Shown here: positions 1-35,937 of the stretch, piece by piece
How the letters are laid out: each line of letters begins with the position of its first letter
How positions within the stretch are numbered: the stretch's first letter is position 1
DNA from: Segetibacter koreensis DSM 18137
Lineage (GTDB): Bacteria; Bacteroidota; Bacteroidia; Chitinophagales; Chitinophagaceae
Assembly: GCF_000374045.1 (NCBI RefSeq)
Contig: NZ_KB893326.1
Coordinates: forward strand, 53,656-89,592
Direction of reading: 5' to 3'
DNA: 35,937 nt
The notes under the pieces: model-generated
The model's database searches: none
Seen by the model: only the letters and a program-made list of their open reading frames with translations
Told to the model about the DNA's origin: nothing
Translations under genes and position numbers: made by a program

Positions 1-2
1 AA

Positions 3-209
3 AATACTTTGCATATTTCTATCAACGGACGGCAGAATAAAACAACCGAGTTATATATTTTATCAGCCTCTGGTGTGGTTATTAAAAACATTCACTCTGT
101 AACTTCAACAGACGTTCGCTTAGATGTTTCATCATTGATTAATGGAGTATATTTTATAAAAGTTATCAGCGGAGATAAGGTGATGTATAAACAATTTGTT
201 AAGTTGTAA
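3..209 (+). CDS. C-terminal end of a T9SS-exported protein (type A sorting domain), 5' truncated by window edge
   Basis: The open frame runs in from the left edge (first full codon at position 3) and stops at 207-209. The roughly 68 visible residues have the layout of the Por secretion / type IX sorting domain: an N-terminal N-x-L-x-I strand, a strand near ELYILSASGVVI ending in the usual hydrophobic-Gly turn, then V-S-S-L-I-N-G-V-Y-F-I-K-V and a basic KQFVKL tail. Such domains direct export across the outer membrane through T9SS and are normally cleaved or anchored at the surface. The catalytic or binding part lies outside the window, so substrate and function cannot be told. An internal TTG at position 9 is not a credible start because the domain begins before it. 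Confidence 0.82.
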   Translation, partial: NTLHISINGRQNKTTELYILSASGVVIKNIHSVTSTDVRLDVSSLINGVYFIKVISGDKVMYKQFVKL

Positions 210-342
210 ATGGATTTGTGATTAAAAAGCAATGAAAAGCGCTGTGAATATTGCGTATTTGTTTTAGGCTTTTTATGGTATTAACTTTTATGATGTTAAC
301 GAGAACAAAGCGATCCAAGTACAAATTACCTGGTTTATTACA

Positions 343-773
343 CTTTAATAATTTACCACTCTTTCCAATTTCTTGAAAATGCTGCCACTCAAAAAATCCG
401 GATGAAAGAAATAAGCACCTCCTGTTACGTGCTGCATCCCGGTACATTTTGCCTGGCGTCAATAATTATTCTTCTCCGACAGCGTTTAAAGTTGTGAAAC
501 CCAGTACCCATTTGCCTGTAGCTTCATTTTTATAGCCGTTTCTAAACCTTTTTACCGCTTCTCGATTTTTAAGATAGGACGGAAGAAAAGTCCACTCCAT
601 ATCATCACCATCTCGTATCTACATTCTGAAGAGGGCCGTATTACAGGCCAATCCTGGTAAACAAACCCGTTCCGTACTGGTCGGCATTAAATTGTACTTT
701 TCTACCTCTATTTCAAGCTCCTGAGCCGTATAAATTCTGAACGGCTTACTCTTATTCCATTGTAATTGCACAT
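343..773 (-). pseudogene. Degraded SRAP-domain (SOS response-associated peptidase, YedK/HMCES-like) gene
   Basis: Read on the minus strand from ATG at 773, the sequence gives MCNYNGIRVSRSEFIRL, the family start in which Cys2 is the catalytic residue that crosslinks abasic DNA. The match continues through other frames: EIEVEKYNLM, then NGFVYQDWPVIRPSSE, then MEWTFLPSYLKNREAVKRF and TTLNAVGEE, an in-frame TAA, and PGKMYRDAARNRRC and SSGFFEWQHF. The LNAVGEE and GFFEW blocks carry the conserved active-site Asn and Glu of the family. At least three frameshifts and one stop interrupt it, and family similarity fades after about position 343, so the C-terminal part with the conserved His is missing. 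No functional protein can be made. The frames were pieced together by eye, so exact lesion positions are approximate. Confidence 0.82.
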
Positions 774-787
774 AGGTTAGCTGTTTT

Positions 788-1021
788 TTATAAATAATGT
801 TTTTCAATAGCTTCTCCCACGACGCACACCAACTCAAAATCAACTCAGGATCTTTTGGTTTCCAACAAAGCTCGTCGCACTCTTCTTAGTGAGAGTTTAT
901 CGTAAAAGCATAACTCCCATTCATCCAAATTTGGTGATCCGCATTGTCAGGACCGTTTGGTATTACCGTTCTAACTTCCGCTTTATATTTGAAAAGGTAT
1001 TTCAAATATTTCCTGATCCAT
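788..1021 (-). pseudogene. Broken small gene directly upstream of the SRAP relic; family unknown
   Basis: A minus-strand ATG at 1021 opens MDQEIFEIPFQI and then stops. The next frame continues as KAEVRTVIPNGPDNADHQIW and MNGSYAFTINSH, followed by an in-frame TAA and EECDELCWKPKDPELI. A further shift gives GEAIEKHYL and a stop at 788-790. The pieces read as one smooth protein of about 75 residues, which supports a real ancestral gene with three lesions. It ends 14 bp before the SRAP start, so the two were probably one operon that decayed together. I do not recognise the family. The Trp, Cys and acidic residues around DELCWKP are the most distinctive part. Confidence 0.55.
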
Positions 1022-1178
1022 GATTTAAAATTATGGGAAAATTGAATTATTTATAATAAATCTACCTTAATTCAGAGATCTCCATTATCAAAAATGGTTA
1101 AAAGTGGGGAAAAATGCGGCTAAGTGTAAAAATTTTAATAAAATAGATAAGAGTATTTGTTTGTATGATTACTTTTAC

Positions 1179-1215
1179 AAAACAAAAAAGCTGGTGTGTG
1201 AGAAACACCAGCTTT
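1179..1215 (-). terminator. Rho-independent terminator-like hairpin, minus strand
   Basis: A perfect 11-bp stem pairs 1187-1197 (aaagctggtgt) with 1205-1215 (acaccagcttt) around a 7-nt loop. On the minus strand the stem runs straight into TTTTTTGTTTT, the classical U-tract layout. On the plus strand no T-run follows. It could end a transcript that comes leftward through the inverted-repeat cluster. Confidence 0.6.
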
Positions 1216-1342
1216 GGTAACTGTTCATTAATGATTAACGAAATGGTCAATTAATGAACTTAACGATAAAACTAAGGTTACCACCTTAGCTAAGAGGTCA
1301 AGGTATATATCATACTTTGGCCTCTTGTGTTTTGTATAACAC
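1216..1342. repeat. Cluster of nested and consecutive inverted repeats (candidate structured RNA or DNA)
   Basis: Several pairings lie back to back. GGTAAC at 1216-1221 pairs with GTTACC at 1277-1282, and inside it GTTCATTAAT at 1223-1232 pairs with ATTAATGAAC at 1250-1259. CTAAGGT at 1272-1278 pairs with ACCTTAG at 1283-1289 and competes with the outer GTTACC arm. The arm at 1294-1306 (gaggtcaaggtat) pairs with 1312-1324 with two wobble or mismatch positions. TGTGTT at 1327-1332 pairs with AACACA around 1339-1344. With the terminator-like stem just left of it, this would fold as a roughly 160-nt structured transcript, most naturally on the minus strand. No known RNA family was recognised. 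Confidence 0.4.
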
Positions 1343-1638
1343 ACATAGTTAAACAATTCATTTTGAGCTGTTTTAAAGCAATTTTGTCAAGCAATATGTA
1401 AAACTAACAGAAAAGCTACACATAACATCTCTGGCTTAAATTGTTTGACAAAAGCGTGAATTAAAATGTCTTTTCATCGCGAAAATAAATACCTCCAAAC
1501 TGAATAAAAAGCTTTAATAGTAACAATATGTTACTAACTCAGAAGTTTTATATAATTCAACTTTTTATTTATCTTTCGAAATTATGCTTGTAAAAATCTT
1601 TTTGATTATATAGTAATCTTTTGGATTATTTTTGTTAT

Positions 1639-1860
1639 ATGCTCACCCTTAAACAAATTCGTTTTGCTCAGTAATACGTTATAGATTTAAATGGAACTCA
1701 AGCATATAAGCGTGCAGGTTATTCGGCAAAAACTGATGACGTTGCAGCAGTGGGGGTATTCAAGCTACTAAGAAATCCTAAGATTTTACATTTTATAGAG
1801 GAGCTGCAGGAAGAACTGAGAAGAAAAGCTGAATTGACAGCGGAAAACATTGAGGTGGTT
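1639..1860 (+). pseudogene. Phage terminase small subunit relic
   Basis: From ATG at 1639 the frame reads MLTLKQIRFAQ, an in-frame TAA at codon 12, YVIDLNGTQAYKRAGYS, AKTDDVAAVGVFKLLRNPKI and a basic helix ending in ELTAENIE. This follows the small-terminase pattern LTxKQxxFxxEYxxDLNxTQAxxRAGYS, then a phrase with Lxx-N-P-x-I, then a charged helix and LTAENV. The N-terminal DNA-binding half is present. The 3' end is replaced near 1844-1860 by the lectin-repeat relic, and the frame stops at 1885-1887. The internal stop and replaced tail mean it is dead. It is the clearest sign that a phage or phage-derived element once sat beside tRNA-Val. Confidence 0.75.
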
Positions 1861-1927
1861 TGGATTGCTCCACAAAGCTGTCACTGATCGGTTTGGGCTG
1901 GCTGTTCCCACAGGACTAATTGCAAAC
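1844..1927 (+). repeat. Direct repeat copy A (84 bp, period 150 bp)
   Basis: This stretch and 1994-2077 align without gaps at an offset of exactly 150 bp, with few differences. The longest identical parts are the block around ttgctccacaaagctgtcac and the block around ggctgttcccacaggact. A 150-bp period equals 50 codons, as expected for two blades of a repeat protein. Confidence 0.85.
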
Positions 1928-1993
1928 CGGGGCACCCAAGAACTTCCAGCTTTCCAAAAGCTGCTTGAAACAGTTCCATCGTTTCTTACTACA

Positions 1994-2077
1994 AAAACAT
2001 CAAGATGGTTTAGATTGCTCCACAAAGCTGTCACTGATTGGTGTGTACTGGCTGTTCCCACAGGACTAATTGCAAAC
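1994..2077 (+). repeat. Direct repeat copy B (84 bp, period 150 bp)
   Basis: This is the second copy of the repeat at 1844-1927. Between the copies lies the rest of one 50-residue unit, encoding VVRNDGTVSSSFWKAGSSW on the minus strand. Confidence 0.85.
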
Positions 2078-2082
2078 ACGGC

Positions 2083-2218
2083 ACCCGCGAATTTGCAGCC
2101 TCCCTAAGCGTTGGACTTAAAGGTATTTTTTGAAGTCATTGCAGCAGCTGCGACAGAGTCCATATTTTACCCCTTTCTGGTCGCCATTGCTTTATGGTCA
2201 CATTTGTGGTCACATAAA
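2083..2218. other. Short unassigned stretch between lectin relic and tRNA terminator
   Basis: No convincing gene. A plus-strand frame here continues across the tRNA and is not real. The tandem words tggtcacatttgtggtcaca (about 2195-2214) suggest a local duplication and may be residue from an element edge near the tRNA. Confidence 0.35.
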
Positions 2219-2251
2219 CGAAAAAAGCAGCTAAGTTTTATCTTAACTGCT
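2219..2251 (-). terminator. Intrinsic terminator of tRNA-Val
   Basis: The arms are 2226-2235 (agcagctaag) and 2242-2251 (cttaactgct), ten positions with one wobble, around a 6-nt loop. On the minus strand the stem is followed by a run of T (complement of 2221-2226). It lies 12 bp downstream of the tRNA 3' end, so it serves that gene. Confidence 0.8.
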
Positions 2252-2263
2252 TTATTTATAAGT

Positions 2264-2337
2264 GGGAGCACACGGGTTCGAACCGCGGACCCTCTGCTTG
2301 TAAGGCAGATGCTCTAAACCAACTGAGCTATGCTCCC
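2264..2337 (-). tRNA. tRNA-Val (anticodon TAC)
   Basis: Read on the minus strand, the 74 nt fold as a full cloverleaf. The acceptor arms are GGGAGCA and TGCTCCC. The D arm is AGCTCAGTTGGTTTAGAGC. The anticodon stem TCTGC/GCAGA holds the loop CTTACAA, which puts TAC at positions 34-36. The T arm contains GGTTCGAACCC. CCA is not encoded. The gene is flanked by its own promoter and terminator, so it looks intact and monocistronic. Phage relics lie on its 3' side, the side where integrases usually target tRNA genes. Confidence 0.96.
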
Positions 2338-2356
2338 TTTTTCCCGTTTGGGAGTG

Positions 2357-2386
2357 CAAATATAGGAGGCGTTTTTATTCCAACAA
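2357..2386 (-). promoter_or_regulatory. Bacteroidota-type promoter of tRNA-Val
   Basis: On the minus strand TATATTTG (complement of 2357-2364) matches the TAnnTTTG -7 element exactly. TTG triplets lie 16 and 19 bp upstream (complement of 2381-2386), at the -33 position. The -7 element is 19 bp from the tRNA 5' end. Confidence 0.72.
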
Positions 2387-2689
2387 AAAAATGTTTTAAT
2401 TGAAAATAAGTTTTTTTAAAACTTATTGAAAATAAACACAATAGTGAATTCGATATGTAAAAAATTTATATTTTACTATTGCGATTTTAAAGATACCAAC
2501 ACTGACACGGATTGGAAACCCTCCCGTGAACAGGCAAAATCCAAATTGCGGTTGAAGAATAGGCTGTTAACAACGATAGTTCTAGGAACTTAGTACTACA
2601 TTTAAGCTGGAAATGTCTGTTGCTCACACTTTGCTAACAGGGAAATCAATATTTGTAAGCGTGATTGCAGTTCAAGCAATAAAACCAGG
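2387..2689. other. Gene-free spacer with one strong AT hairpin
   Basis: No gene found. AATAAGTTTT at 2405-2414 pairs perfectly with AAAACTTATT at 2418-2427, and CAATAGT at 2439-2445 pairs with ACTATTG at 2476-2482. No TAnnTTTG element was found close to the following esterase start. Confidence 0.5.
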
Positions 2690-3571
2690 ATGATGAAAAA
2701 AACTTTGTGCCTTATTTTATTTGTTGTTTGCTTTTTTACCGCAGACAGCCAGGTCATTACCGATTCTGTCTTGGTTGAAAACCATTACCGGATCTTTCAT
2801 TTTAATAAACCCATGGGAGTAACAAAGAATTACAACCTGGTATTTGTTCTACATGGATCAGGTGGCAATGGAATAGAAATGATGAAACCTGCCTTAACCC
2901 TCGAAAAAATTAGCCACAAGGAACAGGTGTTTTTGGTTTACCCTGACGGATATAAAAATTACTGGAACGAATGTCGTAAAGCGGCCACCAGTGCTGCTAA
3001 CCTCGAAAATATCAATGAGCAGGCTTTTTTTGACTCTTTGATTCTTTATTTTACAAAAAATTATCAGGTTAATGGTCAGCGCTTTTTTGCAATAGGCCTT
3101 TCCGGTGGTGGCCATATGGCTTATAAACTTGCTTTAACAATGCCTGCCACGTGCAAAGGAATAAGCGCTATTGTCGCTAATTTGCCCGATTCTGCTAATT
3201 TAGATTGTACTGAGTCAAAGATACCTGTAGCCGTTATGATTACCAATGGTACAAAAGATCCCGTTAACCCTTACACAGGTGGACAAATGATGGTAAATGG
3301 ACATTCGTTTGGAGGTGTCCTTTCAACGACAAAGACCTTCAACTATTGGGCAACTTTAGCTGGATATAAAGGGGAGCCGGTGGTAGAACAATTGCCTGAT
3401 AGAGATACAGCCAATGCCCAAACGATGACAAAATTTACTTTTAAAACGAAGGGAAAGCCTGAAGTAACTCTTTTCCAGGTTACAGGGGGAACGCATTCCT
3501 TTCCAGGGGATATGGATGTTTTTATTAATTCCTGGCAATTTTTCAAAAGACAAATGAAGGAAAAAAGCTAA
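2690..3571 (+). CDS. Secreted PHB-depolymerase/feruloyl-esterase-like alpha/beta hydrolase
   Basis: The 293-residue protein starts with a signal peptide (MMKKTLCLILFVVCFF, cut near residue 20). The oxyanion-hole motif is VLHGSGGNG at 53-61, the nucleophile elbow G-L-S-G-G has Ser138, the acid is probably Asp190 (NGTKDPVNPY) and the base His269 (GGTHSFPG). This layout fits the LpqC / esterase PHB depolymerase group (COG3509, CE1-like), whose members cut ester bonds in polyesters or release phenolic acids from plant polysaccharides. The role of the esterase here could be removing esters from hemicellulose ahead of the two glycosidase genes downstream, but that is inference from position. Two ATG codons are adjacent at the start and the first is used here. 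The gene stands alone, 170 bp before the next. Confidence 0.82.
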   Translation: MMKKTLCLILFVVCFFTADSQVITDSVLVENHYRIFHFNKPMGVTKNYNLVFVLHGSGGNGIEMMKPALTLEKISHKEQVFLVYPDGYKNYWNECRKAATSAANLENINEQAFFDSLILYFTKNYQVNGQRFFAIGLSGGGHMAYKLALTMPATCKGISAIVANLPDSANLDCTESKIPVAVMITNGTKDPVNPYTGGQMMVNGHSFGGVLSTTKTFNYWATLAGYKGEPVVEQLPDRDTANAQTMTKFTFKTKGKPEVTLFQVTGGTHSFPGDMDVFINSWQFFKRQMKEKS

Positions 3572-3741
3572 CTACCCTTTCTTAAATAAAAAAGAATTGC
3601 AGTAGATGCAGAAAAAATTGAGATCATTTTAGATTATAACAAAGGTGGAATAGAAATGATGTTGCAAAGGAAACTTATCAAAGTAGAAATAAATTTTAAC
3701 GCTAAGAGAAGATAAGAGGCTATTTTTATTACAAAGGAGTA

Positions 3742-6585
3742 ATGATGATTTGTATAAAAGATTTAACTAAAACTACCGCTTTTTCTGTTTTACTGTTTGG
3801 CAACTTAATCATTACTAAATCCATTTCCGCTCAAAAACACTTGCAGGAAATTCAAACCCTTCAACTCAAAATTTCGTTCGGCTGTACCTCAACTGATAGA
3901 ACCACCAAGACTGTGAAATTGCTAAGCGCTTCACCCGGTCTTACGATTGCGAAATTAGGTGGTAGGGAACTTGAGAAAAATGATCGGGTTGCTGCCCGTT
4001 CGATTTTGAATTGCGGTGCGGGTGACATAGATGAATTGACAGCTGTAGTAAATTGGCCGACACCATCCGCATCGCCGCGAATGCTAGCGCAACATAAAGA
4101 TACTTATTCGGTCAATGGAAATGGGATATGGGGATATCTGTTGGAAAAAGGTTCGCCTGGTCAGGTATCACGATTGAAGGAGGATTCATGGAAACAGCCC
4201 GATGCGCCAAAACTTACGATTCAACTAAATGAGGAAGGAACGCAGGGCTTTTCCATTAGCTTGGAACAACTCGTAAAACACCGCGCTATGTGGTTGCCCG
4301 AGCAGGACGTTTTTATAACCCGCGCCGATAAACCAATTGATTTTAAAACCCATCTTTCTTCTCTAAAGGGGCAGCGCATTCTTAACGTTGTGAATAAAAG
4401 CCCTGACGCATCCCTTGAGCAGTTTAAAAAAGTATGGACTGACTTCGGTAACCCCTTGCAGTGGAATGAGCCGTGGCAGACTACATATATGGGCACGACG
4501 GGACATTTAACAGTAACAGCTGCAGCACATGGCTCTATATATAAATTCGCTGTTGATCGGTTTGGAAAAGTACGGCCTGATTTTGCTTCCCCATATAAAT
4601 TCAGCATATACCCCGTTTGGGAGAAAAGCGTTTGGAAGAGACAGAAGATAACAAATGGATTACCAATTGTAGTTACTAATCTTGAAAGGAACGGACAATT
4701 TTGTGAAATGCAGCAATTTGCTTCCCCACTTGCTCACATGTCAACTTCTAATACTGGTGATATTAAAAGTGTAATGTTTACTGAGGTGAAACTTTCGGGA
4801 AAGCCCGGTCCTGTCAACTTTCGTTTTAGCTTCAATACTGTAGCGAAGTCGGGAGAACTGGAGGTTAAAAAAATCAACGATAGCTGGGTCGTTACCGATA
4901 AACAGACAGGGGATGTTTTACTGATGTTGGAAACCAGTCATGGACTATCTGTAATAACGGACAAAAATGAAGCCTTTGAAAAAGGGCAACAAATACTTTT
5001 AACCTTATCGGGCGATTTGGCAGCAGGAGAAACTAAAAAGTGTGTGGTAAAGTTACCTTCACCATCGGTTGCTTCGACAGAATTAGCCACGTTAGGTGCA
5101 CTTAATAATGTAGACGCAAAGAAAAGTACCATGAGCTATTGGGAAGATTGGATTAGCAAGGGCGCCCGTTTTGAGGTGCCGGAATCAGCGGTAAACCAAC
5201 TGTTTCGGGCTAATTTGTGGCATTCGCTTATTTTACCCCGGCATACAATCGATAGTCTTGGCGAATTTCATATGGATCTGCCATATGCCAATACAGCTTA
5301 TGGACAAAAAAATGCAGATTGGCCGATAAACCAGGCTGTTTACGTCGATTACATGATTTATGGTTTGCGGGGGTATGATAGTGTGGCTGAAGATGAAATC
5401 GCTGCCATGTTTAAAAGCCAGCAAGAATCAGATGGCCGAATTAGTGGCTTTGCTAATTGGGGCGTGTATTCACCCGCCCATTTGTACACAATAGCGCAGA
5501 ATTATCTTTTATCGCGAAACGGCGAGCAATTTAAAAGATTGCTTCCCAACTCACTGAAAACCGTTGACTGGTGTCTCTCTCAGATCAGTAAAGCAAATGC
5601 AGGATCAATCAAAACGGGGCTAATTTTAGCGCCTTTAAATGATCTTACTCACGATGAAAGAGAATGGGCATTTACTCAGGCATATTTTGTTGCGGGCCTT
5701 GAAATTTTTGGTAAGGCCTTGTCTGTATACCACCATCCGCGCGCTGAAGAGATAATCACCATTGCCGCCAAAATGAAAAAAGATGTAGTAAAAGGCTTTG
5801 CACGAGCCAGCGTACAGTCTGCGGTTGTTCAACTGGCAGATGGTAGCTGGATCAATTACGTGCCCACCGATGCTATGACTCCTCGTCGATTGCTGGATCA
5901 ATGGTATCCTTCCGACGTGGATTGTGGCCCGTTGCATCTGTCAAGGCTCGGGGTATTTGATCCATATAGTTGGCTAACTTCTTCGATGCTCAACGATCAT
6001 GAAGATAACTTGTTTTTCAAAAATCAGGGAGCTGCCAATGAGCCGGTGTACGTGCAGGCAGGAAATACATATTTATTACGAGACGATCCCAAGGCAGCTA
6101 TCCGGTCATTCTATAGCCTGATGGCTTGCGGATTTTCGCATGAACAATTAACTTCACTTGAGCATCGTTGGGCATGGGGCCAGTATTATGGCCCGCCAAG
6201 TACAGATGGAGCATGGTTCGAATTATACAGGAAGATGCTTTTAAATGAGTTGGGCTATGACACCCTACTGATTGGCCAGGCCATACCACGAAAATGGTTA
6301 GAGAATGGAAAACAAATTGACGTTAAGAATGCCCCAACCTATTTTGGTCCTGTTTCTTTTACTATCAAAAGTGAGACTTCACAAAATAAAATAACAGCCG
6401 CCATCAGTATTTCAAACCGCAACCCTCCAAAAGAATTATTGATACGATTTCGGCACCCACAAGGCAGACTCATTCGTTCCGTTGTTGTTAATCACCACAT
6501 TTGGAAAAATTTCAATGCAAAGAAGGAGTACATTATCATTGCTAAACCATCGGAAAGAAACTATGTAGTTGCTGCTACCTATTAA
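3742..6585 (+). CDS. Large secreted six-hairpin glycosidase-like protein
   Basis: The protein has 947 residues with a hydrophobic export signal (about 11-30, ending SISAQ). Residues about 30-440 look like beta-rich modules. From about 466 (YWEDWISKGARFEVP, then NQLFRANLWHSLILPRH) to about 830 the pattern is that of an (alpha/alpha)6 toroid: repeated helices with Trp- and Tyr-rich turns such as ADWPINQAVYVDYMIYGLRG, DQWYPSDVDCGPLHLSR and WAWGQYYGPPSTDGAWFELY. A beta tail follows (GQAIPRKWLENGKQIDV onward). Such folds are typical of rhamnosidases and related bacterial glycosidases, but I cannot place it in a GH family, so substrate and catalytic residues are unknown. An AAAGGAG sequence 5 bp before ATG is a rare clear Shine-Dalgarno in this window. 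The GH39-like gene follows after 133 bp. Confidence 0.7.
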   Translation: MMICIKDLTKTTAFSVLLFGNLIITKSISAQKHLQEIQTLQLKISFGCTSTDRTTKTVKLLSASPGLTIAKLGGRELEKNDRVAARSILNCGAGDIDELTAVVNWPTPSASPRMLAQHKDTYSVNGNGIWGYLLEKGSPGQVSRLKEDSWKQPDAPKLTIQLNEEGTQGFSISLEQLVKHRAMWLPEQDVFITRADKPIDFKTHLSSLKGQRILNVVNKSPDASLEQFKKVWTDFGNPLQWNEPWQTTYMGTTGHLTVTAAAHGSIYKFAVDRFGKVRPDFASPYKFSIYPVWEKSVWKRQKITNGLPIVVTNLERNGQFCEMQQFASPLAHMSTSNTGDIKSVMFTEVKLSGKPGPVNFRFSFNTVAKSGELEVKKINDSWVVTDKQTGDVLLMLETSHGLSVITDKNEAFEKGQQILLTLSGDLAAGETKKCVVKLPSPSVASTELATLGALNNVDAKKSTMSYWEDWISKGARFEVPESAVNQLFRANLWHSLILPRHTIDSLGEFHMDLPYANTAYGQKNADWPINQAVYVDYMIYGLRGYDSVAEDEIAAMFKSQQESDGRISGFANWGVYSPAHLYTIAQNYLLSRNGEQFKRLLPNSLKTVDWCLSQISKANAGSIKTGLILAPLNDLTHDEREWAFTQAYFVAGLEIFGKALSVYHHPRAEEIITIAAKMKKDVVKGFARASVQSAVVQLADGSWINYVPTDAMTPRRLLDQWYPSDVDCGPLHLSRLGVFDPYSWLTSSMLNDHEDNLFFKNQGAANEPVYVQAGNTYLLRDDPKAAIRSFYSLMACGFSHEQLTSLEHRWAWGQYYGPPSTDGAWFELYRKMLLNELGYDTLLIGQAIPRKWLENGKQIDVKNAPTYFGPVSFTIKSETSQNKITAAISISNRNPPKELLIRFRHPQGRLIRSVVVNHHIWKNFNAKKEYIIIAKPSERNYVVAATY

Positions 6586-6718
6586 TCTGAATCATGCATT
6601 ACACGTCGTTTCGTCATAATTATAATCATCGTTTCTATAAACCCTGCGCTCTAAACAGTAAAATCTGTCAAAAGAGTTGCTTCATTTTACATATCGATTA
6701 CTTTAAACTGAATTTATT

Positions 6719-8098
6719 TTGAAAATAAAACCCCTTTTCTTATTTATTTCCATTATTGTCAGCAGTTGCATCGCAGCGCAGGAAACTGATGTAACCGTAG
6801 GATTTGCCAACGAACTTGGCCCGATGAAAATGGAGCAAATGGGCCTAGGCCAGGGCGGACTGTCTGAAGAGCCTATGCTGGATGGCAGGTTAACAGAAAT
6901 CAGGGCATTACATCCCGGTGTTATCCGGTTATTTGTCAGTGAGTATTATAACGTTCTCTCAAAGCGGGGAAAATACCATTTCAGTTCGCTTGACAGCATG
7001 GTATTGTCAATCATAAAAACAGGAGCCAAGCCACTGATGAGTTTCTGTTTAAAGCCCAAAGTGTTCTTCCCTGTAATCGACCAGGATATAGTAGAGCCGA
7101 ACGATTACAAAGGTTGGGAAGAATTTGTTGCCACTATTGTAAGACATTACCTGCATATGGGTATCGGTATCAAGTATTGGGAGGTTGGAAATGAAGTGGA
7201 CATTGGGGAAGATGGAGGAACCCCTTACCGTTTTAAACCCGAAAGTTATGCCCTCTATTACCAGCATACCGCAGCAGCCATTCTGCGTGCAGATCCACAT
7301 GCACGAGTAGGGGGTCCCGCTTTAGCCTCGTACCAGTCGCCCATTTTGCCAAAACTGCTTAGTGTATGTTCAGCTAATAAATTGCCCCTGCATTTTGTAT
7401 CGTTTCACAATTATAATAATAGTCCCGCCGCTATCAGAATGCAAATTGAATATGTAAAGAACCTGCTGCGAAATTATCCTGATTTGCACCCCGAAACCAT
7501 CATGGATGAATGGAATATTGATTTGTTTAATCCTGTACTTGACCCGAGGTTTCAACCCTGTTACGTAGCTGAAACAATATGGCAAATGAAAGACGTTGGT
7601 TTAGACTGGTCTTGTTATTATCAAATCAGGGACTGGTATGTATCATATGAAACATTTGCGAAGGAATTTTCACGTAATGGCGCAGCATTTATGACCCGTT
7701 GGTGGAACAGGCAAGCGCAATTTAGTGGCCTGATTGACTATCAAAATCAAATTCGTCCCGCCTACTATTCTTTTAAGTTGCTATCCCGGATGGCAGGCAA
7801 CCAATTAAAAGTATCGTCAAATGACAAAGTGCATGGTTTTGCCACACACGATACAAAGTTGCAAATGCATAATCTTATGCTTTGGAATTTTTCAGATACT
7901 GCTGTATTTATTAAGCTCCACCTTGACGACCTTCCTAAGAACATGCGTATTCGCCATATTGTCCTCGATGCGAGCGGGACCGGGCTAGACGAAAATCAGC
8001 GGTTGCGAGCTGACCCATTTATTCACTTAACAAAAGGCAGTCAAGTATTATCATTGAAATTGGAACCGTGGGGTGTACATTACTGGTCCTTTGAATGA
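6719..8098 (+). CDS. GH39-like glycoside hydrolase (beta-xylosidase / iduronidase family), probable lipoprotein
   Basis: The 459-residue protein has a clan GH-A TIM barrel. The acid/base is predicted as Glu159 in YWEVGNEVD, and the nucleophile as Glu264 in MDEWN. The strand with VSFHNYN before the nucleophile and the C-terminal beta-sandwich ending in LEPWGVHYWSF also fit GH39, which cleaves beta-xylosides or related uronides. The start is TTG at 6719: no in-frame ATG precedes the signal sequence, and the next ATG would remove it. VSSC at 14-17 resembles a lipobox, so the enzyme may be lipid-anchored; AAQ at 19-21 would allow ordinary cleavage. It follows the six-hairpin protein on the same strand, and the pair probably acts on one glycan. 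There is no SusC/SusD pair nearby. Confidence 0.8.
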   Translation: MKIKPLFLFISIIVSSCIAAQETDVTVGFANELGPMKMEQMGLGQGGLSEEPMLDGRLTEIRALHPGVIRLFVSEYYNVLSKRGKYHFSSLDSMVLSIIKTGAKPLMSFCLKPKVFFPVIDQDIVEPNDYKGWEEFVATIVRHYLHMGIGIKYWEVGNEVDIGEDGGTPYRFKPESYALYYQHTAAAILRADPHARVGGPALASYQSPILPKLLSVCSANKLPLHFVSFHNYNNSPAAIRMQIEYVKNLLRNYPDLHPETIMDEWNIDLFNPVLDPRFQPCYVAETIWQMKDVGLDWSCYYQIRDWYVSYETFAKEFSRNGAAFMTRWWNRQAQFSGLIDYQNQIRPAYYSFKLLSRMAGNQLKVSSNDKVHGFATHDTKLQMHNLMLWNFSDTAVFIKLHLDDLPKNMRIRHIVLDASGTGLDENQRLRADPFIHLTKGSQVLSLKLEPWGVHYWSFE

Positions 8099-8178
8099 AT
8101 AGAAGTGAGAAAAGGAAAACTCGCAACAATGAAAAAAAATATAATATTAAATGTGATTAAACAATTCCATTACTTCAA

Positions 8179-8763
8179 ATGAAAAATACGATCGTTCGAA
8201 AAAAAATCATAGCAATTTCAGGGAGTACAAGATTACGATCCACAAATCATAGTTTGATAAAAGCTATTTCCGAACTGTATGTCGGGCAGTTGGATGTAGC
8301 AATTTTTAATGGACTTTCAGAATTACCTCATTTTAATCCGGATGACGATACAAGTCAAATTGGAGGTAAAGTCGCTAATTTTAAACAACAATTAAAGCGC
8401 TCTGACGGCATTATTATCTGCACTCCTGAGTACGCTCATGGGGTTCCCGGAACTTTAAAAAATGCAATTGACTGGACTGTTTCTTCATGCGAATTTTCTC
8501 ATAAGCCCACACTTTTGATTACCGCGTCAACTGACGGAAGATATGGGCACAAAGCTTTGTTGGAAACTTTAAAAGTCATCGAAGCAAAAAATATTGACCA
8601 GCTTCAGCTATTAATACAATTTGCTAAGACAAAGATTAATAGCGATAACAAAATCATTGATAATAAAACGCTTGAAGACGTAAAAGAAATTATGAATCGA
8701 TTTATTGAAACAGTTAACGAAACGGCAAGTGAAAATGGATCAGAAATAAGTATTGGCAGGTAA
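8179..8763 (+). CDS. NADPH-dependent FMN reductase family protein
   Basis: The 194-residue protein has a flavodoxin-like fold. The phosphate-binding loop GSTRLRSTNHSLI sits at the N-terminus, and the flavin-binding motif PEYAHGVPGTLKNAIDW in the middle is nearly diagnostic of the NADPH_FMN_red family. These cytoplasmic enzymes pass electrons from NADPH to FMN, quinones, azo compounds or chromate, and the specific acceptor cannot be read from sequence. There is no signal peptide. The last 35 residues are a charged tail beyond the core domain. The gene stands alone, with 81 bp before and 186 bp after it. Confidence 0.87.
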   Translation: MKNTIVRKKIIAISGSTRLRSTNHSLIKAISELYVGQLDVAIFNGLSELPHFNPDDDTSQIGGKVANFKQQLKRSDGIIICTPEYAHGVPGTLKNAIDWTVSSCEFSHKPTLLITASTDGRYGHKALLETLKVIEAKNIDQLQLLIQFAKTKINSDNKIIDNKTLEDVKEIMNRFIETVNETASENGSEISIGR

Positions 8764-8949
8764 TAAGTGGTAAGAAAATAAACTTGCTATTCAGAAAAAA
8801 CAAAGAGTTGAAAGAGCGAGTGGAAGTGTTCGTAAAATAATTTGAACTGGTTGTGCATTTATCAAAAAAATAAACATAATAATTCGTACTTAGCTTTTTA
8901 ACACTTTTATTTTTGTCTTTACTTTTACTTTGCCACAATAATTAGAACT

Positions 8950-9558
8950 ATGAATAGAAACTTTCTGCTTGCTTTTAACGTTGTTTTATTGATTTTAGTT
9001 GGAATATTATTTTATCTGCATTTTTCTTCTGCAAACAAAGCAGACACCACCGCCCCGGTTACTGTTGCTGATTCTGCTCCGACTGCACCCGGCTCTTTTA
9101 AGATCGCATATTTTGATATGGACAGCATAGAGAAAAATTATGATTATCTGAAAGACGTAAAGAACGAACTTAAGACTAAGGAAAATCAATTGAACGGGCA
9201 ATTAAGTGCGCTAAAGAACAGTTATATGAGTAAAGTAACAAAGTTTCAGCAGGAAGCCCAGACCATGACACAGGAAAGACAAGGCGCCATGCAAAAAGAC
9301 CTGATGCAGGAGCAAAAGGTGATACAAAATAAAGAACAAGCTGTCAACGGAGAACTGCAGGATGAATCTTTTAAAAAGATGCAGGACGTAAATAGAACAA
9401 TAGAAGATTTTTTAAAGGACTATAATAAAAACAAAGAATACGCTTACATTCTAGGATATCAGACCGGTACTATTTATTATAAGGATCCGAAGTATGATAT
9501 TACAAGTGCTGTTTTAAAAGGCCTTAACGACAGATATAAAAGTAAAAATAAAGAGTAA
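8950..9558 (+). CDS. OmpH/Skp-family periplasmic chaperone-like protein
   Basis: The 202-residue protein has an N-terminal hydrophobic anchor or signal (about 5-26) and a Thr/Ala/Pro linker. The start of the OmpH domain, KIAYFDMDSIEKNYDYLKD, is followed by a long Gln/Glu/Lys-rich helical hairpin (about 70-165) with heptad-like spacing. The C-terminal YILGYQTGTIYYKDPKYDIT matches the end of the Skp/OmpH domain. Skp-type proteins hold unfolded outer-membrane proteins in the periplasm. In most genomes skp lies beside bamA, but here it is isolated, so this may be a lineage-specific paralogue. The gene is closed by a strong terminator 32 bp downstream. Confidence 0.85.
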   Translation: MNRNFLLAFNVVLLILVGILFYLHFSSANKADTTAPVTVADSAPTAPGSFKIAYFDMDSIEKNYDYLKDVKNELKTKENQLNGQLSALKNSYMSKVTKFQQEAQTMTQERQGAMQKDLMQEQKVIQNKEQAVNGELQDESFKKMQDVNRTIEDFLKDYNKNKEYAYILGYQTGTIYYKDPKYDITSAVLKGLNDRYKSKNKE

Positions 9559-9589
9559 TCTTAAAAATAGTCTTTAAGTTTCTTTTCTT

Positions 9590-9620
9590 ATCCTGCCTTT
9601 AAAAAGACAGGATTTTTTTT
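9590..9620 (+). terminator. Intrinsic terminator after the OmpH-like gene
   Basis: ATCCTG at 9589-9594 pairs with CAGGAT at 9607-9612, the TTT/AAA positions inside can extend the stem, and a run of eight T follows directly. Confidence 0.8.
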
Positions 9621-9759
9621 GTCTTATATAACCTTTGGTGAGGAAAATGAGTATGTAAGAATCAATAATTATAGTATGAAAATTGATTTTTTATAATTGT
9701 CGTAATGGTATTCCTATTTATTTCATTTCTTTGAAGGGCTCAAAACATCAATTGGAAAT

Positions 9760-10749
9760 ATGCACGATTTTGATAAATTATTTGATGAGTTTTCTAAAAC
9801 TAAAGTAGCTGTCGTTGGTGATATAATGTTAGATACGTACTGGTGGGGAAACGTAGATAGAATATCTCCTGAAGCACCTGTGCCGGTTGTTGTTTTAGAT
9901 GAAAAAGAACTGAGAATTGGCGGAGCCGGAAATGTAGCGCTCAATACAGTAGCATTAGGTGCGCGCACTGTTTTATTTTCGGTAATAGGACATGACGATG
10001 ACGGAAGAACGTTACTCAATTTGTTGAAAAGGAATAATATACATACAGCGAATATAGTTGTTAGCGATGACCGGATTACTACCAATAAAACCCGCATAAT
10101 CAGTCGGAATCAGCATATGCTTAGGCTCGATGCTGAAATGACTAAAGATATTAATGAGAGTGAGCAACTGCTGTTATTAAATGCATTTACCGAGTTTATT
10201 GAATCGGAAAAACCATCAGTTGTGATTTTTGAAGATTATAACAAAGGTGTGCTAACAGCAGAAGTGAACCAGAAAATGATTGACATCTGTAAGGAGAACA
10301 ATATAGTAACAACTGTTGATCCTAAACGGAAAAATTTTTTTTCTTATAAAGGTGTTACCATATTTAAACCAAACTTAAAAGAGGTAAAAGATGGACTGAA
10401 TGTGTTGATCGATGATGTAAATGAAATTTTTCTAAACGATGTTCACCAGCAGTTGGAAAACAGGTTGAACCATTCCATTTCTTTAATTACACTTTCTGAA
10501 AAAGGGATTTTTTACCAGGATGAAAATCATTTCAAAATAATTCCCACCCATATCAGAAGCATAGCGGATGTAAGTGGGGCAGGAGATACCGTAATAGCCG
10601 TTGCTTCTTTGGTATATGCTATAACAAAAGACATTCATTTATCTGCTGCCATAGCAAACATAGCCGGAGGGCTGGTGTGTGAAGAAGTTGGTACAGTTGC
10701 TATAAATAAAGATAAACTCTTAAAGGAATGTTGTGAATTATTGGGCTGA
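9760..10749 (+). CDS. rfaE1: PfkB-family sugar kinase, D-glycero-D-manno-heptose-7-phosphate kinase type
   Basis: The 329-residue cytoplasmic kinase matches the RfaE/HldE kinase domain. GDIMLDTYWWGNVDRISPEAPVP at about 20-42 is characteristic of this branch rather than of ribokinase or fructokinase. The ribokinase substrate motif is GGAGNVALN at about 54, and the ATP/anion-hole motif is DVSGAGDT with catalytic base Asp276. The family phosphorylates heptose-7-phosphate at O1 on the way to ADP-heptose for lipopolysaccharide core. The adenylyltransferase domain of fused HldE is absent, so the next step must come from a gene elsewhere. No other LPS gene is nearby. The exact sugar is inferred from the family. 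Confidence 0.83.
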   Translation: MHDFDKLFDEFSKTKVAVVGDIMLDTYWWGNVDRISPEAPVPVVVLDEKELRIGGAGNVALNTVALGARTVLFSVIGHDDDGRTLLNLLKRNNIHTANIVVSDDRITTNKTRIISRNQHMLRLDAEMTKDINESEQLLLLNAFTEFIESEKPSVVIFEDYNKGVLTAEVNQKMIDICKENNIVTTVDPKRKNFFSYKGVTIFKPNLKEVKDGLNVLIDDVNEIFLNDVHQQLENRLNHSISLITLSEKGIFYQDENHFKIIPTHIRSIADVSGAGDTVIAVASLVYAITKDIHLSAAIANIAGGLVCEEVGTVAINKDKLLKECCELLG

Positions 10750-10798
10750 TGCGCCATAAATTCGTTGTTCTTGCAGCAGCATTATTTAAAATTCTTAT

Positions 10799-10818
10799 TT
10801 CGTTACTTCGATAACGAA
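10799..10818. promoter_or_regulatory. Perfect 7-bp inverted repeat upstream of the asparaginase gene
   Basis: TTCGTTA (10799-10805) and TAACGAA (10812-10818) are separated by 6 bp. It sits 40 bp before the start codon, and TAATTTAG, a near match to the -7 promoter consensus, lies just downstream of it. An operator is possible; a simple hairpin is equally possible. Confidence 0.3.
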
Positions 10819-10857
10819 CATTTTATTCTCTTAATTTAGATACCAAATCAGATTTTT

Positions 10858-11802
10858 ATGCAAAGAATTACGATGGTTATTCATGGAGGAGCAGGTACCA
10901 TCAATAGAGAAGATTTGACACCTGAGTTGGAGGCGGCTTATTTGCAAGGTTTACAAGATGCATTAGATGGGGGGTATGCGGTGCTTCAGGAAGGAGGTTC
11001 TGCCGTGAATGCTGTAAAAGCTGCTGCTGTAATACTTGAAGACAATCTTCTCTTCAATGCAGGAAGAGGTTCTGTCTTTACTAAAAAGGGTTTACAGGAG
11101 ATGGATGCCGCAATAATGGATGGTGAAACGCTCGAGGCGGGGGCAGTTGCTGGAGTAAGAAATGTACGCAATCCTGTTGAGTTGGCTACAGAAGTTTTAC
11201 GCAACAGCGATCATGTTTTTTTAAGTGGTAAGGGAGCAAATGATTTTGCAATTAAGCAAGGTGTAAAGCTTGAACCTGATGAATACTTTTTCTCCCAATT
11301 CAGGTATGACCAGTGGAAGGCAGTGCGCGATTCTGATAATTATAATTTAGATCATACTGTGCAGGATTTAAATGAATTTAAAGAAAAGAAATTTGGTACT
11401 ATAGGAGCTGTGGCATGTGACCAAAGCGGTAATGTCGCTGCTGCCACAAGCACTGGAGGCATGACTAATAAAAAATATGGCAGAATCGGTGATACTCCAC
11501 TTATAGGGTGTGGAACTTATGCCAACAATAATACCTGTGCAATAAGTTGCACTGGTCACGGTGAAGTTTTTATACGTGCAGTTGCGGCTTATGACGTAAG
11601 TGCTCTTATTGAATATAAAGATCTTTCACTTGCAGACGCGTGTAATGAAGTTGTGTTAAACAAGCTTGTAAAAATGCAAGGTGAAGGCGGATTAATAGGA
11701 GTAGACAGCAAAGGAACTTTTGCCCTGGTTTTTAATAGTGCCGGTATGTATCGTGGAGTTAAAAGCAGCGACGGCACCAACGAAACCGCCATTTATAAAT
11801 AA
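10858..11802 (+). CDS. iaaA: Isoaspartyl peptidase / L-asparaginase (Ntn hydrolase, plant-type)
   Basis: The 314-residue protein begins VIHGGAG, the usual opening of the family, and has NAGRGSVFT and MDAAIMDG in the alpha subunit. Autoproteolysis is expected before Thr181 in KKFGTIGAVA, which becomes the N-terminal nucleophile of the beta subunit. The conserved STGGMTNK and CGTYANN (substrate pocket) and CTGHGE follow. The enzyme removes isoaspartyl residues from dipeptides and hydrolyses asparagine. There is no signal peptide here, so it is probably cytoplasmic, whereas some relatives are periplasmic. It is monocistronic. Confidence 0.9.
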   Translation: MQRITMVIHGGAGTINREDLTPELEAAYLQGLQDALDGGYAVLQEGGSAVNAVKAAAVILEDNLLFNAGRGSVFTKKGLQEMDAAIMDGETLEAGAVAGVRNVRNPVELATEVLRNSDHVFLSGKGANDFAIKQGVKLEPDEYFFSQFRYDQWKAVRDSDNYNLDHTVQDLNEFKEKKFGTIGAVACDQSGNVAAATSTGGMTNKKYGRIGDTPLIGCGTYANNNTCAISCTGHGEVFIRAVAAYDVSALIEYKDLSLADACNEVVLNKLVKMQGEGGLIGVDSKGTFALVFNSAGMYRGVKSSDGTNETAIYK

Positions 11803-11863
11803 TTATTAACAAGTTGGTGATAAATCCTGAGGTCTTTTATAAAAACCCTCACAATACATGGCA

Positions 11864-11871
11864 TAATTTTG
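11864..11871 (+). promoter_or_regulatory. -7 promoter element of the 38-residue membrane protein gene
   Basis: TAATTTTG fits TAnnTTTG exactly and lies 35 bp before the small ORF start. No clear TTG was seen at -33. Confidence 0.5.
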
Positions 11872-11906
11872 TCAGATGAAATTATTAGTCATTAATCTAA
11901 AATTTT

Positions 11907-12023
11907 ATGGAAATAATCGCATTGTTAGCCGTACTGCTGTTTGCATCATCTCTTTTCATGATTGCATACGTTGTTATTACTAATTACTATGCCGCAAAAA
12001 AAATTAATAAGGAGCTGGAATAA
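11907..12023 (+). CDS. 38-residue single-pass membrane protein
   Basis: ATG at 11907 to TAA at 12021-12023 encodes MEIIALLAVLLFASSLFMIA, then YVVITNYYAAKKINKELE. Residues 3-25 form one strong transmembrane helix, followed by a basic/amphipathic tail of 13 residues with a positive-inside orientation. A consensus -7 promoter lies upstream and nothing overlaps it, which supports a real small gene. I do not recognise a family. It may be a small regulator or subunit of a membrane complex, but nothing in the sequence says which. The RND operon ends convergently 127 bp downstream. Confidence 0.6.
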   Translation: MEIIALLAVLLFASSLFMIAYVVITNYYAAKKINKELE

Positions 12024-12149
12024 AATGAGGAGCCGCCGTCGTTAAAAAAATAATTAATAGTTATTTTCTTATTAACCTTTTTTATTGCAAGTGTGTAATA
12101 AAGGTCATAATTACAAAAATTATAGTCGTCTATGTAAATTTTTCACGCT

Positions 12150-15100
12150 TTAATTTTCTGACACAGCTACCGCTATTCTCTTTTTCTTATGTATTATTCT
12201 TAACACCGTCGGCAATACAACCAACAACAATGGCAGTGCTATTATAAACCCTCCTATAACTGCTATTGCTAAAGGTTGATGCAATTGTGCACCTGTTCCT
12301 ATGCCCAAGGCGAGAGGCAACAGCGCAATAATAGCACCTAGTGCCGTCATTAACTTGGGTCGAAGTCGCGTAGATATGGAATAAATAACAGAGTCGTCCA
12401 CGCTCTGAGTTTGTAACGCTTCCCGGAATTGTAAGAAGGTAAAAATGGCATTCTCGCCAATAATTCCTACAATCATTATAAGCCCTGTATAGCTTCCTAC
12501 ATTTAGTGCTGTGCCAGTTAGGTATAAGGCAAGATAGCTTCCTGAGATACCTAAAACCGCAATTACTATTATTGCCAAAGCTGCCAGGAAATCTTTAAAC
12601 AAGAAAAGTATAACACCAAATACCAGCAGGCTCGACGTAACCAGAATAATAAGTAACTCATGAAAAGACTTTTGCTGATCTGCATACTCTCCACCATACT
12701 CTATATGATAACCCCGGGGTAAAGTTACCTGAGAAGAAATTTGTTGTTGTATGTCTTTAATTGTGCTGCCTAAATCCCTGTTTTCAAGCCTGGCAGTAAT
12801 TACTCCCATCGATTGCAGGTTTTCCCTTTGAATTTCCGCATCGCCTGCATTTAGTTGTATTGAAGCAAGATCGGTTATTGATTTCAATCTTCCTGATGGT
12901 AAGAATATCTGGAGGTTTTTTATTCCTTGTACACTTTGTTCCCGACTGCCGGGGTATAATAATCTTACGGTTGATAATTGCTCTTTTTCTAAAATATTTC
13001 CTACAACTGTGCCTTGAAGTGATAGTTGAACCTGTGATTGAAAAGCTGCCGCTGTTAATCCAAATTGTGCCAACTTACCATTATCAGGAATAATACTTAC
13101 CGAAGGGCCGGCGATCACAATTCCGTTGAATACATCTGCTGTACCCTGCACCTTTTCTACGATACCCGCAATCTTCTTTGAATAATCCTCCAGCATATTT
13201 CTATTATCACCAAATATTTTTATTTCTACCGGTTGCACTGAAGTCATTAAGTCGCCCAACATATCGCCAATTACCTGCCCAAAGTCGATAACTAATGCAG
13301 GTTGCGACATTTCTATTTTCTTTCTGATTTCTGCAATCACATCTTCCGTTGTTCTGTCTCTATTCTTTTTTAATTGTATGAGATAGTCTCCGCGGTTTGG
13401 CTCTGTTATAAAAAATCCCATCTGCGTTCCGGTTCTTCTTGAGTAAGCTTTAACCTCTGGTGTTGAAGTAATAATCTTTTCAACTTCACGAAGTATTCTG
13501 TCTGTCTCTGCCAGGGAGGTTCCGGGCGGCGAACTATAATCCAATACAATACTGCCTTCATCCATTTCTGGTAAAAAGCCTGTTTGTAACCGGGGAAGTA
13601 TTAAATAGATACTAACAGCAAGCGCTGCCATTATTATAATACTTATCCAGGGTTTATGTATGAAGACGGACACCCACTTCTGCTTTTTTAACTCAACGGG
13701 TTTGTGCTGTCTTTTTATTGAAGTATTATTTTTATTACTAGTTAGCACCAGGTAAATAACGGGAAGTAAGATCCAGGTTACAAAGAAGGAGCAAACCAAA
13801 GTAATAATCATAGTATTGGTTAATACTTTGAAATAAGCACCGGCGACGCCGCTCATCATTTCGAAGGGAATAAAAATAACAATAGTGCTGACCGATGATC
13901 CAATCATAGCGGGAAACAGGTAATGAATAGCTTTTTGCAAAACAATTCTTGTAGGTTCATCAGGATGTTCTTCATGAGATCTGTGAATCTGCTCAACAAT
14001 AACGATGGCATCATCTATGATTAAGCCTATAGCTGCTGCAACAGCACCCAGGGTCATTATATTTAAAGAGTACCCAAAAGAATATATACCAATAAGTGAA
14101 AGGCATATGGTAACAGGTATCGTGAGCAATATGGTTGTGCTTGCCTTTACTGACCTAAGAAAAATGATGGCTACAATTATGGCGAGCAACAAACCGACCC
14201 ATAGGCTATCGGTAACGCTTTTAACCGAATCATTTACGAAATCTGCCTGCACATAATACGGTTTTATGCTAATCCCCTGGGGCAAAATTTTCTTCAGCTC
14301 TTCCACCTTGCCTTGCATTTGGTTCGATATTTCAATAAGATTGGCATTAGGTTGTTTTATTACTGCCACCAGCAATCCTTCCCGCCCGTTCGCATTAATC
14401 TTTGTATATTCTACAGCTTCATTAATCTTTACATCAGCAATATCTTTCAACTGAACAATCCTATTGCCGTTATTAGCTACTATAACCTTTTGTAATTCAT
14501 TGAGAGAGTGAACAGTTGCATCAGTAACGGTCAAATAAAGCAGCCTGTAATCAGATAAATAACCATTAGATTGAATAAAATTTGTTTGATTAAGCGCATT
14601 GGTTAAAGCTTCAGGTGTAATGGAAAGTGTACTCATTTTTTGAGTATTAAGCGTAAGCCAATACTCCTTTTGTTTTCCCCCAATAATACGTACTTCGGCT
14701 ACACCCGCTACCTGCGATAAGAAAGGCTTCACGGTATACAGTGCGACCTGTTTCATATCGATTGGTGTTTGACTGCTGCTATTACTTTCGAGGCTATAAC
14801 CAATTACAGGAAGAATAGACGGATTCATTTTTTCTACTGAAATTTGTACGCCTGGAGGCAAGTCGTTTTGTATCTCCGCAATCTTCGATTCTATCCTTTG
14901 CTGACTTAGGTCAATATTGGCATCCCAATTTAGAAAAGCAGAAATTTCACAACTCCCGCGGCTGGTAATGCTTCTTACATCTGCAAGGTCAGGTATTTGT
15001 TTGATTGCGTTTTCTAACGGTTTTGTAACCGTAACCATCATTTTATTTACGGGCTGCAGCCCTGCGTCAGCAATAACTTTTATTTTTGGAAAAGTTATTT

Positions 15101-15209
15101 CCGGAAATAATGAGGTTTGCAGTTTGGTATATGCAAACACTCCGCCGGCTATTATCATTATGATAACAACAATGAGAGGATTTTTATATGATATAAAGAA
15201 GTTTTTCAT
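12150..15209 (-). CDS. RND efflux pump inner-membrane permease (HAE1-like)
   Basis: The 1019-residue protein has the AcrB/MdtB-type layout: TM1 at 10-30, a periplasmic porter and docking domain, a TM block at about 340-490, a second TM1-like helix at about 520, a second periplasmic half and a final TM block. Proton relay residues are Asp399 and Asp400 in GLIIDDAIVIVE within TM4; the DD pair favours the HAE1 drug/solute branch over heavy-metal pumps. The opening TSLFPEI and the G-x-x-x-D motifs fit. It is the last gene of a three-gene minus-strand operon with an adaptor and a TolC protein. The substrate is unknown. The protein is slightly shorter than typical 1040-1050-residue members. Confidence 0.92.
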   Translation of the reverse strand: MKNFFISYKNPLIVVIIMIIAGGVFAYTKLQTSLFPEITFPKIKVIADAGLQPVNKMMVTVTKPLENAIKQIPDLADVRSITSRGSCEISAFLNWDANIDLSQQRIESKIAEIQNDLPPGVQISVEKMNPSILPVIGYSLESNSSSQTPIDMKQVALYTVKPFLSQVAGVAEVRIIGGKQKEYWLTLNTQKMSTLSITPEALTNALNQTNFIQSNGYLSDYRLLYLTVTDATVHSLNELQKVIVANNGNRIVQLKDIADVKINEAVEYTKINANGREGLLVAVIKQPNANLIEISNQMQGKVEELKKILPQGISIKPYYVQADFVNDSVKSVTDSLWVGLLLAIIVAIIFLRSVKASTTILLTIPVTICLSLIGIYSFGYSLNIMTLGAVAAAIGLIIDDAIVIVEQIHRSHEEHPDEPTRIVLQKAIHYLFPAMIGSSVSTIVIFIPFEMMSGVAGAYFKVLTNTMIITLVCSFFVTWILLPVIYLVLTSNKNNTSIKRQHKPVELKKQKWVSVFIHKPWISIIIMAALAVSIYLILPRLQTGFLPEMDEGSIVLDYSSPPGTSLAETDRILREVEKIITSTPEVKAYSRRTGTQMGFFITEPNRGDYLIQLKKNRDRTTEDVIAEIRKKIEMSQPALVIDFGQVIGDMLGDLMTSVQPVEIKIFGDNRNMLEDYSKKIAGIVEKVQGTADVFNGIVIAGPSVSIIPDNGKLAQFGLTAAAFQSQVQLSLQGTVVGNILEKEQLSTVRLLYPGSREQSVQGIKNLQIFLPSGRLKSITDLASIQLNAGDAEIQRENLQSMGVITARLENRDLGSTIKDIQQQISSQVTLPRGYHIEYGGEYADQQKSFHELLIILVTSSLLVFGVILFLFKDFLAALAIIVIAVLGISGSYLALYLTGTALNVGSYTGLIMIVGIIGENAIFTFLQFREALQTQSVDDSVIYSISTRLRPKLMTALGAIIALLPLALGIGTGAQLHQPLAIAVIGGFIIALPLLLVVLPTVLRIIHKKKRIAVAVSEN

Positions 15210-15346
15210 TTTTTAAAAAGATAAGAGGTGGAAGAGATCAGATAGCAGTAAAAAATTAAAAAAGCTTTACTACTTCTACATCTATCCTCTGTCATGCAAC
15301 AACGGTCGACTCTTTCCCGAGGTTAGCTAACAACCGTCGACTTATT

Positions 15347-16276
15347 CTATTCTTTTAATACTTTAACTTTAGCAGTATCGGGCAAACCATAGTTTCCTTT
15401 TATTATTATTTTGTCTGTCGGTGAAAATGACGGTTGCACAATTTCAACTTTATCGCCAGTTTCTATTCCTTTGACAACCGGTACTTTAACTGCAGTAACG
15501 GAATCAATCATTTTCATTACCCAGAAACTATTTTGGGATTCATCTGTAAGCACCGCTTCTTTTGGTAGTGACGTCGCATTGTTTTTCGCATTTTTTACAA
15601 TACGAACCCTGCCGATCAAATTTTGAGGAATGGAGGAAGGTGCATCTACCTTTATTAAAACAGCCTCTGTTTGTGAAACTGAATCGACAGCCGGCATCAC
15701 GTGAGCAACAGTCCCCTTCAAAACCGTTTTGTCGGGCAGTACAACTTCTACCGTTTTATTATTCATTAAGTACTGCCTAAGCTCGTAGGGTAGATTTAGT
15801 AAAAATCCAAAGCTTTTTGCATCACTCAATACGGCCACTTGTTCACCATCCTGCACATAATCGCCTGGTTGATGGTCTACTGCTGTTATGTATCCTGTTT
15901 GTGTTGCATGAATTTTTATTAAACCAGAGAACCGGAATGAGGAATCTAGTTCATTTATTGTGTTTCCTAATGCTTTCGCCTCCTTTGTCTGCATTATAAA
16001 AGCAAGTTGCCCTGCATGTACAAACTGTCCTAATTTAATATTTGAAGATTTAATATATCCATTTGCAGTTGCCTTTATAAAGCTGCTTTGCAGAAAGGAA
16101 GACATAGCATTTAATTCCACATATTCCTTCAAAGCTTCGTTGCTTACGTTTGTAACCGTTACCGGTGTCTGCACTTCTTCTGCAACGTTATCTTCCTCTT
16201 TTGGTTCTTCTTTGCTTTTGCAGGAACTGGCCATAAGAGTTGCTAAGCAAAACAAAATACAATAAACTCTTTTCAT
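15347..16276 (-). CDS. RND periplasmic adaptor (membrane fusion) lipoprotein
   Basis: The 309-residue protein has a type II signal with the lipidated Cys19 in LMASSCKSK, followed by a Glu-rich linker. The barrel-sandwich (lipoyl) halves lie at about 65-95 (ATANGYIKSSNIKLGQFVHAGQ) and 120-150 (ATQTGYITAVDHQPGDYVQDGE). The helical hairpin between them is very short. The beta-barrel and membrane-proximal domains follow to the C-terminus. It links the inner-membrane pump to the outer-membrane channel. It lies 93 bp after the TolC gene and 137 bp before the pump. The shortened hairpin suggests direct tip contact with its TolC partner. Confidence 0.88.
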   Translation of the reverse strand: MKRVYCILFCLATLMASSCKSKEEPKEEDNVAEEVQTPVTVTNVSNEALKEYVELNAMSSFLQSSFIKATANGYIKSSNIKLGQFVHAGQLAFIMQTKEAKALGNTINELDSSFRFSGLIKIHATQTGYITAVDHQPGDYVQDGEQVAVLSDAKSFGFLLNLPYELRQYLMNNKTVEVVLPDKTVLKGTVAHVMPAVDSVSQTEAVLIKVDAPSSIPQNLIGRVRIVKNAKNNATSLPKEAVLTDESQNSFWVMKMIDSVTAVKVPVVKGIETGDKVEIVQPSFSPTDKIIIKGNYGLPDTAKVKVLKE

Positions 16277-16369
16277 GCCTTTTTTGTTTTATGGTATAAA
16301 AGGAAGCCTGTCTACACCTTTCCAGGTTTTGCCTTTTACCCTATACCTTGTGGTTTATACTTTAGCGCT

Positions 16370-17602
16370 TCACCTGTTCCAATAATTAATCTGGTTTACT
16401 ATTCTTAACCTGTTTATATAGTTCTGGTTCAAAATATTTCTTGCGTTTATATAATTAGTAATAGCAAGTACATAATCTGATATTTTTATATCTCCTGTTT
16501 CCAACAGTTTTGCGTTTGCGCTTATTAATGTTTTTACGTACTTTATCTGCTCATTAATTGTTTTAACCAGCAGGTCACTTGCGTGCAGCTGCTGGTTGAG
16601 TTGCGCAATCTGTTGCTTATATTGGTTTAAAAAAAATAGTTTATTATTCACACGCGTTCTTTCTCTCAGGTCAACCTGGCTCAAACGGTATTTTCTCTGG
16701 TGCGCATCGTAAATGGGAACTGTAAGGCTAAGACCAAAGCTAAAACCAAAATTTCTGTACGGATTTGCGGTAAGTGTTGATATATAACCAGCATCTGTAT
16801 AAGCACCTATCCGGGGTTTATATTCATAATTAATAATCGCTTTTTCATTTGCAAGACGCATGCTGTCTGTTGCGAATCTCTGGTAAAAAACAGAATGGTA
16901 AAAATCGAACTGCGTGCTATCATTTAATGCAGGCGATTGTATTCTTTCAACAGTGGTATCAACAATTCCCGCAAGATAATTTAAAGTGAGATAATCTGTG
17001 TTGTATTGAATTTGTGCCTGCAAGTACAAAAACTGTTGCTGCTGTAGTGTTGTATAAAAGGCCAGGTAATCAGCCTGTTTATAAACACTTGACTGGGTGA
17101 GCTTTTTCAAAACCTCCTCTTCTTTTTTTAGCAGGTTATATATTTCCTGGTTAAAATCCATAATTACCAAATCGCTGTAAGCCGTTATGTATTGGTCAGT
17201 TACTGCCCTTTTTATATCCTGTTCTGAAATATGGATAGTGTCAGAAAGCGACTGACTTTGAAGGCGAATGGCGGCGAGTTGGGTTGCTACGTTATTTTGA
17301 GTTAGAAAATTACGATTAGCCTGTACTACTGCCGATATGTTTGCTCCATTGGTAATGGCTCCATCATAGCCAAAACCTTTTACAACAGGTGCATAACTAT
17401 TACTACTTATAAAATTTACCTGCGTTTTTAAAGATGCTCTTAAGATGAGGCTGTCGAGCCGATTTGACAATATCTGGTTATTAAAATCCTTTATCAAAGG
17501 GCTGTTATCTCTTGCCTGACCAATGAAAAACTCCAATGTATGACTCTGACCAAAACAGCTACAAGAAATCAAAATAATACTAACGGTTAAAAAATATTTC
17601 AT
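16370..17602 (-). CDS. TolC-family outer-membrane efflux protein
   Basis: The 410-residue protein starts with a signal peptide (MKYFLTVSIILISCSCFGQ). Two copies of the OEP pattern (long coiled helices with a beta strand pair) follow. FGFSFGLSLTVPIYDAHQRKYRLSQVD at about 285-310 is the typical beta-strand and PIYD turn, and the C-terminal helix reads LLETGDIKISDYVLAITNYINARNILNQNYI. It forms the outer-membrane exit of the tripartite pump. As the first gene of the operon, its start at 17602 is followed upstream by a 388-bp divergent spacer that must hold the promoter. Confidence 0.88.
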   Translation of the reverse strand: MKYFLTVSIILISCSCFGQSHTLEFFIGQARDNSPLIKDFNNQILSNRLDSLILRASLKTQVNFISSNSYAPVVKGFGYDGAITNGANISAVVQANRNFLTQNNVATQLAAIRLQSQSLSDTIHISEQDIKRAVTDQYITAYSDLVIMDFNQEIYNLLKKEEEVLKKLTQSSVYKQADYLAFYTTLQQQQFLYLQAQIQYNTDYLTLNYLAGIVDTTVERIQSPALNDSTQFDFYHSVFYQRFATDSMRLANEKAIINYEYKPRIGAYTDAGYISTLTANPYRNFGFSFGLSLTVPIYDAHQRKYRLSQVDLRERTRVNNKLFFLNQYKQQIAQLNQQLHASDLLVKTINEQIKYVKTLISANAKLLETGDIKISDYVLAITNYINARNILNQNYINRLRIVNQINYWNR

Positions 17603-17990
17603 CCCTGGTTAAATGTAATTTCAAAAGCCGTAACTCTTCTTAGGCTTTTAAAAAAATCAGTCTTTTGGTTCTTTAATAAATTTTTAGTGTCAATCAAATA
17701 TCACATCTTTTCCTTAAGATTAATTTCATTAATGTTTCTAATACTTATTTGGATTATCTTGGTAAAGCCGAAAAAATAAAATTGCGTTCAAAATCTGTTT
17801 TAAATCTGTAGAAAATATTTTTTGATCAGGAAACTATTGCAGGGTATGTAAACGTTTAAGATTAGTGGGCCAGTTCTTATAATATTTTAAGTAAATATTT
17901 TATTTAAGTCTGTACCTAATATACATTTTACATAATATTATTTTTTACTTTAGTTTATGATCCAATAACTTATTAAACTTATTTCTTTAT
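17603..17990. other. Divergent intergenic region between the efflux operon and the DUF2147 gene
   Basis: This AT-rich spacer must hold both promoters. TAATAT at 17918-17923 pairs with ATATTA at 17935-17940. TACTTTAG near 17947-17954 resembles a -7 element for the plus-strand gene, one base off consensus. No exact TAnnTTTG was found on either strand, and no small gene was seen. Confidence 0.35.
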
Positions 17991-18443
17991 ATGCCAATAA
18001 AATACATAGCAGTAATTGTATTTGCAGCGATTTCTTCACTAGCTGTTGCTCAAAATAGTCCCGATGCCATTGTTGGCAAATGGGAAGCTGTTCCACAGAA
18101 AAACGTGATTGTAGAAGTGTATAAAGACCAAAGCGAATATAAAGCGAGGGTTGTGTGGTTTAATGATAATGATGATAAAACAAAGCCTATGAATGTAAGG
18201 CAGGACGATAATAACGTAGATCCATCCCTCAGGAAGAGGAGAATTCTTGGCCTCCAGGTACTTAATAATATGATATATAATTCAAAAAACAACAAGTGGG
18301 AAAATGGAAAAATCTACGATGCAAAATCGGGCAGAACATGGAATTCATCTGCCTGGATCACAAATAATAATACTTTGCAAGTAAGAGGTTTCTGGCATCT
18401 TGAATTTATTGGTCAAAATATGACGTTTAAAAAAATAGGTTGA
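17991..18443 (+). CDS. DUF2147 domain secreted protein
   Basis: The 150-residue protein has a signal peptide (cut after VAQ, about residue 21) and one DUF2147 domain: IVGKWEAVPQKNVIVEVYK, then YKARVVWF, the central LGLQVLNNM, the strand W-x-x-G-x-I-Y-D-A-K-S-G-R-T-W, and TLQVRGFW near the end. The fold is a small beta barrel related to lipocalins, and the role in Bacteroidota is not established. The last ten residues, FIGQNMTFKKIG, are also family-like, so it is complete. Confidence 0.85.
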   Translation: MPIKYIAVIVFAAISSLAVAQNSPDAIVGKWEAVPQKNVIVEVYKDQSEYKARVVWFNDNDDKTKPMNVRQDDNNVDPSLRKRRILGLQVLNNMIYNSKNNKWENGKIYDAKSGRTWNSSAWITNNNTLQVRGFWHLEFIGQNMTFKKIG

Positions 18444-18614
18444 CTATGATTCAGATGGATGGTTGTGAGTTGTAATTAAGCCTGCCTCTCAAAAAAATGC
18501 TTTATCCCTTAAAAGAGTTATTGCCCTGAATTTCATATCTATATTCATTTGAAACTTCAGAAATACTACAGAATTTACGTATACTTTTAGCCTTTCATCA
18601 TCAACTACCTCCGT

Positions 18615-19631
18615 ATGTCTCTGCTAAAAGCACTAACTGTGCCGTCTCTTTGTATTTTATTTTTTATAAGCGTAAATGCTCAAAAGTCGTCTGGTTATAA
18701 CGTTGTACAAACATTTCATATTCCAGGCGCAGGCGGTTGGGATTATCTTGCTGTTAATGATAATAAACTGTATGTTTCTCATGGTACCCATGTAAATATA
18801 TTAAATAAAAATACAGGTGACAGTATAGGTGTTATTCTAAACACAGAAGGTGTGCATGGAATAGCGTTTGTAAAAAGCTTAGGTAAAGGTTATATAAGTG
18901 ATGGACGTACTAATAATGTAACTGTTTTTGATTTAACAACAGGTAAAACATTACGGCAAATCGCAACAGGTGAAAACCCTGATGCGATTATGTATGATGA
19001 TTTTTCAAAAAAAATATACACTTGCAATGGAAGAAGTAAAGATCTTTCAGTAATTGATCCTGAGACAGATAGAGTCATAAAGACCATAGCATTGGGAGGG
19101 AAACCTGAAACAGCGGTATCTGACGGTGCAGGTAAAATTTATATCAACATAGAAGACAAAAGTGAAATTGCAGCAGTAAACACAAATTCTTTCGAAATAG
19201 AAAAGCACTGGTCAATTGCACCAGGAGAAGAGCCAACAGGTTTAGCTTATGATAAAAAGACAAAAAGACTTTTTGCAGGATGTGATAAATTATTAGTTGT
19301 ATCAGATGCGACAACCGGAAAGGTCGTTTCTAAAGTAGCAATTGGTAGCGGTTGTGATGGCATCGCTTTTGATGAGACAACGAATAATATTTTTGCTTCA
19401 AATGGCGAAGGTACTTTATCTGTGATACATGAAAATGCAGCAAACAATTATACACTAGCGGAAAATGTTGTTACCAAACGGGGTGCACGAACAATTTGTT
19501 TGGATGTTGAAACTAGGCGGTTATACTTACCCACTGCAGAGTTTGAGCCTTTGGCAGCAAGTGCAGATAAAAGAGAAAGACCAAAAGTAATCCCCGGAAG
19601 CTTCCAGGTGTTGGTCATAGAGAAAAAATAA
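18615..19631 (+). CDS. Secreted YncE/YVTN-type beta-propeller protein
   Basis: The 338-residue protein has a signal peptide (ending NAQ at about 23) and at least six blade repeats. Examples are NNVTVFDLTTGKTLRQIATGENPDAI, KDLSVIDPETDRVIKTIALGGKPETAV and KLLVVSDATTGKVVSKVAIGSGCDGI, with the repeat core x-V-x-D-x-x-T-G-K. The family forms a seven-bladed propeller in the periplasm or on the surface. In E. coli YncE has been linked to DNA binding and iron response, but no function is assignable here. It lies between DUF2147 and two PAP2 phosphatases, all on the same strand. Confidence 0.85.
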   Translation: MSLLKALTVPSLCILFFISVNAQKSSGYNVVQTFHIPGAGGWDYLAVNDNKLYVSHGTHVNILNKNTGDSIGVILNTEGVHGIAFVKSLGKGYISDGRTNNVTVFDLTTGKTLRQIATGENPDAIMYDDFSKKIYTCNGRSKDLSVIDPETDRVIKTIALGGKPETAVSDGAGKIYINIEDKSEIAAVNTNSFEIEKHWSIAPGEEPTGLAYDKKTKRLFAGCDKLLVVSDATTGKVVSKVAIGSGCDGIAFDETTNNIFASNGEGTLSVIHENAANNYTLAENVVTKRGARTICLDVETRRLYLPTAEFEPLAASADKRERPKVIPGSFQVLVIEKK

Positions 19632-19779
19632 TAATACCCCGAAATTATTTCTCCTGACAACGAAAATAATAATATACTTTGCCGGAGTTTGAGTTTCCTC
19701 AAACCAAAAAACAGCGTGCTAACTTGTTGATCATGCACCAGCAAAAGTCAGCGGCTAAAGACGTAAAAGAACTAAGAAT

Positions 19780-20763
19780 ATGAAAGAATTGAGTAGGTTT
19801 TTGGTGTTATTGATATTTGTTCCAGTGGTTGGATATGCGCAGCAAACAGATACTTTAGTAAAGAAGCTTGACAGTTTAAATGTGCAGCAGGATACCCTCA
19901 AAAACGGGCAGAAAAACAATATTGCTCCCGCTGCGTATGAAGGTGCAAAACTTGATTTTCACACTTATTCTGTTTTATTGGCCGATGATATTAAGCAAGC
20001 GGTAACAAAACCTTTGCATACGAAAGGGAAAGACTGGTTAAAAGTTGGTGGTTTTGCAGTGGTAACAGGTGCCGTTTCTTTAGCTAATAAACCTGTTAAT
20101 GACTATGCAGTCACCCTGCACAAAAATAACCCCGGACTTTCTTCTGTCAGCAAGTATGTTACCAATTTTGGCGGCGCTTATGAGCTATATGCCATCGCGG
20201 GATTTTACGCGTACGGTCTTATTTTCAAATCTCAAAAGGAAAAGACGACTACCGCACTGGCTACACAGGCATATATAACAGCTGTTGGAATATCTTTTGT
20301 TGCAAAATATTTGGCGGGTGAACAAAGACCTTATTACACTGATCCTCTCACCAATAAAAGAGGCCCTATTTTTCATGGACCTTTTTATGCATTTAAAAAA
20401 GGTCCGGACGGCAAAAGGCTGGGTACCGAAAACTTTTCCTCCTTTCCATCGGGCCATACAACTGCAGCATTTGCAGCCGCTACAGTCTATGCAATGGAAT
20501 ACAGGGACAAACCACTGATTCCGATTTTATCTTATAGTGCAGCTACTTTGGTAGGACTAAGCAGAATAACAGAAAACAAACATTGGCCGGTAGACATTCT
20601 GGTAGGAGGGATGTTAGGATACCTGAGCGGGCGGCAGGTTGTTAACAATTTTCACAGGTATTCAAAAATAAAAAAATCTGAAAAAACGGCTCTTCATCCG
20701 GTTTCTTTTAATCTTCAATATTTTAATAAACAAATAATACCTGGCCTGGTATATTCATTTTAA
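19780..20763 (+). CDS. PAP2-family phosphatase (signal peptide type)
   Basis: The 327-residue protein has a signal peptide (MKELSRFLVLLIFVPVVGYAQQ) and a roughly 70-residue Lys/Gln-rich linker. The full PAP2 signature follows: Lys176 with Arg183-Pro184 (KxxxxxxRP), PSGH at 223-226 with His226, and Ser261-Arg262 with His268 and Asp272 (SRxxxxxHxxxD). The domain dephosphorylates lipid phosphates such as undecaprenyl pyrophosphate, phosphatidic acid or lipid A. The active site probably faces the periplasm. A long insertion between motifs 1 and 2 (TDPLTNKRGPIFHGPFYAFKKGPDGKR) sets it apart from the smaller paralogue directly downstream. Confidence 0.88.
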   Translation: MKELSRFLVLLIFVPVVGYAQQTDTLVKKLDSLNVQQDTLKNGQKNNIAPAAYEGAKLDFHTYSVLLADDIKQAVTKPLHTKGKDWLKVGGFAVVTGAVSLANKPVNDYAVTLHKNNPGLSSVSKYVTNFGGAYELYAIAGFYAYGLIFKSQKEKTTTALATQAYITAVGISFVAKYLAGEQRPYYTDPLTNKRGPIFHGPFYAFKKGPDGKRLGTENFSSFPSGHTTAAFAAATVYAMEYRDKPLIPILSYSAATLVGLSRITENKHWPVDILVGGMLGYLSGRQVVNNFHRYSKIKKSEKTALHPVSFNLQYFNKQIIPGLVYSF

Positions 20764-20796
20764 GGTACTTATTAAATATTAAATGACTTTCGTCTT

Positions 20797-21516
20797 ATGC
20801 CCGAAAACACATCTGAAACAACCAGAAAAGTGAAAGGTATCTCGTTAAGGCTTTTGATGGCCTTAGCAATATTTGCCATTATTCTTTTGGTGTTTCTTTT
20901 TATAACTGACGAAATCGTACTTGAACATGAAACTGCTTTTGATAACAGCGTTTTTCAATTTCTGCACAGTTATACAACTACCGATGTTACCAATAAAATG
21001 ATATTTCTTACTTTTTTTGGTTCTACTAAATTTTTGTTGCCTGCTTATAGTCTTTTAGTATTATACTTTCTTCTTTTTAAAAAGAACACTATTCGCTCTT
21101 TTAATATAGCGGCAATTGGTCTTGGTTGCGATGCACTTTTATTCATAATGAAAGATATCTTTAAACGCCACAGGCCGGTGCATCCTTTATTGCCAAATGT
21201 AAAAGGCTTTAGTTTCCCAAGCGGACACTCTTTTTCAGCTTTTACTTTTTGTGGTTTGCTCATTTACATTTTATGGGAGACGAAGACGAACATCTTTGTA
21301 AAATGGATAGGTTCAATTGTCTTATTTGTATTCGCTGCCCTGATTGCTACCAGCAGGGTTTACCTGCACGTACATTATGCCAGTGATGTGATTGCGGGAT
21401 TTTGCCTGAGTGTTTTATGGTTAACTGTCTGCATTTTAGTTTTGCATGCACTAGAAAAGAAACAAAGATTGAAGAAAAATGATGTGGAATTAGAAACGTC
21501 AACGAATAATGGATGA
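20797..21516 (+). CDS. PAP2-family membrane phosphatase (PgpB/LpxE-like)
   Basis: The 239-residue integral membrane protein has about six helices. The catalytic motifs are Lys119 with Arg126-Pro127, PSGH at 141-144, and Ser186-Arg187 with His193 and Asp197. It follows the first PAP2 gene by 33 bp and is probably cotranscribed. Candidate substrates are undecaprenyl pyrophosphate or lipid A phosphates, and the sequence does not decide between them. A two-component system ends convergently only 9 bp away, with no terminator in between. Confidence 0.88.
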   Translation: MPENTSETTRKVKGISLRLLMALAIFAIILLVFLFITDEIVLEHETAFDNSVFQFLHSYTTTDVTNKMIFLTFFGSTKFLLPAYSLLVLYFLLFKKNTIRSFNIAAIGLGCDALLFIMKDIFKRHRPVHPLLPNVKGFSFPSGHSFSAFTFCGLLIYILWETKTNIFVKWIGSIVLFVFAALIATSRVYLHVHYASDVIAGFCLSVLWLTVCILVLHALEKKQRLKKNDVELETSTNNG

Positions 21517-21525
21517 AAAAAACAG

Positions 21526-22794
21526 TTAACGCTGTGTTTGATGTTTTGCGTTAAAAATAATTGTAAAGGCATGTTCATTCGTTCCGCTCGCATAGGTAAT
21601 AGTGAAATTGCTATTTTCACAAATTTGTTGAACTACTGCAAGACCTAAACCCGTGCCGGAAGAGTGATCGCCTTTTTGAAAACGGTTAAATATCTGCTTA
21701 GGGTCAAAGGTTAAAGGTGGGCCGCTATTTGATATGGTAATACTTTCAGGAGTAAGAAAACAATTGATATAACCATTGCTGTAATTGTGTTTTACAGCAT
21801 TGCTGAAAAGATTATTAAAAAGTATATCAGCTAATTCTTCATTAATATCAATAAATACCTCTGCAAGTTCAACACGTAATTTAATATTTCTTGCTGTAAT
21901 AAGTTCTTCAAACTGTTGAAGTTTCTGCTCAATCAAATTTTTAAGATCAACCTTGTTCTGCCTACTGTATTGTTCATTATTAATTTTTGTCAGCAGCAAC
22001 AAAGCCTGGTTAAGACGGGAAAGTCTTCCCGTTGCATTATAAATCGTTTGTAGTTGTTCTGCCTGCTTTTCATTCGAACTTTGGAGCAAAATATCGAGCT
22101 TTGAGTTAATGATTGCCAAGGGTGTTTGCATTTCGTGTGAAGCATTATCGGTAAATGTTTTCAACGATTCGAAGTCGCGGTTAACACGGCTCGTCATTTC
22201 TGATACTGACTTATTTAACTCGTTAAATTCATTTATTTCTGATAAGGGTAATTTCAAGACTTTCGAATGTTTTAAATCATACGCTGTAAGTTGCTGAAGT
22301 GTATAATAAAAAGGTTCCCATAATTTGCTTAACAGCAAACGATTTATCAGCCATATAATAACAAGAAGTAAAAGAAAGATTGCAGCAGTAACCAACACGA
22401 TTAATTTGACTAAGCCTTCGGCTTCTACCTGCGATTTTATTACAATAGCCTTATGTAAGACTCCTTTTACAAAAACAGGAAAAACAAGCATTCGAACAGG
22501 TTCATCTTCATCTTTTCCCGTATCCGGTACAGTAGTTACGATTTTTCTTTTCACCTTAGAAGATGGAGGCGATGGTTCAAACCTGATCTCCTGTCCTTTG
22601 TAAGCAGAAGCATTGGGCAGCGAGTTATTTTCTTTTATATATTCATGTATTTCCTGTTCTTCTACTTTCAGATCTTTGTCAATCTGCTGTATAAGTATAG
22701 AACGAATAATAAAATAATACGTAATACTGCTGACAAGTAATATTACAATGGCTGTGATGAGATTTGCGCGATTATACCTTGTTAATAATTTCAC
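21526..22794 (-). CDS. Sensor histidine kinase of an OmpR-type two-component system
   Basis: The 422-residue protein has TM1 at about 12-33, a periplasmic part to about 127 that carries a Pro/Ser/Lys-rich stretch, TM2 at about 128-150, a HAMP-like linker, and HisKA with the phosphorylated His220 in ASHEMQTPLA. The HATPase domain has N-box NLFSNAVKHN and G-box GTGLGLAVVQQI. The short periplasmic domain suggests sensing of a membrane or envelope signal. It starts 3 bp after the regulator stop, so the two are translated from one mRNA. It runs convergent to the PAP2 pair. Confidence 0.93.
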   Translation of the reverse strand: MKLLTRYNRANLITAIVILLVSSITYYFIIRSILIQQIDKDLKVEEQEIHEYIKENNSLPNASAYKGQEIRFEPSPPSSKVKRKIVTTVPDTGKDEDEPVRMLVFPVFVKGVLHKAIVIKSQVEAEGLVKLIVLVTAAIFLLLLVIIWLINRLLLSKLWEPFYYTLQQLTAYDLKHSKVLKLPLSEINEFNELNKSVSEMTSRVNRDFESLKTFTDNASHEMQTPLAIINSKLDILLQSSNEKQAEQLQTIYNATGRLSRLNQALLLLTKINNEQYSRQNKVDLKNLIEQKLQQFEELITARNIKLRVELAEVFIDINEELADILFNNLFSNAVKHNYSNGYINCFLTPESITISNSGPPLTFDPKQIFNRFQKGDHSSGTGLGLAVVQQICENSNFTITYASGTNEHAFTIIFNAKHQTQR

Positions 22795-22797
22795 TGC

Positions 22798-23469
22798 TTA
22801 TGAAAATTTATAACCCATTCCATATACTGATTTTACGTAGTCTGCACTTCCTTTTTCCATTAGTTTTTTTCTGAGGTTTTTTATATGAGTGTAGATAAAA
22901 TCATAGTTATTCGCCATATCCATTTCATCGCCCCAAAGGTGTTCCGCAAGCGCATTTTTTGAAATAACCCGTCCCTTATTGGTAACAAAATATAGAAGAA
23001 GGTCAAATTCCTTTTTTGTAAGGTCTAAAGGTTGTTGATTAAAAAACGCAACTTTTGCTATAGTATCAATCGTTATTTCATTAAAACTGAGCAAAGAATT
23101 TCCCTTGAAATTTTTTCTTCTGATAATGGCTGCTATGCGTGCGCTTAATTCTGTTAAATGGAAAGGTTTTGGCAGGTAATCATCAGCTCCTGATTGCAGG
23201 CCTGCAACTCTATCTGTTACTGAGTTCTTCGCAGAAATGATTAATACTCCATCCATCTTGTTATTTAGTTTTAATTGCTTTAGCAGGTCAAGACCGGTAC
23301 CACCGGGCAGAGAGATATCAAGAAGAATGCAATCATAATCGTATAACTCTATTTTACTCAGTGCCGAATTAAAATCTTTTGCAGATTCACAAACATAATT
23401 TTCTTCTTTTAAGTAACTTATTATACTTCTAACAAGTTCAATTTCATCTTCTATAATAAGAATTTTCAC
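22798..23469 (-). CDS. OmpR-family response regulator
   Basis: The 223-residue protein has a receiver domain with the acidic pocket Glu7/Asp8, phospho-acceptor Asp51 in ILLDISLPGGTG, Ser79 and Lys101. A winged-helix DNA-binding domain (about 130-223) follows, with LTKKEFDLLLYFVTNKGRVISKNAL and the recognition helix region YDFIYTHIKNLRKKL. It is the first gene of the regulator-kinase pair. Its start faces the SusC gene across a 346-bp spacer. Candidate targets are its own promoter, the PAP2 pair or the polysaccharide locus, but no repeated site was recognised. Confidence 0.93.
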   Translation of the reverse strand: MKILIIEDEIELVRSIISYLKEENYVCESAKDFNSALSKIELYDYDCILLDISLPGGTGLDLLKQLKLNNKMDGVLIISAKNSVTDRVAGLQSGADDYLPKPFHLTELSARIAAIIRRKNFKGNSLLSFNEITIDTIAKVAFFNQQPLDLTKKEFDLLLYFVTNKGRVISKNALAEHLWGDEMDMANNYDFIYTHIKNLRKKLMEKGSADYVKSVYGMGYKFS

Positions 23470-23693
23470 TTCTGCAATTTCACGTAAAATACGAATTGAA
23501 TTTTGAAGGAAAACTAAAGATTATACAGGAGTAAGCAGGTATGTGATTTGCAACAGAAATTATAAAAATTTAAGCTGATTTTAATTTTTTCTTTTTTTTC
23601 TAATATTATTTTAATCAAGCGCAGCATAAATGGTACTTCACGGTGTCTTAACACTTGCATAATCGTGGATATTTTTTAATCTAATTATTACAT
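23470..23693. other. Divergent spacer between response regulator and polysaccharide locus
   Basis: This is an AT-rich spacer that must hold the regulator promoter and the SusC promoter. No exact TAnnTTTG element was found on either strand. Nothing else stands out. Confidence 0.4.
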
Positions 23694-23738
23694 ATGAAAT
23701 ACTTACTTCTACACCTCACAGCTTTACTTCCTTCCTAA
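23694..23738 (+). CDS. Possible 14-residue leader peptide upstream of susC
   Basis: ATG at 23694 to TAA at 23736 reads MKYLLLHLTALLPS. The basic-then-hydrophobic start and Leu richness (6 of 14) look like a translated leader, and it is followed 35 bp later by a terminator-like hairpin. It is short enough to occur by chance, so it is offered as a candidate only. Confidence 0.25.
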   Translation: MKYLLLHLTALLPS

Positions 23739-23772
23739 GTTTTTATTAAAGCTTTTTATCGCTCTCGGTACT

Positions 23773-23798
23773 CCGGTACAGTTGTACGGGATTTTTTT
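23773..23798 (+). terminator. Terminator-like hairpin (candidate attenuator) before susC
   Basis: Arms tccggtaca and tgtacggga (23772-23780 and 23783-23791) pair with one mismatch around a very short loop, and a run of seven T (23792-23798) follows at once. The hairpin ends 17 bp before the SusC start codon. A third GTAC at 23768-23771 can pair instead with GTAC at 23776-23779, giving a mutually exclusive smaller hairpin. Confidence 0.5.
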
Positions 23799-23815
23799 AC
23801 CTATAATCATCAATC

Positions 23816-26800
23816 ATGAAAAGACATTTTACGAATGTTAAAAACAATTTTACTACGTTTCATATCACCTTTATTCTTATTGCTTCCTTACTGCTGTTTT
23901 TTTCCAATATTGTTATAGCTCAGCAATCCGCTGTTTCAGGTACTGTAACTGGTGAAAACGGGAATCCTTTGAATGCTGTAAGTGTAAGTGTAAAGGGGAG
24001 TACAAGAGGAACCTCTACGGATAGCTCAGGAAAATTTTCAATTTTAGCCCCTTCAAATGCTACCCTTGTTTTTTCATCTGTGGGTTATACTCCACAAGAA
24101 GTTAAAGTGGCAGGAAAATCAGATGTAACGGTCTCCCTGGTATCTTCAAACAGAGAGTTAGAACAGGTGGTTGTAATAGGATATGGAACTGCAAATAAAA
24201 GAGACCTGACCGGGTCAATCGCGCGGGTATCGGGGAAAGACATTGCAGATAAACCAAATACAAATCCTGTAGCATCCCTTCAAGGAAGTGTGGCAGGTCT
24301 TACGGTTGTCAATAATGGACAACCCGGAAAGGAGCCAGACATCCGCATCAGAGGTACTGTAAGTATTGGCTCTGTAAGACCATTGTATGTAGTAGACGGA
24401 GTGTTTAATGACAATATCGATTATTTGAATCCAAATGATATTGAGTCAATTGAAATTTTGAAAGACCCATCATCCCTAGCCATTTTTGGTGTAAGAGGTG
24501 CTCCCGGCGTTATAGCTGTGACTACTAAGAAAGCAAAAGCTGGTCAGGTAACTATAAATTTTAATACGAGTTACAGCATTAAGAAACTTGTAGATAAAAT
24601 TAAACTGACAAATGCAGATGAATTTAAGACGCTATATAATGAACAAAAAGCAAACGAAGCTGCAGATAATGGAGGTACATATACACCGTTTGATTTTTCC
24701 AAATATACAGGTAACACTGACTGGATTAATGCTTTAACTCAAACAGCCAACCAAAGTATAAATAATTTAAGTGTTGCAGCCAGTTCAGAAAAAAATAGGT
24801 TTTATATGGCGGTAGGGTACACGTCTGATGAAGGCATAACAAGAAAAGAATTATTACAAAGAATTACGCTAACGGTAAATGATGAATATAAAATAAACAA
24901 AGCAATAAAAATAGGGTTCAATTTCACAGGAGCGCGCCAGCACTTGCCTTACGACCAAACAGGAGACCCTGGAAATCCTTTGAGTGGGGCTCGCTATATG
25001 CTTCCCATAAATGAGCCTTTTGACACAAAAACGGGATTATACAATATTATGCCTAATACGTTGCAAACGAGCCAGGCTAATCCCTTAATGGAAATTAATA
25101 ATTATGCGGACAGAATTAAGCATTACGAAAATAGAATAGTGGGTAGCGTGTTTGCAGAAATTAATTTTCTTAAAAACTTTACCCTCAGAACTACATTATA
25201 TGGAGATATAAGCAATGGCGACAGAACGCGTTATTTCCCTATTATAAAAGTTCATGATCCTTTGACTGATGCTGTCTATGTAGATCCTTCAAATAACTAT
25301 ACACGTTTAAGCGTAGATGATTATAGAACTAATAAATACCAGCAGGACCATATTCTTACTTATAAAAAAGGATTTGGAGGTCACAACTTTACAGCTACTG
25401 CAGGATGGACAACGTATTACCAGGCTGAGTTCCATCACATCGGTGTTGTGTCTCAAAAAATTGGTGCTGATCCAATTCCTGACGATCAAAGGTTTTGGTA
25501 TTTGAGTAATGGATTTGAAGATCCATCAAGCTCTAAAGCTACAAGTAACCAGTTTGAAAGAGCTACTGCTTCTGCTTTATTTAGAGTCTTATATAATTAC
25601 CAGAATAAATATTATTTAAATGCTTCCTTTAGAAGAGATGGATCATCCATTATATCTCCATCGCAACGTTATCAGAATTTTTATGCAGTAGGTGCCGCCT
25701 GGGAGTTGACAAAAGAAAAGTTTATGAGTAATCAGAATTTGTTTGATTACTTAAAAATAAAAGGCTCATGGGGTGTATTGGGTAATCAAAATACATATAG
25801 TTATAATTATCCTTTCTATCCGGGATTAATAAGCGGGGCAGGTGCTGTATTTGGAGGTAATGTATTTCCTGTTTATTCGCAGGAATATCTACCCGATCCA
25901 AACTTGAAGTGGGAGACTGTAAATTCGAAAGAAGCAGGATTTGAACTAAATTCCTTTAAAAACCGCCTTCATTTTGAAGCAGTGTATTATAACAAACGTA
26001 CAGATGGTTTATTGGCAATTGTGCCGGGAACAAGCGGTCAGCCAAATGGTTTAAGAAACCAGGGAAGTATTTCAAACCAGGGCTTTGAATTTACAGCGGG
26101 TTGGACACAAGCCGTTTCCAGGGATTTAAATTTTAATGTAAATGCTAACCTGGCAACTATAAAAAATAAAGTAATATCTCTTTCTACTGAAGGCTACGCT
26201 ATTTATCCTGAAGGTACAGAAGTCGCACCTACCAAAATTGCAGCTGGTCTGCCTGTTGGAGCATTTTATGGTTTTGTACGCGAAGGAATTTATCAAACCC
26301 AGGACGAAATCGATAAGTCACCTAAAGTAACAACAGGCGGTTGGACTCCAAAACCAGGTGATCAAAAATTTAAGGATGTAAATGGAAATGGTGTAATTGA
26401 TGATAGTGACAGAACGTTGATAGGTAATCCTACTCCAAAATTTACTTATGGAGCGTCTTTTAGCGTTAGCTACAAAGGATTTGATTTAGGTGTTACAATT
26501 AATGGTGCGTATGGAAACCAGATTTACAGAGTGTGGGGCGTTTCTGAACACTTGTTTAACCAGTATAACTACCCGGCGTCTCAGTTGAACCGCTGGCATG
26601 GGCCCGGCACTTCAAATACAGTACCTATATTAGCTACAACACGCGATATAAATTTTAAAGGAGTTTCAACGCTCGGCATTGAGAGCGGCAGTTACTGGAG
26701 GATTCGAAATCTGCAGTTGGGATACAATTTTAGTCAGGGTATTATATCCAGGGCTCATATTAAAAGCCTTCGGGTTTTTGTAAACGCTCAGAACCTAAAA

Positions 26801-26923
26801 ACATTCAAACATAATTCCGGATACACACCCGAATTTGGCGGCAGTGCTATAGATTTCGGTCTCGATACAGGAGGGGGCGCAATACCTGCGGTATTCACTG
26901 GTGGCATTAATGTTACATTTTAA
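23816..26923 (+). CDS. SusC/RagA-family TonB-dependent outer-membrane transporter
   Basis: The 1035-residue protein has a signal peptide (about 1-37). A CarboxypepD_reg-like beta-sandwich at about 38-120 (AVSGTVTGENGNPLNAVSVSVKGS) is followed by the TonB-box region LEQVVVIGYGTANKRDLTGSI. The plug domain has IRIRGTVSIGSVRPLYVVDGV and the SusC signature IESIEILKDPSSLAIFGVRGAPGVIAVTTK, and a long 22-strand barrel ends in GGINVTF. It forms the lidded glycan importer together with the SusD protein 26 bp downstream. There is no N-terminal STN domain, so it does not signal through an anti-sigma factor. Confidence 0.96.
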   Translation: MKRHFTNVKNNFTTFHITFILIASLLLFFSNIVIAQQSAVSGTVTGENGNPLNAVSVSVKGSTRGTSTDSSGKFSILAPSNATLVFSSVGYTPQEVKVAGKSDVTVSLVSSNRELEQVVVIGYGTANKRDLTGSIARVSGKDIADKPNTNPVASLQGSVAGLTVVNNGQPGKEPDIRIRGTVSIGSVRPLYVVDGVFNDNIDYLNPNDIESIEILKDPSSLAIFGVRGAPGVIAVTTKKAKAGQVTINFNTSYSIKKLVDKIKLTNADEFKTLYNEQKANEAADNGGTYTPFDFSKYTGNTDWINALTQTANQSINNLSVAASSEKNRFYMAVGYTSDEGITRKELLQRITLTVNDEYKINKAIKIGFNFTGARQHLPYDQTGDPGNPLSGARYMLPINEPFDTKTGLYNIMPNTLQTSQANPLMEINNYADRIKHYENRIVGSVFAEINFLKNFTLRTTLYGDISNGDRTRYFPIIKVHDPLTDAVYVDPSNNYTRLSVDDYRTNKYQQDHILTYKKGFGGHNFTATAGWTTYYQAEFHHIGVVSQKIGADPIPDDQRFWYLSNGFEDPSSSKATSNQFERATASALFRVLYNYQNKYYLNASFRRDGSSIISPSQRYQNFYAVGAAWELTKEKFMSNQNLFDYLKIKGSWGVLGNQNTYSYNYPFYPGLISGAGAVFGGNVFPVYSQEYLPDPNLKWETVNSKEAGFELNSFKNRLHFEAVYYNKRTDGLLAIVPGTSGQPNGLRNQGSISNQGFEFTAGWTQAVSRDLNFNVNANLATIKNKVISLSTEGYAIYPEGTEVAPTKIAAGLPVGAFYGFVREGIYQTQDEIDKSPKVTTGGWTPKPGDQKFKDVNGNGVIDDSDRTLIGNPTPKFTYGASFSVSYKGFDLGVTINGAYGNQIYRVWGVSEHLFNQYNYPASQLNRWHGPGTSNTVPILATTRDINFKGVSTLGIESGSYWRIRNLQLGYNFSQGIISRAHIKSLRVFVNAQNLKTFKHNSGYTPEFGGSAIDFGLDTGGGAIPAVFTGGINVTF

Positions 26924-26949
26924 TCATTTCTATTTTTAAATTCACAGGT

Positions 26950-28446
26950 ATGAAAAAAATAATAAATATAAGTTGGAGCATCCTGTCTGCTATCTCCATT
27001 TTTATAATGTTTTCCGGTTGTCAAAAGTTTTTAGACCGGAAACCTTTATCGGCCACTCTAAATGATTTGCCCGGCGGTGGTCTGGAAGGACAGGTATTAG
27101 GCTTATATGATGCTTTAAGACAAAACGGACATGGCGGCGACGGATTTAACTCTCTGCCTTTTATGTGCATGCACGAAATTCGTTCCGATGATGCGATTTA
27201 CGCGGTTGACCCTGGTGCTGCAAGTTATAAGCCCTGGCTCGATCAATTCAAATATGATAAGACAGCTTGGTTTAACGGCCTTTACTGGAGTGATCACTAT
27301 GCGGTAATTGGTAAAGCAAATACAGCATTGCAATTTGCAGATTCATTAAAACTAACAGATTCTGCTTCTACTGTTTTTGTAGCTGAGGCAAGATTTGTGC
27401 GTGCCTATTCTTATTTTGACCTTGTAAGAACCTACGGCCAGGTGCCTTTATTAACTAAACGTGTCTATAACAGCGCCGAAGCTAATATTCCAAAATCTTC
27501 CGAAGCTGATATTTATAAGCAAATAGATGAGGATTTAGCTTATGCAAGTGCCCATTTGCCTTTGACATGGAAGGGAACTGCGTATATCGGGCGGCTTACA
27601 AGTGGTGCTGCTAAGACACTACAAACCAAAACTTACCTGTTCAGGCATCAATACCCACAAGCTCTTGCAACTGGCAATGATATTATTAATTCGGGTGTTT
27701 ACAGTTTGAACCCAAATTATTCGGCAAATTTCAATTATTCTACCTCTAATGGGCCTGAATCAATTTTTGAATACCAAGCTTATGGTAGTCCCGGAGGAAG
27801 TGTTCGGTATGATGTAGAATGGGCCGAGCCGCAACTAGTTAGGGGATCAGGTGACTGGAATTTGGGTTGGGGATGGAATATTCCTGATAAACCTTTAATA
27901 AATGCTTTTGAACCGAGTGATCCTCGCTTAAATGCCACTATTCTATTTTCCGGAAAAAATGACGGTTATGGTAATACAGTGCCTGATACTCCTACGGTAG
28001 CCTCTCCTTACTGGAATAAAAAAGTATATACAGATCCGGCATTAAGAAAGACTTTTGCTGATAATGGCAGTCATTTTTTAAATCATGTTATTTATCGCTA
28101 TGCTGATGTTTTGTTAATGACTGCAGAGGCTGCCAATGAAACAGGCGATGGGGCAACAGCAGCTCCTTTGTTAGAACAGGTACGAGCGAGAGCCAGGGGA
28201 CTTAATACTAACACATTGCCACCTATTCCTTTTGTAGACCAGGCGCAAATGAGAGCTGCTATTCAGCACGAACGGAGGGTTGAATTAGGAATGGAATCAG
28301 AACGGTTCTTTGATTTAGTCCGATGGGGACTTGCTGTTCAGGTACTGGGGCCGGCAGGTTATACAGATAAAAACAGGTATTACCCGCTACCTCAGGACGT
28401 AGTGACGCAGTCGAACGGAGTGCTCGTACAAAATCCGGACTACTAA
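26950..28446 (+). CDS. SusD/RagB-family surface glycan-binding lipoprotein
   Basis: The 498-residue protein has the lipidated Cys24 in FSGCQKFLDRKP. The SusD-like N-terminal TPR core (VAEARFVRAYSYFDLVRTYGQVPLL, residues about 140-165) and the C-terminal RagB domain (IYRYADVLLMTAEAANETGD and ERRVELGMESERFFDLVRWG) are both present. The protein caps the SusC barrel and captures oligosaccharides. Length and motifs are complete. It is cotranscribed with susC. Confidence 0.96.
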   Translation: MKKIINISWSILSAISIFIMFSGCQKFLDRKPLSATLNDLPGGGLEGQVLGLYDALRQNGHGGDGFNSLPFMCMHEIRSDDAIYAVDPGAASYKPWLDQFKYDKTAWFNGLYWSDHYAVIGKANTALQFADSLKLTDSASTVFVAEARFVRAYSYFDLVRTYGQVPLLTKRVYNSAEANIPKSSEADIYKQIDEDLAYASAHLPLTWKGTAYIGRLTSGAAKTLQTKTYLFRHQYPQALATGNDIINSGVYSLNPNYSANFNYSTSNGPESIFEYQAYGSPGGSVRYDVEWAEPQLVRGSGDWNLGWGWNIPDKPLINAFEPSDPRLNATILFSGKNDGYGNTVPDTPTVASPYWNKKVYTDPALRKTFADNGSHFLNHVIYRYADVLLMTAEAANETGDGATAAPLLEQVRARARGLNTNTLPPIPFVDQAQMRAAIQHERRVELGMESERFFDLVRWGLAVQVLGPAGYTDKNRYYPLPQDVVTQSNGVLVQNPDY

Positions 28447-28529
28447 ATAGATTAAAATGGAAATTTCGTCGTGAGAAATATTGCGATAAAGTTTAAGTAA
28501 AAGATAGTTAGTTTAAGAATTGTTCTGTA

Positions 28530-28565
28530 AGAGGTTACCTCGGATTTTTGAGGTAGCCTCTTTTT
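28530..28565 (+). terminator. Intrinsic terminator after susD
   Basis: GAGGTTACCTC (28531-28541) pairs with GAGGTAGCCTC (28550-28560), 11 positions with one wobble, followed by TTTTT. It separates the SusCD unit from the downstream genes, which therefore need their own promoter or readthrough. Confidence 0.85.
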
Positions 28566-28748
28566 CAATTAATACGGAAAGACGTTATATTGTGATTATG
28601 AACAGCATTAAATCAAAATGATTGCGGTCTAATTAAGATGAATGGATATAACAATCTTTTACTTTACTTATAAAAATGTTTATTCCTTAGTTACTATTAG
28701 TTTTATAGTATGTGAGCTTGTAATAGCAAGCTTCATAAAAAGTTAATT
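28566..28748. other. Spacer before the FG-GAP gene with a small hairpin
   Basis: AGCTTG (28715-28720) and CAAGCT (28727-28732) form a 6-bp stem around TAATAG, 16 bp before the ATG, in the 5' leader. No exact promoter consensus was found and no gene was seen. Confidence 0.4.
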
Positions 28749-31700
28749 ATGCCTTTCAAAAGTCTTTCAATATTTTATTTTGTAGCAGCAACCTTTTTTT
28801 TCATATCGTGCCACAAGTCCGGCAAGTTATTTACAAGTTTATCTTCTTCCGATACGAATATTCGTTTTGCTAATAATTTAGAAAAGCGAGAGGGCTTTGG
28901 CATCTTGTATTACTTATACTACTACAATGGCGGAGGAGTTGCTACGGGCGATATTAATAATGACGGGTTGCCTGATATTTATTTTACTGCAAATAGCAAT
29001 GGTGGAAATAAATTATATTTAAATAAAGGTGATTTTAAATTTGAAGATATTACAGAAAAAGCAGGAGTGGCAGGTGCATCCGATTGGTGCAGCGGTGTTA
29101 CAATGGCAGATGTAAATGGTGACGGATTTGTTGATATATATGTTTGCGCTGTTAGCAATGCGTATGGGTTAAAAGGCCGCAACCAGCTTTTTATTAATAA
29201 TGGTAATGGTTCATTTACTGAAAGTGCTGCAAAATATGGACTCGATTTCTCTGGTTATTCCGTTCAGGCTTCTTTTTTTGATTATGATCATGATGGAGAT
29301 TTAGACTGTTTTCTTCTGAATGAATCACTTGCACCTAATGAGAAAATAGTCGATACCAGCTACAGGAGAAAATTTGATCCCTATGCCGGTGGAAGGCTGT
29401 ATCGAAATGAGGTGAATGCCTCTGCTCATAAGTTTACAGATGTTTCCGGGCAAGCTGGTATTTACCAAAGCAGTGTTAGTTATGGATTAGGGCTTGCAGT
29501 TGCCGATATTAATAACGACGGATGGGAAGACATATATGTTGGTAATGACTTTCACGAAAATGATTATTATTATATTAATAATCATAACGGAACTTTTACG
29601 GAAAGTGGTGCCAGTCATTTTAAACACTACAGCCGGTTTAGTATGGGCAATGACGTCGCAGACTATAACAACGATGGAAATTTAGATATCATTACTGTAG
29701 ATATGTTGCCACCTGATGAACCAACTTTAAAAACATACGGCAGTGACGACAGGATGGATATTTACAATTATAAAATTATTAATCCCGGTTATCAGCCCCA
29801 ATATTCCCGCAATTGTTTGCAAAGAAATAATGGCGATGGAATAAGTTTTAGTGATGTTGGCTTAATTGCAGGAGTATCAGCAACGGATTGGAGTTGGAGT
29901 GCTTTAATGAACGATTTTGATAACGATGGAAATAAGGATATTTTTATTTCAAGTGGTATTGTAAAACGACCGGGAGATTTAGACTATATACGTTTTGTCT
30001 CAGATTTAAGCAGGCAAAAAGGTATGGAACAAACAACAAAGTATGATGAGATGGCTTTGGAAAAAATGCCAGATGGTGCAAGTCATCCTTTCTTTTTTAA
30101 AAACAACGGTAAATCCGGCTTTGCAAATGTTAGCGACACCTGGGGAACCAGCGACATGAAAGGTTATTTCAATGGAGCCTCTTACGCAGATTTAAATAAT
30201 GATGGAAATATGGATGTGGTAATTAATTGCATAAATGCTCCAGCTGTGGTTTTAAAGAATAATGCTGAAAAGAAAAATTATATCTCCATTTCTTTTAAGG
30301 GTGATAATCTAAATTCACAAGGCATAGGGGCAAAAGCTTATCTTTTTGCTGCTGGTAAAATGCAATACCAACAGCTAATGCCTACACGGGGCTTTCAATC
30401 TGCCTCAGAGCCACGACTGCACTTTGGTTTAGATACTTTATCCAGGGTAGATAGCCTTTTGATTGTTTGGCCAAATCAAAAATTCCAGGTGATTAAAAAC
30501 GTCTCTATCAATAAACAATTACTGGTAGGTCAGAAAGATGCACCTGCTGATTTTAACTACGAGTTATTTTTCCCAAAAAGGAAACAGGTATTAGAAGATA
30601 TTTCAACACAGGTTCAATGTAATTGGAAACATAAGGAAGACGATTTTAATGATTTCAGCCTACAATACCTTATACCTCACGAGGAAAGTACAAGAGGTCC
30701 AAAACTGGCGGTTGCAGATGTAAATAAAGATGGATTGGATGATTTTTTTGTTTGTGGGGCAAAAGGCCAGCCCGGATGTCTCATGTTACAAACTAAAAAT
30801 GGAAAATTTTTGAACTCAGATACTGCCGTCTTTAACAAAAACAGGGAAAGTGAAGGTGTTGATGCAGTTTTTTTTGATGCAAACAATGATGGCTACATGG
30901 ATCTATATACTGTAAGTGGTGGTAATGAATATGAAGATGGTAATATAAACCTTGCTGACCATTTATACTTAAATAATGGAAAAGGCCATTTCGAAGAAAG
31001 TAAGGACGCGTTACCTAAAATTCTTACTAATAAATCCTGTGTGTCTTATGCAGATATTGATAAAGACGGCGATATAGATTTGTTTGTTGGGGTGCTGGCC
31101 AATGCAAAAACATACGGTCTACCACAATCCTCAAATTTGTTGTTAAACGATGGAAAGGGACATTTTACATTGGCTGACCAGTCAATGATTAATTTAAAGG
31201 AGATCGGCATGGTTACTACGTCCGCTTTTGCTGATATAAATAACGACGGATGGACAGATTTATTGGTAACGGGAGAGTGGATGCCAGTAAAAGTTTTTAT
31301 CAATAGCAAAGGCACTTTTGTATCAAAAGATCTTGATCATTCTTCAGGTTTATGGCAAACTATTTATTCCACCGATGTTAATGGTGATGGCTTTACCGAT
31401 ATACTTGCCGGGAATTGGGGACAAAATTCAAAATTGTATGCAGGAAAAGATGGTCCGCTAAAATTGTATGTAAAAGATTTTGACAAAAATGGAACCGTTG
31501 AACAGGTTATGGCTTATACCGTTAATGGACAAGAATATACATTCCTGCCAAAAGATGAACTTGAACAATCTCTTCCGGTCCTTAAAAAGGCATACTTGAC
31601 TTATGGCGAAGTAGCGGGTAAAACGGTTCAGTATATGTTTTATGATTTGTTCAAAGACTACAAGGAGCTAAAGGCGGAGACTCTCGCTTCCTCCTGTTTT

Positions 31701-32042
31701 ATAAATGATGGCAAAGGAAATTTTAAAAGAATAGATCTGCCACAAGATGTACAGTTAGCGCCGGTTTTTACATTTGCTCCTGCTATCAATAATGGCAATA
31801 CCTATCTGGCGGCAGGAAATTTTTATGGTGTATTTCCGTATGAGGGCCGTTATGATGCTTTGCCGCCCACTTTTTTTTCATATAAAAAACAAATGGTATT
31901 TAATTCTTATTCAAACCTTCCGGCTATTGACGGAGAAGTGAGAGATGCCAAGTGGCTAACCTATTCGACGGGCGATAAAGTATTAATTTTAGCAAGAAAT
32001 AACAAAGAACTGCTTTTTTTTAAACCTCGCAATAAGGAGTAA
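28749..32042 (+). CDS. FG-GAP/VCBS-repeat and ASPIC/UnbV surface lipoprotein
   Basis: The 1097-residue protein has a lipobox FFISCHKSG with Cys21. Calcium-binding D-x-N-x-D-G-x-x-D loops recur through it, for example GDINNDGLPDIY, ADVNGDGFVDIY, ADINNDGWEDIY and NDFDNDGNKDIF in the first half, and ADVNKDGLDDFF, ADIDKDGDIDLF and TDVNGDGFTDIL in the second. An ASPIC/UnbV domain lies between the two halves (about 509-595, with SQGIGAKAYLFA and RGFQSASEPRLHFGLD). The repeats imply two integrin-like propellers. These proteins sit beside SusCD in many Bacteroidota loci and probably bind glycan or cell surfaces; their role is not established. The last calcium loop (DFDKNGTVEQ) is degenerate. Confidence 0.9.
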   Translation: MPFKSLSIFYFVAATFFFISCHKSGKLFTSLSSSDTNIRFANNLEKREGFGILYYLYYYNGGGVATGDINNDGLPDIYFTANSNGGNKLYLNKGDFKFEDITEKAGVAGASDWCSGVTMADVNGDGFVDIYVCAVSNAYGLKGRNQLFINNGNGSFTESAAKYGLDFSGYSVQASFFDYDHDGDLDCFLLNESLAPNEKIVDTSYRRKFDPYAGGRLYRNEVNASAHKFTDVSGQAGIYQSSVSYGLGLAVADINNDGWEDIYVGNDFHENDYYYINNHNGTFTESGASHFKHYSRFSMGNDVADYNNDGNLDIITVDMLPPDEPTLKTYGSDDRMDIYNYKIINPGYQPQYSRNCLQRNNGDGISFSDVGLIAGVSATDWSWSALMNDFDNDGNKDIFISSGIVKRPGDLDYIRFVSDLSRQKGMEQTTKYDEMALEKMPDGASHPFFFKNNGKSGFANVSDTWGTSDMKGYFNGASYADLNNDGNMDVVINCINAPAVVLKNNAEKKNYISISFKGDNLNSQGIGAKAYLFAAGKMQYQQLMPTRGFQSASEPRLHFGLDTLSRVDSLLIVWPNQKFQVIKNVSINKQLLVGQKDAPADFNYELFFPKRKQVLEDISTQVQCNWKHKEDDFNDFSLQYLIPHEESTRGPKLAVADVNKDGLDDFFVCGAKGQPGCLMLQTKNGKFLNSDTAVFNKNRESEGVDAVFFDANNDGYMDLYTVSGGNEYEDGNINLADHLYLNNGKGHFEESKDALPKILTNKSCVSYADIDKDGDIDLFVGVLANAKTYGLPQSSNLLLNDGKGHFTLADQSMINLKEIGMVTTSAFADINNDGWTDLLVTGEWMPVKVFINSKGTFVSKDLDHSSGLWQTIYSTDVNGDGFTDILAGNWGQNSKLYAGKDGPLKLYVKDFDKNGTVEQVMAYTVNGQEYTFLPKDELEQSLPVLKKAYLTYGEVAGKTVQYMFYDLFKDYKELKAETLASSCFINDGKGNFKRIDLPQDVQLAPVFTFAPAINNGNTYLAAGNFYGVFPYEGRYDALPPTFFSYKKQMVFNSYSNLPAIDGEVRDAKWLTYSTGDKVLILARNNKELLFFKPRNKE

Positions 32043-32151
32043 CTGTTTACAAAGGTTTATTTCGAACTATAGTAATGGCATTCTTATACTTTATCAGGAG
32101 TTTTATCAATCTTTATGAAAGTGAATTGTCTATAAAAACTAACCGTGTGCC

Positions 32152-33549
32152 ATGATGAAAAATAAAATAAAGCTTGTTGCCTGTGTTGTGATATTGTCAG
32201 CAACCTTTTCTTGTACAAATCGAAAGAAAATGTCAGTTGCCGCTTCCGCTCCCGGAGACACTTCAAAAAGTGTTAGCGACACTCACATCATTCCTGCTGA
32301 GTATGAGAAAATATATACCGATGTGGAGCGTACTACTTTTCAATATTTCTGGGACGGTGCTGAACCAAATAGCGGTATGGCAAGAGAGCGCTTTCATGTG
32401 GATGGTGTATATCCTGAAAATGATAAAAACATTGTAACTACAGGAGGGGGAGGGTTTGGAGTTATGGCTATATTGGTAGGTATCGAAAGAAATTTTGTAA
32501 CCCGACAACAGGGATTTGAAAGACTGCAACGAATAGTGAACTTTTTGGCAAAAGCAGATCGTTTTCATGGAGCATGGCCACATTGGATAAATGGGGAAAC
32601 AGGCAAAGTAAAACCCTTTGGTAAAAAAGATGATGGCGGAGACCTTGTTGAAACTTCTTATATGATACAGGGTTTGCTGGCTGCAAGACAGTATTTTTTA
32701 AATGGAAACGAACAGGAGAAAGCTTTGGCAGAGAAAATTAATAAACTCTGGCAGGAGGTAGATTATAACTGGTACCGCAACGGTAAGAATGTTTTGTACT
32801 GGCACTGGTCGCCCGATTATGACTGGCAGATGAATTTTCCGGTTACCGGGTACAATGAATGTCTAATTATGTATGTACTTGGTGCATCATCGCCGACACA
32901 TGGTATACCTGCAGAAGTGTACAATGAAGGCTGGGCGAAAAGCGGAAAGATAAACGGACAAACTACAAAGTATGGACATACGCTTCACTTTGTTCATAAC
33001 GATAACCCCGAATATGGCGGTCCCCTGTTTTGGGCTCATTACTCGTACCTCGGCCTTGATCCCAGGGGATTAAAAGACAAATACGCGAACTACTGGGAAG
33101 AAAATAAAAACCAGGTTCTGATAAATCATGATTGGTGCGTCGAAAATCCGAATCATTTCAAAGGTTATGGCGAGAACAGTTGGGGGCTTACTGCCAGCTA
33201 CTCTATTAATGGTTATGCTGCTCATGCTCCCGGCAAAGACCGAGATCTTGGGGTAATTTCTCCTACTGCAGCTTTATCATCCATGCCTTATACTCCTGAC
33301 TTTAGTATGCTGGCAATGAAACACTGGTACCAGGATCTGGGTGAAAAGGTTTACGGCGTCTACGGATTTTATGATGCCTTTAGTGAAACCGCCAATTGGT
33401 ATCCCAAAAGATACCTCGCAATAGACCAGGGACCTATCGTAGTAATGATGGAAAACTACAGAACAGCTTTATTATGGAACTTATTTATGAATGCTCCCGA
33501 AGTGCAGCAAGGCTTAAAAAAACTCGGATTTCAGAGTCAGCATTTCTAG
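32152..33549 (+). CDS. Glucoamylase-family protein, GH144-like (endo-beta-1,2-glucanase family)
   Basis: The 465-residue protein has a hydrophobic signal with a possible lipobox Cys21 (ATFSC). The mature part is an (alpha/alpha)6 toroid typical of Pfam Glycoamylase. Landmarks are TTFQYFWDGAEPNSGMARER at about 55-75, the Gly-rich GGGGFGVMAILVG at about 98, the GGDLVETSYMIQGLL helix near 164, PVTGYNECLIMYVLGASSP, LFWAHYSYLGLDPRG, the NSWGLTAS turn and DQGPIVVMMENYRTALLW at the end. Characterised GH144 members from Chitinophaga cleave beta-1,2-glucan, so this is the likely main enzyme of the locus. The family contains other specificities, so the substrate is inference. A REP-like repeat begins 28 bp after the stop codon. 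Confidence 0.85.
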   Translation: MMKNKIKLVACVVILSATFSCTNRKKMSVAASAPGDTSKSVSDTHIIPAEYEKIYTDVERTTFQYFWDGAEPNSGMARERFHVDGVYPENDKNIVTTGGGGFGVMAILVGIERNFVTRQQGFERLQRIVNFLAKADRFHGAWPHWINGETGKVKPFGKKDDGGDLVETSYMIQGLLAARQYFLNGNEQEKALAEKINKLWQEVDYNWYRNGKNVLYWHWSPDYDWQMNFPVTGYNECLIMYVLGASSPTHGIPAEVYNEGWAKSGKINGQTTKYGHTLHFVHNDNPEYGGPLFWAHYSYLGLDPRGLKDKYANYWEENKNQVLINHDWCVENPNHFKGYGENSWGLTASYSINGYAAHAPGKDRDLGVISPTAALSSMPYTPDFSMLAMKHWYQDLGEKVYGVYGFYDAFSETANWYPKRYLAIDQGPIVVMMENYRTALLWNLFMNAPEVQQGLKKLGFQSQHF

Positions 33550-33577
33550 CGGCGGTGCTAAAGGGAGAAACGTTCGT

Positions 33578-33599
33578 CATTGCGAGGCACGAAGCAATC
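33578..33599 (+). repeat. REP-like 22-bp repeat, left copy
   Basis: This 22-bp sequence (starting cattgcgaggcacgaagcaa) is perfectly repeated in inverse orientation at 34043-34064. Its ends ATTGC and GCAAT are complementary, so it folds on itself as REP elements do. The word resembles dispersed palindromic repeats known in many bacterial genomes, so more copies are expected elsewhere. Confidence 0.9.
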
Positions 33600-33685
33600 C
33601 CCTTCCACTTATAATCCAAGAATAATAATTGAAGAATTGCCAAGTTTGCCCAGTAAAAAAAGCAAAAAAAGAAAAAAGCGTTAAA

Positions 33686-33985
33686 ATGAAATACGCCGGA
33701 TGTATTTATATACTTACAAATAGTCATCACACTGTCCTTTATACCGGAGTTACATCGGATTTAAAGAAAAGAATATTTCAGCATCAAAATAAAGAATTCT
33801 CAAACAGCTTTACTTCAAAATACAATTGTGACAAGCTTGTTTATTATGAAAATTTCATTCAAATCGAAGAAGCAATTGCGCGAGAAAAGCAAATTAAAGC
33901 CGGAAGCAGAAAAGCAAAAGAGACTTTAATCAATAATTTCAATCCTGAATGGAATGACCTGGGAGAATTGATTAAGAATTGGTAA
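33686..33985 (+). CDS. GIY-YIG nuclease-domain protein, bracketed by REP-like repeats
   Basis: The 99-residue protein is a single GIY-YIG domain: GCIYILTN (first Tyr), VLYTGVTSDLKKRIFQH (the second Tyr-x-Gly motif and the catalytic Arg), the FTSKYNCDKLVYYE strand, and the Glu of EEAIAREKQIKAG. It ends with NPEWNDL, usual in the UPF0213-like group. The start is ATG at 33686; an in-frame TTG at 33629 would add a Lys-rich stretch not seen in the family. No HTH or other DNA-binding domain is present. Perfect inverted copies of a REP-like repeat lie 86 bp before and 57 bp after the gene, as if gene and repeats form one unit. It interrupts an otherwise enzymatic locus. A cutting enzyme for the repeat is an attractive but untested idea. 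Confidence 0.88.
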   Translation: MKYAGCIYILTNSHHTVLYTGVTSDLKKRIFQHQNKEFSNSFTSKYNCDKLVYYENFIQIEEAIAREKQIKAGSRKAKETLINNFNPEWNDLGELIKNW

Positions 33986-34011
33986 CATTTTTCGGACAAA
34001 AAGGTCTACAC

Positions 34012-34076
34012 GTCCTGTTTGATTTCTGTCTAATTTTATGGAGATTGCTTCGTGCCTCGCAATGTCGTAACAGGAC
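34012..34076. repeat. 8-bp inverted repeat framing the right REP-like copy
   Basis: GTCCTGTT at 34012-34019 and AACAGGAC at 34069-34076 are perfect complements and enclose the right repeat. It would close a long stem with the REP hairpin at its tip. The left copy has no such frame. Confidence 0.6.
34043..34064 (-). repeat. REP-like 22-bp repeat, right (inverted) copy
   Basis: This is a perfect reverse complement of 33578-33599. Together the two copies could form a 22-bp stem with a roughly 440-nt loop carrying the GIY-YIG gene. Confidence 0.9.
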
Positions 34077-34115
34077 CTAAATGTCCTTTCGTAGAAAAGA
34101 GAATTATTAAATATT

Positions 34116-35843
34116 ATGGATAAAACCTTCCTTGCTTTTTTTGCCATCTTCTTATCTACTGCCCATAACCTTCATGCGCAGGAAACCCAGATGAGTACCT
34201 ATTGTAATCCACTCAATCTCGATTACACTTATATGATCTATAATGCTGACAAAAATATATCATATCGCTCGGGGGCAGATCCGGCAGTGGTGAGATTTAA
34301 AGATGAATATTATATGTTTGTCACCAGGTCTTTAGGATACTGGCATTCGACCGACTTATTGAACTGGTCTTTTATAACCCCTGAGAAGTGGTACTTCCAG
34401 GGTTCTAACGCACCCGCTGCCCACAATTATAAAGACTCTGTTTTATATGTAGCAGGAGACCCGTCTGGATCAATGAGTGTTTTGTACACAGACAATCCTA
34501 AAAAGGGAGATTGGAAAGCAGTGCCTTCTATTTTAAATGATCTGCAGGATCCTGATTTGTTTATAGATGATGATGGTAAAGCGTATATGTTTTGGGGCTC
34601 ATCTAATGTGTACCCTATAAGAGCAAAAGTTTTAGATAAAAATCATCGGTTTAGTGCTTCTGATTCTACTTATCAATTGTTCGGCCTCGATATGAAGAAA
34701 CATGGCTGGGAACGTTTCGGAGAAAATCATTCTGATACCGTTCTTGGCGGTTACATGGAAGGGGCATGGTTGACTAAACACAATAATAAATACTACATGC
34801 AGTATGCTGCTCCAGGTACAGAGTTCAATGTTTATGCAGATGGTGTTTACATGAGTGACTCAGTTCTCGGTCCTTATCATTATGCACCTAATAATCCTGT
34901 TTTTTATAAACCTGGCGGATTTTCTAATGGTTCAGGTCATGGTAGCACAGTTGTTGGTCCTGCTGCGCAATACTGGCATTTTGCTTCCGCTGCTGTAAAC
35001 GTAAATGTTGGTTGGGAACGGCGAATATGTATGTATCCTGCATGGTTTGATAAAGACGGTTTAATGTATTCTAACACTTCATTTGGCGATTATCCTCATT
35101 TTGCGCCACCAGTTGCAGGAAAGATGGGACAGTTCACGGGATGGATGTTACTCTCATATAAAAAAGCGGTTAAAGCATCTTCTTTTCTTGATAAGTTCCC
35201 AGCGGAAAATATTTCAGATGAAAATGTAAAAACATTTTGGGTAGCACAAAAAAATGACGATAAACAATGGTTAGAGATTGATATGCAGAGACCTGGTAAA
35301 GTGTACGCTGTTCAGATCAATTATCATGATTATAAATCTGATTTGTATGGTCGCGTTCCTGATCTTTATCATCGCTATATTGTTGAAGGCTCAGTAGATG
35401 GCAAAAGTTGGACTACGTTAGTTGACAGAAGTAATAGTTTTAGAGATGTCCCAAATGATTACGTGGAATTAGGCACACCTTCAACAGTACGATATGTTCG
35501 TTATAAAAACATTCATGTCCCAATGTCAAATCTTTCTATTTCCGATTTTCGTGTTTTTGGAATCGGAGAAGGTAAAGCACCATCAGTAGTAAAAAATTTT
35601 TCAGTAGTTCGACAAAAAGATCCGCGTGATGCAATGATAACATGGAATGCACATCCAAATTGCCAGGGCTATAATATTCTTTGGGGAATCGCCCCTGACA
35701 AGTTGTATAACTCGTGGATGGTGTATAATAAAAACTCTTTATTGCTAAAAAGCCTTACAACGGACCAGCATTATTACTTTGCTATTGAAGCTTTTAATGA
35801 AAATGGGGTATCAGCAAGAACGAAGATTATGAGGATTGAATAA
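34116..35843 (+). CDS. Secreted GH43-family glycoside hydrolase with discoidin-like and FnIII-like modules
   Basis: The 575-residue protein has a signal peptide (ending LHAQ at 19-22). The five-bladed GH43 propeller (about 28-345) has the catalytic base Asp55 in GADPAVV, the pKa-modulating Asp145 in LQDPDLF and the acid Glu215 in MEGAWL. A F5/8 type C-like module (about 350-481, PAENISDENVKTFWVAQ to ISDFRVFG) and a short FnIII-like module (about 488-575) follow, which probably help bind glycan. GH43 enzymes mostly release arabinose or xylose, or act on galactans. Its presence beside a GH144 enzyme suggests the target glycan is substituted. The stop codon shares its last A with the first unit of the terminal repeat array. 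Confidence 0.88.
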   Translation: MDKTFLAFFAIFLSTAHNLHAQETQMSTYCNPLNLDYTYMIYNADKNISYRSGADPAVVRFKDEYYMFVTRSLGYWHSTDLLNWSFITPEKWYFQGSNAPAAHNYKDSVLYVAGDPSGSMSVLYTDNPKKGDWKAVPSILNDLQDPDLFIDDDGKAYMFWGSSNVYPIRAKVLDKNHRFSASDSTYQLFGLDMKKHGWERFGENHSDTVLGGYMEGAWLTKHNNKYYMQYAAPGTEFNVYADGVYMSDSVLGPYHYAPNNPVFYKPGGFSNGSGHGSTVVGPAAQYWHFASAAVNVNVGWERRICMYPAWFDKDGLMYSNTSFGDYPHFAPPVAGKMGQFTGWMLLSYKKAVKASSFLDKFPAENISDENVKTFWVAQKNDDKQWLEIDMQRPGKVYAVQINYHDYKSDLYGRVPDLYHRYIVEGSVDGKSWTTLVDRSNSFRDVPNDYVELGTPSTVRYVRYKNIHVPMSNLSISDFRVFGIGEGKAPSVVKNFSVVRQKDPRDAMITWNAHPNCQGYNILWGIAPDKLYNSWMVYNKNSLLLKSLTTDQHYYFAIEAFNENGVSARTKIMRIE

Positions 35844-35937
35844 AAAGGAAAAATTCAAAAGGAAAAATTCAAAAGGAAAAATTCAAAAGGAAAAATTCAA
35901 AAGGAAAAATTCAAAAGGAAAAATTCAAAAGGAAAAA
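35843..35937 (+). repeat. 14-bp tandem repeat array, unit aaaaggaaaaattc, truncated by window edge
   Basis: Almost seven identical copies (95 bp visible) without a single difference fill the window end and continue beyond it. The first base is the last A of the GH43 TAA stop. 14 bp is not a multiple of three, and each unit has an AAGGA word. Perfect identity suggests recent expansion by slippage. Confidence 0.95.

Follow-up and report, generated by a model that had tools for sequence, protein, structure and literature searches.

The window, meaning the whole stretch of 35,937 bases analyzed here, contains a small cassette in which a GIY-YIG nuclease gene lies between two inverted copies of a short repeat, and the cassette itself is located between two glycosidase genes (Table 1). 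The open reading frame (ORF) starts 86 bp after the left repeat, and the right repeat lies 57 bp past the stop codon. The preliminary description of this DNA had reported perfect reverse-complement 22-mers on the two sides of a 99-residue GIY-YIG gene. Both copies were confirmed at the same positions, and the ORF between them matched the Pfam family PF01541. The 22-bp cores sit inside arms of 37 nt that are 84% complementary, and they formed the only inverted pair of at least 16 bp within 1 kb in the entire window. The exact 22-mer was found only twice in the 6.10-Mb genome, both times in the cassette, while a reversed-pattern control returned no copies. An 8-bp inverted repeat that had been noted at 34012-34019 and 34069-34076 is indeed present, but its status as a feature of the cassette was not supported: such pairs occur at about 0.99 per 500 bp throughout the window, and this one was rejected as a chance occurrence. 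Elsewhere in the window, a tRNA gene was the sole Rfam match at the gathering score (70.8 bits), and a histidine kinase is encoded along with efflux proteins of the HlyD-like and outer-membrane types.

Table 1. Positions of the cassette components, the adjacent genes, and other features of the window.
Feature	Positions	Strand	Details
Left repeat	33575-33599	+	Tag CGTC (33575-33578), pointing outward; core CATTGCGAGGCACGAAGCAATC (33578-33599)
GIY-YIG nuclease ORF	33686-33985	+	99 aa, ATG at 33686 to stop at 33985; PF01541, E-value 1.6e-15
Right repeat	34043-34067	-	Perfect inverted copy of the 22-bp core (34043-34064); tag CGAC, pointing outward
Left neighbor, PF10091 glucoamylase-like glycosidase	32152-33549	+	Termed GH144 in the preliminary description; used for empty-site comparison
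Right neighbor, GH43 glycosidase	34116-35843	+	Used for empty-site comparison
tRNA gene	2263-2337	-	
Efflux proteins (HlyD-like, outer-membrane) and histidine kinase	15347-17602 and 21526-22794	-	

The ORF scored 57.6 bits against PF01541 (cut-off 22.6) and thus met the criterion for the GIY-YIG superfamily. It comprises one GIY-YIG domain, with no second domain found in Pfam, and the group I intron endonuclease model reached only 20.1 bits, below its cut-off of 56.05. The catalytic positions of the GIY-YIG domain (Y8, Y19, G21, R29, H33, E67, and N86) were invariant across 36 aligned sequences, composed of the window protein and 35 of the 80 relatives analyzed below. An AlphaFold2 model of the protein had a mean pLDDT of 95.7, and its best match among solved structures was the UPF0213 protein 1zg2, followed by Slx1 and UvrC, such that the predicted fold resembles that of the UPF0213 and UvrC GIY-YIG domains. 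Two other open frames of the source genome, 606 and 456 aa long, also matched PF01541. Additionally, a 29-residue C-terminal GIY-YIG remnant that resembles the cassette gene was found elsewhere in this genome (G000:C1:75776-75862, equivalent to L165 2077-2163), and no such repeats were found in the surrounding 4.2 kb. A profile search of the source genome for the Y1 transposase (PF01797) returned no matches, hence a resident RAYT is unlikely there. A search for relatives of the nuclease in phage records and PHROGs also gave no match. On one contig of a viral collection (L186, 2501-2767), the gene stretch is 100% identical to a chromosomal copy in L093, and it may represent host DNA in a prophage contig.

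When considered alone, the window repeat is weakly palindromic, with a 5-bp stem and a 10-nt loop, and as single DNA it folded no better than shuffled sequences (z -0.30). A looser family, defined as CATTGCGAG-N2-20-GAAGCAATC, had 12 copies in the 6.10-Mb genome, and the reversed pattern had none. The ten copies outside the cassette were found in nine places, which by eye included six pairs with outward tags, some with a degenerate partner, and three single copies. Two of the gene-less pairs form long DNA hairpins whose folding lies well outside the range of shuffled sequences (z -8.2 and -10.5). The cassette spelling was absent elsewhere and the ten other copies carry loops unlike those of the cassette, so that there is no sign of the cassette having spread recently. 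With gene-less pairs and one pair that holds a gene, the repeats of the source genome resemble the REPINs around a RAYT. The 94% complete genome G001 of the same genus has 38 repeats but no GIY-YIG match, an observation that counts against a partnership. In G003, 94 copies were found, with dense repeat runs on the contigs C3, C6, and C11, and the closest GIY-YIG gene is located on C30.

The association between gene and repeat was analyzed in the best 80 of 321 relatives, which were picked by protein similarity alone. Half-sites of the form CATTGCGAG or AAGCAATC were found within 400 bp of the gene in 79 of these loci and on both sides in 59, whereas at 2.0-2.4 kb they were found in only six of the 57 loci long enough to be tested. 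When a single representative was retained for each protein cluster at 80% identity, half-sites occurred in 53 of 54 loci, including 42 with half-sites on both sides. The density of CATTGCGAG in the 80 loci was 4.05/kb within 250 bp of the gene versus 0.07/kb at 2-3 kb, and the reversed word did not occur within 1 kb of the gene. As controls, 71 loci of other gene families were searched for CATTGCGAG, and none contained it (30 Y1_Tnp, 22 UvrC, and 19 PF10091 loci), in comparison to 11 of 29 GIY-YIG loci of related genomes. The control loci came from related genomes, not all of which bear the repeat. In a set of 99 genomes, 14 contained both a close GIY-YIG gene and the repeat, 15 only the gene, 10 only the repeat, and 60 neither (Fisher p 6.6e-4), where the E-value limit for a close gene (1e-15) was set after the results of the search for relatives had been seen. 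Hence, this repeat spelling was missing from 15 of the 29 genomes with a close gene.

A finder independent of the stem sequence (GTCAT followed by any 5-bp hairpin) was applied to three sets of 80, 29, and 15 loci. Tagged hairpins were identified within 400 bp in 72, 22, and 11 of the loci, respectively, with a density near the gene of 3.1-3.6/kb versus 0.2-0.7/kb beyond 1 kb. The GTCAT head yielded 335 hairpins in total, compared with 63 for the unrelated head CAGAT and 2-13 for each of six permutations of the head. Over whole control loci, tagged hairpins occurred in 7 of 30 Y1, 8 of 22 UvrC, and 4 of 19 PF10091 loci (0.05-0.11/kb), compared with 26 of 29 GIY-YIG loci (1.38/kb). The preliminary description had suggested that the nuclease is an analogous partner of a REP-like repeat. 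A repeat without enrichment near GIY-YIG genes would have refuted it, but the enrichment observed there, and its absence from the control loci, lend support to this suggestion by association, while any cutting or copying of the repeat remains an inference. Fairly regularly spaced runs of repeats were also observed near the gene in the loci L054, L081, L017, and L027, with a spacing of, for example, approximately 136 bp in L054 and 95 bp in L081.

The layout of the flanking repeats varied among loci. With a strict pattern of the full repeat, 25 of the 80 loci had repeats on both sides, 32 on one side, and 23 on neither. Among the two-sided loci, ten had the outward layout seen in the window, 14 were direct, and one was inward. 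Bracketing is thus common, and the mirror-image layout is one of several rather than the rule. The two arms of a locus nonetheless resembled one another: their loops were identical in 7 of the 25 loci (shuffled mean 1.15, largest 4), and the arm-to-arm resemblance was 0.416, in contrast to 0.026 after shuffling (maximum of 0.234 in 500 shuffles of the 25 pairs).

Distant relatives of the nuclease in alphaproteobacteria, Neisseria, Aeromonas, and Planktothrix adjoin CGTC-tagged palindromes of different spellings. In the flanks of plasmid-collection records, the tagged palindromes were specific to the lineage, with GTCATTCCC in Neisseria, Aeromonas, and Photobacterium (on one side only in the latter), GTCATCCTCGGG in Sinorhizobium meliloti, two Shinella, and Neorhizobium, GTCATCCCAGGG in Rhizobium CIAT894, GTCATCCCCGC in Azospirillum, GTCACCCCGGG in Sphingobium, GTCGCCCCG in Novosphingobium, GTCATTCTGAG in Planktothrix, and GTCATCCCGAG in Spirosoma. 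From this collection, 15 of 33 records were selected to span genera, and by eye the gene is flanked on one or both sides by a tagged palindrome in 13 of these loci. The GTCAT finder had counted 11, as it missed the GTCGCCCC and GTCACCCC palindromes that bracket L192 and L194. The remaining two loci, L191 and L195, have CTCATTCCTGTG words nearby, which may correspond to the CCTC-tag variant named by Di Nocera 2013 (PMC3733652). The surroundings of the gene in this set were diverse. It lies between sufB and sufC in Azospirillum lipoferum (L193, 2483-2776), and by eye the flanks in Shinella PSBB067 (L201) read like the same sufB-sufC junction, that is, the same site in two orders. On a Planktothrix plasmid (L198, 2486-2770), it is located between an MmeI-type restriction enzyme and the DISARM gene drmA.

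A protein phylogeny provided further information on the distribution of repeat types. Of 125 loci, 87 could be typed, and the 38 without a clear repeat type were left out of the type tests. The tree was built from 98 columns, and 50 of its 84 inner branches remained open. Repeat type required 22 changes on this tree versus 26.8 when shuffled, and none of 200 shuffles was as low. The signal was pronounced for the ATTGCG type (10 changes versus 23.2), while no clustering was found on the tree for ATTTCG (4 changes versus 3.9), ATCCTG, ATCCCG, or ATTCTG. The ATTGCG type spans proteins whose records are titled Bacteroidota, Chloroflexi, Omnitrophota, Cyanobacteria, Acidobacteria, and others, but eight Bacteroidota loci that form one clade (SH-aLRT 97) lack it. 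Pairs of the same type from different host groups shared a protein identity of 59.4%, as opposed to 50.5% for pairs of different types within one group. Host groups were labeled from record titles, with Chlorobi, Ignavibacteria, and Kapabacteria counted apart, and many of the records are metagenome bins. Host group also clusters on the same tree (13 changes), and host ancestry is therefore not excluded as a cause of the clustering of repeat types. From the sequences, a partnership appears the likelier cause, though it is not the sole candidate.

The presence of the cassette was compared at equivalent sites. In 11 relatives, the region of the PF10091 orthologue contained no GIY-YIG match. In four of them, all of the same genus (G001, G003, G004, and G005), a GH43 gene with 72-75% identity adjoins the orthologue without a repeat half-site in between, five others had no GH43 match, and two had one with 40-42% identity. 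The occurrence of the gene at this site without the repeats, which would have refuted the proposal in the preliminary description, was hence seen in none of the 11, and where the flanking genes are adjacent, gene and repeats are missing together. G003 and G009 have GIY-YIG genes of their own elsewhere in the genome, and these are accompanied by repeats. While the cassette has inverted ends in the form of the 22-bp pair, neither the exact junction nor a target-site duplication could be read, as the intergenic sequences of the relatives are too diverged.

Sites in other genera were compared as well. At the fnrL/response-regulator site of aligned Sphingobium plasmids, three had the arrangement repeat-gene-repeat, two a lone palindrome, and one neither. 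A lone repeat is present in the plasmids TYG64 and TYG74 where others have the cassette, and the lone palindrome has a tag at both ends. In a further gene-less Sphingobium record outside the alignment, the annotated flanking genes are 34 bp apart. Sites that are empty of any repeat thus exist beside the lone-repeat state, which could equally be a remnant after loss. Two aligned Shinella records contain a block made up of repeat pair, gene, and repeat pair, and three others lack the entire block. The genome G016 contains two cassette copies 140 kb apart on one contig, with an identity of 92.7% over 273 bp of the gene. Their homology starts at the left tag, spans the right repeat, and runs approximately 90 bp further, and one of the two copies is decayed. 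In an Anaerolineaceae bin (L098, 1615-1887 and 3001-3273), a gene-bearing stretch of 400 bp occurs as two direct copies with 86.5% identity, 1386 bp apart. An empty site was not found in the Rhizobium tumorigenes group, where the gene is present in each of the eight records that span 80% or more of the region, and the search with Rhizobium CIAT894 gave nothing usable, since only the source record itself covers at least 80% of the query. Loci of Flavobacterium and Chryseobacterium often share neighbors by eye, and the gene looks settled there. Taken over these comparisons, gene and repeats come and go together as a unit.

In known systems, the closest parallels are the RAYT/REP "REPtrons" described in PMC8266576 and PMC3733652, in which a small nuclease gene is likewise flanked by tagged short repeats. 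According to the former, RAYT HUH enzymes have co-evolved with their REPs. The shared features include the gene-less outward pairs elsewhere in the source genome (six of nine other places, by eye) and the clustering of repeat type on the enzyme tree, such that, within the limits of the tree, the flanking repeat goes with the enzyme clade. In contrast, the cassette enzyme is of the GIY-YIG family rather than an HUH (Y1) tyrosine transposase, for which PF01797 had no match in the genome, and the cassette tag is CGTC rather than GTAG. REPs with a CGTC tag were defined by Di Nocera 2013 (PMC3733652), who stated an apparent lack of a dedicated transposase and whose Table 1 gives no transposase association for them. 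Like those described there, the window repeat has a CGTC tag (in the left copy, with CGAC in the right) and AT at the start of the stem, and the species surveyed include Sinorhizobium meliloti, Azospirillum lipoferum, and Neisseria, which carry GIY-YIG relatives bracketed by such repeats. Unlike them, it has a 5-bp stem and a 10-nt loop, compared with the stems of 8-9 bp and loops of 4-5 nt given in the same source. Pairs are common among the 12 copies of the source genome, but they are head-outward, while according to Di Nocera 2013 HH dimers predominate and TT dimers are rare. The word stem "palindrom" does not occur in the 2006 GIY-YIG survey (PMC1564403), nor GIY-YIG in RepRanger 2025 (PMC12306157), in the text of each that was searched. 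Searches for literature pairing GIY-YIG with REP, RAYT, REPIN, dRS3, or interspersed repeats, which covered mainly open-license papers, yielded none among the matches listed as judged by title and abstract start. A search with the repeat letters likewise gave no match that looked related by title among those listed.

The best explanation for these observations is that the stretch 33575-34067 is a small mobile or once-mobile cassette whose nuclease acts on its repeat as RAYTs act on GTAG REPs, and we consider this explanation probable. Its parts are held with different confidence. That enzyme and repeat are functional partners is very likely, and that the enzyme cuts the repeat is also likely, although the latter is inferred in the absence of cutting data. 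Under this explanation, a stand-alone GIY-YIG nuclease encoded between two outward copies of its own CGTC-tagged repeat would recognize that repeat, for which the basis is only the association and the way in which repeat spellings group on the protein tree. Cleavage would most likely occur at the tag or close to it, on a repeat in single-stranded form or extruded into a hairpin, and host recombination may then copy the cassette, or a short gene-less repeat pair, into another repeat or site. By analogy with REPINs and RAYTs, the cassette would be autonomous, and the head-outward pairs elsewhere would be its non-autonomous counterparts. GIY-YIG enzymes hydrolyze DNA and do not stay covalently bound to it, and a homing-like, repair-driven copying is for this reason preferred over true transposition. 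Spread by such copying is only tentatively inferred, at somewhat less than an even chance; no movement was observed. Weighing against the explanation are the varied layout of the flanking repeats, the lack of the cassette spelling elsewhere in its genome, the GIY-YIG remnant without repeats, the genomes with only the gene or only the repeat, the repeat types that do not cluster, the missing empty site in the Rhizobium tumorigenes group, the settled genes in Flavobacterium and Chryseobacterium, the homology beyond the right repeat in G016, and the poor folding of the single repeat. The layout, the unclustered types, the remnant, and the hairpins in the control loci did not alter the weight given to the explanation, since the association counts are unaffected. 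The location of the gene may depend on its own target site, as for GIY-YIG homing endonucleases of the I-TevI type, and occupied and lone-repeat states were seen at one Sphingobium site, with the direction unknown. Unlike the I-TevI type, the window ORF is one domain of 99 aa without a second Pfam domain.

Part of the evidence could also be explained by a resident host nuclease. Ssn, said to have appeared in Nature Communications in 2025, reportedly refers to GIY-YIG enzymes that have many homologues and cleave single strands of DNA at a sequence that recurs in Neisseria genomes, in work said to be centered on Neisseria and natural transformation. Ssn is similarly reported to be a stand-alone GIY-YIG enzyme with a cognate repeated sequence. 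A nuclease of this kind would cut single-stranded DNA at the repeats and tune natural transformation or genome stability, with the nearby repeats serving just as targets and the cassette being immobile. This is a real possibility, though not the one we favor. Repeats of the form GTCATTCCC..GGGAATC, a spelling that we take to be dRS3, surround the Neisseria relative (44.8% identical), with 11 tagged hairpins within 450 bp. PMC3733652 identifies the CGTC-1 repeats of Neisseria with dRS3 repeats. The shared neighbors in Flavobacterium would also fit a resident gene, but the block-wise presence and absence of gene and repeats and the second copy within G016 need some mobility.

The dependence might instead run in the other direction, where a RAYT or another enzyme moves the repeats, and these offer a selfish GIY-YIG gene harmless targets for insertion. 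The lone repeats of TYG64 and TYG74, the loci with the gene inside repeat arrays, and G001 with its repeats and no gene are compatible with such a safe harbor. We consider it unlikely, as there is no Y1 transposase match in the source genome and no CATTGCGAG in the 30 Y1 loci of related genomes, and repeat spelling clusters on the GIY-YIG tree. It is similarly hard to credit, and rather less probable, that the repeats merely regulate a small nuclease gene, whether as terminators, mRNA hairpins, or an autoregulatory operator, and are unrelated to mobility: their positions before and after the ORF would suit this role, and REPs are mostly downstream of coding regions according to PMC3733652, yet further copies of these repeats are scattered over the genome, mostly as outward pairs by eye. 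A chance neighborhood of a common gene and a common repeat, for which the 12 genomic copies of the family might speak, can practically be dismissed; it is ruled out by the enrichment at 79 of 80 loci, the counts of tagged hairpins, the deduplicated set, and the 71 controls. UvrC loci, despite the GIY-YIG domain that they share with the window protein, were among those without CATTGCGAG.

In favoring a cassette with an enzyme acting on its own repeat, the analysis suggests a partner for a widespread class of bacterial repeats without a known one. Whether the CGTC-tagged REP superfamily is served throughout the bacterial phyla by dedicated enzymes from this GIY-YIG clade, as a second REP mobility system of independent origin in which a hydrolytic nuclease and repair take the place of the RAYT HUH transposase, is evenly balanced in our judgment. 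If Ssn covers this clade, the pairing of enzyme and repeat is known, and the novelty would be confined to the link to CGTC REPs, the layout of the cassette, and the evidence from presence and absence. The pairing names a testable enzyme and candidate repeats for several clades, such that binding, cutting, and cross-specificity are directly assayable. If the pairing holds, an enzyme of 99 aa whose target can be read would also be of use as a DNA tool, and dispersed short repeats would have arisen at least twice around unrelated nucleases.
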